DNA from: Rhodococcus sp. KBS0724
GTDB taxonomy: Bacteria; Actinomycetota; Actinomycetes; Mycobacteriales; Mycobacteriaceae
Direction: 5' to 3'
NCBI RefSeq assembly: GCF_005938745.2
Contig: NZ_VCBX02000001.1
Coordinates: 3,920,501 to 3,984,500 of the forward strand
DNA length: 64,000 nucleotides
Position numbers and translations under genes: made by a program. Of the stretch, positions 1 to 64,000 are shown piece after piece. How positions within the stretch are numbered: position 1 is the first letter of the stretch; each line of letters begins with the position of its first letter. The notes under the pieces are model-generated. The model was not told where the DNA came from, made no database searches, and saw only the letters and a list, made by a program, of their open reading frames with translations.

Positions 1-90
1 TCGTGGTCTTGTCGGTGATGCGGACTTCGACAAATCGGTAATCGGCTGATCCTCCGCGCTGAGATCTCGGTCTGGGTGGTCTGTACTCAC
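1..90 (-). CDS. Possible 5' end of a divergent gene (partial)
   Basis: A minus-strand reading frame opens with GTG at position 90 and stays open to the left edge. It encodes about 30 hydrophilic residues starting MSTDHPDRDLSAEDQP, a composition typical of actinobacterial protein N-termini. Only this short piece is visible, so no function can be assigned. It would be transcribed away from the lipoprotein gene at 181. It could equally be a chance open frame in high-GC DNA. Confidence 0.25.
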   Translation of the reverse strand, partial: MSTDHPDRDLSAEDQPITDLSKSASPTRPR

Positions 91-180
91 GCCCACCATC
101 ATCCCCTATGTCCGCTGCTCTGCACGCACGCGCTCCCCGACCCGACCGGGCACTCCGGCGAAGCGGTTAGCCTGGAGCGC

Positions 181-1122
181 GTGCCACAGTTGTCTATCTC
201 CGGCCGGCGCGTTCCGTATGTGTTCGCCGCCGCCCTTGCTCTCGTCACCGTTCTCACCTCATGCGGCGACCCCGAGCAGTCGCCCGATACGCCTTCGGCG
301 ACTCCGACCGAGTTCACCGTCCCCGTGACTGTGGCTACCGTCGAGGTACTCGACGCGGGCAGTGAGCCCAGGCAGAGCCTGCGGATGAACCTGCTCGCCG
401 GAACCACTCAGGCAACAACTCTGGTTACGTCAACGGATGTGCGCCAGCAGATCGATCAGCAGCCGGTTCAGGACATCTCCTCGCCTGAAGTCACCATTCC
501 GCTCAATGCCGTCGTGACGACGGCCGCCTCTCCCGAGAATTCGACAGCCGTGGTTGATCTCACCCTCTCCGGCATGACGACGCCGGACGAGACGCTCCAG
601 GCAGCGCTCGGAGGCGCCGAAGGTTCCGGGGCCGGTTTGACCGTCACCGAATCCGGGGCCATCACAGCACTTCGGTTACGCCCGTCAGCCGGGTCGGCCA
701 ATTCTGCCCGGGCGGCAATCGAACAGGCCTTCGGCCAAGCGGTGTATCGCGCAGTTGCACTGCCGACGGAGCCCGTCGGCGTCGGCGCACGGTGGGTGGT
801 GAAACAAGACGTCAGTAGTGAGATACAGCTTGATCAGACAACAACCGTCACCGTGACTGCGCGTGACGGCGACCGCCTCACCCTGGCTGTGGAACTGTCA
901 CAGTCCCCGCAGAGCAACGTCTGGAATCTCGCCGGCAACGCCGGAACACTCGACATCGATCAGTACGTGATGGCCGGGTCCGGAACCATGACCATCGATT
1001 TGAACCTGCCACTTCCCGTCAGCGGCGAACTGTCCGTCGGCGGCGACCAGGCTTACAGCGACCCGGACGGCACCTCTGTCATCCGGCAGAGCATTACCAA
1101 CAACATTCGGTGGACATCGTGA
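181..1122 (+). CDS. Putative secreted lipoprotein, unknown function
   Basis: A 313-residue protein. I start it at GTG 181 because the next about 30 residues form a lipoprotein signal peptide: a basic n-region (SGRRV), a hydrophobic stretch (FAAALALVTVL) and the lipobox LTSC. The frame is open further upstream but reads poorly there. The mature part is rich in Thr, Ser, Ala and Val with no cysteine or membrane segment, consistent with an extracytoplasmic beta-rich domain anchored to the membrane by the lipidated Cys. I do not recognise the family. Its TGA overlaps the ATG of the next lipoprotein gene (TGATG), so the two are probably cotranscribed and may act together at the cell envelope. Confidence 0.75.
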   Translation: MPQLSISGRRVPYVFAAALALVTVLTSCGDPEQSPDTPSATPTEFTVPVTVATVEVLDAGSEPRQSLRMNLLAGTTQATTLVTSTDVRQQIDQQPVQDISSPEVTIPLNAVVTTAASPENSTAVVDLTLSGMTTPDETLQAALGGAEGSGAGLTVTESGAITALRLRPSAGSANSARAAIEQAFGQAVYRAVALPTEPVGVGARWVVKQDVSSEIQLDQTTTVTVTARDGDRLTLAVELSQSPQSNVWNLAGNAGTLDIDQYVMAGSGTMTIDLNLPLPVSGELSVGGDQAYSDPDGTSVIRQSITNNIRWTS

Positions 1123-1892
1123 TGTCGCGTCGCGTCGTCGCTGGACTCGGCGCGGTGGCTGTTCTCTTCGTGGGTGGGTGCGGATCCGAAACATCCTCTC
1201 CGACAGCCCCGGATTCGACGCCTGTTTCGACGCCGGTACCCGGCGTTGCCCTCGCCCCGTTCAGCGCGGCACCTGTCCCGACCGCGCTCACCGGCACTCC
1301 CCTGGACAAGGTCGCGTTGGCGCAGACCGTGCTCACGCTGAGCGAACTTCCGGCGGATTTCGACATCGTGCCGGATCCGGTCGAGGATCTGGGTCTCGCG
1401 CCGGCGCCCGCCACGTCGGAATCCGACAAGTCCAGTACCGATCCCGCCGCGTGTGCCGCTGTGCTCGCACCGATCGCCACGCAAGTTCCCGGGTCCGTGT
1501 CCTCGATCTCGAAGATGTTCACGGGCCCCGATTTCACGAGCATCGATCAGGACAGCGCATCGTTCGCCGACGGCGCCGCGGCCGCCGCAGCATTCGAAAC
1601 CATGCAGCAGACTGTGACGTCGTGCAGCCAATTCACCGGTACGGATGCCGACGGCATCAACATCACATATCAGGTGGGGGCGGGGTATCAGCCGACCGTC
1701 GGTGACGCGTCGTTCTCCTACCGAATCATGACGGCGAGTGAAGGATTCACACTTGTCGCCGACGTAGTCGTCGCCGCCGCGGGATCCAACCTGACCCAAA
1801 TTTCGGCGACAGCGCCGACGCCCATCGCACCCGAGGTTCTGGGATCGATGGCCGGCACCGCCGTGGAGCGCCTGCGAACTCCGGCCGCGTAA
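1122..1892 (+). CDS. Putative lipoprotein, sensor-domain-like
   Basis: A 256-residue protein. Its ATG at 1122 overlaps the upstream stop by one base, so translation is probably coupled. The N-terminus MSRRVVAGLG with lipobox VGGC predicts a lipidated exported protein. After a Pro/Thr/Ser-rich linker, the mature domain has two cysteines (PAACAAV and TSCSQF) spaced like the disulphide pair of the PknH-sensor-like domains found in actinobacterial lipoproteins. That likeness is by eye. A GTG in the same frame at 1110 is possible, but ATG 1122 places the positive residues directly before the hydrophobic core. Role unknown. Confidence 0.75.
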   Translation: MSRRVVAGLGAVAVLFVGGCGSETSSPTAPDSTPVSTPVPGVALAPFSAAPVPTALTGTPLDKVALAQTVLTLSELPADFDIVPDPVEDLGLAPAPATSESDKSSTDPAACAAVLAPIATQVPGSVSSISKMFTGPDFTSIDQDSASFADGAAAAAAFETMQQTVTSCSQFTGTDADGINITYQVGAGYQPTVGDASFSYRIMTASEGFTLVADVVVAAAGSNLTQISATAPTPIAPEVLGSMAGTAVERLRTPAA

Positions 1893-2019
1893 TCAGTACG
1901 GCCGGAGACACTCTCGCGAACCTTTCGGATTCTGTCCTACTGAACGGGAGTGCCAGGCTGAAGTAACTGTGATCCTCGTTACCTTCCGGACGACAACGTA
2001 GTCGGACAGAAGGAGCAGA

Positions 2020-2862
2020 ATGCCCGGACGGCTAGCAGGGAAAGTCGCCTTCATCACCGGCGCAGCACGTGGCCAGGGCCGCAGTCACGCACTCCGACTT
2101 GCCGAAGAGGGCGCCGACATCATCGCCCTCGATCTCGCCGACGGCATCGATACAGTCACTCGGTTCTATCCTCCCGCCACGGCGGACGACCTCGCCGAGA
2201 CCGTTCGGCTCGTCGAGAAAACCGGGCGTCGCATCCACGCCGGAATTGCCGATGTCCGCGACTTCGACTCGGTGCGCACGCTGCTCGACCGCGGAGTCGC
2301 GGAACTCGGCCGCGTCGACATCGTGGTGGCAAACGCCGGAGTCTTCATCAGTGGCGAACCGGCACACCGGATTACCGAAGACGAGTGGGACGACGTACTC
2401 GACGTCAATCTCAAGGGCGTGTGGCACACCTGCAAAGCTGCCGCTCCGCACTTGATCGAGCAGGGCGACGGCGGATCGATAGTTATCACCAGTTCGACTG
2501 CCGGAATCAAGGGCACGCGCAACGCCGGTGCTTACGCCGCCAGCAAGCATGCTGTGGTCGGATTGATGCGGACACTCGTCAGCGAACTCGGCGAATACGG
2601 AATTCGGGCGAACACCGTGCACCCGGGCGCAACCGATACCGACATGATCATGAATGAACGCTGCTTCAACCTCTTCTTGCCCGGCGTCCGGAATCCGACC
2701 AAGGAACAGGTGGCGCCGCTGTTCACCGGTACCAATGCGTTGCCCGTCCCCTGGGCTGAGTCGATCGACGTCTCCAATGCGGTCCTCTTTCTGGCTTCGG
2801 ACGAGGCCCGCTACGTCACCGGCACCGAACTCAAGGTCGACGCCGGATTCACTACCCGCTGA
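2020..2862 (+). CDS. Mycofactocin-type short-chain dehydrogenase (carveol dehydrogenase-like)
   Basis: A 280-residue SDR with an ideal Shine-Dalgarno (AAGGAG) 5 bases before ATG. The cofactor motif TGAARGQG is at residues about 13-20. NANAG-type and TSSTAG segments follow, then the catalytic pair YAASK (Tyr172, Lys176) and the C-terminal YVTGTELKVDAG. The long insertion after beta-2 (DLADGIDTV through RRIHAGIADVRD) marks the carveol dehydrogenase-like subfamily, known for tightly bound NAD and mycofactocin as likely electron acceptor. It probably oxidises a secondary alcohol to a ketone. It lies 19 bp ahead of a flavoprotein monooxygenase and upstream of an acyl-CoA ligase, as in terpenoid or steroid-type degradation. 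The substrate is unknown. Confidence 0.88.
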   Translation: MPGRLAGKVAFITGAARGQGRSHALRLAEEGADIIALDLADGIDTVTRFYPPATADDLAETVRLVEKTGRRIHAGIADVRDFDSVRTLLDRGVAELGRVDIVVANAGVFISGEPAHRITEDEWDDVLDVNLKGVWHTCKAAAPHLIEQGDGGSIVITSSTAGIKGTRNAGAYAASKHAVVGLMRTLVSELGEYGIRANTVHPGATDTDMIMNERCFNLFLPGVRNPTKEQVAPLFTGTNALPVPWAESIDVSNAVLFLASDEARYVTGTELKVDAGFTTR

Positions 2863-2881
2863 TTTCAAGGAAAGTGCGGTT

Positions 2882-4648
2882 ATGACAACACAATTGGATT
2901 CTCCCGAGCTAGACACGGTCGCAGTCGAAGCGACGGCACGACAATGGCTCTCCCATTTTGCCGATCTCCTCCGCACCGGCGCCGGCGCCGCGACGGTTCT
3001 GCACTCCGACGTGTGGTGGCGCGACCTGCTTGCCTTATCCGGCGACTTGCGAAGCCTGAACGGCAGCACGAGGATCGAGTCGCTGGTCGCATCGGCCGTA
3101 GAACAGCACGTGCGCGGCGAGCACCTCGATCCGGCTGCCGCACCAGCGCTGGTTCCCACACTGTCCGGATCTACGGTCCAACTACTGTTCCGTTTCGACA
3201 CCGATCTCGGTCATGTTCGTGGTGTTGCCCGTCTGATCTTCGACGACGGCGCCTGGCGGGCCCGGAACCTGCTCACCGCTCTGGACACCCTGACGGGGCA
3301 CGAACCGACTACCGGCGAGCATCGACCGGACGGCGCAGGCGATCATCCGGAGTACTGGTCGGCACGGCGCACCCGTGAACTCGAGTGCCACGACGGCGAT
3401 CCGGATGTCCTCGTCATCGGCGCCGGTCACTCGGGCCTGGCACTCGCCGCTCAACTCGGTGTACTCGGAGTCAGAACACTGCTGGTCGACCGCGCCGATC
3501 GAGTCGGCGACAACTGGCGCGGGCGCTACGACTCGCTGGTGTTGCACGACGCTGTCTGGTCGAATCATCTTCCGCTGATGCCGTTCCCATCGTCCTGGCC
3601 GGTTTTCACGCCAAAGGACAAGATGGGCGACTGGCTCGAAATATACTCCCGCGCGCTGGATTTGAATGTGTGGACGCGGTCGGAGATCGTAGAGTCAACC
3701 TTCGACCCCGTCGAGCGACGCTGGAGCGTTGTCGTCGATCGCGACGGCACGCGGCGCACGCTGAATCCGCAGCACGTGGTTCTCGCCACCGGTCTCAGCG
3801 GTACCGAACCTGTCCTTCCAGAATTTGCAGGCGCCGAGAACTTTGCCGGCGAACTGCTGCATTCGAGCCGATATCGCACCGAACCCGCACGCCGCGGAAC
3901 CCACACCGTGGTGATCGGAACGGGCAACAGCGGCCACGACATCGCGCAGGATCTCTACGAGTCGGGTGCACACGTGACGCTGATCCAGCGCGGACCCACA
4001 CACGTGGTCAGTGGGCACACCCTGTCCGATCGTGGCCGGATGCGCTACGGCGAACACACGTCCACGGACGTGGCCGATCTGCTCGATGCGTCGGCCGCGA
4101 GGCTCGATCCCCAATTTCTCGCAGCTTTGCGGTATGGCTCCGCCGCAATGGCCGAGGACGACCGCGAACTGCTCGATGCCCTCGCAGCCAAGGGTTTCGC
4201 GCTCTCCGACGGCGTGGACGGCACCGGAGTCATGATGCTGTTCCTGACCCGCAACGGCGGTTACTACATCGACGTCGGCGCCTCCCCGCTCATCGCCGAC
4301 GGCAGCATCGGGTTGGTATCGGGGGCGACGGTCGAGCGGTTGGTCTCGGACGGGCTGATCCTGTCCGACGGCACCCACGTCCGCGCCGACACCATCGTGT
4401 GCGCGACCGGATACCGCGGCATTCTCGACACCGCACGACGTGTCCTCGGCGACGCCGTAGCCGACGCCTGCGGACCGGTCTGGGATCTGGACGACGAGGG
4501 TGAACTGCAATCAGTCTGGCGCGCGTCCGGGCACGACCGATTCTGGATCCACGGCGGCAACTTCATGCTCGTGCGCAACTACAGCAAGTACCTCGCGCTG
4601 CAGATCACAGCGGACCTGGCAGGTATAGCCCTGCCCACGCTCGACTGA
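2882..4648 (+). CDS. FAD/NADPH-dependent monooxygenase with N-terminal NTF2-like domain
   Basis: A 588-residue flavoprotein. ATG 2882 follows GGAAAG and lies just after the SDR stop. Residues about 10-140 look like a SnoaL/NTF2-like domain. The rest is a class B monooxygenase with an FAD Rossmann motif (VIGAGHSGLA, about residue 180), an NADPH Rossmann motif (GTGNSGHD, about 346) and a C-terminal CATGYRG. The fingerprint near residue 321 is FAGELLHSSRY, matching the FMO form (FxGxxxHxxxY/F) rather than the Baeyer-Villiger form that ends in W. It may hydroxylate or insert oxygen into the product of the neighbouring SDR. Related proteins are often annotated only as NAD(P)/FAD-dependent oxidoreductase. 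Confidence 0.85.
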   Translation: MTTQLDSPELDTVAVEATARQWLSHFADLLRTGAGAATVLHSDVWWRDLLALSGDLRSLNGSTRIESLVASAVEQHVRGEHLDPAAAPALVPTLSGSTVQLLFRFDTDLGHVRGVARLIFDDGAWRARNLLTALDTLTGHEPTTGEHRPDGAGDHPEYWSARRTRELECHDGDPDVLVIGAGHSGLALAAQLGVLGVRTLLVDRADRVGDNWRGRYDSLVLHDAVWSNHLPLMPFPSSWPVFTPKDKMGDWLEIYSRALDLNVWTRSEIVESTFDPVERRWSVVVDRDGTRRTLNPQHVVLATGLSGTEPVLPEFAGAENFAGELLHSSRYRTEPARRGTHTVVIGTGNSGHDIAQDLYESGAHVTLIQRGPTHVVSGHTLSDRGRMRYGEHTSTDVADLLDASAARLDPQFLAALRYGSAAMAEDDRELLDALAAKGFALSDGVDGTGVMMLFLTRNGGYYIDVGASPLIADGSIGLVSGATVERLVSDGLILSDGTHVRADTIVCATGYRGILDTARRVLGDAVADACGPVWDLDDEGELQSVWRASGHDRFWIHGGNFMLVRNYSKYLALQITADLAGIALPTLD

Positions 4649-4730
4649 CAACCAGCGTCGCCGGCCGCAGTTCGACGACGAGCACGCAGACCGGCCGAGA
4701 AACTCATCAGTTCGTTTTGCTTCGAACCCC

Positions 4731-4746
4731 CTGGAACGTGTTCTAG
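4731..4746. promoter_or_regulatory. KstR-like operator upstream of the acyl-CoA ligase gene
   Basis: The imperfect palindrome CTGGAACGTGTTCTAG (12 of 16 positions symmetric) fits the actinobacterial KstR consensus TNNAACNNGTTNNA. It lies 55 bases before the fadD start, in the only long gap of the 2-6.4 kb cluster. KstR represses cholesterol and sterol catabolic genes. Binding here is inferred from the motif alone. Confidence 0.55.
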
Positions 4747-4801
4747 ATTCAGGTTCATTCGCCTCGACATCGTGGCGCTGCCCTTGAAAGGCTTGAAAGG
4801 A

Positions 4802-6415
4802 ATGACGATGCAGTTCAACCTCGCAGACGTTTTCGAGACGGTCGCCAGCGCAGTACCTGACCGTATTGCATTGAGCTATGAGGGCGAGAACCTCTCCTAC
4901 GCCCAGCTGGACGCAGAGGCCAACCGGACCGCACACCTACTCGCGCGGGCAGGTATCTCCCCCGGCGAGCATGTGGCCCTGTTCCTGAAGAACAGCGTCG
5001 ACCATGTCACGTCGATCCTCGGACTGATCAAGATCCGCGCGGTCCCGATCAACGTGAACTACCGATACACACCCGCCGAACTCGAATACATTTTCACCAA
5101 CTCCGACTCGGTTGCGGTGGTCGTCGAACTTCCCGAGCATCAGCGTGTGCTTGCTTCACTCTTCGATGCGTGCCCGATGGTGCGGACAGTGATCGTGATC
5201 GGCGACATCGCCGCCGAACTGACCGCCGCCGCGAAAGCACACGAAATTTCCGTGCTTTCCTTCGCCGAGAGTCGCGACATGTCACCCGAAGGAGAGTTCG
5301 ATTCCCGTTCGGGCGACGACCTGTACCTGCTGTACACAGGAGGGACGACCGGATACCCGAAAGGTGTCATGTGGCGGCACGACGACTTCTTCCGTAAACC
5401 CCTCTCCGGCGGAAACCCGTACGGCGAGGGTACCCGTCAGGATCTTGCCGAGATTGCCAGTGCTGCAAAGGAATTTCCCGAACTTTCGTTCCTCATCGCC
5501 GCCCCTCTCATGCATGGCGCCGCGTTGTACTCGCTTTTCACTTTCTTCACCCTCGGTGCTCGCGTGGTTCTTCGGCGCGACTTCGATCCGAAGAAGGTCG
5601 TCGAAGCCATCGAAAAAGACGCAGTACAGGTGATCCTGATCGTCGGCGACGGTATGGGGTTACCGTTGGTAGACGAGATGGAACGACGCCAGGGCGAGGT
5701 CGATCTCAGCTCCCTGTTCTCGATCACGTCGGGTGGCGCAATCTGGTCCGTCAGTGTTCGGGAGCGCATGCTGGCAGTGAAGCCGGACCTGCTCTTGCGA
5801 GATAACTTCGGCGCTTCGGAAACCGGTAACGACGGCGCCTTCTCCGTCGACGAGGCCGGCAATCTGCGAATGCCGCCGTCCCCGAACATGATCCTGGTCG
5901 ACGAACGCCTCGACGAGATTCCTGCCGGATCCGAGGACGTGGGCTACATCGCGCGAATCGGCAACGTCCCGCTCGGTTACTACAAGGATGCGGAGAAGAC
6001 TGCACGGACGTTCCCGACCCGTCCCGACGGCACCCGCCTGTCGGTGCTCGGCGACATGGGCAAGGTGGAAGCAGACGGCACCATCGTCTTCCTCGGCCGT
6101 GGCTCGCAGTGCATCAACACCGGCGGTGAGAAGGTCTTTGCCGAAGAAGTCGAGGCAACCCTTCACGCACACCCGTCGATTGTCGATGCGCTTGTCGTCC
6201 CCGCACCGGACGAGCGTATGGGGCAGCAAGTTGCAGCGGTGATCGCGACCTATCCCGACTCGCCAGAACTAACCCTCGAGGCCGTTCAGGAACACTGCCG
6301 TAAGACGTTGGCCGGATACAAGATCCCGCGCACAATTGTGCTGGTCGAGGAAGTCAAGCGCACTCCGGCCGGCAAAGCGGACTACCGCTGGGCGACGACA
6401 CTGGCATCCACTTAA
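4802..6415 (+). CDS. Acyl-CoA synthetase (FadD19-like)
   Basis: A 537-residue ANL-superfamily ligase that adenylates a carboxylic acid and transfers it to CoA. ATG 4802 follows GAAAGGA; a second ATG two codons later is an alternative. The AMP-binding P-loop is YTGGTTGYPKGVMWRHDD (about residue 177), the A5 region is SETG, the hinge is GRGSQCINTGGEKV and the catalytic lysine is in PAGKADYRW at the C-terminus. The GVMWRHDD stretch resembles the FadD19 sterol side-chain ligases of mycobacteria and rhodococci. With the KstR-like box upstream, a sterol or terpenoid acid is a reasonable substrate guess. The two preceding genes could supply the acid. Confidence 0.85.
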   Translation: MTMQFNLADVFETVASAVPDRIALSYEGENLSYAQLDAEANRTAHLLARAGISPGEHVALFLKNSVDHVTSILGLIKIRAVPINVNYRYTPAELEYIFTNSDSVAVVVELPEHQRVLASLFDACPMVRTVIVIGDIAAELTAAAKAHEISVLSFAESRDMSPEGEFDSRSGDDLYLLYTGGTTGYPKGVMWRHDDFFRKPLSGGNPYGEGTRQDLAEIASAAKEFPELSFLIAAPLMHGAALYSLFTFFTLGARVVLRRDFDPKKVVEAIEKDAVQVILIVGDGMGLPLVDEMERRQGEVDLSSLFSITSGGAIWSVSVRERMLAVKPDLLLRDNFGASETGNDGAFSVDEAGNLRMPPSPNMILVDERLDEIPAGSEDVGYIARIGNVPLGYYKDAEKTARTFPTRPDGTRLSVLGDMGKVEADGTIVFLGRGSQCINTGGEKVFAEEVEATLHAHPSIVDALVVPAPDERMGQQVAAVIATYPDSPELTLEAVQEHCRKTLAGYKIPRTIVLVEEVKRTPAGKADYRWATTLAST

Positions 6416-6470
6416 CATCTAGTCGCACCTAGAGCGATCCAGTGCCGAAAGGTAAGGACGCGTCCTCGGT

Positions 6471-6504
6471 TCCACCGCATCAACCCGCTCCACCGCATCA
6501 ACCC
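6471..6504 (+). repeat. Two 16-bp direct repeats
   Basis: TCCACCGCATCAACCC occurs twice (6471-6486 and 6489-6504) with 2 bases between. It lies in the gap between fadD and the VOC gene, which are convergent. No function is evident. Confidence 0.7.
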
Positions 6505-6599
6505 TGTGAAACCGAGTTCGCGTCATTACCCACACCCGCGCAGAGGCCGGCTCAACTCCATGACCCCAACCTCTGCTGCCGCACCCGCGGCGATGAAAG

Positions 6600-7025
6600 T
6601 CAGGCTGGGTTGTACGCGGCAGCGACGTCGAGCACCCACACAACACCGAAAGCGTCCCTGAGCATTCCGTACGCCGGGGAGAAGAACGACGGCGCCAGGT
6701 CCTCGACGATCGTGGAGCCTTCCATCAGCCTGCCCCACAGCTCCTCGATCTGCTCGACCGAGTCGCCGCGAACGGAAACGAAAAGTGACTTCTCGCCCTG
6801 GTCGTAGGCGAGACTCGCCGGGACATCGTAGGCCATGATCTGAAAACCGTTCTCGCCCAATACCTGGCCGAACTTGACGTGCTGCGCCTCCGCAGGCGCC
6901 TCCACGCTGTGAGCGTCTTCATTGGTGAGGACGACGAGCTGACCTCCGAACACAGAGTGATAAAACTCCAATGCTGCACGGGCGTCGCCGCGGAAGTTGA
7001 GATGCGGGGTGGTGGTGACAGTCAT
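6600..7025 (-). CDS. VOC-family (PhnB-like) protein
   Basis: A 141-residue vicinal-oxygen-chelate protein. ATG at 7025 is preceded by CAGGAGC. The N-terminal motif HLNFRGDARAALEFYHSVFGG and the C-terminal YGMLRDAFGVVWVLDV are those of PhnB/YdcR-like glyoxalase-fold proteins. The chemistry of most members is unknown. The gene diverges from a WYL-domain regulator at 7134, a common pairing in actinobacteria, so the regulator probably controlled it. Because that regulator is frameshifted here, expression of this gene may be altered. Confidence 0.85.
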   Translation of the reverse strand: MTVTTTPHLNFRGDARAALEFYHSVFGGQLVVLTNEDAHSVEAPAEAQHVKFGQVLGENGFQIMAYDVPASLAYDQGEKSLFVSVRGDSVEQIEELWGRLMEGSTIVEDLAPSFFSPAYGMLRDAFGVVWVLDVAAAYNPA

Positions 7026-7133
7026 GCTTGCTCCTGGATACTCGCGTGATTGCCGAGGCTGATCCCCCGGTGACAGACAGCTTCTCAGCAGTAGAGGTCA
7101 GATCCTGTCCTCTACTGAAACTAGAGTTGCAAT

Positions 7134-8125
7134 ATGAGCTCACCGACATCGCGTCTGCTGCTGTTGCTGTCACTTCTGCAAACGCGACGCGATTGGCCGG
7201 GCCAGATCCTCGCCGACCGACTGGACATCAGCCATCGCACGGTGAGACGAGATATAGACCGGTTGCGCGAGATGGGTTACCGAATCCAGGCAGCGAAGGG
7301 ACCCGATGGCGGTTACCGCCTCGATGCCGGTACCGAACTTCCTCCGCTTCTTTTCGACGACGATCAAGCCATTGCTCTCACGCTCGCACTTCAGGCAGCC
7401 ACCGTCTCGGGCGCAGGAATCGAAGAAAGCGCGGTACGCGCCCTCACCACGGTAAGGCAGGTGATGCCACCCCGACTTCGACACCGCCTCGACGCCATCG
7501 AATTCACCGCCATCCCCAGGACTTCCGGATCCGCCTCAGAATCGGTCTCCCCCGATGTGCTCGTTGCACTGTCCACGGCAATTCGCGCACACACAATGTT
7601 GCGCTTCGACTATGCGAGCCGTCGAGCGCACGAACACTCCAGCGCACCGCAGCCACCGCGACAGGTTGAACCGCACCATCTGGTCGCCTCGAACAGCCGA
7701 TGGTATCTGGTCGCTTGGGATCTCGATCGAGGCGACTGGCGCATCTTCCGGGCTGATCGCATTACCCCGCGCATACCTGCCGGCCCGCGTTTCACGCCCC
7801 GGCAGATCCCGGGCGGCACCGTCCACGACTACGTAGCGGCCAGGTTCAAAGGATCAGAACAAGCCAATACATGGCAGTGCATCGGCCGAGTCATCCTCAA
7901 CCTGCCGGCCCGCGGCGTCCTCCGTTCGCCGGCGACGGAACTGTCGAAGAACTCGACTCCGGCCGGTGCAGCCTCGAGATGGGGTCGTGGTCCTGGATTG
8001 CACTCGCGTCTTCCATCGGGCAGTTCGACACCGACATCGAAGTGGTGAGCCCACCCGAACTCGCAGAAGCGTTCACGGCACTCGCATCACGCTACGCCGC
8101 AGCCGGTAAGAGCAGTGAGAGCTGA
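7134..8125 (+). pseudogene. Frameshifted YafY/WYL-domain transcriptional regulator
   Basis: The first frame gives an N-terminal HTH (LADRLDISHRTVRRDIDRLREMGY) and a WYL region (HHLVASNSRWYLVAWDLDRGDWRIFRADRI). At about position 7924 (CTCCGTTCG) the homology jumps to another frame that continues FAGDGTVEELDSGRC and ends with the normal C-terminus ELAEAFTALASRYAAAG at 8125. One missing base explains the shift; restored, the protein would be about 330 residues. In the original frame, translation instead runs into an unrelated Pro/Ser/Arg-rich tail ending at 8048. HTH and most of WYL are intact, so a partly active repressor is possible. A sequencing error is the alternative. Confidence 0.75.
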
Positions 8126-8198
8126 CCTCGACGCGCCAATCGCCTCGATACAGCTTGCCCTGGATCCCGAAAATCGTTGCGCCCCTGCGCCGGAACGA

Positions 8199-8597
8199 TC
8201 AATATCGCGCTTCGAAGCGTGTGCGTAGGCGGCAACAGAGAAGACCTAGAGCGTGTTCATCGACCCGAGGGGCTCCGTCCCAGGAATCTACGTCGTTCCA
8301 CACCACCGAATCCGGAGTCCCGAACGGGCGGACGAAAACGTGCTGATGAAAATGGGAGACACTGCGGCCTGCGATGGCGGAAAATACGTACTCCGGAACC
8401 AACTCCGCTTCGAGCACCCCCGAAATGCACCAGACTGCACGGGAAACAGCTAACGCTTCACGTTCGGTCATCGAAGACAGTCCGCGCACATGACGTTTGG
8501 TCTCGACAAAGACGTACCCTGGAACCGCTATACCCTGCGATAGTGGGCGGTGGGAGACCGCGACGAGATCGTCCTCGAAAATCAACGGACTTACCAA
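8199..8597 (-). CDS. HIT-family (histidine triad) hydrolase
   Basis: The triad motif HFHQHVFV (H-phi-H-phi-H-phi-phi) marks a HIT nucleotide hydrolase/transferase. It is preceded by the family pattern PGYVFVETKRHVRGLSSMTERE. The start given is a TTG with no good ribosome site. The frame stays open upstream to a TGA near 8666 and encodes DCTICAKHRGSGPLV, a CxxC pair often present at HIT N-termini, so the true protein probably starts further up, possibly at the CTG near 8657. The gene is convergent with nothing and stands alone between the WYL remnant and the oxygenase. Substrate unknown. Confidence 0.75.
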   Translation of the reverse strand: MVSPLIFEDDLVAVSHRPLSQGIAVPGYVFVETKRHVRGLSSMTEREALAVSRAVWCISGVLEAELVPEYVFSAIAGRSVSHFHQHVFVRPFGTPDSVVWNDVDSWDGAPRVDEHALGLLCCRLRTRFEARY

Positions 8598-8692
8598 CGG
8601 TCCGCTTCCTCGGTGTTTCGCACAAATTGTGCAGTCGCCAGCGATGAGAATCTTCAGACCCAGTCAGCTCAGTGAACGCCCTCGCCAGTTAC

Positions 8693-9490
8693 TCAGGATG
8701 CTTCTGCAGCAAGCACTTTTCGGTACCTGCGCGGGCCCGTGCCGTAGTCGTCGATGGCGTAGTGCCAAGTGGCCAGATTGTTCCACAGCACGAAATCTCC
8801 TGCACTCCAACCGAACCTGATTGTGTATTGCGGGGATGACGCGTGCGACAAGAGGAAGGCAAGTACCGATCGTCCTTCGGACTCCGGCAATCCCGTCAAC
8901 CCCAAAGCGCTACTGCTGATGAACAGACCTTTGCGACCATTACGGTCGAGACGCACGAGCGGGTGTTCGATCGTTGTCTCGATCTTTCCCTTCTCTGCGC
9001 CCTGCGCATAGTGCCGAGAATCGGAATCGTAGACCGCCGATACTCCCTCGAGAAGCTCCTTGTACGGCTCCGACAAATCGTCGTACGCTGCTTGCAGATC
9101 TGCCCACAATGTATTGCCGCCGAGTTCCGAAACCTCCTCGAATACCAAGGATTCAATCGAGAAGGGCGGATTTCGCCACAGTCCCCCGATATGCCAGGTA
9201 CTGGCTTTGCCCGTGGTCTTCACATCGTAGGGATAGACCAGCGGGTTCTCACTGTGACGCACAGCTGTGGGGTGATCGAACGGTTCGTCGAAGATCCTTA
9301 CCGCATCGACTTGCTGATCAGGACTCAGATGCTGCCCGCGAAAGACAAGCACTTTGTGTTCACGAAAGTCTCGAACCAACGACTCTCGAATACCCTCGGA
9401 TACAGGGACTCTCAGATCAATTCCGTTGATCTCCGCTCCGAACCGAGTTCCCGTACGGCGCAGCTGATACTCATTCAAAGTGGTTGTCAT
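8693..9490 (-). CDS. TauD/TfdA-family Fe(II)/2-oxoglutarate oxygenase with an HxG facial motif
   Basis: A 265-residue protein starting MTTTLNEYQLRR at 9490; the frame is open upstream but non-homologous. It matches TauD across its length: RGQHLSPDQQV, GGNTLWADLQAAYDDLS, the distal His243 in LWNNLATWHYAI and the 2-oxoglutarate-binding Arg in GPRRYRKV. The proximal motif, normally WHxD, is WHIG (His100, Gly102; codons CAT ATC GGG at 9185-9193). The iron-binding carboxylate is therefore missing, as in 2-oxoglutarate-dependent halogenases, or the protein may be inactive. It diverges from a peptide-type binding protein gene and lies near a cysteine-synthase-like gene. Confidence 0.82.
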   Translation of the reverse strand: MTTTLNEYQLRRTGTRFGAEINGIDLRVPVSEGIRESLVRDFREHKVLVFRGQHLSPDQQVDAVRIFDEPFDHPTAVRHSENPLVYPYDVKTTGKASTWHIGGLWRNPPFSIESLVFEEVSELGGNTLWADLQAAYDDLSEPYKELLEGVSAVYDSDSRHYAQGAEKGKIETTIEHPLVRLDRNGRKGLFISSSALGLTGLPESEGRSVLAFLLSHASSPQYTIRFGWSAGDFVLWNNLATWHYAIDDYGTGPRRYRKVLAAEAS

Positions 9491-9581
9491 ACTCCACGAC
9501 TCTAAGTGCTCGAGGTTCGTCGAACGAGAGTTTGAATCAGCGCTTTTCGAAGTCGACGCAATCTGCGTGGTTACCAGTACC

Positions 9582-9611
9582 TTGACAATCGTTGAACGAC
9601 AGTCAGATACG
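9582..9611 (+). promoter_or_regulatory. Possible promoter of the binding-protein gene
   Basis: A consensus -35 hexamer TTGACA (9582-9587) is followed after 17-18 bases by AGATAC/GATACG, a poor -10, about 20 bases before ATG 9630. Suggestive only. Confidence 0.3.
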
Positions 9612-9629
9612 AAACAGAATGGGATACTC

Positions 9630-11225
9630 ATGAAACGAGGATTGTCGATCCTCGCGGTCGTAGTCACCACTGCCGCCATCGCAAGTTGCAGCGCCACCTC
9701 CGACGCAACGGGAACCGTCGCGGCGGAACCTCGTTCCGGCGGCCATCTCACAGTCGGGATCATCGCACCGTGCGGATTGGACAAGGCACAGACATCCGGC
9801 TGCAATTTCACCAACGTCGAAGTAGTCGACAATCTCACCGAGCAACTTCCGGGCACCGGCGAGGTCGTGCCCTGGCTTGCAGAATCTTGGGACGTCTCCG
9901 CGGACGGCACCTCGTACATTTTCCACCTCAAGGACGGAGTGACCTTCAGCAACGGCGAAAAGTTCGATGCCGAAGCCGTCAAGTTGAACTTCGACAACGT
10001 CATCGAACTCGGTAAACAAGGCAGAGCGTTCCAGTCCTCGGCCTATCTACTGGGATATCAGGGATCGACCGTCGTCGACCCGCGCACGATCGAGGTAAAG
10101 TTCAACCAACCCAAGGCCGGTTTCCTGCAGGCACTTTCAGAGAAGCCTCTGGGAATCATCGCCCCGGAGACCATCACCACAAAGACACCGGAAGAGAGGC
10201 TTGCCGGCGGAGTCATCGGCAGTGGCCCCTTCGTGATCAGCGATGTTGTCCAGGACCAGAAGATCGAGGTGAAACGACGCGACGACTACCAGTGGTCCTC
10301 GCCGAAGAACGCCCATACCGGCCCGGCCTACCTCGACGGAATCACCTTCCAGATCTTGCCTGAGAACGCAGTCCGCACCGGAGCTCTTCTCAGCGATCAA
10401 ATTCAAGTCGCGACCACTGTGCCGGCGAACGACTCCGCGAACATCTCGGCCCAGGGATTCGACATCGCCTCACGCTCATCCGCCGGTATCGTCTACAGCT
10501 ATTTCGCAAACGTGAAAGATCCGGTTCTCTCTGACGAATCGGCGCGCAGGGCGATCCAACTGGGTCTTGATCGAAACGAAATCCACGACACCATCTTCGA
10601 CGAGTATCAGAAAGTACCCACCAGCATCCTTTCCTCAACTCACCCCAATTACACCGACTTGGGTGCAGATCTCGACTACAACCCCGAAAAAGCGAAGGAA
10701 ATTCTCGACGCAGCCGGATGGAAACCGAGCGCGGACGGAACACGAGAGAAGGACGGCCGGAAACTTTCCGTCAGTATCCAATTCAGCGCCTCGAGCGACA
10801 AGCCACTTCACGAGCTCGCCCAGCAAGAACTGAAAAAGATCGGTGTCGAGCTTCGCATCGACCAGGTAACCGCCGCCGAACTGATCGCCAACCGAACATC
10901 CGGAAACTGGCAACTGCAGTACGGCAACCTGACAAGACCTGACCCTGACGTCCTGGTGTCATCCTTCAGCCCCGGATTCAGCCTGTATTTCACCAAGGAC
11001 TACGACCCCGAACTACAAGGCCTGTTGACGGCGCAGAGCACCGAACTCGACCCAGCCAAGCGAAACGCGCAAACCGCCGAAATTCAGCAGATCATCGTCG
11101 AAAAAGGATACGCGTTCCCTGCCACCGAAGGCAGCCAGACACAGGCGGCAGGCCCGAAGATACACGGCCTTTCCTTCCAGGCACCGTGGTGGCCGTCGTA
11201 TGTCGACGCGTGGATCGAAAACTAG
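9630..11225 (+). CDS. ABC transporter substrate-binding lipoprotein (family 5, peptide/nickel type)
   Basis: A 531-residue exported protein. ATG 9630 starts MKRGLSILAVVVTT with lipobox IASC. The family-5 signature (LAESWDVSADGTSYIFHLKDG, then FSNGEKFDAEAVK) is clear, as are the later ARRAIQLGLDRNEI and LNPEKAKEIL-like blocks. Such proteins bind oligopeptides, opines or metal chelates outside the membrane. No permease or ATPase follows: the next 256 bp hold no convincing gene before a cysteine-synthase-like gene. It must use a transporter encoded elsewhere, or its partners were lost. A short frame at 11235 beginning MTENPSTVDAPAP could be the start of a deleted partner gene. Confidence 0.88.
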   Translation: MKRGLSILAVVVTTAAIASCSATSDATGTVAAEPRSGGHLTVGIIAPCGLDKAQTSGCNFTNVEVVDNLTEQLPGTGEVVPWLAESWDVSADGTSYIFHLKDGVTFSNGEKFDAEAVKLNFDNVIELGKQGRAFQSSAYLLGYQGSTVVDPRTIEVKFNQPKAGFLQALSEKPLGIIAPETITTKTPEERLAGGVIGSGPFVISDVVQDQKIEVKRRDDYQWSSPKNAHTGPAYLDGITFQILPENAVRTGALLSDQIQVATTVPANDSANISAQGFDIASRSSAGIVYSYFANVKDPVLSDESARRAIQLGLDRNEIHDTIFDEYQKVPTSILSSTHPNYTDLGADLDYNPEKAKEILDAAGWKPSADGTREKDGRKLSVSIQFSASSDKPLHELAQQELKKIGVELRIDQVTAAELIANRTSGNWQLQYGNLTRPDPDVLVSSFSPGFSLYFTKDYDPELQGLLTAQSTELDPAKRNAQTAEIQQIIVEKGYAFPATEGSQTQAAGPKIHGLSFQAPWWPSYVDAWIEN

Positions 11226-11481
11226 ACACCAACGATGACCGAAAACCCATCTACAGTCGACGCACCCGCACCCACTCGTGCACCGAAGGTACGTCCGCAA
11301 CGGACCGGGAAATACGCGACGCGGTCGCACTTCGCAGGTCGGTCGTCCGCTTGTCCACTGGGGGGGCATAGGACCGAGTGCTCACAGTGCTCTGGTTCAG
11401 ATCGAAAGATACGACAACCACTTTCACCGATACGGGTCTTCGAGACGCTGTGTCACATCGAGAACGGGTCAGGAAATTCTC

Positions 11482-12924
11482 ATGGTCACAACTGACAACC
11501 GGAAATCCGACGCCCTCGCGCTCGGTGTGTACGAATCGGTCGCAGATGCAATCGGAAACACCCCGCTCGTCAGGCTCAACAGCGTGACCGAGGGAGTAGC
11601 CGCGACGGTCTACGTGAAGCTCGAATACCTCAATCCCGGTGGGAGCGTGAAGGATCGTGCCGCGTTGTCGATGATCCGTGCCGCCGAGGCCTCGGGTGAT
11701 CTTCGTCCCGGCGGAACCGTGGTCGAAGGGACATCAGGAAACACCGGCGTCGGCTTGGCCATGATCGCAGCTTCACGTGGATATCGAACCGTTGTCGTGG
11801 TGCCAGACAAGACAAGCGTGGAGAAGATTGCTCTGTTGCGTGCACATGGCGCAGAAGTGCGGGTGACGCCGGGTGGGCGCCCTTCGCATCATCCCGAATT
11901 CGTCCGAAATGTCGCGGCCCGCCTTGCTCAGGAAATTCCGGGTGGCTGGCTGGCCGGGCAGTACGACAATCCCGCCAACCCGGCAGCTCATCGCACCACC
12001 ACTGGGCCGGAGATCTGGAACCAGACCTCGGGCCGGATAAGTCATCTCGTCGCCGGAATAGGAACAGGTGGAACACTTTCCGGGGCCGGCGGGTACCTGA
12101 AGGAAGTGTCCGGTGGGACGGTATCCGTCATCGGAGCCGACCCGAAACACTCCGTCTACGGCGGCGGCGACGGGCGCGCCTGGTATGTGGAAGCGGTTGG
12201 TCACTTCCTGCATCCACAGACAGAGGAGGACGACTGGCCGGACTCCTATCACCCCGAGATCGTGGACCAGATCGAACAGATCACCGATGTCGAAGCAATT
12301 TCCACCCTGCATCGACTGGCCCGCGAGGAAGGACTGCTGCTGGGAGGCTCGAGCGGCGTAGCGGTGGCAGCGGCCTTGAGAGCGGCGCGCAACCTCGGCA
12401 AGGACGACATAGTCGTCGTGATTGCACCGGATTCCGGGAGGGCGTACCTCTCCAAGTACTTCGATGACGACTGGCTCGGTCCACTCGGATTTCCCTTGTA
12501 CCACAAAACTTCCGGCGCAACCGTCCGCGACACATTGCAGAACCGCTACCGCCCTTTCGACTACGTCCCGTCATCCGCCTCGCTCGCCGCGGCACGAGAA
12601 CTGATCGGCAATCGCGATTCACTACCTGTCGCCTTGGAGCGATCTGCCAGCGGCTCCGTTCCGATCGCCGAAATCCTGGGGATCGTGAGTGCCGCAGGGT
12701 TGAGCGGGTCGCGCGATACCGAACCGGTGACCGCACATGTGGAACCCCCTCTGCCCACGATCGGGCTGACGGAACCGACATCAGCAGCTGCACGTCGGCT
12801 CTCCGGGCACACCGGCTACGTCGTCGTTGCCGACGCAGGCACAGCCGTCGGACTCGCAGATGTCAGCGACTTCACCGGGCCGGTCACACTCACGACCCCT
12901 GGCCGTCTTTTCATTAATCCCTGA
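11482..12924 (+). CDS. PLP-dependent cystathionine beta-synthase/cysteine synthase-like enzyme
   Basis: A 480-residue fold-type II PLP enzyme. I use ATG 11482 (MVTTDNRKSD), right before the conserved ADAIGNTPLVRLN; the frame is open upstream without homology. The PLP lysine is in GGSVKDRA, the substrate loop is EGTSGNTG, and the C-terminal phosphate-binding region is LGGSSGVAVAAAL. Residues about 335-480 form a weakly conserved pair of CBS-like repeats (TVRDTLQNRYRPFDYVP and later GYVVVADAGTAVGLADV), as in bacterial cystathionine beta-synthases. It probably does beta-replacement on an activated serine. With the neighbouring oxygenase and MFS carrier it could belong to sulfur assimilation or a small amino-acid-derived metabolite pathway. 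The stop overlaps the convergent MFS gene by 11 bp. Confidence 0.85.
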   Translation: MVTTDNRKSDALALGVYESVADAIGNTPLVRLNSVTEGVAATVYVKLEYLNPGGSVKDRAALSMIRAAEASGDLRPGGTVVEGTSGNTGVGLAMIAASRGYRTVVVVPDKTSVEKIALLRAHGAEVRVTPGGRPSHHPEFVRNVAARLAQEIPGGWLAGQYDNPANPAAHRTTTGPEIWNQTSGRISHLVAGIGTGGTLSGAGGYLKEVSGGTVSVIGADPKHSVYGGGDGRAWYVEAVGHFLHPQTEEDDWPDSYHPEIVDQIEQITDVEAISTLHRLAREEGLLLGGSSGVAVAAALRAARNLGKDDIVVVIAPDSGRAYLSKYFDDDWLGPLGFPLYHKTSGATVRDTLQNRYRPFDYVPSSASLAAARELIGNRDSLPVALERSASGSVPIAEILGIVSAAGLSGSRDTEPVTAHVEPPLPTIGLTEPTSAAARRLSGHTGYVVVADAGTAVGLADVSDFTGPVTLTTPGRLFINP

Positions 12925-14137
12925 GTCGATCGAGGATCCATACGCTCAGGGCCGCAGTAGCGTACGCACCACCCAGAATGCTCGCAGCACTCCAACCAGC
13001 AGCCTGAAAAACAATAGTGGTCGAGGTCGCTCCGATTGCGCTGCCCAACGAATAGAACACCATGTAACTGCCGATGATCCGGCCGGCCAATTCCGGTGCT
13101 TCGGCGACAATCAGGTTCTGACTTGTCACATGCACAGCTTGGACAGCAAAATCCAGTGCGATCACTCCGACCGCGAGCAGAACAAGGGAGTGCATCGCCT
13201 GCCCGCTCAATACCCATGAGAGTACGAGAACGACCAGGGAGAGACCTGTGACTTGTTGCCCTTTCCCCTGATCGGACCACCGGCCGGCGCCGACCGCACC
13301 CAGTGCACCTACCAGTCCGGCGACACCGAACAGCCCGATTTGTGTTGTCGACAACCGCCACGATTCCTCGCTCAGCGGCAACGCCATGCCGCTCCAGAGT
13401 GCGCCGAAGGATGCGAACAGGAACAGAGCGATGAGTGCACGGGTGCGAAATACTCGGTTCGTGGCCGTCAGTGTCACGACAGACCCTATTGCGCGCACAT
13501 ACGTGCCTTGTTTCGGCTGCTGGCGTACATCTTTCGGCAACATCGCCAAGGCAACTGCGGCGATCACGATGGAAATCACAGCAGACCCCAAGTAGACCAC
13601 GCGCCAACCGGCCAGATCGGCAACCACCCCGGCCACAGTGCGGGCGAGGATGATGCCCACCACGACGCTGCTTGTGATGACACCGATATTTGCGCCTCGC
13701 TCGTCGGGGTCGCTGATCGCCGCGGCATAAGCGACGATAACTTGAACGACTACCGAGAACACTCCTACGACAGTGATGCCGATCAGGAGTTGCACGTTCG
13801 TGGCAGAGAACGCGACAAGCAGTGTTCCTGTTGCAGCAGCGGCAATCTGGAGTCCGATCAATTTCCTGCGGTCCACCAGGTCTCCCAGCGGTACCAGCGC
13901 AATCAACCCCACCAGGTAGCCGAGTTGTGCAAGTGCGACGATCAGTCCGAGACTTGCCGTAGGAAGAGAAAGGTCCGATCCGATCTGTTCGAGAAGCGGC
14001 TGGGCGTAATACATGTTCGCCACAGCGACACCGCAAAGCACGGCCAGCACGATGCGCAATCTGCGAGACATACTCGGCCCGGCCGGCGCGACTTGGCGTG
14101 CGGCACAATCGACCATTTCCACCTCATTTGGTTGCAT
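12914..14137 (-). CDS. MFS transporter
   Basis: A 407-residue protein with about 12 hydrophobic segments and the MFS loop motif GYLVGLIALVPLGDLVDRRKLIG. The N-terminal NMYYAQPLL signature is shared with the YgaY/YbcL-like exporter group and with the MFS protein at 26043-27395 (NIYYAQPLL), which is a close paralogue. ATG 14137 gives a polar leader; ATG 14116 is an alternative. The gene diverges from an HxlR regulator whose start is 12 bp away, so that regulator probably controls it. Substrate unknown; an export role is likely. Confidence 0.85.
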   Translation of the reverse strand: MQPNEVEMVDCAARQVAPAGPSMSRRLRIVLAVLCGVAVANMYYAQPLLEQIGSDLSLPTASLGLIVALAQLGYLVGLIALVPLGDLVDRRKLIGLQIAAAATGTLLVAFSATNVQLLIGITVVGVFSVVVQVIVAYAAAISDPDERGANIGVITSSVVVGIILARTVAGVVADLAGWRVVYLGSAVISIVIAAVALAMLPKDVRQQPKQGTYVRAIGSVVTLTATNRVFRTRALIALFLFASFGALWSGMALPLSEESWRLSTTQIGLFGVAGLVGALGAVGAGRWSDQGKGQQVTGLSLVVLVLSWVLSGQAMHSLVLLAVGVIALDFAVQAVHVTSQNLIVAEAPELAGRIIGSYMVFYSLGSAIGATSTTIVFQAAGWSAASILGGAYATAALSVWILDRLRD

Positions 14138-14148
14138 TTTGATACCAT

Positions 14149-14646
14149 TTGGACACTACGTCAATACGGTTTCAGAACGCAACCAATCGAGGATATTTGA
14201 CTGATCGCGCGCAGTGGACGGACCCGCATTGCCCCGTCGCCAGGACTACCGACATCGTCGGCGACCGATGGTCACTGCTGATCGTGCGAGATGCCTTCGA
14301 CGGCACACGCAGATTCAGTCAGTTTCAGCGCAATCTGGGTATCGCGAAGAACATCCTGACCGACAGGCTGCGAGGACTTGTCGAACAGGGAATTCTGGAA
14401 GCTCGATCAAACGAACAGGGAACCAGGAATGAGTACGTGCTGACCGACCGTGGCATGGATCTGTTCACGGTGATCGTGAGCTTGCGACAGTGGGGCGAGC
14501 GGCACGCGTTCAGTGACGGCGAACCGCACTCGACGCTCGTCGACGACAGCACAGGAGATCCCGTGCCCATGCTTCGGTTGGTCAACGCGCAGAACATCGA
14601 ACTGGATACAGCGAACACACACGTACACAAAATCGGACAGGATTGA
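14149..14646 (+). CDS. HxlR-family transcriptional regulator
   Basis: A winged-helix regulator with the family signature CPVARTTDIVGDRWSLLIVRDAF. The recognition part follows (RFSQFQRNLGIAKNILTDRLRGLVEQGI), then the wing (RNEYVLTDRG). HxlR proteins sense reactive aldehydes or quinones, often through the conserved Cys. The start is uncertain: TTG 14149 gives the extent used here; TTG 14197 has GAGGA upstream but only 3 bases away, and begins LTDRAQW close to the conserved domain. The gene diverges from the MFS gene, with its operator probably in the tight 14138-14196 gap. Confidence 0.8.
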   Translation: MDTTSIRFQNATNRGYLTDRAQWTDPHCPVARTTDIVGDRWSLLIVRDAFDGTRRFSQFQRNLGIAKNILTDRLRGLVEQGILEARSNEQGTRNEYVLTDRGMDLFTVIVSLRQWGERHAFSDGEPHSTLVDDSTGDPVPMLRLVNAQNIELDTANTHVHKIGQD

Positions 14647-14658
14647 CACCAACCGCGA

Positions 14659-14955
14659 ATGGCGGACGTTCCAGCGCCGGAAAGTCGGGTGGCCCATCGC
14701 CGCCCCTGGCGGGACCTCACCGCACACAGCCTCGGCCCGATCGGCGATGCACTGACGACCCTCCTCGCCGCCGGCAAAACTGACGGAACAATCCGATCCG
14801 ACGTCGACGCCCGCGACGCCATCCTCCTCATCGGCTACCTCACCAGACTCGACGAAAAGGAATGGGACACGCTGGCCCGTCACCTACTCACCATCGTCCT
14901 CGACGGACTACGCCAACCCGACGCGGCAGCAAAACCGATGACCGGAATGCACTAA
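14659..14955 (+). pseudogene. TetR-family regulator remnant (C-terminal domain only)
   Basis: A 98-codon open frame encodes SLGPIGDALTTLLAAGK, TIRSDVDARDAILLIGYLTRL and WDTLARHLLTIVLDGLR. These match the ligand-binding C-terminal part of a large TetR subfamily. No HTH is encoded upstream, where the HxlR gene ends 12 bp earlier, so about 100 N-terminal residues are missing. It is most simply a deletion remnant; expression as a DNA-binding-deficient decoy cannot be excluded. Confidence 0.7.
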
Positions 14956-15086
14956 GATCTTTCTCCCAAGTAGAGCCTCCTCTTGAAAGTCACGAATGCG
15001 GATCAAGGCCAACGATCCACGTGGTTCGAGCGAGCGGAGTCGGTCGACCACGGGGTCACCAGGCGACCCACGAGTAGGGTCCACGT

Positions 15087-15782
15087 ATGAATCGCACCGA
15101 CCGGCTATACGCACTGGTCGAGGAGCTTCGCGCCGTTGCCCCGCGGCCGCGCAGCGCCCGACGACTCGCCGAACAGTTCGAGGTGAGCACCCGCACGATC
15201 GAACGGGACCTGTCGGCGTTGCAACAAGCCGGCGTGCCCATCTGGGCGGAGCCCGGCCGGACCGGGGGCTACTGCATCGACACCTCGCACACACTCGCCC
15301 CACTCGCGCTCACCGTCGACGAAGCCCTCACCGTCACCATCGCACTGGGCATGCTCTCCACCAGCCCCTTCCACACCGCAGCAACCTCCGCACGACGCAA
15401 AGTCGTCGCGGTGATGGACCAGAGCACACTCCACGAGACAGCCGAACTCGCATCACGCATCCACCTGCTCGACGACGGCCCCGTCCCGGACGCCCCGCCC
15501 GAACTCGCGGGCGCTCTCCGCTCGGGGAACGTGCTACGAATCGCGTACCGGGATCGAGGCGGCGCCGACACACGTCGCGACGTCGAGCCCCTCGGCTACG
15601 TCGGGAAAGGACGCGACTGGTACCTGATCGGCTGGTGCCGACTCCGCGACGGCATTCGCGCGTTCCGAGGTGACCGCGTGATATCGGCGGACGCCACCGG
15701 CGAGCGGGCGCCTCGCCGATCACTGCGAGCAGAAGACCTCGACATCGCCTACGGCACCCTCCGCTCCGTCAGCACCGGTTAG
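15087..15782 (+). CDS. WYL-domain transcriptional regulator
   Basis: A 231-residue DeoR/YafY-type regulator: N-terminal HTH (SARRLAEQFEVSTRTIERDLSALQQAGVPI), a GGY wing and a C-terminal WYL-like region (VEPLGYVGKGRDWYLIGWCRLRDGIRAFRGDRV). It ends soon after the WYL segment, shorter than the about 320 residues usual for YafY proteins, but forms of this length are common. It lies 88 bp upstream of a VOC-family gene on the same strand and probably regulates it, repeating the VOC/WYL pairing seen at 6.6-8.1 kb. Confidence 0.85.
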   Translation: MNRTDRLYALVEELRAVAPRPRSARRLAEQFEVSTRTIERDLSALQQAGVPIWAEPGRTGGYCIDTSHTLAPLALTVDEALTVTIALGMLSTSPFHTAATSARRKVVAVMDQSTLHETAELASRIHLLDDGPVPDAPPELAGALRSGNVLRIAYRDRGGADTRRDVEPLGYVGKGRDWYLIGWCRLRDGIRAFRGDRVISADATGERAPRRSLRAEDLDIAYGTLRSVSTG

Positions 15783-15839
15783 AAAGTCTTCAAAACACCG
15801 ACATGACGTTGTCGCTGAGGCGGTGCACCATAAAGGCAT

Positions 15840-15855
15840 CGGGTCGAACGACCCG
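15840..15855 (+). promoter_or_regulatory. Perfect inverted repeat before the VOC gene
   Basis: CGGGTCGAACGACCCG is a perfect 7-bp stem with a 2-base centre, 15 bases before GTG 15871 and next to its GAAAGGA ribosome site. It could be an operator for the adjacent WYL regulator or a leader hairpin. Confidence 0.4.
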
Positions 15856-15870
15856 CCCGAAAGGATCACC

Positions 15871-16254
15871 GTGGACTTCGCATCTATCCGCATCATCACC
15901 GACGACATCGAACGCCTCGTCCAATTCTACGAGCTCGTGACAGCAACGCCCGCGACCCGTCCCGCTCCCGTGTTCGCCGAGTTCCGCACCGCCGCAGGGA
16001 CGCTCGCGATTGGCAGCACGGCAACCGTCGCAATGCTCGGCGAACACGCCCCACAGCCCGGCCGCAAAGACTCCGTCATTATCGAGTTCCTCGTCGCAGA
16101 CGTCGACGCGGAGTTCGCTCGCCTGCAAGCAGCGTTGGACGTCATCGTCCTCGCGCCGACCACAATGCCCTGGGGCAACCGGTCCGCGATGTTCCGCGAC
16201 CCTGACGGGAACCTGGTCAACCTGTTCACCCGACCCACGCCCGAACCCCGCTAG
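15871..16254 (+). CDS. VOC-family (glyoxalase-like) protein
   Basis: A 127-residue single-domain VOC protein. I choose GTG 15871 because GAAAGGA sits 6 bases upstream and the fold begins at once (MDFASIRIITDDIERLVQFYELV). The C-terminal SAMFRDPDGNLVNLFTRP is the classic glyoxalase/dioxygenase ending with the metal-binding Asp/Glu region. The substrate cannot be told; related proteins include antibiotic-binding and glyoxalase-like enzymes. It is probably controlled by the WYL regulator just upstream. Confidence 0.85.
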   Translation: MDFASIRIITDDIERLVQFYELVTATPATRPAPVFAEFRTAAGTLAIGSTATVAMLGEHAPQPGRKDSVIIEFLVADVDAEFARLQAALDVIVLAPTTMPWGNRSAMFRDPDGNLVNLFTRPTPEPR

Positions 16255-16328
16255 CGAGAATCGCGCTGGCCCTGCCGAACAAGAAACAATAGCGAAAGAC
16301 CAGATCAATGCGGCGGGGCGGCGGGAAA

Positions 16329-17537
16329 TCAGGCCTGCCCGACGCGCGCTTGACCCGCTTTCCGAGAATTGGCCACGAGCGGGAAGGCATAGTCCGCCAT
16401 GCGGACTTGATAGCCGGAGATTGCTTCTACCAGAGGCATATCGGTGGCAACTGCATCCGTGAGCGCTCGGGTCAGCTCGGAAGCATCCCGAATGGCGGTA
16501 TTGGCTCCCATCGCCAATACCGGGCTCATCGCGTGGATGGCATCGCCGATCAGTGTTACCCGACTGGGCTCCCAGGATGACACCGGTGCCGCGGTGGAGA
16601 TTCGAAGAGGCAGAAGCGATTCGGTTTCCCAGAACGCCAGAAGCCGGTGTATTTCCGGGTGCCAGTTCTCGTCGATAAGTTGTTCGGCCACCTCACGTAG
16701 GGATTGGGGGTCAAGTTGACGTAGCGTAGCGACCGGCGGCATGGCCGGGTGATCGGCCGGAGTGCCGATCATGAATGCGAGGTAGTCGTCGACGGCAGTC
16801 ACGATGACCGGCGGGTTGGTGGCCAACCCCGCCAGATCAGGTCGCTGTTCGAATTGCACCGGCCCCATCCCGATGTGGGGTTGACCTGGCCCTGCGGTAA
16901 CGACGCTGAAGATGCTCTCGAATACCCAGGCGGGCAACAACTCCAACGTCTCGGCATTGAGCGGTATCTTGCCGTAGATCAGGCGCAGTCCGGTGTCTTC
17001 GACCTCGGCTTCCGGGAGAAGAAACTTGCGCACGGTCGATCCGACACCGTCGGCACCTACCAGCAGGTCGGCAGTCTCGACCCGTCCGTCGGCAAACTGT
17101 GCAGTGACGGTGTCGTCCGCTTCCTGGGTGTAGCCCCGCAACTGGGCCCCGTAATGCACGTACTCCCCGAGGCCTGACAACAGTATTTCTCTCAGAGTGG
17201 ACCGATTGAACGAACGAGCAACAGTTGCGCCTGCGGAGTGGCTTTGCTCTGCCGCGGCGGGATCGGACAGCATCTCGAGGTGACGGTTTCGGACGGTTAC
17301 TCGCGGAGGAGGCGATCCTGCAGTCGCCACCGACAAGTCGAACAGGTGCGGTGGCAGGCAGTGCCGCAAGCCGCTGAGTCCAGGTTCGTCGAGTTGGATC
17401 CGGTATCCCTGCGGACGCGCAGTTGGGTGCGAATCCCGTTCGTACACTGCAACATCAAAGCCGTTGTTACCGAGGCCGTGAGCAAGCACGAGGCCACCCA
17501 GTCCAGCACCGATGATCATGACACGATTTTTTTGCAT
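16329..17537 (-). CDS. FAD-dependent aromatic-type monooxygenase
   Basis: A 402-residue class A flavoprotein hydroxylase. It has the N-terminal FAD motif VMIIGAGLGGLVLAHGL, the DG motif LLVGADGVGSTVR and the second FAD motif TLIGDAIHAMSP. Class A enzymes use NAD(P)H and O2 to hydroxylate aromatic rings or modify polyketides and antibiotics (TetX-like members). The gene stands alone, with a perfect inverted repeat just upstream of its start. An MFS-TetR operon begins on the other strand 435 bp away, which might form a resistance or detoxification unit with it. Substrate unknown. Confidence 0.87.
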   Translation of the reverse strand: MQKNRVMIIGAGLGGLVLAHGLGNNGFDVAVYERDSHPTARPQGYRIQLDEPGLSGLRHCLPPHLFDLSVATAGSPPPRVTVRNRHLEMLSDPAAAEQSHSAGATVARSFNRSTLREILLSGLGEYVHYGAQLRGYTQEADDTVTAQFADGRVETADLLVGADGVGSTVRKFLLPEAEVEDTGLRLIYGKIPLNAETLELLPAWVFESIFSVVTAGPGQPHIGMGPVQFEQRPDLAGLATNPPVIVTAVDDYLAFMIGTPADHPAMPPVATLRQLDPQSLREVAEQLIDENWHPEIHRLLAFWETESLLPLRISTAAPVSSWEPSRVTLIGDAIHAMSPVLAMGANTAIRDASELTRALTDAVATDMPLVEAISGYQVRMADYAFPLVANSRKAGQARVGQA

Positions 17538-17544
17538 AGCTCAG

Positions 17545-17565
17545 CCTTCGTTTCAAATACGAAGG
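17545..17565 (-). promoter_or_regulatory. Inverted repeat upstream of the FAD monooxygenase
   Basis: CCTTCGT and ACGAAGG form a perfect 7-bp dyad with a 7-base centre, 8 bases before the monooxygenase start. This placement suits a repressor operator or a hairpin limiting translation. Confidence 0.4.
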
Positions 17566-17895
17566 AAGCACTGGATTCCACTGAGGGAATGACGCCGCAA
17601 GGGCGCAGCTCTGAAAGACCATTCGGGAGCTATTTTTTGTACGTTCCATTTGACGTGGACAGACTAGCACCCGCCGTGCCTGGCACGTCAACACAATCAG
17701 CGTCCATGTGCGCTCCGAGCAGGACTGCATGACAACCACCATTGACGATCTCGAAGAGGCACGCCGACGGCTCAATCGCTTGATCGAACTCACTGAATAC
17801 CCGGACGCGGCGCACTGCGAGTACATATTCGTGCGTCGCCGTTGTCGACTTCGGCGAGGCGTCCCACGCGAAATGCGTCGACTCACCCCGACTGT
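17566..17895. other. Intergenic region without a convincing gene
   Basis: A plus-strand open frame (ATG 17729) begins MTTTIDDLEEARRRLNRLIELTEY, a plausible helical start, but it soon turns into Arg-rich sequence and ends at 17917. It may be a remnant of a small regulator; I do not call it a gene. Confidence 0.4.
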
Positions 17896-17913
17896 CCGGA
17901 ATAGAGATTCCGG
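17896..17913. promoter_or_regulatory. Perfect 18-bp palindromic operator candidate
   Basis: CCGGAAT and ATTCCGG flank AGAG, a perfect 7-bp dyad 60 bases upstream of the MFS-tetR operon. Size and position fit a TetR operator, so the regulator at 19432 may autoregulate here. Confidence 0.5.
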
Positions 17914-17932
17914 TTAGAGTGCTAGTGTCATC

Positions 17933-17956
17933 GAAGCGGAATTACGGCTCCGCTTC
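17933..17956 (+). promoter_or_regulatory. Leader hairpin or second operator before the MFS gene
   Basis: GAAGCGGA and TCCGCTTC form a perfect 8-bp stem around an 8-base loop, ending 3 bases before the GAGGAG ribosome site of the MFS gene at 17973. Confidence 0.45.
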
Positions 17957-17972
17957 ACTGAGGAGTTACTTC

Positions 17973-19430
17973 ATGACCGAGACGGCACCCCCCACGAGTG
18001 TGACTGCTGCCTACCGACTCACCTATCTGATACTCGCACTCGCAATCACGGCCTATTCGTTGCTGCAGTCACTGGTCGCGCCGGTACTGCCACTGCTGCA
18101 GCACGATCTGAACACCGATCGAAATACCGTCACCTGGATCCTCACGGCTTACCTACTCGCAGCGGCAGTCGCTACCCCGATAGTCGGTCGCATCGGCGAC
18201 ATGATCGGTAAGAAAAAAGTACTGACGGCGGTATTGATCATCGGTTGCGCCGGTTCGGTTCTCGGGGCCCTGGCATCGTCGATCACCGTCATGATCGCAG
18301 CCCGGGCGATTCAAGGAATCGCCAGCGGCATCATCCCCTTGACTTTCGGAATTGTTCGCGACGAATTCCCCCGCAACAAGGTCACCGGAGCGGTGGGCCT
18401 CATATCTGCCTTGCTCGGCGTTGGCGGCGGTCTGGGTCTCGTGCTGGGAGGACCGATCGTCGATGCACTCAACCCGCACTGGCTGTTCTGGATTCCTGCT
18501 ATCACCTTCGGCATCACTGCCATCGCAGCACACCTGATCGTTCCCGAGTCCCCGACCCGAACTCCCGGTAACGTGAGTTGGATTGCAGCCCTACTACTTT
18601 CGTCCTGGCTGATTGCGTTGCTCGTCGCAATCAGTGAGGCCCCGAAGTGGGGGTGGGCGTCGAGTTCGGTCCTCGGCCTGCTCGTGGTGGCGCTCGTTCT
18701 GGCAGTGCTCTGGATGAAATGCGAACTACGAAGTAAGAGTCCATTGATAGACATGGCGATGATGCGTATTCCCGCGATATGGACCACCAACCTGGCAGCA
18801 TTGTTGATCGGAATCGCAATGTACTCGATTTTCGCATTTGTACCGGCCTTCCTCCAAGGAACACCGGAAGCCGGCTACGGATTCAATTCGACTATCACCG
18901 AATCCGGCTTGATCGTGTTGCCACTGTCGGCAGCGTTCCTTCTTGCAGGAATCGGTTCCGGCCCCCTGTCGCATCGTTTCGGAGCGAAGTCAGTGTTGGT
19001 GGGCGGTTCCGTAGTCGCCACTGCGTCCCTCCTGATCCTGGCGTTCGCACATTCAGCGATCTGGCAGATCATGGCATCGATGCTGCTGATGGGAATCGGC
19101 TTCGGCCTCGCCTTCTCCTCGATGTCGGGCATCATCGTGCACGCAGCTCCTTCGCACCAGACAGGTTCCGCCAGTGGCACCAATGCAAACATCCGCACAA
19201 TCGGTGGCGCGCTGGGCTCGGCAATGATGGCCAGCGTAGTAACGGCGCACGTACTACCCGGCGGGCTTCCCGCCGAATCCGGTTACACCACAGGGTTTGC
19301 CATACTGGCCGTCGCCAGCGCACTCGGCGGCACCGCAGCACTACTCATCCCGAACAAGCACACACCCATCGCCGTTCCGGACGATGTGTCACTCAAGGAT
19401 GAGTCAAGCACAGCTACTATGTCGAACTGA
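17973..19430 (+). CDS. MFS multidrug-type transporter (DHA2-like)
   Basis: A 485-residue membrane protein starting at ATG 17973 after GAGGAG. About 14 hydrophobic segments and the motifs YLLAAAVATPIVGRIGDMIGKKK (loop 2-3), ARAIQGIASGIIPLTFG (motif B) and GGGLGLVLGGPIVDAL (motif C, antiporter) place it in the 14-helix DHA2 drug:H+ antiporters. It is followed after one base by a TetR gene, forming a self-regulated efflux operon. The substrate could be related to that of the FAD monooxygenase encoded upstream on the opposite strand. Confidence 0.88.
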   Translation: MTETAPPTSVTAAYRLTYLILALAITAYSLLQSLVAPVLPLLQHDLNTDRNTVTWILTAYLLAAAVATPIVGRIGDMIGKKKVLTAVLIIGCAGSVLGALASSITVMIAARAIQGIASGIIPLTFGIVRDEFPRNKVTGAVGLISALLGVGGGLGLVLGGPIVDALNPHWLFWIPAITFGITAIAAHLIVPESPTRTPGNVSWIAALLLSSWLIALLVAISEAPKWGWASSSVLGLLVVALVLAVLWMKCELRSKSPLIDMAMMRIPAIWTTNLAALLIGIAMYSIFAFVPAFLQGTPEAGYGFNSTITESGLIVLPLSAAFLLAGIGSGPLSHRFGAKSVLVGGSVVATASLLILAFAHSAIWQIMASMLLMGIGFGLAFSSMSGIIVHAAPSHQTGSASGTNANIRTIGGALGSAMMASVVTAHVLPGGLPAESGYTTGFAILAVASALGGTAALLIPNKHTPIAVPDDVSLKDESSTATMSN

Positions 19431-19431
19431 C

Positions 19432-20073
19432 ATGGCAACACACAAGACAACGAGTGACAAACCGCTCCGCAAGGACGCGGCGGAGAACCGTCGACGGATC
19501 CTCGACGCCGCAGCTCAGGTGTTTTTCGCCTCCGGCCTCGAAGCCGGCGTCGAAGAAATAGCCCGCGTCGCCGGCGTCGGCATCGGCACCTTGTATCGAC
19601 GATTTCCCAGCAAACAAGCACTGATCGACGAAATGGTCGGCGAGATGAGGCTGGGGCTGGCCGCGGCAGCTCGCGAGGCGACAGGCCGAGAAGACGGGTC
19701 GGGCCTCGAAGCGCTGGTGCTCGAAACTGGCAAACTCCAAGTAGTGCAGTGGGCGTGCCTACCCCAGTTGTGGGATCACTCGAACGCAGAACCTGAGGCC
19801 CTCGCAGAATTTCGCACTCGCACCGCCGAACTTCTCGAGACCGCTCAGCAGTGTGGTCGCATTCGTAGCGACATCACTCCCACCGACATCACCATGCTGT
19901 TCTGGGCATTGCGAGGCATAAGCGAGACATCACATTCCGCTGCGCCCGATGCGTGGCAGCGTCACCTGGAAATCGTGTTCGCCGGAATGCGGCCGGTAAC
20001 CGACGGACCCTTCGCTGGGCCACTGCACACGAAGGCACTCTCGGCCACGCAGGTGCGCAAGATCAACAGGTAA
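19432..20073 (+). CDS. TetR-family regulator of the adjacent MFS pump
   Basis: A 213-residue TetR protein starting at ATG 19432, one base after the MFS stop. The N-terminal HTH is complete: NRRRILDAAAQVFFASGLE, then VEEIARVAGVGIGTLYRRFPSK. The C-terminal domain (LWDHSNAEPEALAEFRTRTAELLE) is of the common SbtR-like type. It most likely represses the pump operon and is released by a pump substrate. Candidate operators are the perfect dyads at 17896-17913 and 17933-17956. Confidence 0.87.
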   Translation: MATHKTTSDKPLRKDAAENRRRILDAAAQVFFASGLEAGVEEIARVAGVGIGTLYRRFPSKQALIDEMVGEMRLGLAAAAREATGREDGSGLEALVLETGKLQVVQWACLPQLWDHSNAEPEALAEFRTRTAELLETAQQCGRIRSDITPTDITMLFWALRGISETSHSAAPDAWQRHLEIVFAGMRPVTDGPFAGPLHTKALSATQVRKINR

Positions 20074-20262
20074 CGCTACCGCCGACACCAATGCCGACTG
20101 ATACTCGAGCCCAACAGTGTTGGTAACCTACGAAAGTGACACTCTCAGCTCCGTCGAGCACGCGGCTGACACCGCGACGCGCTACAGAATCTGATAAAGA
20201 GGTTTGCGCCGCCGAATCGGTGTGGCACCGTCACAAGCCCGGATCGCCTTCCCGCGGCATCG

Positions 20263-20457
20263 TCAGCTGCCTGCGTTCACGAGAATCGCGCTCGAAACAA
20301 CATCGAAGAGGCGATCCGCGCGTGGCGCGAGCGAGGCTTGATCTCCTAGCCAGGCGAGCGCCACCACCGGCGCAAAGAGATCTGTGCCGTCAAGGTCGGA
20401 TCGCGCCATGCCCGCGTCTTGGGCACGAATGAGGAGCCGCGCACCTGCAGCCCGCAT
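20263..20457 (-). pseudogene. TetR-family remnant (C-terminal end)
   Basis: The minus strand encodes MRAAGARLLIRAQDAGMAR, DLFAPVVALAWLGDQ and APRADRLFDVVSSAIL, the typical end of a TetR C-terminal domain. Upstream in the same frame the sequence becomes the complement of a dehydrogenase fragment, so the N-terminal two thirds are gone. Confidence 0.65.
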
Positions 20458-20518
20458 GGTCACGCACGAACCATGGAGTGCCATCAGGGTCGTCACACCT
20501 CGAAACCACCGTCCGGTA

Positions 20519-20634
20519 CCACTCGACGCCAACGTGACGGTACTGATCAATGGCGCGGCAGGCGGGGTGGGGCACTTCGCGTTGCAGTTGGCGAAGTGGA
20601 AAGGAGCAAGGGTCATCGCAGTGGCATCGGGCGG
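20519..20634 (+). pseudogene. Zinc-binding dehydrogenase/quinone reductase fragment
   Basis: About 38 codons encode LDANVTVLINGAAGGVGHFA and then LQLAKWKGARVIAVASG, the NADP-binding core of a medium-chain reductase. Neither the N-terminal catalytic domain nor the C-terminus is present. It abuts the TetR remnant on the other strand, so a divergent tetR/reductase pair appears to have been destroyed here. Confidence 0.65.
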
Positions 20635-20820
20635 GTATGAAGCCGGTCACCCCCGCCAGCAGATAGCCGCGAAACCGCTCCGCATAATCTTCTTAGTACG
20701 TCGCCATTTGACTCCGCCGTTTCTCGGTTGGTCAGCGCAGCAATCGGGGCGTAGTCCGCAAGATTCCGCGGCGTATCAGCACTCCCCGCAGACTGAATCC
20801 GGACATCGTGACAATCATAT

Positions 20821-22143
20821 TTACGTCCGATTTCGTTGGCCCGGAACGAATCCGTGCACACGCGCTGCGACCACCACAATAATAACCACGACGATCATCA
20901 CCAGCGCGGCGAACGGGAAGAAGCCCGGACCGGACGCACCCAGTGCGATTCCGCCAAGCGCCCCACCTCCGAAGATCGCCAAATTGGCCACGGTGGTGAG
21001 CATCGAGTTCGCTACGTCGGCATCCGGCCCCGACGCATCCGCTAGCGCAGTTTGCAGTAGGGGTGCAGCTCCACCGAAAGACATGCCCCACAACACAACT
21101 GATACGACAAATATGATGGGGTTGCTGCCAAGGGTCGCCAAAATGGCGGTACTGACCGCGAAAATAGTCAAGCTCGACAAAACAAGTGGTCGCAACATGC
21201 GATCAACCAGAACACCAGTCACACCAAGCCCTGCAAGAGAAGCAACTCCGAAGATCGCCAACGCGACGTCCACCCTGATTCCCACGTCCAGATGTTCGAT
21301 GATTGGGGAAATGTATGTATAGAGCACGTTGTGCGCGAGGAACCAGCCAAGGACCACCGCGAGGATCGACCCCACGCCCGGAATGAGTACAACCCGGCGC
21401 AGCGGGGTTTGGGCCGTTCGGTTCTGCCCCGAGGCGTCCGGGACCGCCGAGATGATCCACACAATGAGCGCGACTGCGGCAACCGACATGACCACAAATG
21501 TTGCGCGCCAACCGGTCACTGTGCCGAGGAACGTTGCCAGCGGGGTCCCGAGGGCAAAGGCAACGGGAGTCCCTGCCATCGCAACGGTGAGTGCGGTTCC
21601 GGCAACAGCCGGGGGCGATATCTTTCGGGCGTACCCCGCGAGCATCCCCCAGACCATTCCCGAAAATGCACCGGCCACAAATCTCGCTCCGAGTGCGATA
21701 GCAAAGTCAGGTGCCACGGCAGTCAACGTGTTAGCCACGACGAATCCACTGACCGCGACGATCAAGATCGGCTTACGTCGATATCCACGAGTGAGAGCGA
21801 TCGCCGGTATCGCGCACAAGACCGCTCCAAGTGCGTACGCGCTGATCAACTGACCGGCCGCGGCCTCACTGATCACAAGCCCGTCCGAGATTTCGAGAAG
21901 TAAACCGGCGGGCAGCGTCTCGGTCATGATGACGATGAATGCTGTTGCAGCCATTGCCAACAGCGCCGACCACGGTAGCTGGTGACCGGACGAATGCCGG
22001 CCGAGCGAAGTATCATTTTCAGCGATACGAGGAGTTGTTGTCGTCTCAGATACCAATTTCGGATCATTCACTCCATAACTCAAACATTCGCAATCACTCT
22101 GCCGCAAGCCATTATGGATCAAACAGTCTGTAATTCGCGACAC
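20821..22143 (-). CDS. MFS transporter
   Basis: An MFS protein with about 12 hydrophobic segments. The conserved part begins LPWSALLAMAATAFIVIMTETLPAGLL, as in the AraJ/YdhP-like efflux group, and continues with TRGYRRKPILIVAVSGFV (loop 2-3) and ARFVAGAFSGMVWGMLAGY. The start is uncertain: GTG 22143 has AAGGG upstream, while GTG 22071 gives a more usual 34-residue leader but has no spaced ribosome site. Cytoplasmic N-terminal residues before LPWSALL show no homology. The gene lies downstream of a TetR gene on the same strand, 274 bp apart. Substrate unknown. Confidence 0.82.
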   Translation of the reverse strand: MSRITDCLIHNGLRQSDCECLSYGVNDPKLVSETTTTPRIAENDTSLGRHSSGHQLPWSALLAMAATAFIVIMTETLPAGLLLEISDGLVISEAAAGQLISAYALGAVLCAIPAIALTRGYRRKPILIVAVSGFVVANTLTAVAPDFAIALGARFVAGAFSGMVWGMLAGYARKISPPAVAGTALTVAMAGTPVAFALGTPLATFLGTVTGWRATFVVMSVAAVALIVWIISAVPDASGQNRTAQTPLRRVVLIPGVGSILAVVLGWFLAHNVLYTYISPIIEHLDVGIRVDVALAIFGVASLAGLGVTGVLVDRMLRPLVLSSLTIFAVSTAILATLGSNPIIFVVSVVLWGMSFGGAAPLLQTALADASGPDADVANSMLTTVANLAIFGGGALGGIALGASGPGFFPFAALVMIVVVIIVVVAARVHGFVPGQRNRT

Positions 22144-22417
22144 ACCAAACCCTTAGGGAGCGTTGCCAATGCGCGAAACAAAACCTGCGCAGGAGGGGCG
22201 TGGCCGCAACGTAGATCTGGATATGCCACTGACACTGCTGCTCTTTCACATTCGATCGCCAATAGATCGGCTACCGCCACCGGGGTGGCGGTTTGAGCCA
22301 TAGACGAGAACACGAGCAAACAACGCGGTTCGTCGAGCGTCACATCTGCTCGATCTCGGCAAAGACGGTCGCAGCCTCCACATTCGGAGACTTTGCATGG
22401 GGCAGTTGGGAATCCGG

Positions 22418-23032
22418 TCAGGCCACCTTGGCTGACGTAGGCCAAATTGCGAGCACGGCGTCCGCCGCGGCGTGGAGGTCTCGGGCGGGCACGTCGTCGC
22501 ACACTTGCGTGGAAACCCCGAGCAGGAAGCTATGGATCATCGATGTGAAACCATCCACATCGGTGTCTTCCGGCAGCTCCCCCACCTCGATGCCACGAAC
22601 GACGCATCGCCTGATCCCTGCCCGGTCCGCGGCGCGGCGTGCCGACATCATCTGGCGCACCGCGGCTTCGCCGTCGCCCGGCGCGCGGACGGTGCCTGAC
22701 AGGGCGACGAGGCAGCCTCGGGGGTGGGAGGTGTCGGTCTGCATGTCGATCGATGCATGTAGCAGCCCGGCGACCGCCTCACGCGGACTCAGGGTCTCGT
22801 CGGCGAGGACTTCGCTCACGCTGCCCGGCCCGGCAATGTAGTACTCGGCCACTCGTTCGAATAATCCGTGCTTGGAACCGAAAGCCCCGTACAGGCTTGC
22901 CGAGGACAGGCCGGTAGCCTCACGCAGCTGCGTCACCGAGGTCGCGTCGTAGCCTTGTTCCCAGAACAGCCGCATCGCAGCTTGGAGAACCTTCGGCATG
23001 TCGAAGGCCCGGGGACGGCCGAGGGTGGACAC
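22418..23032 (-). CDS. TetR-family regulator
   Basis: A 204-residue TetR protein. GTG 23032 follows a strong AAGGAGG. The HTH is GRPRAFDMPKVLQAAMRLFW, then VTQLREATGLSSASLYGAFGSK. The C-terminal half (HPRGCLVALSGTVRAPGDGEA) is of the TetR_C_16/AcuR-like group that often governs short-chain reductases. A -10 hexamer TATAAT lies at about 23061-23066 on this strand, overlapping an ATCCATTAT motif that recurs near the two MFS genes on either side. It may close the minus-strand operon from 27395 or be an independent regulator of the flanking transporters. Confidence 0.85.
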   Translation of the reverse strand: MSTLGRPRAFDMPKVLQAAMRLFWEQGYDATSVTQLREATGLSSASLYGAFGSKHGLFERVAEYYIAGPGSVSEVLADETLSPREAVAGLLHASIDMQTDTSHPRGCLVALSGTVRAPGDGEAAVRQMMSARRAADRAGIRRCVVRGIEVGELPEDTDVDGFTSMIHSFLLGVSTQVCDDVPARDLHAAADAVLAIWPTSAKVA

Positions 23033-23055
23033 AGCGACCTCCTTATTGGAACGAG

Positions 23056-23067
23056 TAATCCATTATA
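23056..23067 (-). promoter_or_regulatory. -10 region with overlapping ATCCAT motif upstream of tetR
   Basis: TAATCCATTATA reads TATAATGGATTA on the coding strand, combining a consensus -10 hexamer with a short dyad. Similar words occur at 22109-22120 (CCATTATGGATC) and 27449-27457 (AATCCATAA), upstream of the two MFS genes. Confidence 0.4.
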
Positions 23068-23133
23068 GCAGCGCGGCCCGCCGGGGCGTGTAACCTGCCC
23101 CCGGCGGACCGTCCCGAAAATTGCGATACCCGG

Positions 23134-24000
23134 TTACACAGCCTCGGAAAGAGCCGCGAACTCGTTGTCGGACAGTTCAATTCCGGCAGCGTTGATGTTG
23201 TCCTCGAGATGTGCCACGGATGATGTTCCCGGAATAGGCAGGATCGCCGGGGAACGTTTGAGGAGCCATGCCAGGGCGAGTTGCGACGGCGTCGCACCAC
23301 GTTGTTCGGCCAGCGCCGCCAGCGGGGTGCCTTCCTGCGCGAGCTTTCCAGTGGCTAGCGGGAACCACGGAATGAAACCGATGCCGTGTTCCGTGGCGTA
23401 GTCCAGCAGTGGCTCGGCCGTACGATCAGCCAGATTGAACAAGTTCTGGACCGAGACGATCTCGACTATCGCCGACGCGGCCTCGACATCGTCGACGGAC
23501 ACCTCCGAGAGACCGATGTGGCGAATCTTCCCTTCCTCTTGTAGCTCTTTCAACACCCCGACCTGCTCCTCGAGGGGGACTTTGGGGTCGATGCGGTGCA
23601 ACTGGAACAAGTCGATGCGGTCCAGACAGAGGTGCCGCAGGCTCATTTCGGCCTGTTGGCGAAGATACTCAGGTCTGCCCACCGGACGCCACTGGTCGGG
23701 GCCCTGACGGGTGAGCCCGGCCTTGGTGGCGATGACCAGACCCTTCGGGTAGGGATACAACGCCTTCTTGATGAGCGGTTCGGCGACGGCCGGACCGTAC
23801 GAGTCGGCCGTATCGATGAAGTCGACGCCGAGCTCCACCGCCCGGCGTAGTACCCGTACAGCTTCGTCCGGATTCTTCGGATCTCCCCAGACTCCCGGGC
23901 CGGTCAGCTGCATCGATCCGAAGCCGAGGCGGGTGACCGTCAGGTCGTTTCCGAGGGTGTGGCTCCCCGCTGCCGAGGCGGGCCGCTGGTCTGTGCTCAT
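23134..24000 (-). CDS. Aldo/keto reductase
   Basis: A 288-residue AKR with AAGGAG 8 bases before ATG 24000. The catalytic tetrad is present: Asp and Tyr in DFIDTADSYGP, Lys in VIATKAGL and His in FQLHRID. The C-terminal NADPH-binding segment is PIPGTSSVAHLEDNINAAG. It reduces an aldehyde or ketone with NADPH. It lies downstream of an MBL hydrolase, a D-2-hydroxyacid dehydrogenase and an MFS gene on the same strand, so it probably belongs to the same carbonyl/hydroxyacid metabolism unit. Confidence 0.9.
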   Translation of the reverse strand: MSTDQRPASAAGSHTLGNDLTVTRLGFGSMQLTGPGVWGDPKNPDEAVRVLRRAVELGVDFIDTADSYGPAVAEPLIKKALYPYPKGLVIATKAGLTRQGPDQWRPVGRPEYLRQQAEMSLRHLCLDRIDLFQLHRIDPKVPLEEQVGVLKELQEEGKIRHIGLSEVSVDDVEAASAIVEIVSVQNLFNLADRTAEPLLDYATEHGIGFIPWFPLATGKLAQEGTPLAALAEQRGATPSQLALAWLLKRSPAILPIPGTSSVAHLEDNINAAGIELSDNEFAALSEAV

Positions 24001-24086
24001 AACAAATCTCCTTGGTGTGTTGCCAGTTGGACGCGCCTGTCACTTTGCGCGCGTACATGTCTGTGATTGCGGTGGCGGAGTGGGCG

Positions 24087-25031
24087 TCAGCGAGCGTCTA
24101 TCGCGTCGGTCCAGGGGCGCCAACGCCCGGATTCCACGGTCCCCATTTGCTGATCCGCGAAGTGAACACCGAAGCCGTATACCCCTTCTCTCGTGAGGTA
24201 GTCGATGAGCCGGAGCCGTGAGCGTTCGGCCTCGTTTCTGTCGGCGTCGAGGAGCACCTCCCAATCGGGGTGCATCACCTGGACTGGTGAGTGCAGGGCG
24301 TCACCGAATGCCACGACCTCCCGGCCGTCACCGGTGTCGAGGATCCAGGCGGTGTGTCCCGGGGTATGTCCGGGGAGGGACCACGCTCGGATACCGTCCG
24401 CGATTTCGGTCCCGTCAGTCACGACGACTGTTCGTTCGTTCTGACCGGCTAGTACCGGCGCCGCTCCGTCCGCGACGCTCTCCAATTCTCCCTCGCCGAC
24501 CATCCACCGCGCCGTGCTGAACAGGCTCCGGGAGTCCCCGGTGGCGTCGGGTCGGGCCCACCCGGTGTGGTCGCCGTGGAAGTGGGTGAAGGCAACCATC
24601 TCCAACCCGGCCGGGTCCACGCCCAGCGCCGCGAGTGATGCAGGAAGGTCCCGGACATGACCGAAGGCGTGCTGGAAATGCTCCACTTCGTCACCGGAGA
24701 TGTGGCCGTGGCCGGCGTCGATGAGCAACCGGGTGTCGCCCCTCTCTACTAGTAGGGCTCCACATCCCATGGACAGGTGGCCGGCGCCGGTCATATGCGG
24801 GCCGTGCTCGCCCCATTCCTCTTCCGTGGAGGACGGGTACAGCCGGTCCGGGATCATCGTCACTCCTGCATCCGGGAGGTAGCTCAGGGTCAGTTCACCC
24901 AGCGTGCGTGTCCAGAGTCCGGGCACCCGGAATCCTGAGTCGTCGCAACTCGGGCCGTCATGCCGCACACGATCGTCCCTCTCGGCACTGTCCGTCGCGT
25001 TCAGTCGATCGTGCGTTTCTTGCGTGGTCAC
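24087..25031 (-). CDS. MBL-fold metallo-hydrolase
   Basis: A 314-residue protein. I choose GTG 25031 (MTTQETHDRLN) because AAAGG precedes it and the frame further upstream overlaps the dehydrogenase gene without homology. Zinc ligands are seen in AFTHFHGDHTGW (HxHxDH), SLPGHTPGHTAW and FGDALHSPVQ. This is the AHL-lactonase/quinolone-response-like subgroup with a long N-terminal extension. It may open a lactone or ester in the same pathway as the flanking dehydrogenase and reductase. Quorum-quenching activity is possible but not shown. Confidence 0.85.
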   Translation of the reverse strand: MTTQETHDRLNATDSAERDDRVRHDGPSCDDSGFRVPGLWTRTLGELTLSYLPDAGVTMIPDRLYPSSTEEEWGEHGPHMTGAGHLSMGCGALLVERGDTRLLIDAGHGHISGDEVEHFQHAFGHVRDLPASLAALGVDPAGLEMVAFTHFHGDHTGWARPDATGDSRSLFSTARWMVGEGELESVADGAAPVLAGQNERTVVVTDGTEIADGIRAWSLPGHTPGHTAWILDTGDGREVVAFGDALHSPVQVMHPDWEVLLDADRNEAERSRLRLIDYLTREGVYGFGVHFADQQMGTVESGRWRPWTDAIDAR

Positions 25032-25084
25032 GGAATCGTGCCTTTCGTCATCGTGTGCATGAGAATTCGAGAGGTGCGGTCTAC

Positions 25085-26050
25085 TCACTGGTCGACCACG
25101 CGGATCGGCGTACCGGCGCCGTAGGCGAGGATGTTCTTGAGCGCGTCGGCGTAGAAGATCTTGTAGGCCCCCTCGGTGACGTATCCGAGATGCGGGGTGA
25201 GCACCGTGCGCGGGGAGGTTCGCCACGGCGAGTCTGCTGGGAGCGGCTCGATGGAGTGGACGTCAAGGCCGGCCCCGCCGATCACCCCGGCGTGGAGGGC
25301 CGCGAGTAGCGCCTCCTCGTCGACGACAGCACTACGAGAGGTGTTGACCAGGAACGCATCCGGTCGCATGAGTGCCAGCTCTTCTCGACCCAGAAGCCCG
25401 GCAGTGCGGGCGGAAAGTTTGAGGTGAACCGTCACCACATCGGAGGTCGTCAGCAATTCCTCCTTGCCGACCGGAGTGACACCTAAAGCTCGAGCGTGCA
25501 CGTCGTCGAGGTTGCTGCTCCACGCAACGACGTCCATCCCGAAAGCGAGCCCTACCCGCGCCACGCGGGTGCCGACGCCGCCGAGCCCGATAACACCGAG
25601 ACGGGCGCCGTGCAGGTCGCGCCCGACGGTCCGCTGCCAAGCTCCCTCACGTACACTGCGGTCCTCGGCGGGGACGGAGCGGGCAAGTGCGTGGATCAGC
25701 CCCCAGGTCAGCTCGGCTGTCGAGGTCAGTCCTGCCCCGCGCGTGCCCGACACCACGATCCCTCGCTGCCTGGCCGCCGCCACGTCGATAGCCGCATTGG
25801 CAGGACCGGTCGTCACCAGCAGTTGCAGATCCGGCAGCCGGCTGATGATCGCGGCAGGAAACGCGGTGCGCTCACGCATGGCAACAATGACGTCGAACGG
25901 CCGCAGTGCAGCTATCACGTCGTCGGGATCGCCCAGGGGTTCAGTGAACACAGCGACGTGAGCACCGTCCGGCAAAGCGTTCCAGTCGGCGTACTGGCGT
26001 GCGACTCCCTGGTAGTCGTCGAGGATCGCCACTCGGCGGATTTCAGACAC
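25085..26050 (-). CDS. D-2-hydroxyacid dehydrogenase
   Basis: A 321-residue NAD-dependent enzyme starting at GTG 26050 (MSEIRRVAILDDYQ) after AAGGGG. It has the Rossmann motif GLGGVGTRVARVGLAFG, the substrate Arg in NTSRSAVVDEEALLAAL and the catalytic His in VLTPHLGYVTEGAY. It interconverts a 2-oxo acid and a D-2-hydroxy acid. Its start overlaps the end of the upstream MFS gene by 8 bp, so the two are cotranscribed; the carrier may move the hydroxyacid or a precursor. Confidence 0.88.
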   Translation of the reverse strand: MSEIRRVAILDDYQGVARQYADWNALPDGAHVAVFTEPLGDPDDVIAALRPFDVIVAMRERTAFPAAIISRLPDLQLLVTTGPANAAIDVAAARQRGIVVSGTRGAGLTSTAELTWGLIHALARSVPAEDRSVREGAWQRTVGRDLHGARLGVIGLGGVGTRVARVGLAFGMDVVAWSSNLDDVHARALGVTPVGKEELLTTSDVVTVHLKLSARTAGLLGREELALMRPDAFLVNTSRSAVVDEEALLAALHAGVIGGAGLDVHSIEPLPADSPWRTSPRTVLTPHLGYVTEGAYKIFYADALKNILAYGAGTPIRVVDQ

Positions 26051-27395
26051 GGTCGACCCCTTGACGGTTGACGGAGATCGGGCTCTGTCGAGTTCCGGTG
26101 GTGCCTGCTGTGGCCGACGGCACGGCAAGCGGTCCGGAAGGGCTGGGGTGGAGAATCTCCAATACCCACGTCCCGACACCGATTAGCGCAATCACCATGC
26201 CGAGCACGCACATCCCCAGCCACCCTACGACCGGGTACAGCGCCGCCGTCAACGCTGAGGCGACGGTGCTGCCGGCGAATGCGGAAACCATAAGGGCTGT
26301 CGTCACCCTGCTCCGAGCATGCGGGGCTCGGTGGTAAATCGCGCTCTGGTGGCTGATCAACAAGGACTGCTGAGCTAAGTTGAGCACCACGATTCCAGCA
26401 ACCAGCGCGATCAAGCCACCCAGTCCGCCCATGTCGGCGATGGCGAGCACAGGCCAGCTGACGGTCAGCAGGATCAATCCGCCCGTAGTCACCTGACGGC
26501 CGCGCCCGCGGTCGGCGAGCCTACCGGCACCCATCGCGGCGAAAGCTCCGACGACCCCGGCCAGTCCGAACAATCCGATGGCCGCGGGCCCATACGCATA
26601 CGGCTCGTCGGCCAGCAGGAACGACGACGCGGTCCAGAGAACGGTGAAGCAGCCCATACCGGCCGCTGCCAAGACCATGCGCCTGCGAAGCAGAGATTCG
26701 GAACGCACCAACGTCAGCACGGAGCGCAGAAGTTGAGGATAAGTAGTGTGCTCCGAGGGTGGTACGGGGTCCAGGACCAGCCGCAACACAACTGCCAGGA
26801 CTGCCATCAGGACCGCGGCGAAGACGTACACCAGATGCCAATCGCCGATTTCGGCAAGCAGCCCGGCGATTGTCCGCGCAATCATGATTCCGATGAGCAG
26901 ACCGCTCGTCACTGTGCCTACCACTGCCCCACGCTGGTGGCTCGGCGCCAGCGACGCGGCCAGCGGCACAACGATTTGCGCCACCGCAGAAGTAACCCCG
27001 ACCACCGCGATCGCGGCGAGCAGCGATGCGAGTGCCGGGGACGCGGCCGCACCGAGGAGAGCGGCGGCACTCGCGCCGAGCAGCACAGTCACCAGGCGAC
27101 GCCGTTCGAGCACATCACCCAGAGGCACCAAGAGCGCCAATGACAGCGCATAGCCGACCTGCGAGACAGTAACCACCAGTCCACTGGCCCCCTGGGACAC
27201 CCCGAGCGACTGCGCAATCACCGGGAGCAACGGCTGGGCGTAGTAGATGTTCGCCACTGCCGCGCCACAGACCACCGCCAGCAACAATACGGTCGCCTGA
27301 CTCAAAGCCTTTGGGCCACTGGATAATTCCTCCATATCCAAGGTCGCTGAGCGAGTTCGGACCGTTTCACTCTCACCTATATCTGGATCAGTCAT
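26043..27395 (-). CDS. MFS transporter, first gene of a minus-strand operon
   Basis: A 450-residue protein with about 12 hydrophobic segments. ATG 27395 (MTDPDIGESE) is chosen over the longer frame, which reads through promoter-like DNA. VANIYYAQPLLPVIAQSLG and YALSLALLVPLGDVLERRRLV closely resemble the MFS protein encoded at 12914-14137, making these paralogues. The next gene overlaps it by 8 bp. Together they head a likely operon MFS - D-2-hydroxyacid dehydrogenase - MBL - AKR - TetR. Substrate unknown. Confidence 0.87.
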   Translation of the reverse strand: MTDPDIGESETVRTRSATLDMEELSSGPKALSQATVLLLAVVCGAAVANIYYAQPLLPVIAQSLGVSQGASGLVVTVSQVGYALSLALLVPLGDVLERRRLVTVLLGASAAALLGAAASPALASLLAAIAVVGVTSAVAQIVVPLAASLAPSHQRGAVVGTVTSGLLIGIMIARTIAGLLAEIGDWHLVYVFAAVLMAVLAVVLRLVLDPVPPSEHTTYPQLLRSVLTLVRSESLLRRRMVLAAAGMGCFTVLWTASSFLLADEPYAYGPAAIGLFGLAGVVGAFAAMGAGRLADRGRGRQVTTGGLILLTVSWPVLAIADMGGLGGLIALVAGIVVLNLAQQSLLISHQSAIYHRAPHARSRVTTALMVSAFAGSTVASALTAALYPVVGWLGMCVLGMVIALIGVGTWVLEILHPSPSGPLAVPSATAGTTGTRQSPISVNRQGVDRV

Positions 27396-27937
27396 TCCGT
27401 AATAGTTGCCGTCACAAGTCCGACGGTCAAGCCTTTTGCGGATCAATCAATCCATAAGTGAGTAGAGTCACTGTCCAGACCGCTTCGAACGAGACGCGGC
27501 CACATCGACTACTTCTCGACTCGTTCGATCCGGCAACTGCCCAGTACGGCTCGGATCAGACGACGCCTGGCCGGGGTTCGGATACCAGCCACACCGTTCC
27601 ACGAAGGCGTCATGTTCATGGAAGTTCAGATCAGCGACGCGAACGCTTACCCCGAGATTTGCGAACCGCCGGCCTCGGATCCTTGTTCGCAACTTCCGAC
27701 AACAAGAACTCGTCACTCAACGCACACCACAATATTCGCGTACACGTCATCATCCGCTGCGGGTTGGCAGGCCGTCCGCGACGAACATCGCGTGGGCATC
27801 CCCCGAGGACGCGCAGCGACCTGGAAAACTCAAACTCCTGCTATGCGGGATTCTGCACACCCCAAGAGTTTTGAGCCGTGACCGCAACCCAAAACAACGT
27901 CCACAACGCGGCCTAGGGCTGGTCTTCGCCTCCTGGG
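27396..27937. other. Intergenic region, no convincing gene
   Basis: This 542-bp gap separates the MFS operon promoter from the end of the marR gene. It holds an AATCCATAA motif near 27449 and several overlapping open frames of up to 138 codons, none with recognisable domains, a ribosome site or biased codon use. Confidence 0.5.
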
Positions 27938-28381
27938 CTATAGGCCGAGGCCACGCTCATTTGCCTCCGCCTTGAGCAGGCGGACAGTGAGTGCGAGCCA
28001 GCGTGCCCGCTCCGGCCCGGTCAAGGCCGCGAAGGTATTTTCCACGTCGCTCTCGAACCGGGAGCTCGCAGCGTCGATCAAGGCTCGACCGGCAGGCTCC
28101 AGACGCACACGAACCGCCCGCCCGTCCTGCTCATGCTGCGTGCGGGTTACGAAACCGCTGCGCTCGGCGCGGATCACCAGACCGCTCACGCTGGATTTAT
28201 CTACACCCAGATGCACTGTGAGTTCGTTGATGGTCGGTTCGCGGTCACGCAGGATGCCCAGTAGACGCATCTGCTGAATCGACAGCCCCGCCTCCGAAGC
28301 GCGCGCTTCCATACGCGCGTTCGTCACGAACGAGAGCCGCCCCAGAACCTCGGCCTCGGACAGTTCGCTCTCTTCACTCAC
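27938..28381 (-). CDS. MarR-family regulator
   Basis: A 147-residue winged-helix protein starting at GTG 28381. The recognition region is INELTVHLGVDKSSVSGLVIRAERSGFV and the wing is EQDGRAVRVRLEPAGRAL. It diverges from an alcohol dehydrogenase-like gene at 28452. The 70-bp gap holds a 41-bp near-perfect inverted repeat that must overlap both promoters. It is therefore almost certainly an autorepressor that also controls the dehydrogenase and responds to a small phenolic or carbonyl ligand. Confidence 0.87.
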   Translation of the reverse strand: MSEESELSEAEVLGRLSFVTNARMEARASEAGLSIQQMRLLGILRDREPTINELTVHLGVDKSSVSGLVIRAERSGFVTRTQHEQDGRAVRVRLEPAGRALIDAASSRFESDVENTFAALTGPERARWLALTVRLLKAEANERGLGL

Positions 28382-28397
28382 GTCACCAGTCTAGCAA

Positions 28398-28438
28398 TAG
28401 TACGTCGCACGCACTATATTAGTGCGTGTCACGTACTA
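28398..28438. promoter_or_regulatory. 41-bp inverted-repeat operator between marR and dehydrogenase
   Basis: Two 19-bp arms (28398-28416 and 28420-28438) are inverted with 17 of 19 matches around a 3-base centre. Each arm begins or ends with TAGTACGT and carries CACGCACTA. The arrangement covers the gap between divergent starts and fits MarR dimers bound side by side. Confidence 0.75.
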
Positions 28439-28451
28439 ACTAGGAGATTTC

Positions 28452-29405
28452 ATGGAACACATCAATGCCGCCCTCATCGAGTCACTCGGAGAACCGCCGC
28501 GCTATCGGTCCGTCCCTGCGCCACAGGCTGATCCACACCATGAGGTGGCGGAGGTGCTCGCCGTCGGGATCCACCCGGTCACTCGGGCAATCGCCTCGGG
28601 TAGTCACTACGCCAGTTCGGGGACGCTCCCCTTCATCCCCGGCATCGACGGCGTCGTTCGCAGGGCAGATGGGTCACTCGCCTACGTCGGCGGCCCAGGC
28701 AGCGGCACGATGGCCGAGAGAATACTCATCAACCCTCGCTCCGCCGTCCCCCTGCCCGCGGACGCAGACCCCGCGACCGTGGCAGCCTCGATGAATCCGG
28801 CGATGTCGTCCTGGATTGCGCTTCACGCCCGTGTTCCGTTCAGGCCTGGCCAGTCAGTACTGGTGATCGGTGCCACCGGCGCCGCCGGATCAATCGCGAT
28901 CAAGGTCGCGCGCCATCTCGGAGCCGGACAAGTGATCGCGGCCGGCCGCAACCAAGAGCGCCTCCACCAACTCCTTTCCGAAGGGGCAGACAAGGTTGTT
29001 TCGCTTTCCCCGGACGATGACGTGACCACCGCGGCACTCGCCGGCGCCGCGGCCGACGTCGACATCGTCCTCGACTACGTATGGGGAGCGCCGACGGAAC
29101 TCGCCATGCGCGCCATCCTCGACGCGCGTACGGATCACACCCAACTGCTCGACTGGGTGCACATCGGTGGCACCGGAGGACCTACGATCACGCTTGACGG
29201 TTCCGATCTCCGGTCAAATGCCCTTCGGCTCAGCGGAAGCGGATTCGGCTCCATCGACATGCAGCACGCCGGTCTGCCCGAGCTCGCCTCGGCCGTCGCT
29301 TCGGGCGCATTGACGATCCGCCCGCGCCCCGCCGCCCTCGTAGACATCGAAGAAGCATGGACGTATCAGAACTCGCCAGGCGAGAGGACCGTCATCATTC
29401 CCTGA
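28452..29405 (+). CDS. Zinc-type alcohol dehydrogenase/quinone oxidoreductase-like protein
   Basis: A 317-residue medium-chain reductase with TAGGAG before ATG 28452. It has a GroES-like N-terminal domain (PFIPGIDGVVRRADG), the NADP-binding motif VLVIGATGAAGSIAIKVARHLGA, and no structural-zinc cysteine cluster, so it is probably a zinc-free quinone/enone reductase. It is controlled by the divergent MarR protein through the large inverted repeat. The substrate is likely an electrophilic enone or quinone. Confidence 0.87.
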   Translation: MEHINAALIESLGEPPRYRSVPAPQADPHHEVAEVLAVGIHPVTRAIASGSHYASSGTLPFIPGIDGVVRRADGSLAYVGGPGSGTMAERILINPRSAVPLPADADPATVAASMNPAMSSWIALHARVPFRPGQSVLVIGATGAAGSIAIKVARHLGAGQVIAAGRNQERLHQLLSEGADKVVSLSPDDDVTTAALAGAAADVDIVLDYVWGAPTELAMRAILDARTDHTQLLDWVHIGGTGGPTITLDGSDLRSNALRLSGSGFGSIDMQHAGLPELASAVASGALTIRPRPAALVDIEEAWTYQNSPGERTVIIP

Positions 29406-29606
29406 CCTGCATTGTCTGCCGCTTCAGATGTCTACGATGACAATTGGTCGCGATGACGTTCAACGGCGCCTTGACGCCTCTGCTGACGCGCAGGCCGACC
29501 CGGCACACATGTGAAATCGAAACTGGGCGTAGGCTCCGAAATCGCAACCTCGCATGGAAGATGTTACTGCGGAGCATCTTTCATCGAGCGGTCCACCGGG
29601 TGGTCG

Positions 29607-30587
29607 TCAGAGTGTTACAACGATCTTGCCAACCTGCTGCCCCTGATCGAGGTAGTGGTGCGCGTCAACAATGTCGTCGAGACGGAATACTTTGTCAACG
29701 GTCGGTTTGAGCGCACCAGTTCGGATACCGGCAGACAGGAATGTCGCGATACGATGCACCACCTCGCTGTCGAGGACATGCTCGAAGCTCATGTAGCCGA
29801 AGATGGTCAGGGGCCAGTTCATGGGAAACTCCGCGGGACGGGGGTCCAACCAGCCCACCGCTACCAGGGTGCCACCGAACTTCGCAACCTTGGCCAGATC
29901 GACCAGCCCGGGTCCCATGACCGAGTCCAGAATGATGTCCGCTCCAGCCCCGTGGGTGTATTCGCGAACCACGTCAACCACGTCGTCGCGGTCGGTAGCG
30001 ACGGCCACAGCGGCACCGGCCGCCAACAGGATGTCTTTCTTCGCAGCGTGCCGGGTGATCGCGATGGGGATCGCGCCGATCAGGTTGGCGATCTGAATGG
30101 CAGCCAAGCCGACCGCGCTGGAGGCGGCTGTGATCACGACATGGTCGCCGGGTTGCATCTTGGCTTTCTCGACGAGCGCACCGTAAGCGGTGGAATACGC
30201 CACCCACAGCGCGGCAGCGCTGGTGGCGTCCAACCCCTCGGGCCGCGCGATGACCGCGTTGGCCGGCATCAACACATACTCGGCGTACGTCCCGTTGACG
30301 TCCATATCGGGTACTGCTGTGACGATGACCGCATCGCCAACGCTGAACCCCTCCACTGCCGAACCCACAGCATCGACTAGTCCTGTGCCTTCACAGCCAA
30401 GTCGGCTCCGCGGTAAATGAACAGGACCGGGATAGGAACCTGAACGCATCATCTGGTCCAAACGGTTGATACCGATAGCCTCGATCTTTATCCTCAGCTC
30501 GCCCGCAGCGGGGACTGCGACCGGCTCTTCGACGATCTGCAGGACTTCTGGACCACCGAACTCGTTGAACACGACAACTCGGGACAT
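29607..30587 (-). CDS. Zinc-type alcohol dehydrogenase-like quinone reductase
   Basis: A 326-residue medium-chain reductase. ATG 30587 begins MSRVVVFNEFGGPEVLQIVEEP, the typical QOR start; the upstream extension is non-homologous. Further motifs are GINRLDQMMRSGSY, CEGTGLVDAVGSAVEGF, VVITAASSAVGLAAIQIA and the C-terminal LDQGQQVGKIVVTL. It probably reduces quinones or enones with NADPH. It diverges from an HxlR regulator at 30707, a classical quinone-sensing arrangement. Confidence 0.9.
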   Translation of the reverse strand: MSRVVVFNEFGGPEVLQIVEEPVAVPAAGELRIKIEAIGINRLDQMMRSGSYPGPVHLPRSRLGCEGTGLVDAVGSAVEGFSVGDAVIVTAVPDMDVNGTYAEYVLMPANAVIARPEGLDATSAAALWVAYSTAYGALVEKAKMQPGDHVVITAASSAVGLAAIQIANLIGAIPIAITRHAAKKDILLAAGAAVAVATDRDDVVDVVREYTHGAGADIILDSVMGPGLVDLAKVAKFGGTLVAVGWLDPRPAEFPMNWPLTIFGYMSFEHVLDSEVVHRIATFLSAGIRTGALKPTVDKVFRLDDIVDAHHYLDQGQQVGKIVVTL

Positions 30588-30706
30588 GGGAAGGACTCCA
30601 ATTCTCTTTGCGCGGTGTGTCAGTGGCGAAGGATCAGCTTCCGTTCGGCTGACCCGACTGCACGCCGACAACGCTACTGAGCCGACGGTTACCTCCTGGT
30701 ACCTTC

Positions 30707-31093
30707 ATGGACATGGATCCGATGACTGGAGATGTTCTATTCGTCGACTGCCCCGCCCGTCTGGCAATCGAGATCATCGCCGACAAATGGTCCGTCGTCG
30801 TGGTGTTCGCACTCAGTCAACAACCGTGCCGCCACAGTGAACTCGTCGATCGCATCGGTGGCATCTCGCGAAAGGTGCTCACCCAGACGCTGCGCAAACT
30901 CCAGGGATATGGGCTCGTCGAACACCAGTCCAGCACCACTACGCCGACACTCAGTAAGTACCAGCTCACCGAACTAGGCCGGACGTTGATCGAGCCCATC
31001 GAGGTCCTCACGGAATGGGCCCGAATGCACGGCGAAGCCGTCGCCGACTTCCAAGAGTCCGAACAGGCTCGACCCCTTGGTGAACAGCGTTGA
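30707..31093 (+). CDS. HxlR-family regulator
   Basis: A 128-residue winged-helix protein with the signature CPARLAIEIIADKWSVVVVFAL, the recognition part GGISRKVLTQTLRKLQGYGLVE and the wing SKYQLTELGRTL. The N-terminal Cys before the first helix is the usual thiol sensor. It diverges from the quinone reductase gene (29607-30587), which it most likely controls. Confidence 0.87.
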   Translation: MDMDPMTGDVLFVDCPARLAIEIIADKWSVVVVFALSQQPCRHSELVDRIGGISRKVLTQTLRKLQGYGLVEHQSSTTTPTLSKYQLTELGRTLIEPIEVLTEWARMHGEAVADFQESEQARPLGEQR

Positions 31094-31291
31094 ATTCCGT
31101 TACCCGAAAACGATATTGAACAATCTCATTTCTGCTCGAACGCCCTCGACTCCCCTACCCCGGCGCCGGTTCTCTGCAGATAGCTTGTCCCGCTACTGTT
31201 TCCGGACGGCAGCAGGCGCCCCGGGTGGCGCAGGGCACAGTCGAACTCTAGTGGAAGGCCACCGCCTGCGATCATTCGCTGCCTCACGCTG

Positions 31292-32068
31292 TCACGATCC
31301 GTTCTCCAAGCGTTCCCGGTAAACGAGGAGCTGGTGCCCGGGCGCACTCGACACACCAAAAGCGTGGAAATCGATTGTCAGAAGACCTCGTTCGTGATGA
31401 AACAGTTCCTTTGTTTCGTACGTCTTCGGCTGAACGTCGTGCATGGCCCAGAACGCCGGAAATTCCGGACTGTTCCGACGCAATTTCTCGATGAGTTCAC
31501 GAAACCTCGCCGGAGTAGCTCCGAAATCAGCGCTAGCCCGTAAATTCGCCACAGTAGAACGCGCCGACGCTTCCCAATCAACGAAGAACGAGCGCCCAAA
31601 TGGGTCGAGAAGCACCATCTCCAGAAGATTCCTTCTTGCATCGAATCCACTGAACAAGTCCTCAGCGTGCGCGTTGAGCGCGATGACATCGAGGACGGGA
31701 TCAAGGACAATTGCTCCTGCCTCCTGCCATGTCTGAAGCAGCATGAGAAGTTCCTGGGGCACAGGAGGGTTCACAGCCTCGCCATCGAGTTTCCATGCGA
31801 CACCGGCGAGGGTGTAGAGATGTCGTTGCTCATCGAGCGTGAGCCTCAGCGTGCGCGCCAAGGACGCGAGGATCTGTTCGGAAGGGTGACGTTCCCGCCC
31901 CTGCTCCATACGCCGGTAGTAGTCCACGCTGATGTCGGCATCCATCGCTACCTCGTCGCGCCGAAGGCCCGGAACGCGTCGATGCCCGACAAGTGGAATG
32001 CCGAGCAATTCGGGCTGAACCCTTGCGCGTCGGGTCTGGAGGAATTGTCCCAAGTCTGCATGCGGCAT
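31292..32068 (-). CDS. MmyB-like helix-turn-helix regulator
   Basis: A 258-residue protein. The N-terminal XRE-type HTH contains LRRDEVAMDADISVDYYRRMEQGRERHPSEQIL and LARTLRLTLDEQRHLYTLAG. The C-terminal MmyB ligand-binding domain (fatty-acid-binding PAS-like fold) contains VLDVIALNAHAEDLFSGF and ends DFHAFGVSSAPGHQLLVY. It diverges from an SDR gene starting 97 bp away. This MmyB/SDR pairing is very common in actinobacteria and implies control of the SDR gene. Confidence 0.9.
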   Translation of the reverse strand: MPHADLGQFLQTRRARVQPELLGIPLVGHRRVPGLRRDEVAMDADISVDYYRRMEQGRERHPSEQILASLARTLRLTLDEQRHLYTLAGVAWKLDGEAVNPPVPQELLMLLQTWQEAGAIVLDPVLDVIALNAHAEDLFSGFDARRNLLEMVLLDPFGRSFFVDWEASARSTVANLRASADFGATPARFRELIEKLRRNSPEFPAFWAMHDVQPKTYETKELFHHERGLLTIDFHAFGVSSAPGHQLLVYRERLENGS

Positions 32069-32165
32069 GGTCGAAGCTTACGGCCGGACGACAATCCGAC
32101 CTCCCTTGTGAGGGTGGCCCTGTCGCGGCCTCCCTCACTGACCGTCGGACACGCAGGCTGGTGAT

Positions 32166-32969
32166 GTGAACACAACACAGCAGACCACCAGCACCGCCCA
32201 GATCATCGCCGGGACACCCCTCGCCGGCCGAGTCGCCGTCGTCACCGGAGCCTCCAGCGGCATCGGTGCCGCCACCGCGCAGCGCTTCGCCGAACTCGGC
32301 GCCACAGTCGCTCTCATCGCCCGCCGCGGCGACCGCATCGATGCACTGGAAGATCACATTCGCGCCAATGGCGGCACAGCTCTTGCACTTCCGACCGACA
32401 TCACCGACCGCGACGCCGTCCTTGCGACCGCGAATCGGATCGCCAACGAACTCGGCACAGTTGACCTTCTCTTCGCCAACGCAGGTGTGCAGCTCATCTC
32501 CGGAATCAGCGACCTCGCCGTCGCGGACTGGGAGGCTCAAATCGATCTCAACATCAAAGGCACAATGAACACCATCGCGGCGTTCGTCGGCCCATTGCAA
32601 GCGGCCGCCGCATCAGGAGGACCGGCAGACCTCATCGTCACATCCTCAACCGCCGCCGTCCGATATCTCGAAGGATTCCAGGTGTACTCGGCCACCAAGG
32701 CGTACCTCACGCAGCTCACCCGACTGCTCCGAATGGAACTCGGCAGAAAGAAGATCCGCGTTTCCGCCATCGAACCAGGCATGGTCGACACCGAACTCCC
32801 CGACCATGTAACCGACACCTCTGCAAGCAAGCTCATGGCTGACCTCATCGAACAGATCGACGTGCTGCAGTCCGAGGACATCGCCGAAGCTGTTGCATTC
32901 ATCGCTTCCGTGCCCAAGCACGTGAACCTCACCGAAATCCACATCCTCCCTACGGAACAGGCCATCTGA
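32166..32969 (+). CDS. Short-chain dehydrogenase/reductase
   Basis: A 267-residue classical SDR starting at GTG 32166. Cofactor motif TGASSGIG, structural NAG in FANAG, active-site Ser in TSSTAAV and catalytic YSATK (Tyr174, Lys178). The C-terminal IASVPKHVNLTEIHILPTEQ matches the YdfG-like family acting on 3-hydroxy acids or small carbonyls. It is probably regulated by the divergent MmyB protein. Confidence 0.9.
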   Translation: MNTTQQTTSTAQIIAGTPLAGRVAVVTGASSGIGAATAQRFAELGATVALIARRGDRIDALEDHIRANGGTALALPTDITDRDAVLATANRIANELGTVDLLFANAGVQLISGISDLAVADWEAQIDLNIKGTMNTIAAFVGPLQAAAASGGPADLIVTSSTAAVRYLEGFQVYSATKAYLTQLTRLLRMELGRKKIRVSAIEPGMVDTELPDHVTDTSASKLMADLIEQIDVLQSEDIAEAVAFIASVPKHVNLTEIHILPTEQAI

Positions 32970-33133
32970 CCCGGAATTGAGCATGTCGGGTGGGGCGACA
33001 CCTCACGCGTCTCCTCACCCGACACGTCCCGAAACTTCGGTTGTCCCGAGTACTGATCAGACTGCCTGCACTTTCGCCGCATCAACGCCTGCGGCGGCTC
33101 GCGAACCCTCAACGAGCGGTGAGCTATCAACCG

Positions 33134-33349
33134 TTAAACAGCGTCGAGAACACTCACGTAGTTTGCAACCGCCGGCCCACCCATGTTGTGCACCACACTG
33201 CGGCGAGCAGAGCCCAGCTGCATGGCCCCGACGGTGCAGCTGAGTTGCATTGCCGCCAGAACATGTTGGGAAACTCCCGTTGCGCCCACCGGATGCCCCT
33301 TGGATTTGAGACCACCGGATAGGCTGACGGATAGCCGACCACCCGGCAG
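33134..33349 (-). pseudogene. Thiolase C-terminal remnant
   Basis: The minus strand encodes SGGLKSKGHPVGATGVSQHV, AAMQLSCTVGAMQL and VVHNMGGPAVANYVSVLDAV. These match the last about 70 residues of a SCP-x/acetyl-CoA acetyltransferase-type thiolase, including the GHPVGATG active-site loop. The other about 320 residues are absent, so this is a deletion remnant. Confidence 0.75.
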
Positions 33350-33383
33350 CACTGTGCCGTCGTGCTGGTGGCGCCGGAATTCC

Positions 33384-33570
33384 CGCTTTCTACAGGCCAC
33401 CGGGGTCGCAACCGAAGTCGTCGATGGGAAACCCCACGCCGATTTCGACGGCCGAACCTACGCGCACTCGAACGCGGAATCGTCGCGGACGTCGCACTTG
33501 TGCGTACACACATCTCGGACGCTGACGGCAACCCCACGAACTTCGGAGTGCGCCGTTCAGCGTCGGCGGT
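33384..33570 (+). pseudogene. 3-oxoacid CoA-transferase subunit A remnant
   Basis: One frame gives RFLQATGVATEVVDGKPHAD and FDGRTYA. After a shift near 33450 another frame continues LERGIVADVALVRTHISDAD. This is the middle of a 3-oxoadipate/3-oxoacid CoA-transferase alpha subunit (PcaI/ScoA type). Both ends are missing. It lies about 35 bp from the thiolase remnant, head-to-head. Confidence 0.7.
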
Positions 33571-33681
33571 CATTCCCCGACGTCCCAGAACCGCCCGAAA
33601 GTCGTTCGACGATTCAAGGTTTGCGTCTCATGTCCATACATTTCGTTCACTGATAGTAGACATTTGGGTTAGAATCATCCG

Positions 33682-34265
33682 ATGACTGCTTCGGACTCGA
33701 TCGACACGCACCGCAACACCGGCGATCCCGCGACAGGGTCGCGAGCGATACGCCCACTGGTCTGGATCTCGAATGAGTCATCGCCAAACAAGTTCGCGCA
33801 CTGTGGCGTTCGACAGGTCTGTCAGCAGGCAACATGGCGGCGAAGGTCGGTGTTCCGAAGGCAATGTCGACAAAAATCTGTTCCGCAGAGCTGACCCGAC
33901 GCGTGAAGCCGTCTATGTCGAGGCCGGCCGCGACGCAGGGATCGCGGGGCGTGGAACCCGGGTGGGCCACCGTGATCGACACCAGCAAAGTGCCTCCTCC
34001 ATTCCGGCATCCGGGTACCGAAATCCTCTATATGTTCGAAGGCGTCACGGTGTGTGGCCACGGAGAATCCGAATACACACTGCGCCGCAATGATTCACTG
34101 CTTCTCGACGGTGAGGGCCTGCACGGTCCACCCGATTTGGTCCGACTGCCGATCAAATTCCTGGCAGTAACCGCCTACCCGATCATCACGAGGACTGAAC
34201 CGGCTTCAACATCGAAGCGCCCTCGGCTGCAAGGAGCCTTACAGTGCCACTCCCCACCGAACTGA
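33682..34265 (+). pseudogene. Degenerate XRE-cupin regulator, paralogue of the gene at 40793
   Basis: Three blocks match the intact regulator at 40793-41443 in order. An HTH block (VIAKQVRALWRSTGLSAGNM, then AAKVGVPKAMSTKI) starts at 33777. A middle block, FRRADPTREAVYVEAGRDAG, is in another frame. A cupin block (FRHPGTEILYMFEG and SLLLDGEGLHGPPDL) returns to the first frame. About 30 and 25 residues are missing at the two junctions, with frame changes. It overlaps the hutD start by 22 bp. The remaining open frame lacks the recognition helix end and cannot make a normal regulator. Confidence 0.75.
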
Positions 34266-34804
34266 TCCGGCGCGGAGACCGCCGACGAGTACCGTGGAAA
34301 AACGGCGCGGGCGTGACCGACGAGATCGCAGTCGACGCCACGGTGGCACCTCGGTGGCGCGTGAGCGTCGCTGATCTCGGCGACGCCGCAACAGAGTTCT
34401 CCGCATTCGAGGGCCGCAGCCGCGTGTTCACCGTCATCGGCGCATACGGTGTCACGTTCGAATGGAGGGGCGGAACAACCGCGATCGAACCGCTGCAGCC
34501 GTTCGGCTTCGACGGCGAGAGAACCCCCAGGTGCATCCCGGATGGCACGACAAGTGCATTCAACGTCATGGTGGACCGACGTACGACGACAGCATCCGTG
34601 TCCGTGCACGACCTCGTCGACTCTACTGTGGACACGGATATACACGCTGTCACCGTCTTCTACGTGCACAGCGGCCGTGTCGAAGCCGGATCTCGGTCGG
34701 CCGACGCAGGAGACTGCATCGTCATTCGCCTCGACTCGGTCGAAATCCGCGGGACCGGAAAGGTTCTCATCGCCGAAATTCGCGATCGGCCAATCCCAGG
34801 GTGA
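34244..34804 (+). CDS. hutD: HutD-family protein
   Basis: A 186-residue bicupin-like protein of the HutD/Ves family: LIRRGDRRRVPWKNGAGVTDEIAV at the N-terminus, WRVSVADLGDAATEFSAFEGRSRVFTVI, then FDGERTPRCIPDGTTSAFNVMV. In Pseudomonas HutD tunes the upper level of hut expression; its molecular activity is not settled. GTG 34244 is the start, overlapping the regulator remnant. It lies 16 kb from the hut enzymes, next to the gamma-glutamylmethylamide synthetase cluster, so it may serve either system. Confidence 0.82.
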   Translation: MPLPTELIRRGDRRRVPWKNGAGVTDEIAVDATVAPRWRVSVADLGDAATEFSAFEGRSRVFTVIGAYGVTFEWRGGTTAIEPLQPFGFDGERTPRCIPDGTTSAFNVMVDRRTTTASVSVHDLVDSTVDTDIHAVTVFYVHSGRVEAGSRSADAGDCIVIRLDSVEIRGTGKVLIAEIRDRPIPG

Positions 34805-35193
34805 CACCTACAGCGATACGCCTCCGTTCGTGCACTACCATCGCATGCCCGAATTCCCCCCAGTTACCCGCAAGAGTGGCCCTCGACACGCAGGGCATCA
34901 TCGACGACGTCGGTTTTGGCATTTCCTCGAATCCGCGCGATACCCCTGGCATTCCGGCGGATGCCAATCGAAGCAGTCGCGTGAATCGGCCGGATGACGG
35001 TCGAAAACCTCACGCAGGCATTGCTATCCAAAAATCTCTGTCACGTCGAGCTGACAAAGACGTAACACGAATGACATAACCGATGTGTTTCATAGTGGAT
35101 AACAACGATTCATCCGCTGAAACAGTTTCGAACTACTTGGTCCGGCTTACCGGCCCACACCACAGAACTCTCCGCACCGAAAAGGATCGACAC
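34805..35193. other. Intergenic region and probable promoter of the 35-42.7 kb operon
   Basis: No gene is evident. Near 35130 a short dyad lies in CTGAAACAGTTTCG, about 70 bases before the FAD oxidoreductase start; it could be part of an operator for the XRE-cupin regulator. An alternative in-frame extension of the next gene from 35083 shows no homology. Confidence 0.4.
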
Positions 35194-36384
35194 GTGAGCG
35201 ACACGACCAAGTTCTTGATCATCGGCGGCGGCCTGGAAGGACTGGCCATCGCGTATTCCCTTGCAGAACGAGGGGAAACCGACGTTCTGGTTCTCGAGCG
35301 GGATACTCTGTGCTCGGGCATGACCGGCAAGTCCAGCGGCGTCGTTCGCTGCCACTACGGCACACCGTCATTGGCCGCAATGTCCTGGTACGGCATCGAT
35401 ACCTTTACTCGCGCCACCGAAATCTTCGACGACGACATGGCATTTCGACAGTGTGGATACGTCGTCGGAGTTGCCGAGAACAATGTCAAACCGCTCGAAG
35501 CCAACATCGCCATGATGCAGCGCCTGGGCATTGCCACCGAATTCATCGCTCACGACAAGATGGCCGAGCTGTGGCCGGGTCTGCACCTCGACGACTTCGC
35601 GCTGTTCGCCTACGAACCACTCGGCGGTCGCGGCGAGGCATACATGGCGGGCATGGCATTTGCCGCAACCGCCCGTAAGATGGGCGTCAAGATCCGACAA
35701 AGCACCCCCGTCGTGTCACTGTTGCAGAACTCGGCAGGTACGGTCTACGGCGCTACCTTGACCGACGGTTCCGAGGTACATGCCGAGCACGTCATCCTCG
35801 CCACCGGCCCATGGGCACCCACCCTCGCCGCGGGCGTCGGTGTCGACATCGACGTCAAAGCTCAACGTGCACAACTGGTTCTGGTCGATCAAGGTGCTCC
35901 CACACCGGAAGTTCCGGTACTCTCGGATCTGGCTGGGCTACAGTACATCTGCCGAGAGCCCAACGGCGAACTCCTTGTCGGAAACTCCGATCATCAGGCG
36001 CCGGAGTACATCGACCCGGACAAGTACGTCAATCGCGCCGACGACGCTGCGATCGAGAAGAACATCATGAAGCTCGGACACCGGTTGCCCGACATGCCGG
36101 ACCCACGGATCACCAGCTCGTACGTCGGCGCCTATGACGTGACGCCGGACTACAACCCGATCATCGGGCCCTCTCCTGCCGACGGGCTGTTCCTCGCGAC
36201 CGGATTCTCCGGCCATGGATTCAAGATCTCTCCCGCAGTCGGCAAGCTTGTCGCCGATCTGCTGATCGACGGCCACACCACACTCCCCAACGTCAACGCG
36301 GCGGACTTCCGCTACTCGCGGTTCGCCGAGGACGACTTCCTCTTCAGCCTTCATCCCTATGAAGGTGCAGGCGAAATGCGTTGA
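35194..36384 (+). CDS. FAD-dependent oxidoreductase (DAO/sarcosine oxidase-like)
   Basis: A 396-residue DAO-family flavoprotein. GTG 35194 follows AAAGGA and starts right before the FAD motif FLIIGGGLEGLAIAYSLAE. A second conserved stretch is SGMTGKSSGVVRCHYG, and the C-terminal FAD loop is FLATGFSGHGFKISPAVGKL. Relatives are the sarcosine oxidase beta subunit and the catalytic subunit of N-methylglutamate dehydrogenase, which demethylate secondary amines. It is the first gene of an operon with a gamma-glutamylmethylamide synthetase-like enzyme and the three N-methylglutamate synthase-like subunits, so N-methylglutamate is a plausible substrate. No partner subunits are encoded here. Confidence 0.85.
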   Translation: MSDTTKFLIIGGGLEGLAIAYSLAERGETDVLVLERDTLCSGMTGKSSGVVRCHYGTPSLAAMSWYGIDTFTRATEIFDDDMAFRQCGYVVGVAENNVKPLEANIAMMQRLGIATEFIAHDKMAELWPGLHLDDFALFAYEPLGGRGEAYMAGMAFAATARKMGVKIRQSTPVVSLLQNSAGTVYGATLTDGSEVHAEHVILATGPWAPTLAAGVGVDIDVKAQRAQLVLVDQGAPTPEVPVLSDLAGLQYICREPNGELLVGNSDHQAPEYIDPDKYVNRADDAAIEKNIMKLGHRLPDMPDPRITSSYVGAYDVTPDYNPIIGPSPADGLFLATGFSGHGFKISPAVGKLVADLLIDGHTTLPNVNAADFRYSRFAEDDFLFSLHPYEGAGEMR

Positions 36385-36435
36385 CACCGAACTGCATCGG
36401 TTCCCACACCCTACTTCCCAGAAGGACCTTCCATC

Positions 36436-37794
36436 ATGGCTGTAGACACTTCTGAAGCCGCACCCTCCACCGCGACGGCACTGGATCCCTTACCGACGCT
36501 GTCGGAGGTCGCCCACGCGAGCAACACCACCTTCATCCTCGCCCTGTTCGTGACGATGTCCGGCAAACCCTGCGCCAAACTCGTCCCCATCCAAGCCGTC
36601 AGGCAACTCGAAGAGGACGGCGTCGGATTCGCCGGTTACGCAGCGGGTCACATGGGTCAGGAACCCAAGGACTCCGATCTTGTCGCGATCCCGGACGTCA
36701 GTTCCTTCACCCCGATTCCTTTCGTCAAACCCGGACTCGCCCTGGTCCACTGCGATCCATACGTCGAAGGCAAGCCGTGGCCGTACGCACCACGCATCAT
36801 CCTCAAGGAACAACTCCGAAAAGCCGCCGAACTCGGTATGACCGTCAATGTGGGCGCCGAGATCGAGTACTTTCTCGTCAACCGCGTGGACGGGGAACTC
36901 GTTACCGCCGACCGCTCGGACACGAGCAACAATCCGTGCTACGACGCCCGCGACGTGACCCGGATGTACGACCACCTCACCGAGGTGTCCGAAGCGATGA
37001 ACACCCTCGGCTGGGGCAACTACGCAAACGACCACGAAGACGGAAACGGTCAATTCGAGCAGAATTTCGACTATGCCGACGCTATGACCACAGCCGACCG
37101 TGTGATCACCCTGCGCTACCTTCTCTCCGTCATCGCCGAGAAGCGCGGAATGCAAGCGACATTCATGCCGAAGCCGTTTACCACCCGCACCGGAAGCGGG
37201 CTGCACATGCACCTGTCGCTGTGGAACGACGCCGGCGCGGTCTTCCCAGACCCCCGCGACGAACTGGGACTCGGACTCTCCCCCACCGCGTACTCCTTTG
37301 TCGCCGGCATTCTCGAGCACGCCTGCGCGCTCCAGGGCCTCATCGCTCCAACCGTGAACTCGTACAAGCGAACCGGCGCTACTGCGACCACCAGTGGCGC
37401 AACGTGGTCACCTCGCTACGCCACCTACGGCGGCAATGATCGAACTCACTACCTCCGGGTGCCGGACAAGAACCGCGTCGAACTGCGCGGCGGGGACGGA
37501 TCGGCAAATCCGTACCTCGCGGCTGCGGGTGCGATCGCCGCCGGCCTCGACGGTGTACGGCGAAATCTCCACCCCGGGAAGCCCGGCAGCGGGGATTCCC
37601 CGAGCGAGATGCTCCCCATGACACTGCTCCACGCGATGGACGCCTTGGAAACCGACTCGGTCCTGACCGACGCGCTCGACGTCGCGGGCACCGGCGTCGC
37701 CGAGTATTTCGCGAAGACCAAGCGTGAGGAGTTCTTCGCCTGGCACAACACCGTGTCTTCGTGGGAAGTCGACCACTACCTGACAGCGTTCTAG
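36436..37794 (+). CDS. gmaS: Gamma-glutamylmethylamide synthetase-like (type III glutamine synthetase-related)
   Basis: A 452-residue glutamine synthetase-fold ligase with AGAAGGA before ATG 36436. Motifs: GAEIEYFLV (metal-binding Glu), NDHEDGNGQFEQNF, GSGLHMHLSLW (ATP/metal) and NRVELRGGDGSANPYLAAAGA. In methylotrophs GmaS joins glutamate and methylamine with ATP. The order here, followed by split glutamate-synthase-like subunits, is that of gmaS-mgsABC clusters, which supports the name, but an ammonium- or other amine-specific ligase is possible. The first 35 residues are a weakly conserved Ala/Thr-rich leader. Confidence 0.78.
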   Translation: MAVDTSEAAPSTATALDPLPTLSEVAHASNTTFILALFVTMSGKPCAKLVPIQAVRQLEEDGVGFAGYAAGHMGQEPKDSDLVAIPDVSSFTPIPFVKPGLALVHCDPYVEGKPWPYAPRIILKEQLRKAAELGMTVNVGAEIEYFLVNRVDGELVTADRSDTSNNPCYDARDVTRMYDHLTEVSEAMNTLGWGNYANDHEDGNGQFEQNFDYADAMTTADRVITLRYLLSVIAEKRGMQATFMPKPFTTRTGSGLHMHLSLWNDAGAVFPDPRDELGLGLSPTAYSFVAGILEHACALQGLIAPTVNSYKRTGATATTSGATWSPRYATYGGNDRTHYLRVPDKNRVELRGGDGSANPYLAAAGAIAAGLDGVRRNLHPGKPGSGDSPSEMLPMTLLHAMDALETDSVLTDALDVAGTGVAEYFAKTKREEFFAWHNTVSSWEVDHYLTAF

Positions 37795-37826
37795 CTCATT
37801 TTCCGATACTTTCGAGGAGGCATTCC

Positions 37827-38726
37827 ATGTGTGGAATCGTCGGGCTTCACCTACGTGACGCCACGCTCTACCCCCAACTCGGTGCATTGCTGACCGACAT
37901 GCTCGACGCGATGTGTGATCGCGGACCCGACTCGGCCGGAATGGCGATCTACGGCAACCCAACCTGGTCACCGGCCGGCGAGGCAACCGTCTCAGTTCTC
38001 GATTCTCCGGTCAGCGCAATTGAACTCGCAGAACAGCTGACTCATCGGCTCGCTGTCGCGGTGACCGGGCACGACCTCGACCCCACCGTAGTGGTGCATG
38101 CCCCGGTAGCCGCAGACACCCTGGCAGATGCGGTCCGTGCTATCGCCCCCACAGCCCGGATCATCGGATTCGGCGACGAGCTGACTGTGCTCAAGGGCAT
38201 GGGCAACCCCACCGACCTTGCACACCGGTTCGGTCTCCCCCAGGCCGGCGGATGGCAAGGCGTCGCACATACCCGGATGGCCACCGAATCCGCTGTCACG
38301 GCGGAAGGTTCTCATCCTTTTGCCGTCGGACCGGATCAGTGCCTGGTACACAACGGTTCGTTCTCGAATCACATGAGCATCAAGCACGACCTCGAACGCG
38401 CCGGCGTGCACTTCGACAGCGAAAACGACACCGAGGTGGGCGCCCGCTTCGTCGCCAAACAGCTCGCCGAGGGGGTCGACCTCGAGAAGGCACTGCTGAT
38501 GCTCAACGAGACATTCGACGGCTTCTACACACTGTTGGTGTCGAACAGCGATTCGTTTGCCGTCGTTCGCGACCCGATCGCCTGCAAGCCGGCGATCATT
38601 GCCGAGACCGATCGTTGGGTGGCCATGGCATCCGAATACCGCGCCCTGGCACATCTGCCAGGCATCGAGAACGCCCGAATCTTCGAACCAGAACCGGAAG
38701 AGGTGTACGTATGGCACCGTCAGTGA
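37827..38726 (+). CDS. mgsA: Class II glutamine amidotransferase-like subunit (MgsA/GlxB type)
   Basis: A 299-residue Ntn-hydrolase domain. ATG 37827 after GAGGAGG makes Cys2 (MCGIVGLH) the N-terminal nucleophile after Met removal, decisive for this start. AHTRMATESAVTAEGSHPF and CLVHNGSFSNH are the glutamine-binding and oxyanion segments. As a stand-alone subunit it would supply the amine from a glutamine-type donor, here probably gamma-glutamylmethylamide. Its 3' end overlaps the next gene by 16 bp, so the subunits are likely made together. Confidence 0.83.
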   Translation: MCGIVGLHLRDATLYPQLGALLTDMLDAMCDRGPDSAGMAIYGNPTWSPAGEATVSVLDSPVSAIELAEQLTHRLAVAVTGHDLDPTVVVHAPVAADTLADAVRAIAPTARIIGFGDELTVLKGMGNPTDLAHRFGLPQAGGWQGVAHTRMATESAVTAEGSHPFAVGPDQCLVHNGSFSNHMSIKHDLERAGVHFDSENDTEVGARFVAKQLAEGVDLEKALLMLNETFDGFYTLLVSNSDSFAVVRDPIACKPAIIAETDRWVAMASEYRALAHLPGIENARIFEPEPEEVYVWHRQ

Positions 38727-39421
38727 CGACCACACACGAAATCGCAACCAGCGTCATCGATCTGCAGACGTCGAGCACCCGCGCAGTCAACGAACTGCTG
38801 AGTTCTCCGGACGCCCCGACAAGTCTGACCATTACCCAACCGCAAGGCGCACACGCCCTTGCATGCGGGCTGGACAAGGATATCGACGTCACCATCGACG
38901 GTCATGTCGGCTACTACTGCGCCGGAATGAACCAACATGCCAGCGTCACGGTTACCGGAAATGCCGGTGTCGGAGTGGCCGAGAACATGATGTCGGGCAC
39001 CGTCCATGTCAAAGGGGACGCGTCGCAATCCGCCGGCGCCACCGCACACGGCGGACTACTGATCATCGACGGCAACGCTGCCGCACGATGCGGAATCTCG
39101 ATGAAGGGTGTCGACATCGTCGTCGGCGGCGACATCGGTCACATGAGCGCTTTCATGGGACAAGCGGGTAGGCTCGTTGTTTGCGGCAATGCCGGTGAAG
39201 CACTAGGTGATTCACTGTACGAGGCCAGAATCTACGTGCGTGGCACGGTGGCGTCGCTGGGTGCTGACTGCATCAAGAAGGACATGCGTCCCGAGCACCT
39301 GAAGGAACTCGGCGAACTACTCACCGCCGCAGGTCTGCACCACGATCCCACCGAATTCAGCCGTTACGGCTCTGCCCGTCAGCTGTACAACTTCCACGTC
39401 GACAACGCCAGCGCGTATTAG
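38711..39421 (+). CDS. mgsB: GXGXG-domain subunit (MgsB/GlxC type)
   Basis: A 236-residue beta-helix protein equal to the C-terminal GXGXG domain of glutamate synthase. The repeats are VTIDGHVGYYCAGMNQHASVTVTGNAGVGV, GTVHVKGDASQSAG and VVGGDIGHMSAFMGQAG. ATG 38711 has GAAGAGG at good spacing, though it overlaps the amidotransferase gene; GTG 38723 (GTGA overlap) is the alternative. The domain is structural, holding the synthase and amidotransferase subunits in a tunnel-forming complex. Confidence 0.83.
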   Translation: MAPSVTTTHEIATSVIDLQTSSTRAVNELLSSPDAPTSLTITQPQGAHALACGLDKDIDVTIDGHVGYYCAGMNQHASVTVTGNAGVGVAENMMSGTVHVKGDASQSAGATAHGGLLIIDGNAAARCGISMKGVDIVVGGDIGHMSAFMGQAGRLVVCGNAGEALGDSLYEARIYVRGTVASLGADCIKKDMRPEHLKELGELLTAAGLHHDPTEFSRYGSARQLYNFHVDNASAY

Positions 39422-39433
39422 GAGAGGTTCGCC

Positions 39434-40756
39434 ATGACAACAGAAGTACCCGGCACCGTATTGCGCGAATCCGCAACCTACGACCGCAGCGTCATCGCCG
39501 AGATCCAGCGCGCCGCCGAGACCGGAATCTACGATATTCGTGGTTGGGGTGCCAAGCGTAAGCTCCCCCACTTCGACGACCTACTGTTCCTCGGCGCCTC
39601 GATGTCGCGCTACCCGCTCGAGGGTTACCGCGAGAAATGCGATACCGACGTCGTTCTCGGCGACACACACGCGAAGTTCCCGCTACACCTGGACATCCCG
39701 ATCACCATCGCCGGTATGAGCTTCGGCGCGCTGTCCGGTCAAGCCAAGGAGGCACTCGGACGCGGAGCCAGTGCGGTCGGAACCTCGACCACCACCGGCG
39801 ACGGCGGAATGACACCGGAGGAACGCGGTCAATCCAAGAACCTCGTCTACCAGTACCTCCCGTCGCGCTACGGCATGAACCCCGACGACCTGCGCAAAGC
39901 CGACGCCATCGAGATCGTTCTCGGACAGGGCGCCAAGCCCGGTGGCGGCGGGATGCTCCTGGGCCAGAAGATCACCGAGCGAGTCGCCGGCATGCGAACC
40001 CTGCCGATGGGCGTCGACCAGCGCAGCGCCTGCCGCCACCCCGACTGGACCGGGCCAGACGACCTCGCGATCAAGATCATCGAACTCCGCGAGATCACCA
40101 ACTGGGAGAAGCCGATCTACGTCAAGGTCGGCGCAACACGCACCTACTACGACGTCAAGCTTGCCGTGAAAGCCGGCGCCGACGTAGTCGTCGTCGACGG
40201 CATGCAGGGTGGAACCGCCGCAACCCAGGACGTGTTCATCGAACATGTCGGCATCCCGACTCTGGCCGCGATTCCCCAAGCGGTGCAGGCTTTGCAGGAA
40301 ATGGGCGTGCATCGCAAGGTCCAGCTCATCATCTCCGGCGGAATCCGCAGCGGAGCCGATGTCGCCAAAGCGATGGCACTCGGTGCCGACGCCGTAGCCA
40401 TCGGTACCGCAGCCCTGATAGCTCTGGGAGACAACAGCCCTCGCTACGCAAAAGAGTACGAAGCACTCGGTAGCGCGGCAGGTTTCTACGACGACTTCCA
40501 GGCCGGGCGCGACCCAGCGGGTATCACCACTCAAGACCCGGAACTGTCGAAGAACCTCGACCCCGTCGAAGGTGGCCGACGCCTCGCCAACTACCTCCGA
40601 GTCCTCACCATGGAAGCCCAGACCTTGGCACGGGCCTGCGGAAAATCGCACCTGCGCAATCTCGAGCCCGAGGACCTTGTCGCACTCACCGTCGAAGCAT
40701 CCGCGATGGCGCGCGTTCCCCTCGCCGGTACCACCTGGATTCCCGGTCGGTACTGA
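39434..40756 (+). CDS. mgsC: FMN-binding glutamate synthase-like subunit (MgsC/GlxD type)
   Basis: A 440-residue protein equal to the synthase domain of GltB. The FMN/2-oxoglutarate core is seen in TIAGMSFGALSGQAKEALGRGA, QGAKPGGGGMLLGQKI, VVVDGMQGGTAATQD and IISGGIRSGADVAKAMALGADAV, followed by a Cys-poor C-terminus. AGGAGAGG precedes ATG 39434. In N-methylglutamate synthase this subunit moves methylamine from gamma-glutamylmethylamide to glutamate-derived carbon. The lack of a fused amidotransferase and the split arrangement distinguish it from housekeeping GltB. Confidence 0.85.
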   Translation: MTTEVPGTVLRESATYDRSVIAEIQRAAETGIYDIRGWGAKRKLPHFDDLLFLGASMSRYPLEGYREKCDTDVVLGDTHAKFPLHLDIPITIAGMSFGALSGQAKEALGRGASAVGTSTTTGDGGMTPEERGQSKNLVYQYLPSRYGMNPDDLRKADAIEIVLGQGAKPGGGGMLLGQKITERVAGMRTLPMGVDQRSACRHPDWTGPDDLAIKIIELREITNWEKPIYVKVGATRTYYDVKLAVKAGADVVVVDGMQGGTAATQDVFIEHVGIPTLAAIPQAVQALQEMGVHRKVQLIISGGIRSGADVAKAMALGADAVAIGTAALIALGDNSPRYAKEYEALGSAAGFYDDFQAGRDPAGITTQDPELSKNLDPVEGGRRLANYLRVLTMEAQTLARACGKSHLRNLEPEDLVALTVEASAMARVPLAGTTWIPGRY

Positions 40757-40792
40757 AAACCCACGTTCCACGCCAGGAAAGAGGGGTACGCC

Positions 40793-41443
40793 ATGACGTC
40801 AACCGAGACACCGGGAATCGTGCACGACACCGAACCACGCGAGGTCACACCAGACTCCGCGTCCGACGGCTCGCTCGAAGCCGTGATCGGGGCCCAGGTT
40901 CGCAATCTTCGGATCAGCGCCGGACTCTCGCTCAGTGACATGGCTACCCGGGTCGGTATCTCCAAAGCCATGCTCTCCAAAATCGAGAATGCGCAGGCAT
41001 CGTGCAGCCTCGCGACGCTGTCAAGACTCTCGACCGGCCTTGACGTTCCGGTGACCACGCTGTTTCGCGGGGCCGGAACGCAGCGTGAATCGGTGTACAC
41101 GCGGGCCGGAAGCGGCGCGCACATTGTCGGCAGAGGGACGCGCTCAGGCCATCACTACGAGATGCTCGGTGCGCTACGTGGACAACACCGTCGACTCGAA
41201 GCAGTGGTAGTGACACTCGAACAGGAGTCGACGATCTCGCCGCGTTTCCAGCATCCCGGTACCGAACTGTTGTTCATGCTGCAAGGAGACATGGTCTACA
41301 CCCACGACGGATCCGACTATCGGCTTCGCGCCGGCGATTCACTACTCCTCGACGGAGAAGGGTTGCACGGTCCGAAAGATCTGTTCGAACTCCCCATCAC
41401 GTTTCTCGCAGTCACTGCGTACCCCGACAACCACGTCGCGTGA
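40793..41443 (+). CDS. XRE-cupin transcriptional regulator
   Basis: A 216-residue protein. The XRE-type HTH lies at about residues 30-85 (LSLSDMATRVGISKAMLSKIENAQASCSLATLSRLS) and a C-terminal cupin ligand pocket at about 140-210 (RFQHPGTELLFMLQGDMVY, then GDSLLLDGEGLHGP). AAAGAGGGG precedes ATG 40793. It lies inside the operon, 36 bp after the synthase subunit, and is the likely local regulator, sensing an amine or amino-acid metabolite. A broken paralogue lies just upstream of the operon at 33682-34265. Confidence 0.9.
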   Translation: MTSTETPGIVHDTEPREVTPDSASDGSLEAVIGAQVRNLRISAGLSLSDMATRVGISKAMLSKIENAQASCSLATLSRLSTGLDVPVTTLFRGAGTQRESVYTRAGSGAHIVGRGTRSGHHYEMLGALRGQHRRLEAVVVTLEQESTISPRFQHPGTELLFMLQGDMVYTHDGSDYRLRAGDSLLLDGEGLHGPKDLFELPITFLAVTAYPDNHVA

Positions 41444-41483
41444 GAATTCCGAACACGCTTCTCCCGAGAGGACCCCTACTTCC

Positions 41484-42710
41484 GTGACTTCCTTCGACAC
41501 TCTGTGGTCGACAATCCTCGATGTCGGCCAGCACCGAAATACCCGAGGATATCGCCGATTCGCCTGGGGTGACGCTGATCTGACTCTGCGCGAGTGGTTT
41601 CGCGACAACGCATCGAAGCGTGGAATGGACGTCGAAGAGGACCGCAACGGCAATCTGTGGGCATGGTGGATGCCGACGGGGTGGGTTGGCGAGCCCACCG
41701 GAGCGTTCGTCACCGGCTCGCACCTCGATTCCGTTCCCGACGGTGGTGCGTACGACGGTCCACTCGGGGTCGTGTCCGCCTTCGCCGCCATCGACATCGT
41801 CCGCGAACGCGGTATCGAACCGACGATCCCCATCGCGATCACCGCGTTCTCCGACGAAGAAGGCGCTCGGTTCGGAGTTGCCTGCGTCGGAAGCCAATTG
41901 ACGACGGGCGCACTCAAACCCGAACGCGCATTGGCCCTCCGGGACGTTGACGGCATCACGCTGGCAGAAGCCATGTCCAAAGCAGGCCGGTCAACCACGC
42001 ACATCGGGACCGACGACACCCTCGAGAGCAAGGTCGGTGTCTACGTAGAACTACACGTGGAGCAGGGGCGCGCACTCGACTTGGTCGACAAGCCCATTGC
42101 CGTCGCCTCGTCCATCTGGCCTCACGGCCGGTGGGAATTCACGTTCAGCGGCGAGGCAAACCACGCCGGAGCAACCCGACTCGTGGACCGGCGTGATCCG
42201 ATGCTCGCCTTCGCGTCCTCCGTGCACAGCGCACGTACAGCAGCAACCGCACACGGCGCCGTCGCGACATTCGGCAAAGTACACGTGCTTCCCAACGGCG
42301 CAAACGCAATACCGTCGGAGATCAAAGCGTGGCTCGATGCCCGCGCCGCCGATGAAGAGACTCTGACCAAACTCGTCGAACAGATCGAAGCCGACGCACG
42401 AACTCACTCGACATCCGACCGCATCGCACTCGAGGTGTTCGCCGAATCCATCACACCCATCGTCGAATTCCCTTCGGAACCACGCGAGAAGCTCAAACGC
42501 GCACTTGCTCACCTCGGAGACGTACCGGTACTTCCCACTGCAGCGGGCCACGACGCCGGAATCCTCTCCGCGAAGGTTCCAACCGCAATGTTGTTCGTGC
42601 GCAACCCGACCGGAGTCTCCCATTCCCCGGACGAGTTCGCCGAAGCTACCGATTGCAACATCGGTGCCGAAGCACTGGCAGACGTCATGGCAGATTGGGT
42701 CACCGACTGA
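41484..42710 (+). CDS. M20-family amidohydrolase (allantoate/N-carbamoyl-amino acid type)
   Basis: A 408-residue metallopeptidase-fold amidase starting at GTG 41484. The binuclear metal ligands are all visible: GSHLDSVPDGGAYDGPLGV (His, Asp), FSDEEGARFG (Glu-Glu), ELHVEQGR (His) and SHSPDEFA (His). This subgroup (AllC/HyuC-like) hydrolyses N-carbamoyl, N-formyl or ureido groups from amino acids. Placed at the end of the gmaS-mgs operon, it may release an N-methyl amino acid, glutamate or ammonia from an N-acylated precursor. The exact substrate is open. Confidence 0.87.
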   Translation: MTSFDTLWSTILDVGQHRNTRGYRRFAWGDADLTLREWFRDNASKRGMDVEEDRNGNLWAWWMPTGWVGEPTGAFVTGSHLDSVPDGGAYDGPLGVVSAFAAIDIVRERGIEPTIPIAITAFSDEEGARFGVACVGSQLTTGALKPERALALRDVDGITLAEAMSKAGRSTTHIGTDDTLESKVGVYVELHVEQGRALDLVDKPIAVASSIWPHGRWEFTFSGEANHAGATRLVDRRDPMLAFASSVHSARTAATAHGAVATFGKVHVLPNGANAIPSEIKAWLDARAADEETLTKLVEQIEADARTHSTSDRIALEVFAESITPIVEFPSEPREKLKRALAHLGDVPVLPTAAGHDAGILSAKVPTAMLFVRNPTGVSHSPDEFAEATDCNIGAEALADVMADWVTD

Positions 42711-42758
42711 ATGACGCACCGGTACATTCGGCGACCACCCGACGTTATCGGATATCTA

Positions 42759-43139
42759 CTATTGGCGATAGACCTGCACGTGAGCATCGGTGATCACGCC
42801 GACATTCAACGAGGGAGCACCCCAATTCGTGCTGCATCCCCCCCATACCGTTACCTGTCGGCACAAATGAGGGACTGGACTGGCGATACGGACCGATCGC
42901 ATAGAGCGGAAAGGCATTGGGGATGCCGTGAATGCCCCAGCAGTCGACGATCAGCGCATACTCTCTGCCGGCGGCGCGTCGGTGTCATGGCAGGTTGCCA
43001 TCGCACTGAAGACATTTCGCTCGATGACGCAATCCTGGGTATCCGCCTGGGCGGTGCCGGAACCGATTGTCGCAGCGAAGGCCAGCCCCGATACAACCGT
43101 CGCCGTAACGCGTGCTGCACCGACAATTCCGCTCCTCAT
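42759..43139 (-). pseudogene. Small secreted protein with two frameshifts
   Basis: ATG 43139 after AAGGAA opens a signal peptide (RVTATVVSGLAFAATIGSGTAQA) and a mature start DTQDCVIERNVF. In that frame a stop occurs at 42951. Near 42955 the coding sense moves to a frame reading EYALIVDCWGIHGIPNAFPL, and at a run of seven G (about 42840) to a third frame reading GCSTNWGAPSLNVGVITDAH, ending at TAG 42759. Both shifts fit single-base indels; the repaired protein would be about 126 residues with cysteine pairs. Function unknown. Confidence 0.7.
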
Positions 43140-43189
43140 TGAGTTCCTTCCCGTAGCGAATATCAATACTGTCGGCCCCGAGCAACAAG

Positions 43190-44418
43190 GTGGTACCACT
43201 GTCTGACTTCCTTGCCGGCCTCACACTCTCATGCCCATGGAATGGCGACTGCGCGCATCAGGACGTACCGAAAGTCCAGTACATCGAAGCGTGGAACGAG
43301 CCCGACGCCCCCGGATCGACAATCCAGCCCGCGCAGGTCTACCAGTCCTATATCCCGCTCTACCAAGCGGTCAACAGCATCAACCACTCGCTGAGCACCG
43401 ATCGCGGCTACACCCCGCTCGAAGTCGGCGGGCCAGCCTTGTACTACTTCAACACTCCATTACTCACCACGTTCCTCGACGCCTACGTAGCCGACTCAGA
43501 TCCCGACAAACGCCTGGACTTCGTGTCCTACCATGCCTACGTCAACGTCCTCCCCGACGGGAGCAGGCAGTTCTACAAGTCCGATCCCAGTTTGGTGAAG
43601 GGATACCGTGATCAGTTGGACAGCGTGCTCGCCGAACGCGGCCTGCCAGAGAACCTTCCGGTCTATATCACTGAGACCGGTATCCCGGCCCGATGTGTGA
43701 CAACTGCGACAGCACCGACTACGCACGTCAAGCTGCCGGCATGCCATCACTTGCCTACTGGTTCTCGCAACAGCACGACACCTACCCGCTGAACTGGGTC
43801 GCGCGACGAACCGGACTCAAGGACCAATTCGTCACCCAAAACGCAGTCGGCCCGTACATGGACCTGCGAACGCAACAGATCCTGTGGAAGCCATACAACC
43901 CCCTACCGGTGAACGCGCTCACCCCCTACGGGAACGTAATGCTCATGCAGTCAAAGATGAAAGACGCCAAAGTTTCTGCGACGTCAGACCAACTCGACAA
44001 CGGACTCGGCATCTACGCACTCGCAGCCAAGGATGCCCACAAACCCGAAGCGTCCGTCATGGTGTGGAACTACCAAGGCTGCTCCGGAATTCCGCCAAAA
44101 ACCAATTGCCCCACCACCGCCCACGACGTCACCATCGACATGACTGCACTACCGAAGAACCTCGCTCACGGAAACCTCACTGTGACGGCCTACCGAGTCG
44201 ATCAGAACACGAGCAACTTCTACTCCGACCCGACGAACACCGACGTGAGCAAGGCGAACCTTCATAAGGTCGACGAACGCACGGTCCAACCCGACAACGC
44301 AACGTTCACCTACAACGCGAACCTCGAACCCAACGCCGTCTACCTCATCCTGTTAGGAAAAGGCCCAGCCGAATACACCGGATCTCTGCAACACACAGGA
44401 TCTCTGCAACATCGGTAA
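43190..44418 (+). pseudogene. N-truncated, frameshifted glycoside hydrolase (GH39/GH5-like)
   Basis: The open frame from 43190 soon gives YIEAWNEPDA, the acid/base Glu motif of clan A glycosidases, and later VYITETGIP, the nucleophile Glu. At about 43688 the frame shifts by one base and continues CDNCDSTDYARQAAGMPSLAYWF to 44418, with a beta-rich C-terminal domain. Only about 35 residues precede NEP where about 150 or more are expected, and no signal peptide remains, so the 5' part is deleted. The last codons carry a short duplication (GSLQHTGSLQHR). Confidence 0.72.
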
Positions 44419-44445
44419 CCAAGTGACCCGCAAGTAGTTTCACGC

Positions 44446-44480
44446 AGACGCTCGGCCGGAATACCACCAGCCGGGCGTCT
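44446..44480 (+). terminator. Hairpin terminator candidate after the glycosidase remnant
   Basis: AGACGCTCGGC and GCCGGGCGTCT pair over 11 bp with one mismatch around a 13-base loop. There is no T-run. Confidence 0.5.
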
Positions 44481-44628
44481 TACGGACAACGACAACCGCA
44501 ACACACGCCTATGTTGCAGCCATGTCGAATACCGGCACCTTGACTGACAGTCCCCCCGAGGGCGGCCAAAGCGTATGTAGTGCCAGACCCGAGCCGGCGC
44601 TACAAACACCTACATGCGATTCAGTTCG

Positions 44629-46956
44629 CTACGAGCCGGAAGAGTTGGGGAGGCTGTTTTTGCGCTGGAGCACCCAGGTTGCGATCCTGGTGCGCGAGCC
44701 GTATCCGAGTTTGTTCCGTATGTGATCGACGTGGCCGTCGACGGTTCGCTGGGAAATGACCAGTTTCTCTGCAATTGCCTTGTTGGTCAGTCCTTGCGCT
44801 ACGAGTTCGGCCACCTGAAGTTCCCGCGGAGTCAGTATGGAGTCATCGGTCGTCGTTTTCGGTGATCGACTGAGCGGCTGTTCCCTCAGTGCGTGGGCTA
44901 TCGCGTCGTCAAGGGTGAGAACTTTTCCGTGATCGAAGGCTTGTTGGAAATCCTTGTCTCCGATCTTGTTACGGGCGTCGAGCGCGCCTGCTTCGTGGTA
45001 GGCGACCATGCTCCCGAAGGTGGCCATGGGACTGCCCGTGGCGGCGAACAGTGTGTCGGCCGCGCCCATCAGTGTGGCTGCTAGCTTCGCGTCCCCGTCG
45101 ACAAGCGTCCACGCGAGTTCCTCGAGGCACCATGCGCATCCGAACTGGTTTCCTAACCCCTGCATCAATCGTAGGGAGTCTTCCAGTAGCTCGATACCGC
45201 GAGTGTGGTCGCCGTGACGCCACAGCGCGGACCCGTAGTCCGACATCGTCATCGACCGCCACACGATTTCGCCCTGCGATTCGGAGATCGTCAGTTCCTG
45301 CTCGTAGATGCCTGCTGCCCGATCCGTTTCGCCGAGTGCGTCGACGACGAATGCGAACCAGTAGAGCGCGGGTACCAGACGGGTGATGTTGTCGTTTGCC
45401 TGGAATGCCTCGATAGCCTGGTCGAGGTACTCGGCGCCGCGCGCGAGATCGCCGTCGGCGACCGCGACGAATCCGAGCGCGTACGTCGCTAGTACGCGTC
45501 CGTCGTCGTTGCGCTGGATCTCGGCCTGGAGCCGAGCTTTTTCGGTGAGGTTTGTCGCTGAGGCGATATCGCGTTGGAGGGCTGCCAGCAGGGCGCCGGT
45601 CACGGTGGCTTCGACTACCGCGTCACCGAGGGTGCCCTCGATTCGAGCGGGTACCGCGGTCAGAGCACGGTCCAACCAGTAGCGACCTTCGTTGAATCGA
45701 CCACGCGTGAGCCAGTAATCGTGCAGAGCACTTGCGGCATGCAGTGTGTCTTCGATCGAGTCAAGATCGGTCAGGCTGAACTCCAATGCGCTGCGCACGT
45801 TGGGCAGATCGCAGTCGATCCGCGCCATCCAATCGATTTGGTGCGGTCCGATCCAATCCTTCTCGGCGCAGAAGATGAGCTGCCTGAACCAGTTACAGTG
45901 TCGGTGCTGCAGTGAGTCCCACTCGTCGTCCGGCACCAGGCCGCGTCCGTACTCGCGAAGAGTCTCGAGTATGCGGTATCGGACGTACGGGCCGTCTTGT
46001 TCGCGAATGAGGATTGATTTGTCGACCAGGGACATCACCAGATCGTCCAGATCTTCGTTCTCGAATTCCTCGGAGAAAATTCCCTCGACCGATTCTAGAT
46101 CGAAGCTGCCCGCAAAAACGCTCAAGTGTGCCCACAAAAACTGCTCCGGCGGAGTACACAGATCGAAGCTCCAGTCGATGCTCTGTGCAAGGGTCTGTTG
46201 CCGTTCCGGTGCGTTCCGGCTGCCCTGCGTCAGTAGCTGGAAACGGTCGTTGAGTCGTTGCAGGATCTGATCGACCGACATTGCCTTCAGGCGAGCAGCT
46301 GCCAGCTCGATTGGCAGAGGCAGCCCCTCCAACTGGCGAACGATCTTTTCGACGACCGCACTGTTCTCGTTGGTGATCCGGAAGTCTGTGACCGTGGACT
46401 GTGCCCGCTGCTCGAAGAGCGCCATCGCGTCACCATTACTGTCATCGGTGGGCAATGAGGCGTTGGTGGGTAGCTTCATCGGCGGTACTCGCAATACCGC
46501 CTCGCCTTGGATGTCCAGCGGTTCTCGACTGGTTGCCAGCAGTGCCAGTCGGGCACAGTGGCGAAGTAGTTCGGCGACGGTATCGGCCACCCACTCGATG
46601 AGGTGTTCGCAGTTGTCCAGAACTAGCAGGATCCGGTCGTTGACGAGTCGGTCGATCAGTACCGATCGTGGTGACCGTGTGGATCGGTCTTGTACTCCGA
46701 GCGCAGTCAGAATTGTCTGGTCGAGGAGCGCCGGCTCCTGCAGTTCGCTGAAGTCGACGAACCATACGCCCCCGGGGAACGCTCGGGTGGACTCACTGGC
46801 GACACGGAGAGCCAACCGGGTCTTGCCGACCCCGCCGAGGCCTGTCAGAGTCACGAGGCGTTGCTCCGACAGTAGACGGTGGACTTCTTTGGTTTCGGAT
46901 CGTCGACCGACGAAACTGCTTAGTTCGATCGGTAGTTTTCCTCGCGTAGCCGCCAT
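44629..46956 (-). CDS. Large LuxR-family ATPase regulator
   Basis: A 775-residue regulator. Its N-terminal NB-ARC/AAA-type ATPase has a Walker A (LTGLGGVGKTRLAL, about residues 36-49) and a Walker B (ILLVLDNCEHL). The middle region is helical and TPR-like. The C-terminal LuxR HTH reads LTPRELQVAELVAQGLTNKAIAEKLVISQRTVDGHV. ATG 46956 begins right before PIELSSFVGRRSE, usual for this actinobacterial family. A perfect TATAAT lies about 14 bases upstream of the ATG, implying a nearly leaderless mRNA. Target genes are not obvious; neighbours are a broken glycosidase and an IS element. Confidence 0.9.
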   Translation of the reverse strand: MAATRGKLPIELSSFVGRRSETKEVHRLLSEQRLVTLTGLGGVGKTRLALRVASESTRAFPGGVWFVDFSELQEPALLDQTILTALGVQDRSTRSPRSVLIDRLVNDRILLVLDNCEHLIEWVADTVAELLRHCARLALLATSREPLDIQGEAVLRVPPMKLPTNASLPTDDSNGDAMALFEQRAQSTVTDFRITNENSAVVEKIVRQLEGLPLPIELAAARLKAMSVDQILQRLNDRFQLLTQGSRNAPERQQTLAQSIDWSFDLCTPPEQFLWAHLSVFAGSFDLESVEGIFSEEFENEDLDDLVMSLVDKSILIREQDGPYVRYRILETLREYGRGLVPDDEWDSLQHRHCNWFRQLIFCAEKDWIGPHQIDWMARIDCDLPNVRSALEFSLTDLDSIEDTLHAASALHDYWLTRGRFNEGRYWLDRALTAVPARIEGTLGDAVVEATVTGALLAALQRDIASATNLTEKARLQAEIQRNDDGRVLATYALGFVAVADGDLARGAEYLDQAIEAFQANDNITRLVPALYWFAFVVDALGETDRAAGIYEQELTISESQGEIVWRSMTMSDYGSALWRHGDHTRGIELLEDSLRLMQGLGNQFGCAWCLEELAWTLVDGDAKLAATLMGAADTLFAATGSPMATFGSMVAYHEAGALDARNKIGDKDFQQAFDHGKVLTLDDAIAHALREQPLSRSPKTTTDDSILTPRELQVAELVAQGLTNKAIAEKLVISQRTVDGHVDHIRNKLGYGSRTRIATWVLQRKNSLPNSSGS

Positions 46957-46970
46957 GTGGACCGTGCCGA

Positions 46971-46976
46971 ATTATA
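46971..46976 (-). promoter_or_regulatory. Consensus -10 hexamer of the LuxR-family gene
   Basis: TATAAT on the minus strand ends 14 bases before the ATG at 46956, so the transcript would have only a few untranslated bases. No good -35 is seen. Confidence 0.4.
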
Positions 46977-47083
46977 ATGTGTCGGGGAAGATTTACCCCC
47001 CACAGTGTACGCGGAATGATATATGCGCAATGTGCGGTCTCACCTCCCACAATTGCTGAGTCGGCTGGACGTGATCCGCCGAG

Positions 47084-48145
47084 TTAGTGCCCCGAGTTTG
47101 AAGTTGTTTTACAGTCAGCTTTCGCCAGGATCCGCTCGGCGGTTTTCGTCCACACGAACGGCTGCGCCCGCGGATTCCACCCGTTGATGAAGTCCCGAAT
47201 CTTGCTCGTCAGTTCTCGGACACTGCGGAAAGTGCCGCGGTGGATCGCTTGGCGTTCGATGATCCCGAACCACACCTCGACCAGGTTCATCCACGACGCC
47301 GATGTCGGGGTGAAATGGACGTGAATCCGCGGGTTCGCCGCCAACCACTGACGGACCTCGGCCTTCTTGTGGGTGGCATAGTTGTCCATCACCAGATGCA
47401 GTTCCTGCTTCGGATACGCCCGCGCCACATGCTTGAGGAACACCAGAAACTCCTGGTGACGGTGCCGGGGCCGGCAGATCCCGGTCACCTCTCCGGTTAC
47501 GATCTCCAACGCAGCGAACAAGGTGGTGGTGCCATGGCGAACGTAGTCGTGTGTCTGCTTCTCGGGGATTCCGATCTGCGTCGGCAACGTCGGCGCAGTC
47601 CGATCCAACGCTTGAATTTGCGATTTCTCGTCCACGCACAGGACGATCGCGTTCTCCGGCGGATCGAGATACAACCCGACGATGTCGGTGACTTTCGCGA
47701 CGAGTTCCGGATCGGTGGAGAACTTGAATGTCTCACTGCGCCACGGCTGCACCCCGTACTCACGCCAAATCCGTGCGACCGTCCCGTACCCGATCCCCAA
47801 ATGTTTCGCAAGCAGACGCGAACTCCATTGTGTGACACCGTATTTCTTCGGTGGCGGCATCAAGGTCGCCGAGACGATCTCCCGATGATCGAGACTACGC
47901 GGTCGGCCCGAACGCGCATCATCCTCGAGGCCGGCCAACCCGTCCGCGTCGTAGCGAGCGCGCCAGGAAATCACCGTCGGCCTCGACACCCCGACCAACT
48001 CCGCAATCGACGAATTCGACTCACCTTGAGACGCGAGCAATACAATCCGTGCCCGCGCCGCACCCGAAGGAATCGACCTCGACCGTACCCGTCTGGCCAA
48101 CTCGAGATCGTCGCCGTCTCGCAAGATCAGGGGCTTAATCCGCAT
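47084..48145 (-). CDS. IS630-family transposase
   Basis: A 353-residue transposase. The N-terminal HTH is SIAELVGVSRPTVISWRARYDADGLAGL with GRPRSL. The DDE catalytic core is seen in CVDEKSQIQALDR, LVMDNYATHKK and TPTSASWMNLVEVWFGIIERQ. Length and motifs match full-length IS630/Tc1-like enzymes. The frame is uninterrupted, so the element may be active. It sits between a LuxR-type regulator and a segment of unknown small genes. Confidence 0.93.
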   Translation of the reverse strand: MRIKPLILRDGDDLELARRVRSRSIPSGAARARIVLLASQGESNSSIAELVGVSRPTVISWRARYDADGLAGLEDDARSGRPRSLDHREIVSATLMPPPKKYGVTQWSSRLLAKHLGIGYGTVARIWREYGVQPWRSETFKFSTDPELVAKVTDIVGLYLDPPENAIVLCVDEKSQIQALDRTAPTLPTQIGIPEKQTHDYVRHGTTTLFAALEIVTGEVTGICRPRHRHQEFLVFLKHVARAYPKQELHLVMDNYATHKKAEVRQWLAANPRIHVHFTPTSASWMNLVEVWFGIIERQAIHRGTFRSVRELTSKIRDFINGWNPRAQPFVWTKTAERILAKADCKTTSNSGH

Positions 48146-48170
48146 GCCTGAAGTATCTCAAACCGCACTG
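47085..48170 (-). mobile_element. IS630-family insertion sequence
   Basis: An intact transposase gene fills the element. Candidate terminal repeats share AGTGC followed by GTTTGA: inward-reading AGTGCCCCGAGTTTGA at 47086-47101, and the complement of TCAAACCGCACT at 48158-48169. The match is imperfect, and the TA duplication typical of IS630 is clear only on the left (TTAGTGC), so ends are approximate. Confidence 0.7.
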
Positions 48171-48616
48171 TCAAAGAACTTTAGGCGCGCGACATTAGCT
48201 GTCCCGATTCCGATTGTTGTACTGATCTGTCGGATGCGTTCGAGGGCATCGGGCGGTGATACGACCAGCACGACACCGCCTGCCACGCACGATCACGCGC
48301 GTGAGGGTCGGCTTCAGTCATGATCCTGTGCCGCCCCATCCCCGCGTGACCGACAAGTTTCGGGTACGACCTGCGGGGCCGCAGCCCCAGCCGTACCGAG
48401 TGGGCCGGGGTTGTCGAGGCCTAGCAGTCGCAATCGCCGGGAGATCATCTCCGAGTCGCCAATGTCGGCACCGAAGGAATACGTTGTCACACGATGGAGT
48501 TCGTGGATATTCGCGACCCGCCGGTGTATCTGGTGCCGCACCTCGTTGCCTACAGCACGGTCAAGCCGGGCGGACGCTTTCACATCCATCGGGCTTAACT
48601 CGCGACACCAACTGAA
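48171..48616. other. Intergenic region beside the IS element
   Basis: No gene can be supported. The plus strand holds a short protein-like stretch near 48500-48597 (VYLVPHLVAYSTVKPGGRFH, ending at a stop), without a start or recognisable family. It may be the end of a gene broken by the insertion. Confidence 0.4.
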
Positions 48617-49099
48617 TCAGCAGGCGAGATTGATCCATGGGAGTTGTGTGGCTCCGGTACGAGCCGGATCTTCCATCGAAGGATCCCACCGAATGCCCTC
48701 CCTGCCGAATTCTTCAATGACACCCTCAAGATACTTGCTGAAACAGATTTGGCTCGACGTCAGTTTGGACTGCTGGAGCGACCACAATGCGGCGTTTCCG
48801 ATTGCGTGTTCGTACTGTGGACCAAGGTTGAGTGCGTCCATCCCCGCGGCCTTGAGCATCCCGAGCCCGACTGCATTAAAGCCATTTTGAATGTCTCCGC
48901 TGAAAACCTTTTCCCAGCCGTCCGCGAATATGTCTACACCTTCCGCTGTGGACAAAGCGCCGTGTTCGACCACATTCGTTGCGAAATTCCATGCCGTTTC
49001 GGCGGCACCGGACACCGCGTCGTACGCCGTCTCTGCAGCGCCGGCCACTGCATGATATGCCGACTTGAATGCATCGGATATTGAACTCCAAATGGACAT
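48617..49099 (-). CDS. Unknown protein, second of a coupled pair
   Basis: A 160-residue protein beginning MSIWSSISDAFKSAYHAV. The start is fixed by coupling: the upstream gene stops two bases earlier (TAA TC ATG). The first about 45 residues contain near-repeats (AYHAVAGAAETAYDAVSGAAETAWNFATNV) predicted as amphipathic helix. A hydrophobic, Gly-rich middle follows, and the end reads LPWINLAC. The partner ends FPWIDCTK, so both share a C-terminal PWI-N/D signature with a Cys. I do not recognise the family. No signal peptide. Context is IS-bordered accessory DNA. Confidence 0.7.
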   Translation of the reverse strand: MSIWSSISDAFKSAYHAVAGAAETAYDAVSGAAETAWNFATNVVEHGALSTAEGVDIFADGWEKVFSGDIQNGFNAVGLGMLKAAGMDALNLGPQYEHAIGNAALWSLQQSKLTSSQICFSKYLEGVIEEFGREGIRWDPSMEDPARTGATQLPWINLAC

Positions 49100-49101
49100 G
49101 A

Positions 49102-49578
49102 TTACTTAGTGCAATCGATCCACGGGAAAGTCAAAGCGGCAGTCGCTGCCTCCGTCTTGAGTTCAGCAGTCCAGGGGAGTCCATTTGACACCCAATTCTT
49201 TTCTGTTTCCTTTAGATAATCCGTCAGCGAACCTCTAACGTTGTCCGTTTTCGCCTTGGTTGCGATTGCTTTATTCAGTCCATACATGATGCCGAACGCG
49301 ATTCCGGCGCCGACGACGCCCTTGGTTACAAACCATGAAGCCTCCTTGACAGCCTTCCAAAACGGACTGGTGCCACTTTCGGCGAGACGCCTTATAGCGG
49401 CGCCGGCGTCGGGCGCATCGTTATTGGCGAGGGCGTTGTCCAGCGGTCCGTCCCCGGCGGCCATTTCCTCGACTACCGGTAGCGCTTCGACTTGGAGGGC
49501 CTCCCCAGCTGCAACTTCCGCGGCACCAGCCACCCCGTCCTCTATACCTGCCATGATGTCCTCGATATCAAATTCCAT
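49102..49578 (-). CDS. Unknown membrane-associated protein, first of a coupled pair
   Basis: A 158-residue protein. Its N-terminal about 65 residues are very acidic (MEFDIEDIMAGIEDGVAGAA and onwards). Then comes one hydrophobic helix (ASWFVTKGVVGAGIAFGIMYGLN), a Lys-rich segment and the ending FPWIDCTK. The second gene follows after two bases, so they are translated together. The C-terminal PWI motif shared with the partner suggests interaction or a common processing signal. Function unknown; possibilities include a phage or plasmid product or a toxin/immunity-like pair, none supported by homology I can see. Confidence 0.7.
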   Translation of the reverse strand: MEFDIEDIMAGIEDGVAGAAEVAAGEALQVEALPVVEEMAAGDGPLDNALANNDAPDAGAAIRRLAESGTSPFWKAVKEASWFVTKGVVGAGIAFGIMYGLNKAIATKAKTDNVRGSLTDYLKETEKNWVSNGLPWTAELKTEAATAALTFPWIDCTK

Positions 49579-49652
49579 TTTTCGTGTCCGATCTTGAAAC
49601 TTCTGCGGCTCCGACTACCAACTCGGCAAGGGAAGTTTGCCAAAAAAATCGA

Positions 49653-49735
49653 CCAATTGCACCAATTCAGACAAGCTGGCCAGATATGGCCAATTTAAGC
49701 GTCACTGGGTCACAAAAGGACGGATCTGTCCAATT
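49653..49735. repeat. Four CCAATT boxes upstream of the unknown pair
   Basis: CCAATT occurs at 49653, 49662, 49690 and 49730, the first two with a 9-base period. TGGCCA occurs twice around the third copy. They lie 75-160 bases upstream of the 49578 start, in AT-rich DNA for this genome, and could be regulator sites. Confidence 0.45.
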
Positions 49736-49845
49736 TGACTTGCGACGGCAGTTTGGCGATCAGACCAGAGCAACTGCCGAACCCCCGCCCCTCTGCAAGG
49801 GGTCGGAGCTGGAGGCACTCAATCCCGCTCTTACTTGCTGGCGCG

Positions 49846-49992
49846 CTAATTGGCGATACCTGCCTTGCGGGCGCACTTGGCACACAGCATGCCAATGCCC
49901 GCAGGCATTTGCATGGACGGTCGAGCCAACAAACAGGAGTTGGAGGCCACGTGGCGGCAGAGGTCGCACAGGTTGTCGAAGGCGGGCCTCAT
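49846..49992 (-). CDS. Small protein with two CxxC pairs (48 aa)
   Basis: A 48-codon frame starts at ATG 49992, two bases after the stop of the upstream small gene (TAA GG ATG). The product begins MRPAFDNLCDLCRHVASNSC, with a second CxxC in GIGMLCAKCARKAG. The two CxxC pairs 27-30 residues apart are a zinc-ribbon pattern. Such tiny zinc proteins are frequent in actinobacterial plasmids and islands. Coupling and the cysteine pattern support a real gene; the function is unknown. Confidence 0.5.
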   Translation of the reverse strand: MRPAFDNLCDLCRHVASNSCLLARPSMQMPAGIGMLCAKCARKAGIAN

Positions 49993-49994
49993 CC

Positions 49995-50195
49995 TTAGTG
50001 CAGGCACCGCGATTTGCCATTGCGGTTCCAGTCGTCGGCGGCGAGGGCGCCGATAGTTGCGCTGTTGATGTTCGGGTTCCCGGTCGCGGCCAGGCGTTCG
50101 AAGATAAGGGTTCCGTCGCCGGATTCGAGGACCGGGCCCGCCGCCTCAGGGTGGGATTGCTCCCAGCCTACGATCTCCCCGCCCGTCAGCTCCAT
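49995..50195 (-). CDS. Small hypothetical protein coupled to the zinc-ribbon-like gene
   Basis: A 66-residue protein from ATG 50195 (MELTGGEIVGWEQSHPEAAG), ending NGKSRCLH. The frame is open up to another ATG at 50291, but that extension contains the palindrome CTAACCGGTTAG and reads as Arg-rich non-coding sequence, so I prefer the internal start. The TAA is followed after GG by the ATG of the next gene. No family recognised. Confidence 0.45.
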   Translation of the reverse strand: MELTGGEIVGWEQSHPEAAGPVLESGDGTLIFERLAATGNPNINSATIGALAADDWNRNGKSRCLH

Positions 50196-50248
50196 CTCCG
50201 CGACCGAGTGCGATCGACCGCCGCGAGCGAAATATCGCCGGGGATAAC

Positions 50249-50260
50249 CTAACCGGTTAG
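50249..50260. promoter_or_regulatory. Perfect 12-bp palindrome upstream of the small gene pair
   Basis: CTAACCGGTTAG is fully symmetric and lies about 55 bases before ATG 50195. It is a plausible TetR-type operator. Confidence 0.4.
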
Positions 50261-50665
50261 ATACCAAAGCAATACGTATCGTGGCGCTCATCCCAGTTCG
50301 GGGTGAGCCGCCAGTCTGTCATAACTGATCCTCCGAGTCTTCACTGTCAGCATCACCCTATGCGAGCACTTCATCAAGAACGACGTCCGCAACATTCTCT
50401 TCAGGGTCGACCTGATCCGCACTCGCTGGACTGCTACCAACCGGGCTCGACCTCCCCTCTGCCGCAACAACAATGCTCACCGACACAGCAACCAGAACCG
50501 ATGTCTCTCTCTTGGGTACGGAAGCCACAGCATCGGCCTCGAAGATCACCAACCAAACCCAGAAGGTGGACCTGAGCGGGCTGACCGGCCCCTGACTGCG
50601 ATAGCCACATCCTCCCAGTTTGCCGACTGCAACAACGTGACAGTGCCCAATGACCGACCTACCCC
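50261..50665. other. Intergenic region upstream of the lyase operon
   Basis: No gene can be supported. A 40-codon frame (50473-50595) reads like protein (MLTDTATRTDVSLLGTEATA) but has no ribosome site or known relatives. The right end leads into the operator and promoter region of the lyase operon. Confidence 0.4.
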
Positions 50666-50677
50666 TTGACAGATACA

Positions 50678-50697
50678 TGTATATACAGGACTATACA
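50678..50697. promoter_or_regulatory. Shared hut/gdh operator, copy 1 (lyase operon)
   Basis: TGTATATACA, a perfect 10-bp palindrome, is followed directly by GGACTATACA, whose complement TGTATAGTCC is a second TGTATA half-site one helical turn away. TTGACA at 50666-50671 lies just upstream, so a bound protein would cover the promoter. The same composite occurs upstream of hutU and the glutamate dehydrogenase gene. Confidence 0.75.
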
Positions 50698-50782
50698 TTC
50701 ATAAATAGTGAGATGGAGCACACTGCGAGGGACCTGCGTGCACGTTCCCAACAGGCGTTCCACGCCGATCGACGGAGTTCTG

Positions 50783-52237
50783 ATGACTGAACCACTTCTG
50801 GTGGATGATCCGGAAGTAGCGCTGGATGGCTCGACACTGACCGTGGGACGGGTAGCGGGACTCGCAGGGGCGCCCATCGTCGTGTTGCCTACCGTTCGGG
50901 CGCTCGAACTGACGCTACAGTCCTGGGAGACAGCTGTCGGAATAGCGGCCCGTCAGCCCGTGTATGGGAGAACCACCGGAGTTGGTGGGAATCGCGATAC
51001 CTCGGTGGCAGACGGTGCCGAGCAGGACCTTCGTTTGTTGCGAAGCCATGCGACAGGGTCAGGACCGGCGCTACCCGATCACATTGTGCGCGCGGCCATG
51101 ATTATCAGGATCAACCAGATTCTCAATGGCGGATCCGGAATGCACCCCGATATCGTCGGTGCGCTGGTGGATTCCGTCGCGTCCAGTCAACTACCGATCG
51201 TCCATGCGCGTGGAGCGATCGGGACAGGCGACCTCAGCGCATTTTCCGAGATTGCGCTCGGATTGATGGGAGAAAGTGTGCGAAGTGACGGGTCAGTTCA
51301 CACCGCGTGGGCCCCACATCAAGGTGATGCCTTGCCACTTATCTCGACAAATGCCATGACAGTCGCGATCGCCAGTAACACGGCCGTCGACGTCGCGGAC
51401 TGGCTGCGGCACTGTCTTGTTGTTAGCGTCCTGTCGACCATCGCTACCCGAAGCTCATCGGAACCCTTTGCTGCACAGGTGCAATCGGCAAGAAAGCACC
51501 CTGGACAAGAAGAAGTTGCTGCTCGGATTCGTGAACTTCTTGCGCCGCACATTGTCGTAGCCGCGAGAGTGCAGGACTCGTTCGGGTTTCGCGCATTGCC
51601 ACAAATTCTGGGAGCGACGTGGCAGGCACTCCAACGATTGAATGTGACGTTAAGCGTCGAGATGAACTCGTCGTCGGAGAATCCCCTGGTATCGGTCGAG
51701 GACGACAAAGTCTTTCACAACGGTAACTTTCACGGAATGCCCATCGCATTGGCTATCGACGAAGCGAAGTTGGCGTTGGCCAGTGCCGCACTGCTGTCGC
51801 AGTGCCGACTCGCGAACCTCTCGGATCCGAGCGTCACCGGCCTGCGTGCGTTTCTGGCCGACGGGCCCGCGGGTAGTAGCGGGACGATGCTGCTCGAGTA
51901 CACGACCTCGGCAGCCATCGCGGAAATTCGGTCGTCCGCTGCACCGGGTTCGCTGGGGCATACGGTTATTTCTCGAGGGACCGAGGACCATGCCAGCTTC
52001 GCCTCTCAGGCCGCAACACAACTCACTGACATCCTTGTTCAATCAAGGCTCGTGCTTGCGTGCGAATTGATTTCGGCAATCCGAGCGCTGAGGCAGCAGA
52101 ACCGTGTGCTCGATCCGGTCACCGAGTTGGGTGCCTACGTGCTGCGTGCCCAAAGCGTTCTCGACGCGCGCACCGAGGATCGGCCGCTCAGTGCAGACCT
52201 CGCTGCCGCGGTGACATTTCTTGCGCGAACTCCATGA
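50783..52237 (+). CDS. hutH: Histidine ammonia-lyase family protein with a Gly-Thr-Gly triad
   Basis: A 484-residue aromatic amino acid lyase. ATG 50783 follows GGAG; the frame upstream is not homologous. Family positions are largely kept: VYGRTTGVGG (catalytic Tyr), LRSHATG (His), VQDSFGFR (Gln, Arg; the usual Tyr is Phe), NGNFHGMPIA (Phe) and RGTEDHASF (Glu). The segment that normally carries Ala-Ser-Gly and becomes the MIO prosthetic group reads AIGTGDLSAF, i.e. Gly147-Thr148-Gly149. Gene order with a hut-type transporter and hutUIG makes histidine the likeliest substrate, but the altered triad leaves activity and specificity open. Confidence 0.8.
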   Translation: MTEPLLVDDPEVALDGSTLTVGRVAGLAGAPIVVLPTVRALELTLQSWETAVGIAARQPVYGRTTGVGGNRDTSVADGAEQDLRLLRSHATGSGPALPDHIVRAAMIIRINQILNGGSGMHPDIVGALVDSVASSQLPIVHARGAIGTGDLSAFSEIALGLMGESVRSDGSVHTAWAPHQGDALPLISTNAMTVAIASNTAVDVADWLRHCLVVSVLSTIATRSSSEPFAAQVQSARKHPGQEEVAARIRELLAPHIVVAARVQDSFGFRALPQILGATWQALQRLNVTLSVEMNSSSENPLVSVEDDKVFHNGNFHGMPIALAIDEAKLALASAALLSQCRLANLSDPSVTGLRAFLADGPAGSSGTMLLEYTTSAAIAEIRSSAAPGSLGHTVISRGTEDHASFASQAATQLTDILVQSRLVLACELISAIRALRQQNRVLDPVTELGAYVLRAQSVLDARTEDRPLSADLAAAVTFLARTP

Positions 52238-52312
52238 CTTCAGCGAATCACCAGAGCTTCACTCCCCTCCCGAGTGGGTCAGCACTCGGTTCGACACGAA
52301 AGTAGTACGCCG

Positions 52313-53428
52313 ATGATCAAATTCGACAAGGTAAGCAAAGCGTATCCAGACGGTACGGTCGCCGTCGACAAGCTCGATCTCGAATGTCCGACAGGAAGGA
52401 TCACTGCTCTTGTCGGCCCCTCCGGCTGTGGTAAGACCACCTCGCTGCGAATGATCAACAGACTGATCGAGCCGACTTCGGGAACTATCTCTCTGGACGG
52501 GGAATCGACGTCGGGTATGGATCCTGCATTACTGCGTCGCCGCATCGGCTACGTGATCCAGCATGCAGGTCTGTTTCCCCATCGGACCATCGTGGACAAC
52601 ATCGCCACTATGCCGCGACTTCTTGGCAAATCGAAGAAGGAATCACGCTCGCGTGCAATGGAGTTGCTGGAGACGGTTGGACTCGCGGTCAATTTCGCAG
52701 ACCGGTATCCTTGGCAGCTGTCCGGTGGGCAACAGCAGCGAGTCGGGGTGGCTCGAGCTTTGGCGGCCGACCCGTCCTTCATGTTGATGGACGAACCCTT
52801 CAGTGCGGTGGATCCGGTGGTTCGTGGTCAGTTGCAGGACGAATTCCTACGTTTGCAGAAGGAGCTAGGAAAGACGATTATCATCGTCACCCACGACATC
52901 GACGAGGCTCTCAAGCTGGGCGACCAGGTGGTTGTTCTCCGGACCGGAGGCATCCTGGCTCAAGCGGCGACCCCACTCGAATTGTTGACGCAACCCGCAG
53001 ACGAATTCGTGGCTGATTTCGTGGGGCGAGACCGTGGCTATCGATCATTGGGATTTGCAACATTGGATGGAAGTTTGCCCACCTCCCCCGAACCCATTGC
53101 GCACCTGGGAGATACGGCGGAGTCTGCGCGCGGTGCAACATCGGATAACTGGCTACTAATCGTCGACTCCGGAGGGAAGCCGCTCGGCTGGGTGGAGCCT
53201 GCTCGGCTCACCGGCATCATCCGGCCTGATGATCTGAATCTCAGTGGCACGGTTGCGAACTCCAGCGGAACGATGCGCGCTCTGCTGGACGCAGCGCTGT
53301 CGGCACCAAGCAAGCGAGGCGTAGTAGTGGACGACCACGGCGAACTCATCGGCGCGGTTACCGCTCATGCGGCAATTGACGCCATCGAGGCGGCAGACTT
53401 GGTCTCTGCAGGGGTCGGTGCCCAATGA
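52313..53428 (+). CDS. ABC transporter ATP-binding protein (OpuCA/HutV type)
   Basis: A 371-residue ATPase starting at ATG 52313 (MIKFDKVSKAYPDG). Walker A GPSGCGKTT, Q-loop YVIQHAGLFPH, signature LSGGQQQR, Walker B FMLMDEPF and H-loop VTHDIDEA. Residues about 250-371 form a CBS-domain tail as in OpuCA. It energises uptake by the two permeases that follow with ATGA overlaps. The quaternary-amine transporter family includes the histidine transporter HutXWV of rhizobia and pseudomonads. Placed between a histidase-family gene and hutGIU, it most likely imports histidine. Confidence 0.9.
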   Translation: MIKFDKVSKAYPDGTVAVDKLDLECPTGRITALVGPSGCGKTTSLRMINRLIEPTSGTISLDGESTSGMDPALLRRRIGYVIQHAGLFPHRTIVDNIATMPRLLGKSKKESRSRAMELLETVGLAVNFADRYPWQLSGGQQQRVGVARALAADPSFMLMDEPFSAVDPVVRGQLQDEFLRLQKELGKTIIIVTHDIDEALKLGDQVVVLRTGGILAQAATPLELLTQPADEFVADFVGRDRGYRSLGFATLDGSLPTSPEPIAHLGDTAESARGATSDNWLLIVDSGGKPLGWVEPARLTGIIRPDDLNLSGTVANSSGTMRALLDAALSAPSKRGVVVDDHGELIGAVTAHAAIDAIEAADLVSAGVGAQ

Positions 53429-54075
53429 ACTTCGAATGGCTCGGACGACAATCCGACCGCATCGTCGATCTTGTGGGGTGGCACATCCTGTTGTCGCTGA
53501 TTCCGTTGGTGATCGGACTGGTCGTGGCACTGCCGATCGGTTGGGTGGCGCATCGCAGTCGACGCCTGCACCCCTATGTAGTGGGGACCGCCGGATTGCT
53601 CTATACGATTCCGTCGTTGGCGCTGTTCGTATTGTTGCCACCGCTACTGGGAACCAAGATATTGGATCCGATGAACATCATCGTGGCGCTCACCGTTTAC
53701 ACGGTGGCACTCTTGGTGCGGGTTGTTGCGGACGCGCTGGACGCGGTTCCGCCGGAAACGGTCTTGGCGGCAACCGCGATGGGTTATCGCCCGTATCAAA
53801 CCTTGCTGAAAGTACAGTTGCCGGTTGGTGTTCCGGTGATCTGTGCCGGACTTCGAGTGGCTGTCGTCTCCAATGTCAGCCTGGTCTCGCTCGGGGCGCT
53901 CTTGGGAATCCCGCAGATAGGCTCACTGTTCACGCAGGGGTTCCAACTCCGGTTCTACACCCCCATCATCGCGGGTATCGCGCTGTGTCTGGTGCTGGCC
54001 CTCATTCTCGACCTCCTCATCATGTTGGCGAATCGGCTGTTGACGCCGTGGACCCCGAAAGTGACGACATCATGA
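53425..54075 (+). CDS. ABC transporter permease (OpuCB type)
   Basis: A 216-residue inner-membrane protein with about six hydrophobic segments. It has the permease EAA-like loop AATAMGYRPYQTLLKVQLPVGVPVICAGLR. Its ATG overlaps the ATPase stop (ATGA), and its own stop overlaps the next permease (ATGA). It forms the translocation path together with the second permease. Confidence 0.9.
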   Translation: MNFEWLGRQSDRIVDLVGWHILLSLIPLVIGLVVALPIGWVAHRSRRLHPYVVGTAGLLYTIPSLALFVLLPPLLGTKILDPMNIIVALTVYTVALLVRVVADALDAVPPETVLAATAMGYRPYQTLLKVQLPVGVPVICAGLRVAVVSNVSLVSLGALLGIPQIGSLFTQGFQLRFYTPIIAGIALCLVLALILDLLIMLANRLLTPWTPKVTTS

Positions 54076-54809
54076 TCGACTTCCTGCTCGATTCCGCTCA
54101 TTGGAGTGGCTCTGACGGTATCCCGACTCTGGTTCTGCAGCACCTCATGTACACCTTCTTGGCGCTCGTCGTCGCCGCAGCCATCGCGATTCCTCTCGGC
54201 CTGTACATCGGCCATACCGGCAGGGGTTCGGTAGTGGTTGCGGGGCTGGCGAATTCACTGCGCGCGTTGCCCACGATCGGCCTGCTGATCCTGTTGGTCC
54301 TGATCATTGCCCCCTCGTTCTCGAATCGACTCGCCTATTTGATTCCCAGCTTGATCGTTCTGGTATTGCTGGCGATCCCACCGATTCTTACGAACACGTA
54401 CGCCGGCGTACGTGCCGTCGATCAAGCGGCTGTCGACGCGGCGCGTGGAATGGGTTTTCGATCCATGCGCATTCTTACCGAGGTGGAAATTCCTTGTGCA
54501 TTGCCATTGATGCTCTCCGGTGTCCGCAGCGCAGTGCTCCAGATCGTTTCCACTGCAACGGTTGCCGCATACATCTCGCTGGGAGGTCTCGGACGGTTGC
54601 TCATCGACGGCAAGGCCCAGAGCGACTACGGGCAAATGGCCGCCGGCGCTGTTCTGGTTTCACTCATTGCACTCGTATTCGATGTGGGAATCGGCGCGTT
54701 GACGACTCGAATCGTCTCGCCTGGACTGACCAGGCGAGACCGCTCGAAGGTCAAGCAGTCGATCATAGCGCCGACGCCCACCGCCGTACCGGCACCTACA
54801 CCCATCTAA
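54072..54809 (+). CDS. ABC transporter permease (OpuCD type)
   Basis: A 245-residue membrane protein from ATG 54072, overlapping the previous gene by 4 bases. Its EAA loop is DAARGMGFRSMRILTEVEIPCALPLMLSGVR. It is paralogous to the first permease. A Pro/Thr-rich C-terminal tail (PTPTAVPAPTPI) extends beyond the last helix. The longer frame to 53367 is out of phase with the first permease and is not coding. Confidence 0.9.
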   Translation: MIDFLLDSAHWSGSDGIPTLVLQHLMYTFLALVVAAAIAIPLGLYIGHTGRGSVVVAGLANSLRALPTIGLLILLVLIIAPSFSNRLAYLIPSLIVLVLLAIPPILTNTYAGVRAVDQAAVDAARGMGFRSMRILTEVEIPCALPLMLSGVRSAVLQIVSTATVAAYISLGGLGRLLIDGKAQSDYGQMAAGAVLVSLIALVFDVGIGALTTRIVSPGLTRRDRSKVKQSIIAPTPTAVPAPTPI

Positions 54810-54820
54810 GGACATTCGAC

Positions 54821-55729
54821 ATGAAGAAGTTGTTGACGGCCGCTCTGGTCGGCGCCACTGTAGTAGCGCTCTCCGCGTGCGGAATCGGCAAGGATCCCCT
54901 GGCTGCGGGCGGTGGTGGTAGCAGTGAGGGCGCGATCGTCATCGGTTCCGCGGACTTTCCCGAGAGTCAATTGATTGCGACCATATACGCAGAAGCATTG
55001 AAGGCCAATGGCATAGATGTGTCCGAGAAGTTCAATATCGGTAGCCGGGAGCTGTACATTCCGGCGCTGCGCGACGGTTCCATTGATCTGATCCCCGAAT
55101 ATTCGGGGGCTCTGTTGCAGTATCTCGACAGCAAGACCACGGCCACTGCGTCGGACGAGGTGGCCACCGAACTAGAAGCCAAGCTTCCCGCCGGCTTGGT
55201 GGCTTTGGAATCTTCACCCGCGGAAGACAAGGACGTCCTCGCCGTCAAACAGGAAACCGCCGACAAGTATTCGCTCGAGACCGTCGAAGACCTCGTGGAG
55301 CATGCCGACAAATTGACTCTCGGTGGGCCACCTGAGTGGAAGACGAGGGAAAACGGTGTGGCCGGTTTGAAGAGTCGATACGGTTTGACGTTTCGGGAGT
55401 TCCTGGCGCTCGATGCGGGTGGGCCGTTAACGCTCAATGCACTGCTGAGCGGTCAGATCCAGGTTGCGGATATCTTCAGCACCGACCCGTCGATGCGGTC
55501 CGAGAATCTGGTGGCGCTCGAGGATACGAAGCACCTGTTTCTTGCTGAGAACATCACGCCCGTTATCAACGAGTTGAAGGCGCGTGAGGATGTCCGTCAG
55601 GTGCTTGCCGGCGTCTCGGCAGCGTTGACCACGGAAGATCTGATCGAGATGAATCAGCGTGTTGCAGACCTGGACGACATGACGGATATCGCTCAGGAAT
55701 GGTTGCAGGAGAACAGTTTGATGCCTTGA
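54821..55729 (+). CDS. Substrate-binding lipoprotein (OpuCC/QAT type)
   Basis: A 302-residue exported protein: signal MKKLLTAALVGATVVALSAC with lipobox LSAC, then a Gly/Ser linker and the family start IVIGSADFPESQLIATIYAEAL, later PEYSGALLQYL. ATG 54821 is 11 bases after the permease stop. It would deliver the ligand, probably histidine by context, to the permeases. OpuC-type proteins for betaine have an aromatic cage; whether those residues are kept cannot be judged without alignment. Confidence 0.88.
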   Translation: MKKLLTAALVGATVVALSACGIGKDPLAAGGGGSSEGAIVIGSADFPESQLIATIYAEALKANGIDVSEKFNIGSRELYIPALRDGSIDLIPEYSGALLQYLDSKTTATASDEVATELEAKLPAGLVALESSPAEDKDVLAVKQETADKYSLETVEDLVEHADKLTLGGPPEWKTRENGVAGLKSRYGLTFREFLALDAGGPLTLNALLSGQIQVADIFSTDPSMRSENLVALEDTKHLFLAENITPVINELKAREDVRQVLAGVSAALTTEDLIEMNQRVADLDDMTDIAQEWLQENSLMP

Positions 55730-55751
55730 CCGGGCTTGGTCCGGATGCACA

Positions 55752-55794
55752 AACGGCCGCCGCGCCAGGAAGTCTTCCTGGTGCGGCGGCCGTT
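55752..55794. terminator. Bidirectional terminator between transporter operon and hutG
   Basis: A 21-bp stem (AACGGCCGCC and onwards, with AGGAAG at the tip) has one G-T/A-C mismatch and almost no loop. It lies between convergent stops at 55729 and 55811 and ends in TT on each strand. Very stable. Confidence 0.85.
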
Positions 55795-55810
55795 GCGATC
55801 GAGGAGATGG

Positions 55811-56785
55811 TCAGAGCGGACGTGCTACGGGGACGTGCTTGGTGACTACCCTGTGGATCAGTCTCGCCGCAGCGCGTGCAGTTCGATTGTCGATATCCAG
55901 GGACGGATTCAGTTCGGCCACGTCGAGAACGGCGAGTTTTCCACTTTTCGTTACCCGGTCGCACACGTACTGAATTGTTTCCATCGGAACGCCGTACGAC
56001 GCCGGGGCGCTGACACCGGGGGCGACTGAGGCCGGAAGAACGTCGAGATCGATGGTGAGATAGACGATGTCAACGCTGCCGAGGAAGCCGTCCAGAAAGT
56101 GCTCCACGTGGTGGCGGTCGCCGACACCGCACTGATCGTCCAGGAGGTACGTCACTCCGAGATCGTGTGCTGTGTCGAACAGAGCCGTGGTGTTGCTCGG
56201 TTGGCTGATGCCGACGACGGCATACCGATGCGAGGTGTCCGCAGCGGCTTCGTCCTCGGCGATCTGACAAAAGGGTGTGCCGGAACTCGGGATCAGATCT
56301 GCGCGGAGGTCGAAATGCGCATCGAGGTTCAAGATGCCGAGAACCGTGTCAGGTGTGCGAAGCGCCGCATCGGCCACCCCGAGGTATGTCCCGTATGCAA
56401 TCTCATGCCCGCCCCCGAGCACTACGGGGAAGTGTCCGTCATCGAGCGCCGTACATACAGCAGTGCCAAGGGTTGTTTGACCCGCTTCGAGATTTTCACC
56501 GGACACCACGACGGTGCCTGCGTCCTGCAGAATCAATGGTTCTGCCAGAGCCATCGACGACAACGCCGACCGCAGTGCCGCCGGGCCGTGGGCGGCACCG
56601 CGACGGCCTTTGTTTCGGCGCACGCCTTCGTCGCTCGAGAAGCCGATCAGCAGACAATCTCCGGGAGGGAGGTTCGCACTGTGGGGTTGCATCGCTTGGT
56701 GCCACCGCAGGTGTTCTGGACTGAGCCCGTCTGACCGGCCAGTCCACGGTTTGGGCGCGATGTCGACGGTGATGGCATGTGCCAC
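55811..56785 (-). CDS. hutG: Formimidoylglutamase
   Basis: A 324-residue ureohydrolase (arginase fold) that cleaves N-formimidoyl-L-glutamate to glutamate and formamide. Mn ligands are visible in VVLGGGHEIAYG, NLDAHFDLR and TIDLDVLPASVAPG. The N-terminal DEGVRRNKGRRGAAHGPAAL is typical of HutG. It is the third gene of hutU-hutI-hutG, 22 bp after hutI, so this organism uses the one-step formamide-producing route rather than HutF. Confidence 0.92.
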   Translation of the reverse strand: MAHAITVDIAPKPWTGRSDGLSPEHLRWHQAMQPHSANLPPGDCLLIGFSSDEGVRRNKGRRGAAHGPAALRSALSSMALAEPLILQDAGTVVVSGENLEAGQTTLGTAVCTALDDGHFPVVLGGGHEIAYGTYLGVADAALRTPDTVLGILNLDAHFDLRADLIPSSGTPFCQIAEDEAAADTSHRYAVVGISQPSNTTALFDTAHDLGVTYLLDDQCGVGDRHHVEHFLDGFLGSVDIVYLTIDLDVLPASVAPGVSAPASYGVPMETIQYVCDRVTKSGKLAVLDVAELNPSLDIDNRTARAAARLIHRVVTKHVPVARPL

Positions 56786-56807
56786 AGGGACCTCCCGATA
56801 ATTGATG

Positions 56808-57998
56808 TCAATAAGTGGTGGTGAGTTGCCCGTTCTTCCACACGTCCCGCACCAGCGGAACTCCCGGCCGGTAGGCCAGATGGAGATAGGACGGGGCGTC
56901 TAGGGATATCGCGTCGGCGCGGGTTCCGATGCTCAGAGTCCCGATGTCGGTGCGTTGCAGGGCCTGAGCGCCGCCGGCGGTGGCCGACCAGACGGCTTCG
57001 GCCGGGGTCATGTGCATGTCGCGCACCGCTACGGCGATGCAGAACGGAAGACTGGTGGTGTAGCAGGTGCCGGGATTGCAGTCGGCGCCTAAGGCAACTG
57101 TGACGCCGGCATCGAGCAGTGCGCGAGCATCAGGGTATTTGTTGCGGGTCGAAAAGTCCGCGCCAGGCAGCAGAGTTGCGACAGTGGAACTCTGAGCCAG
57201 GGCGTCGATGTCGTCTGCGGTGACGTAGGTGACGTGATCGACCGATGCAGCACCCATCTCGACAGCAAGTTGCACTCCGGGGCCTTCGCCGAGTTGGTTT
57301 CCGTGCACACGCGGGATCAGCCCAGCGGCGACGCCGGCACTCAGAACAGCGTGTGCCTGTTCACGATTGAATGCTCCGCGCTCACAGAAGACATCGATCC
57401 ACTTCGCGTGCGGTGCGCAGGTTGGGATCATCTCGTCGCACGCCATCGCGACGTAATCATCAGCGCGGCCGGCGAATTCGGGTGGAGGAACGTGAGCAGC
57501 CAACAGCGTTACCTCGTCGGTGAACTGCCCGGCAATCAGCGTGCTGCGCAGTTCGCTCTCCGTGTTCTGTCCGTATCCGGTCTTGCATTCGACGGTGGTA
57601 CTGCCCGAGCGCAAGGACTCATCTAGTAGGCGTCGGACGTTGGCCCTCAACTCGTCTTCGGTGGAGCGGCGGGTGGCCTCGATGGTGTTGCGAATGCCGC
57701 CAGCCGCATACTTCTCGCCGGCCATGCGGGCGGCGAACTCCTCAGCTCGTTCACCGCCGAACACCAAGTGCGAGTGGCTCTCCACAAAGCCGGGAATGAC
57801 TGCCCGGCCGCCGATATCCTGACCGATATCGGCAGCCGGGGCGTCAGTGGAATTGCCGACCCATACAACGACGCCTGCGTCGAAAACGACTGCGGCATCG
57901 CGGAGTACGCCCAATTTTCCCTCACCGAGAGACGGGTCGTTGGTGACGAGCGTTCCGATGTTGGTCAGAACTGTGGTTCGAAAACCGTTCGTGGTCAC
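56808..57998 (-). CDS. hutI: Imidazolonepropionase
   Basis: A 396-residue amidohydrolase converting imidazolone-5-propionate to formimidoylglutamate. The metal motif HSH is in PGFVESHSHLVFGGER, followed by ECKTGYGQ, VHGNQLGEGPGVQLA, SVDHVTYV and ALGADCNPGTCY (catalytic Asp). GTG 57998 starts the gene, 37 bp after hutU. Length and motifs are complete. Confidence 0.93.
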   Translation of the reverse strand: MTTNGFRTTVLTNIGTLVTNDPSLGEGKLGVLRDAAVVFDAGVVVWVGNSTDAPAADIGQDIGGRAVIPGFVESHSHLVFGGERAEEFAARMAGEKYAAGGIRNTIEATRRSTEDELRANVRRLLDESLRSGSTTVECKTGYGQNTESELRSTLIAGQFTDEVTLLAAHVPPPEFAGRADDYVAMACDEMIPTCAPHAKWIDVFCERGAFNREQAHAVLSAGVAAGLIPRVHGNQLGEGPGVQLAVEMGAASVDHVTYVTADDIDALAQSSTVATLLPGADFSTRNKYPDARALLDAGVTVALGADCNPGTCYTTSLPFCIAVAVRDMHMTPAEAVWSATAGGAQALQRTDIGTLSIGTRADAISLDAPSYLHLAYRPGVPLVRDVWKNGQLTTTY

Positions 57999-58035
57999 TT
58001 TATTCCTTGTCTCGGGAGTGGGCGTCGGAGATGGT

Positions 58036-59709
58036 TCAGTTTTCGTTCATCGGGATACGTACGCCCCGTGTGGCAGCTGTGTCGAGAGCGTGGTCGTAGC
58101 CCGCGTCCGCATGGCGGATGACGCCCATTCCCGGATCGTTGGTGAGAACGGCTTCGAGCTTGCGCGCCGCCAGATCGGTACCGTCTGCGATGCACACCTG
58201 ACCTGCGTGCATCGACCGCCCCATGCCCACGCCGCCACCCTGGTGCAGTGATACCCAGGATGCGCCGGAAGCTGTGTTGACCAGCGCGTTGAGGAGTGGC
58301 CAGTCCGCGATTGCGTCGGACCCGTCGATCATGGACTCCGTCTCGCGATAAGGGGAGGCAACGGAACCCGAGTCCAGGTGGTCTCGGCCGATGGCGATCG
58401 GTGCCGATAGTTCTCCGGACGCGACCATCTCGTTGAACTTGAGTCCGGCAAGATGCCGTTCGCCGTATCCGAGCCAGCAGATGCGGGCCGGGAGGCCTTC
58501 GTAGGCAACCTTTTCACCTGCCATGGTGATCCAGCGACGCAGGTGCTCGTTGTCCGGGAAGAGTTCGAGAATGGCCTTGTCGGTTGCCTCGATATCCTTC
58601 GGGTCGCCCGACAGGGCCGCCCAGCGGAAGGGGCCGAGGCCTTCCTCGAAGAGCGGACGGATGTACGCCGGAACAAATCCGGGAAAGTCGAAGGCACGGT
58701 CGTACCCGGCTTTGCGGGCTTCGTCGCGGATGGAGTTTCCGTAGTCGAAGACCTCGGCGCCGGCGTCCATGAAACCGACCATGGCTCGGACGTGTGCGGC
58801 CATCGCGTCACGCGAGTCCTCGGTGAACTTCTGCGGATCCTTCTTCGACATGGTCTTCATGTCGCCGAAGTCGATGCCGATCGGCAGGTAGGCGAGGGGA
58901 TCGTGCGCCGAGGTCTGGTCGGTCACGATGTCGATGGGGGCCTTCATCTCCAGCAGCGCCGGGAAGATCTCTGCCGCATTGCCTTCGAGGCCGATGGAGA
59001 GCGGCTTCTTCGCATCGCGTGCCGCGGTCGCCAGTTCGAGCGCGTGCTCGATACTCTCGGCCTTGGTGTCGAGATACCGGTGAGCGATGCGACGGTCGAT
59101 GCGCGTGACGTCACAGTCGACGCAGATCGCTACACCGTCGTTCATCGTGACGGCGAGCGGCTGAGCACCACCCATACCGCCGAGTCCGGCTGTGAGCGTG
59201 ATGGTTCCGGCGAGCGAACCGTTGTAGCGTTTCTTGGCGATGGCGCCGAAGGTCTCGTAGGTACCCTGCAAGATTCCCTGAGTTCCGATGTAGATCCACG
59301 AGCCTGCCGTCATCTGGCCGTACATAGTCAAGCCGAGGTCTTCAAGCCGTCGGAACTCCTCCCAGTTCGCCCAGTCGCCCACCAGATTCGAGTTGGCGAT
59401 CAGTACACGGGGCGCCCACTCGTTGGTGCGAAAGACACCGACCGGCTTACCCGACTGGACCAGCATGGTCTCGTCGTTCTTCAGCGTCTTCAGCGTGGCG
59501 ACCATGGCATCGAAGGCTGCCCAACTACGTGCTGCGCGACCGGTTCCGCCGTACACGACAAGGCTGTCGGGATGCTCGGCAACATCGGGGTCGAGGTTGT
59601 TCATGAGCATCCGGAGGGCGCCCTCCTGCTGCCATCCGAGTGTGGTGAGTTCAGGGCCGCGGGGAGCGCGCACGAGGCGGGCCTCGTGGCCGGGGGTACT
59701 GATTTCCAT
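58036..59709 (-). CDS. hutU: Urocanate hydratase
   Basis: A 557-residue NAD-dependent urocanase. ATG 59709 follows AAGGAGATCAAC; the frame upstream is leader. NAD-binding and active-site segments: [58 protein letters not shown] and [17 protein letters not shown]. First gene of hutUIG; the shared 20-bp operator lies 153 bases upstream, in the gap with the divergent glutamate dehydrogenase gene. Confidence 0.95.
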
Positions 59710-59861
59710 GTTGATCTCCTTGCTGTGCCGAAGTGTGGTGCGGTCGGTGCGTCGGTCCAAGTGCTCGTTTCGACGCAGGGAGTCAGTTCGACACGAGTCG
59801 CTCCAACGGAGGTGCTGATGCGGACCGTTTGTGTGCTGAGTCACTGCCACCGAAATTTAAA

Positions 59862-59881
59862 TGTATAGGCCTGTATATACA
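59862..59881. promoter_or_regulatory. Shared hut/gdh operator, copy 2 (hutUIG)
   Basis: TGTATAGGCC followed by the palindrome TGTATATACA. Relative to hutU it has the same orientation as copy 1 relative to the lyase gene. It differs from copy 1 at one position of the left half. Confidence 0.75.
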
Positions 59882-59953
59882 ATGTCAATGAACATGCTTG
59901 AATGCGTCCCGTGTGACGGTTGTGCCTAGGCTCACATTCTGAAATGATCATCT

Positions 59954-59973
59954 TGTCTAGTCCTGTATAGACA
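59954..59973. promoter_or_regulatory. Shared hut/gdh operator, copy 3 (glutamate dehydrogenase)
   Basis: TGTCTAGTCC followed by TGTATAGACA, 60 bases before the dehydrogenase ATG. It shares 17 of 20 positions with the other copies and lies 72 bp from copy 2 in the same intergenic region. Confidence 0.7.
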
Positions 59974-60033
59974 ACACCACATCAAGATTCCAACAAGTCG
60001 AGAGCAGCGTGGCTCCCGACGGAAGGTGCTGAC

Positions 60034-63000
60034 ATGAAGCCGGTTTCAGCCGACGCGAAGCCCATGGCCGCTCGAGTGCGCACGTTGTGCGGCCCGTATT
60101 TCGAGGGGTTGTCGGCGAAACAATACGCTGCGCTGAGCGATCAGCGGAAGCAAGCAGTGGTCGCCTCGCACGCCGAAGTCGCGAGAAGTCGCGGATCAGC
60201 CTCGTCCGTGGTTCGCGACTTCCCGGCTGGTGTATTGGGTACCGGCCCGGCACTTCAGGTCGTCAGTGCGGATATGCCGCACCTCGTCGACGCCGTCCTC
60301 GAAACGCTCTCTCGTTCGCGAGTAGAAGCGGAATTGACCCTGCACCCCGTCCTTGGCGTTGTATACGACGCTGACGGCGTTCCGGCTCTTGCCTCTGAGA
60401 ACGTAGACAGGGAGGCCGTACGGGTCGAGTCCTGGATCCACCTCGGGCTCCACGAGAGTTGCACGGATGATCAAGCGACCCGAGTGGTATCGGACATCCG
60501 CGCCGTGCTTGACCGAATCGCTCGAGTTCATGAAGATAGTGAAGCTCTGGGCCGCGCAGCGGACCAGGCCAGGGAGCAGTTGCTGTCGGCGGGCTGCGGT
60601 GAAGAATCGGAATTCTTAAGGTGGTGCATCGCCGGCAACTTCGCCTTCGCCGGTTGTGTTCAGCAGACGGCGACCGAGTCGATGTCGCTCGGTGTGCTTC
60701 CCTCTCAGAGTTTCACGACGATCCCACGAAGCGACGATTCGCCGATGACGGTCGGCATCGTTCACCTCGGTCGGCAGTACGGGAGATCCGAGTACGTCAC
60801 CGCAATCGACATCCGTCTCCAGGAGAGCCGTCACCGATTCGTCGGATCCTTCACGGCTACCGGTGAGGGTGTCGACGTGCGTGACGTGCCGTTGGTTCGA
60901 GACCGAGTCGGACAGGTGCTGAGTTCGGTTGGGTATGACGGCGACTCATATACCGGGCAGGCAATGTTGGCAGTGGTGCAATCCATTCCGCTGGCCGAGA
61001 TACTGATCACCAGCCCTTCCGACCTCGCAGACGTGCTGGACGAGTTGACGTCAGTCGAGGGGCGACGTTCGATGCACGCCTTCATACGTTCGGTGGGTGA
61101 CGGTCGTGAGATCGCAGTGCTGCTGTTCGTGCCACGAGAGAAGTTCAGCACCACGATCAGGATCACAGCGGAATCCGTGCTCGCGAGCGCTTTGAGAGCC
61201 GAGAACATCGAATTTTCCAGCCGCGTATCGGAATCCCCTTTGGCGGTAGTGCATTTCACGGCAACTGTGGATCACGACGCGGAGTTCGTTTCGGTGCGTC
61301 GCGCGCGTGAGCTCCGTGATCGAATAGTCGAAGCCTGCTTGACGTGGGACGACCGTTTTCTTGTCGGCGTCACGCAGTTCGAAGAGCGGAACCGCCGCAG
61401 ATGTTTTGCCGACCGACTCCCACCGGCCTACAAGCAGGATTTCGACGCCGCGCGAGCACTTACGGACATGTCGGTCATCGAGGATCTTGAAGCCGGCTCC
61501 GTAGATCTGAGGTTGTCGGCTGTCACAAATGAGCGTGGTAGTCATCGGCTTTCGTTGTTCGTCGCGGGGGCGCCTCTCTCGCTGGGCGAGGTATTGCCCG
61601 CGCTGCAGAGCTTTGGTATCGAGGTGCTCGACGAGCGCCCGTACCTTCTCTCTGGGGACGCTGACGACGCGTACTGGATCTACGATTTCACTCTGAAATT
61701 TGCCAATGCCCCGACCGACGGATTCGACGAATTCGCACAGCGGCTCGCCGCCGCCTTTGTCGCCGTCCAGACAGGACGCGCCGAGGCGGATCCGTTCAAC
61801 GAGTTGATTGCTCTGTCCGGTCTGAACTGGCGTCAGGTTGTTGTCCTGAGGGCGTACTCGGAGTTTCTCCAGCAAGCACGATTCCCCTACAGCGCATCCC
61901 GCATCGCGGAAGTGCTGTGCGCGCATTCCGGCATTGCCGCGCAATTGATCGAGTTCTTCGTACAGCGGTTCGACCCCTTAGCGGAGAACGGCGACGGTGG
62001 CGTGGCAAGTGCCGTCGCTGCAGAAACGGCTGTGGCGCACGTGAGTGGACTCGACGCGGACCGAATACTGCGGGGTCTTCTCGGTCTGATCCGACATACA
62101 TTGCGAACCAACTACTTTGTCCGTGACGAGCTCGAGTTCGACCACTTGTCTCTCAAGTTCGACTCGGAGAGGATTAGTGAATTACCCGCTCCGCGACCCA
62201 AGTTCGAGATTCTTGTCTATTCGCCGTCGGTGGCGGGTGTACACCTACGTTTCGGTTCGGTGGCCAGGGGTGGACTTCGATGGTCCGATCGCAAAGAGGA
62301 TTATCGAACCGAAGTACTCGGGCTGGTCAAGGCGCAAGCTGTCAAGAATGCTGTGATCGTGCCGGTCGGAGCCAAGGGCGGGTTCGTGGTGAAGCGTCCT
62401 CCGCTCCCCACGGGCGTGGCTGCCATCGATCGAGAAGCGTTACTGGCGTCGGGGATCAGCAACTATCGAACGTTCATCGGTGGACTCTTGGATGTGACCG
62501 ACAACGTCGATTCGCAGTCGGGAACGGTATTACCTGCGCCGAAGGTGGTTCGGCATGACGCCGACGACACGTATCTTGTCGTAGCTGCGGACAAAGGGAC
62601 GGCAAAGTTCTCCGATATCGCGAACGATGTTGCAGCGCAATACGACTTCTGGCTCGGTGATGCCTTCGCGTCTGGTGGATCGGTGGGATACGACCACAAG
62701 GCAATGGGAATCACCGCGCGGGGAGCATGGGAAAGCGTGCGACGTCACTTTCGGGAACTTGGCGTCGATACCCAGACCGAGGATTTCACCGTGGTCGGTA
62801 TCGGCGACATGAGTGGCGACGTGTTCGGCAACGGAATGCTGTGCAGCAGGAAGATTCGACTGATTGCCGCGTTCGATCACCGTCACATCTTTGTCGATCC
62901 TGATCCGTCCGCGGGTGATTCCTTCGAGGAACGATCGCGTCTGTTCGCTTTACCTCGGTCCTCCTGGGCGGACTACGACTCGACGATGATCAGCTCCGGC

Positions 63001-64000
63001 GGCGGAGTGTGGGATCGCTCCGCGAAATCCGTGCCGATCAGCGCAGAAATGAGGGCTGCGCTTGGCCTCGATTCGGATGTCACCGCGATGACTCCGCCGG
63101 AACTGGTTCGTGTGATCCTGAGGGCGCCGGTAGATCTGCTGTGGAACGGCGGAATCGGAACGTATGTCAAATGCGTGGCGGAGTCCGACCTCGACGTCGG
63201 TGACAAGAGCAACGATTCCGTTCGGGTGAACGGGAACGAATTGCGCGTTCGAGTGGTCGGTGAAGGCGGCAACCTCGGTCTGACTCAGGCGGGGCGCATC
63301 GAGTTCGCACGTACCGGTGGCCGCATCAACACCGATGCGCTGGACAACTCGGCGGGAGTCGACTGCTCGGACCACGAAGTCAACATCAAGGTGCTAGTCG
63401 ATGGATTGATTGCGTTAGGTTCGCGAACGCGAGAGGAGCGTTCGGAACTTCTTGCCTCCATGACGGGCGAAGTATCCGCTCTTGTCCTGGCGGACAACCA
63501 TTCTCAGAACGAACTGATGGGAACAACCCGCGCTGACTGCGCCCAGATGCTCGGAGTGCACAGTCGCCTGATCAGCAGCCTGGAGGCTAAGGGATCGCTG
63601 GACCGCCGTCTCGAAGTACTGCCGACAAAAAAGGAGGTGGCGGCACTGCGAAAATCCGGGCTCGGCTTGTCCTCTCCGGAACTCGCGACGTTGACGGCTC
63701 ACATCAAACTCGACCTGAAAGCGGAACTTCTGCAGGGCGACTTGATCGACAATCCCGTATTTCTTCCGGTTCTCGTGCAGTACTTCCCGGAGCAATTGCG
63801 TGATCACTGCGAAGGCATCGTCCGGCATCCACTTCGCCGCGAGATCATTGCCACCGTACTCACCAACGAGGTTGTCGACCGTGGCGGAATCACCTACGTT
63901 TTCCGGCTCGGAGAGGAAATCGGGGCGAGGCCCGAAGACGCTGTGCGTGCTTTCACGATCGTCACCGCGGTTTTCGGATTACGTGAACTGTGGGCCGAGA
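60034..64000 (+). CDS. gdh: NAD-specific glutamate dehydrogenase, large type (partial)
   Basis: ATG 60034 after GGAAGG opens a frame that runs off the right edge after about 1,322 codons; family members are about 1,600 residues. The N-terminal about 700 residues are ACT-like regulatory regions. The catalytic core then shows [20 protein letters not shown] (about residue 746), [31 protein letters not shown] (about 924) and [10 protein letters not shown] (about 1,037). It deaminates glutamate to 2-oxoglutarate and ammonium. It diverges from hutUIG and shares their operator, so it probably drains the glutamate made from histidine into the TCA cycle. Confidence 0.93.
   Translation, partial: [1322 protein letters not shown]

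Follow-up and report, generated by a model that had tools for sequence, protein, structure and literature searches.

In Pseudomonas, HutC acts through a TGTA-N2-TACA palindrome and has urocanate as its effector (PMC12977541). In P. fluorescens SBW25, a strongly bound region of 28 bp in the hutF promoter is described as having 'three half-sites'. Pseudomonas HutC is reported to assemble as far as a tetramer on the hutU promoter, but at hutF of P. aeruginosa no further than a dimer (PMC12977541). A HutC site at hutIG of P. aeruginosa is reported to bear little likeness to the consensus (PMC12772324). Among the members of proteobacterial HutC regulons is a transporter of COG1457, akin to those for purines and allantoin (PMC5343134). 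The term 'glutamate dehydrogenase' is absent from the main texts of both PMC12977541 and PMC12772324 and occurs once, for NtrC, in PMC5343134. In the papers examined that mention both HutC and Rhodococcus, the name HutC either denotes a subfamily or turns up in the reference list. In Corynebacterium resistens, a relative of Rhodococcus, the hut genes are controlled by HutR, an IclR protein from a regulator family other than that of HutC. A study of GntR-family regulons by Suvorova et al. in 2015 may contain related predictions, so we claim no priority for the regulon. A three-half-site HutC operator is already reported from Pseudomonas.

We analyzed a window of 64,000 nucleotides from Rhodococcus sp. 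KBS0724, in which an earlier note had described three 20-bp sites shared by the promoters of hutUIG, a lyase-transporter operon and an NAD-glutamate dehydrogenase (GDH) gene. All three were confirmed by direct reading (Table 1). The genome scan that the note had proposed, using TGTMTAGNCCTGTATANACA against all 7,254,422 bases (3 contigs) at up to three mismatches, returned these three places only, each with 0 mismatches, and the same search with the backwards sequence gave 4 matches. Although the window's base composition predicts only about 0.00009 exact matches, the 20-mer pattern was derived from these very sites, so that independent support has to come from conservation. The bare palindrome TGTMTAKACA likewise occurs at exactly three places genome-wide, all within the three 20-mers, as compared to about 9 per strand expected from the window's base composition and 9 per strand for a backwards control that was not dinucleotide-matched; selection against stray palindromes in the genome was considered. 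Each operator has three half-sites, a palindrome plus an extra half-site. The TGTA-N2-TACA operator is present at the hut promoters, and the GDH palindrome, TGTATAGACA, deviates from it in one base. Two HutC dimers may be accommodated by this tandem layout, as the earlier note had suggested.

Table 1. Features of the locus, in window coordinates.
Feature	Position	Strand	Sequence or basis
Possible -35 (TTGACA), lyase promoter, 20 bases before TATACA	50666-50671	+	Direct reading
HutC-type composite operator, lyase-transporter operon	50678-50697	-	TGTATAGTCCTGTATATACA; read directly, genome scan
Palindrome of the lyase operator	50678-50687	-	
Extra half-site (TGTATA) of the lyase operator	50692-50697	-	
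CRP/GlxR-like box beside lyase operator	50707-50722	-	TGTGCTCCATCTCACT
MIO-less aromatic-amino-acid-lyase family protein	50783-52237	+	Start inferred by comparison with orthologues; reading frame already open at 50708
ABC transporter ATPase, ProV-like	52274-53428	+	TIGR01186 305.1 bits, just under cut-off 326.6
ABC transporter permease (BPD_transp_1)	53367-54809	+	
Substrate-binding protein, OpuAC family	54494-55729	+	True start probably later than 54494
hutG, formimidoylglutamase	55811-56785	-	TIGR01227 290.7 bits, cut-off 229.15
hutI, imidazolonepropionase	56808-57998	-	TIGR01224 356.1 bits, cut-off 298.15
hutU, urocanate hydratase	58036-59709	-	TIGR01228 894.4 bits, cut-off 375; start 59709 inferred, ORF open to 59850
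CRP/GlxR-like box beside hutU operator	59830-59845	+	TGTGTGCTGAGTCACT
HutC-type composite operator, hutUIG	59862-59881	+	TGTATAGGCCTGTATATACA; read directly, genome scan
Possible -35 (TTGACA), hutU promoter	59883-59888	-	Direct reading and site contexts
CRP/GlxR-like box beside GDH operator	59921-59936	+	TGTGCCTAGGCTCACA
HutC-type composite operator, GDH and hutC behind it	59954-59973	+	TGTCTAGTCCTGTATAGACA; read directly, genome scan
NAD-glutamate dehydrogenase, 1548 aa	60034-64000, continuing to 64680 past the window	+	
hutC ORF, 287 aa as called	64677-65540, just past the window	+	True start may be later

The earlier note had stated that no such regulator is encoded in the window. This is literally true, but the search for the nearest GntR/HutC homologue found a HutC gene directly behind GDH, and the idea of a distant or missing regulator was rejected. 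Its product scores 279.4 bits against the HutC equivalog TIGR02018 (cut-off 220), falls short of the narrower model NF011575 (PRK14999; 294 versus a cut-off of 424), and contains GntR (PF00392, 67.5 bits; cut-off 27) and UTRA (PF07702, 94.6 bits; cut-off 23.8) domains. The hutC ORF overlaps the GDH stop by 4 bases, which suggests that hutC shares the GDH operator. At 18 genus loci, the gene upstream of the regulator is GDH, directly and on the same strand, in 15, hutH in 2 and a divergent hutU in 1. Because the genome encodes six UTRA proteins above the cut-off, another UTRA-type GntR protein might bind the sites instead. This is very improbable, since the gene of the GDH-linked regulator follows a target gene, its product exceeds the HutC threshold, the runner-up among the matches listed for this genome reaches 139.1 bits, and regulator and site co-occur in relatives.

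A comparison among Rhodococcus relatives, also proposed earlier, found the site at up to two mismatches in 18 of 28 genus genomes, whereas the backwards sequence matched in 3 of them. Site and regulator were both present in 17 of these genomes and both absent from 9, with one genome (74% complete) having the regulator only and one the site only (p = 1.4e-5, kinship ignored). Among 121 family genomes, 7 of which also belong to the genus set, 19 held both, 1 HutC only, 2 the site only and 99 neither (p = 6e-19, kinship ignored). Thus, the site was carried by 19/20 family genomes with HutC above the cut-off versus 2/101 others; the backwards control at two mismatches matched in 10/121. The exceptions were G015, where an exact site precedes an amino-acid permease and no HutC exceeds the cut-off, G094, with HutC and no site, and G050, with a two-mismatch site and no HutC. 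The linkage to GDH is conserved as well: of the 18 genus genomes with a site, 16 have one upstream of a GDH ORF or across the start that was mechanically called for it, which favors the proposed co-control of GDH with the hut genes. The orthologous lyase is preceded by the site in all ten genus genomes that have it. Flanking genes were listed for 16 sites, not all of them named, and some other sites were recorded as coordinates only. The predicted targets in relatives fit the pathway. They comprise hutU, GDH, hutI, hutC, the MIO-less lyase and two kinds of permease, one for amino acids and one of purine/cytosine type, which were recognized from their N-termini and, in three examples, assigned by Pfam.

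The site contexts, 52 distinct 70-base stretches from the retrieved loci, many of them orthologous and including one (L188) that is probably a chance match, also bear on promoter structure. In 28 of the 52, TTGACA lies at the operator end away from the TATACA half-site and forms a promoter-like pair with it, and the half-site of the lyase operator overlaps a possible -10 (TATACA on the + strand). The spacing is 20 bases in 20 of these 28 contexts, which is long for a standard promoter. The 20-mer could be nothing more than a conserved -35/-10 sequence. However, GDH-only sites stand in the opposite orientation to the gene and without TTGACA, yet retain TGT[AC]TA, so that the half-site is not merely a -10. 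Presence of the 20-mer tracks HutC across the family, and the genome holds three copies only. On the HutC co-occurrence and the GDH-only sites, we rejected the promoter-only explanation as highly unlikely.

A conserved CRP-like box, absent from the earlier note, adjoins each operator. It flanks 46/52 site contexts, where the shuffled controls keep base composition only. Compared with the CRP/GlxR palindrome TGTGA-N6-TCACA, these 46 boxes, kept at up to two mismatches, all have TGTG and in 45 cases TCAC, but 40 of them carry C or T at the fifth position.

From the sites, the identity of the regulator, the gene order, conservation and co-occurrence, all established by sequence, we infer binding, the inducer, repression and co-transcription. 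The 20-mers are very likely operators of the HutC encoded behind GDH. Against this reading stand the three exceptional genomes, the matches of the backwards control at two mismatches, the NF011575 score, the deviating base of the GDH palindrome, the long promoter spacing and the atypical site reported at hutIG. A HutC dimer would read the palindrome TGTATAkACA, and the third half-site, one helical turn away, would add a further subunit or dimer. In front of the lyase operon and hutU, the operator overlies the presumed -10, so that bound HutC would keep RNA polymerase out. The protein would be released by urocanate, the established inducer of HutC in Pseudomonas, and this release would switch on together the importer and lyase, which would make urocanate, hutUIG, which would convert urocanate to glutamate, and GDH, which would deaminate glutamate. 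We propose that HutC limits its own synthesis, since hutC lies behind the GDH operator. The regulon resembles that of Pseudomonas and other Proteobacteria in its HutC repressor, TGTA-N2-TACA element and hutU target, and also in having three half-sites (there at one promoter), autoregulation (predicted here) and, in some regulons, a purine-transporter-like permease (PMC12977541, PMC5343134). It differs in that hutC here follows GDH and the GDH operator, the targets include a MIO-less lyase with a betaine importer, and a CRP-like box stands beside the sites.

The lyase operon had been described as histidine catabolic, which is probably incorrect: the lyase has no motif for forming MIO, and its operon includes a betaine-type importer. 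Its score against the HutH model TIGR01225 is 273.5 bits, far below the cut-off of 539.15, whereas a canonical relative (L093) reaches 634.6. In place of the MIO-forming Ala/Cys-Ser-Gly, it has Gly-Thr-Gly in a loop one residue shorter, and none of the homologues listed, the top 120 of 1317 with the protein from the window among them, has the MIO serine. By alignment, the loop is one residue short in 80/80 related actinobacterial loci (76 GTG, 3 GTA, 1 GTS), none of which has the serine, while 19 other genus lyases, taken from 24 lower-scoring matches with one fragment (L101) left out, are all CSG or ASG. The Asn195 stretch is altered to an S[ST]NA-like sequence in most of the 80 loci.

These features argue against the simplest alternative, namely that the protein is an ordinary, divergent histidine ammonia-lyase in an operon for histidine uptake and breakdown. 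That alternative would explain why the genome's only PF00221 protein accompanies an intact hutUIG. It would also agree with the retention of residues aligned to Tyr53, His83, Gln277, Arg283, Phe329 and Glu414 of the active site in the Pseudomonas enzyme, with family-profile scores that place histidine ammonia-lyases above ergothionase, and with structure-based identities of 29% to 1b8f versus 25% to 6s7j. On the other hand, 9/10 orthologue-bearing genus genomes also hold a second lyase, 32-35% identical (G004 has fragments only), and the importer belongs to the betaine class. We regard an ordinary histidine ammonia-lyase as improbable.

Instead, the lyase is probably a trimethylamine-lyase of the hercynine/ergothioneine type, yielding urocanate for HutUIG. 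A lyase fold without MIO and a loop without the extra residue are as in ergothionase (6s7j, Treponema denticola), although the loop has Glu there and Thr in Rhodococcus, and the Rhodococcus lyase shows higher sequence scores and identity to histidine ammonia-lyases and is linked to hutU. In a single fold comparison, the lyase model was closest to 6s7j by a narrow margin. The transporter combines an OpuAC binding domain with an ATPase and a permease, as do EgtU/OpuC importers, of which it is a distant relative, and the best solved relative of its binding protein is the ergothioneine transporter EgtUC. Ergothioneine might be the substrate in place of hercynine. However, EgtUC leads other quaternary-amine binders by only 86.4 versus 84.6 bits, the loop alignment is weak by itself (E 0.24), and the fold ranking is close. 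The genome's sole urocanase-family protein passes the hutU cut-off and, at 657.9 bits, misses the cut-off of 930 for thiourocanate hydratase, so that, within the urocanase family searched, the route from ergothioneine is not visible. Ergothioneine is therefore an unlikely substrate, and hercynine is our tentative assignment, at slightly under even odds. No title among those searched on hercynine or histidine-betaine breakdown concerned a hercynine lyase.

At the 80 related loci, some with short flanks, the importer was found in 42 and a urocanase nearby in 38; one of the hutU matches is only 35% identical, as are two of eight hutH matches at 35-36%. The HutC regulator is linked to the lyase family in only 1/80, which makes the HutC link a matter of Rhodococcus and its near kin. 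We propose, with a probability of about 0.5, that a widespread and unrecognized histidine-betaine pathway exists in Actinobacteria, comprising a betaine-type importer, a MIO-less trimethylamine-lyase annotated as a histidine or aromatic ammonia-lyase, and hutUIG, and that it is tied here to NAD-GDH by one HutC regulon. Because no canonical HutH remains, it would have wholly replaced histidine breakdown in this strain.

An operator found by eye thus becomes part of a small regulon whose repressor can be named, and the prediction is that cells couple the deamination of glutamate to nitrogen sources of the histidine type. The analysis also points to a family of annotated ammonia-lyases without the cofactor motif, in all 80 loci and all 120 listed homologues examined. 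Should these enzymes prove to release trimethylamine from histidine betaines, many database names would be wrong, and soil actinobacteria would consume hercynine or ergothioneine and emit trimethylamine.

The three 20-bp operators claimed by the earlier note, before the lyase-transporter operon, hutUIG and the NAD-glutamate dehydrogenase (GDH) gene, were found in the sequence exactly as described. A scan of the 7.25-Mb genome, which the same note had called for, restricted TGTMTAGNCCTGTATANACA to these three places, each with no mismatches, when up to three mismatches were allowed, while the same pattern read backwards gave four matches. The bare palindrome TGTMTAKACA also occurred at three places only, each inside an operator. 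Approximately nine occurrences per strand would be expected genome-wide from base composition, and none was seen outside the three operators.

HutC and its operator are already known. We analysed 52 distinct contexts, taken from this genome and its relatives, which, although picked by the pattern itself, showed strong conservation at all 20 positions, highest in the palindrome and dropping in the flanks. Half-sites lie at positions 1-6 (TGTATA), 11-16 (TGTATA) and 15-20 (TATACA), so that the 20-mer can be read as a palindrome plus a third half-site ten bases away. Of the 52 contexts, 28 have TTGACA on the side of the palindrome (0.12 on average in shuffled sequences, maximum 2), and in 20 of these 28 it is spaced from TATACA by 20 bases, suggesting that the lyase and hutU sites overlap a presumed -10 element. 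The sites that serve GDH only lack TTGACA and retain the half-site, which argues that this half-site serves the repressor.

A CRP/GlxR-like box, TGTGA-N6-TCACA with up to two mismatches, accompanies 46 of the 52 operators within about 50 bases on the half-site side (0.45 on average in shuffled sequences, maximum 3), against 0/52 on the palindrome side. The best box ended 4-17 bases from the operator in 45 of 52 contexts, and the window shows no general enrichment of such boxes (17 observed against 24 expected). The usual form of the box, TGTG[CT]-N6-TCAC, also written TGTG-N7-TCAC, resembles the consensus of cAMP-dependent CRP/GlxR regulators, but the first half deviates from the classic GTGA. 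Two CRP-type HTH matches are present in the genome, and the candidate box suggests a tie between the operators and carbon status. We found no description of such a partner box beside a HutC operator in our searches of open-licence papers.

Boxes and regulator gene associated with the three operators
Feature	Position	Details
CRP/GlxR-like box, lyase operator	50707-50722	
CRP/GlxR-like box, hutU operator	59830-59845	
CRP/GlxR-like box, GDH operator	59921-59936	
Regulator ORF	opens 64677, past window	287 aa; GntR + UTRA domains

The nearest HutC homologue, which the earlier note had proposed seeking, is one of six UTRA-domain proteins in the genome and lies just beyond the window, where its ORF overlaps the end of GDH (64680). 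It passes the NCBI HutC model (279.4 versus a cut-off of 220 bits) but falls below that of a second model, NF011575 (294 versus 424). The third operator therefore stands before two genes, GDH and that of the regulator, and their overlap suggests that they are probably cotranscribed. Of 18 genus loci of the regulator, 15 have GDH upstream of it on the same strand; a description of hutC behind GDH was not found in our searches of open-licence papers.

Comparison of promoters across the genus, also suggested earlier, showed that the site (up to two mismatches) is kept in 18 of 28 genomes, compared to 3 of 28 for the backwards control. The regulator orthologue was likewise present in 18 of 28: both occurred in 17 genomes, the regulator only in one (G017, 74% complete), the site only in one (G015) and neither in nine. 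Among 121 family genomes, the site was found in 21 and HutC in 20, counted only above the cut-off since GntR proteins below it match in nearly all genomes; 19 had both, G094 had HutC only, and G015 and G050 had the site only. The G050 site, with two mismatches, may be a chance match, as the backwards control matched in 10 of 121 genomes. G015, which lacks HutC above the cut-off, carries an exact site before an amino-acid permease gene (L015:1501-1520, L051:10167-10186); this site is either an orphan or served by another reader.

Of the 18 genus genomes with a site, 16, that of the window among them, have one before a GDH ORF or covering the start that was assigned to this ORF mechanically, and in several genomes GDH shares it with a divergent hutU. 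In every one of the ten genus genomes that carry the lyase orthologue, a site was found no more than about 160 bases upstream of the region matched. Further targets in relatives include an amino-acid permease (followed by hutH in G007 and G016), a purine/cytosine-type permease, hutI and hutC.

Gene order is colinear between this genome and its relative G001, save for approximately 9.8 kb between hutU and GDH in G001 (L041:9679-19498) that have no counterpart here. The genes in this G001 segment include a canonical hutH as well as those for an IclR regulator, an FAD oxidase and a purine/cytosine-type permease. Thus, this strain has either lost the ordinary first step of histidine breakdown or never acquired it. 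The genome encodes one urocanase and, besides the MIO-less lyase, no second PF00221 protein; of the ten genus genomes carrying the orthologue, nine have a further lyase match, which in G004 consists of fragments only. An IS630-family transposase gene (47084-48145) precedes the lyase operon by 2.5 kb.

The binding protein encoded with the lyase has EgtUC chains as its best solved relatives (E 1.6e-23), with choline-type binders so close behind that support is limited to the quaternary-amine class. Among the best 80 of 568 confirmed actinobacterial lyase loci, with flanks of up to 10 kb, a binding-protein relative was found in 42, hutU in 38 (37 with at least 60% identity), the two together in 25, hutH in 8 (6 with at least 60%) and the HutC regulator in 1. 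EgtD, the histidine trimethyltransferase that makes hercynine, lay within 10 kb of the lyase in 11 of the 80 (L127 and L114 among them), all from Actinoallomurus, Actinomadura and one Streptosporangiaceae bin; the one EgtD scored reached 365.8 versus 290.9 bits for TIGR03438. We found no description of a MIO-less lyase as a HutC target in our searches of open-licence papers.

The gene identities, sites, linkage and conservation are shown here; binding and repression by HutC, its inducer and the lyase substrate are inferred. Histidine betaine would be imported and then split into trimethylamine and urocanate, which would release HutC from all three operators. The hutUIG products would then yield glutamate, and GDH would convert it to 2-oxoglutarate and ammonium, while HutC co-produced with GDH would reset the switch.
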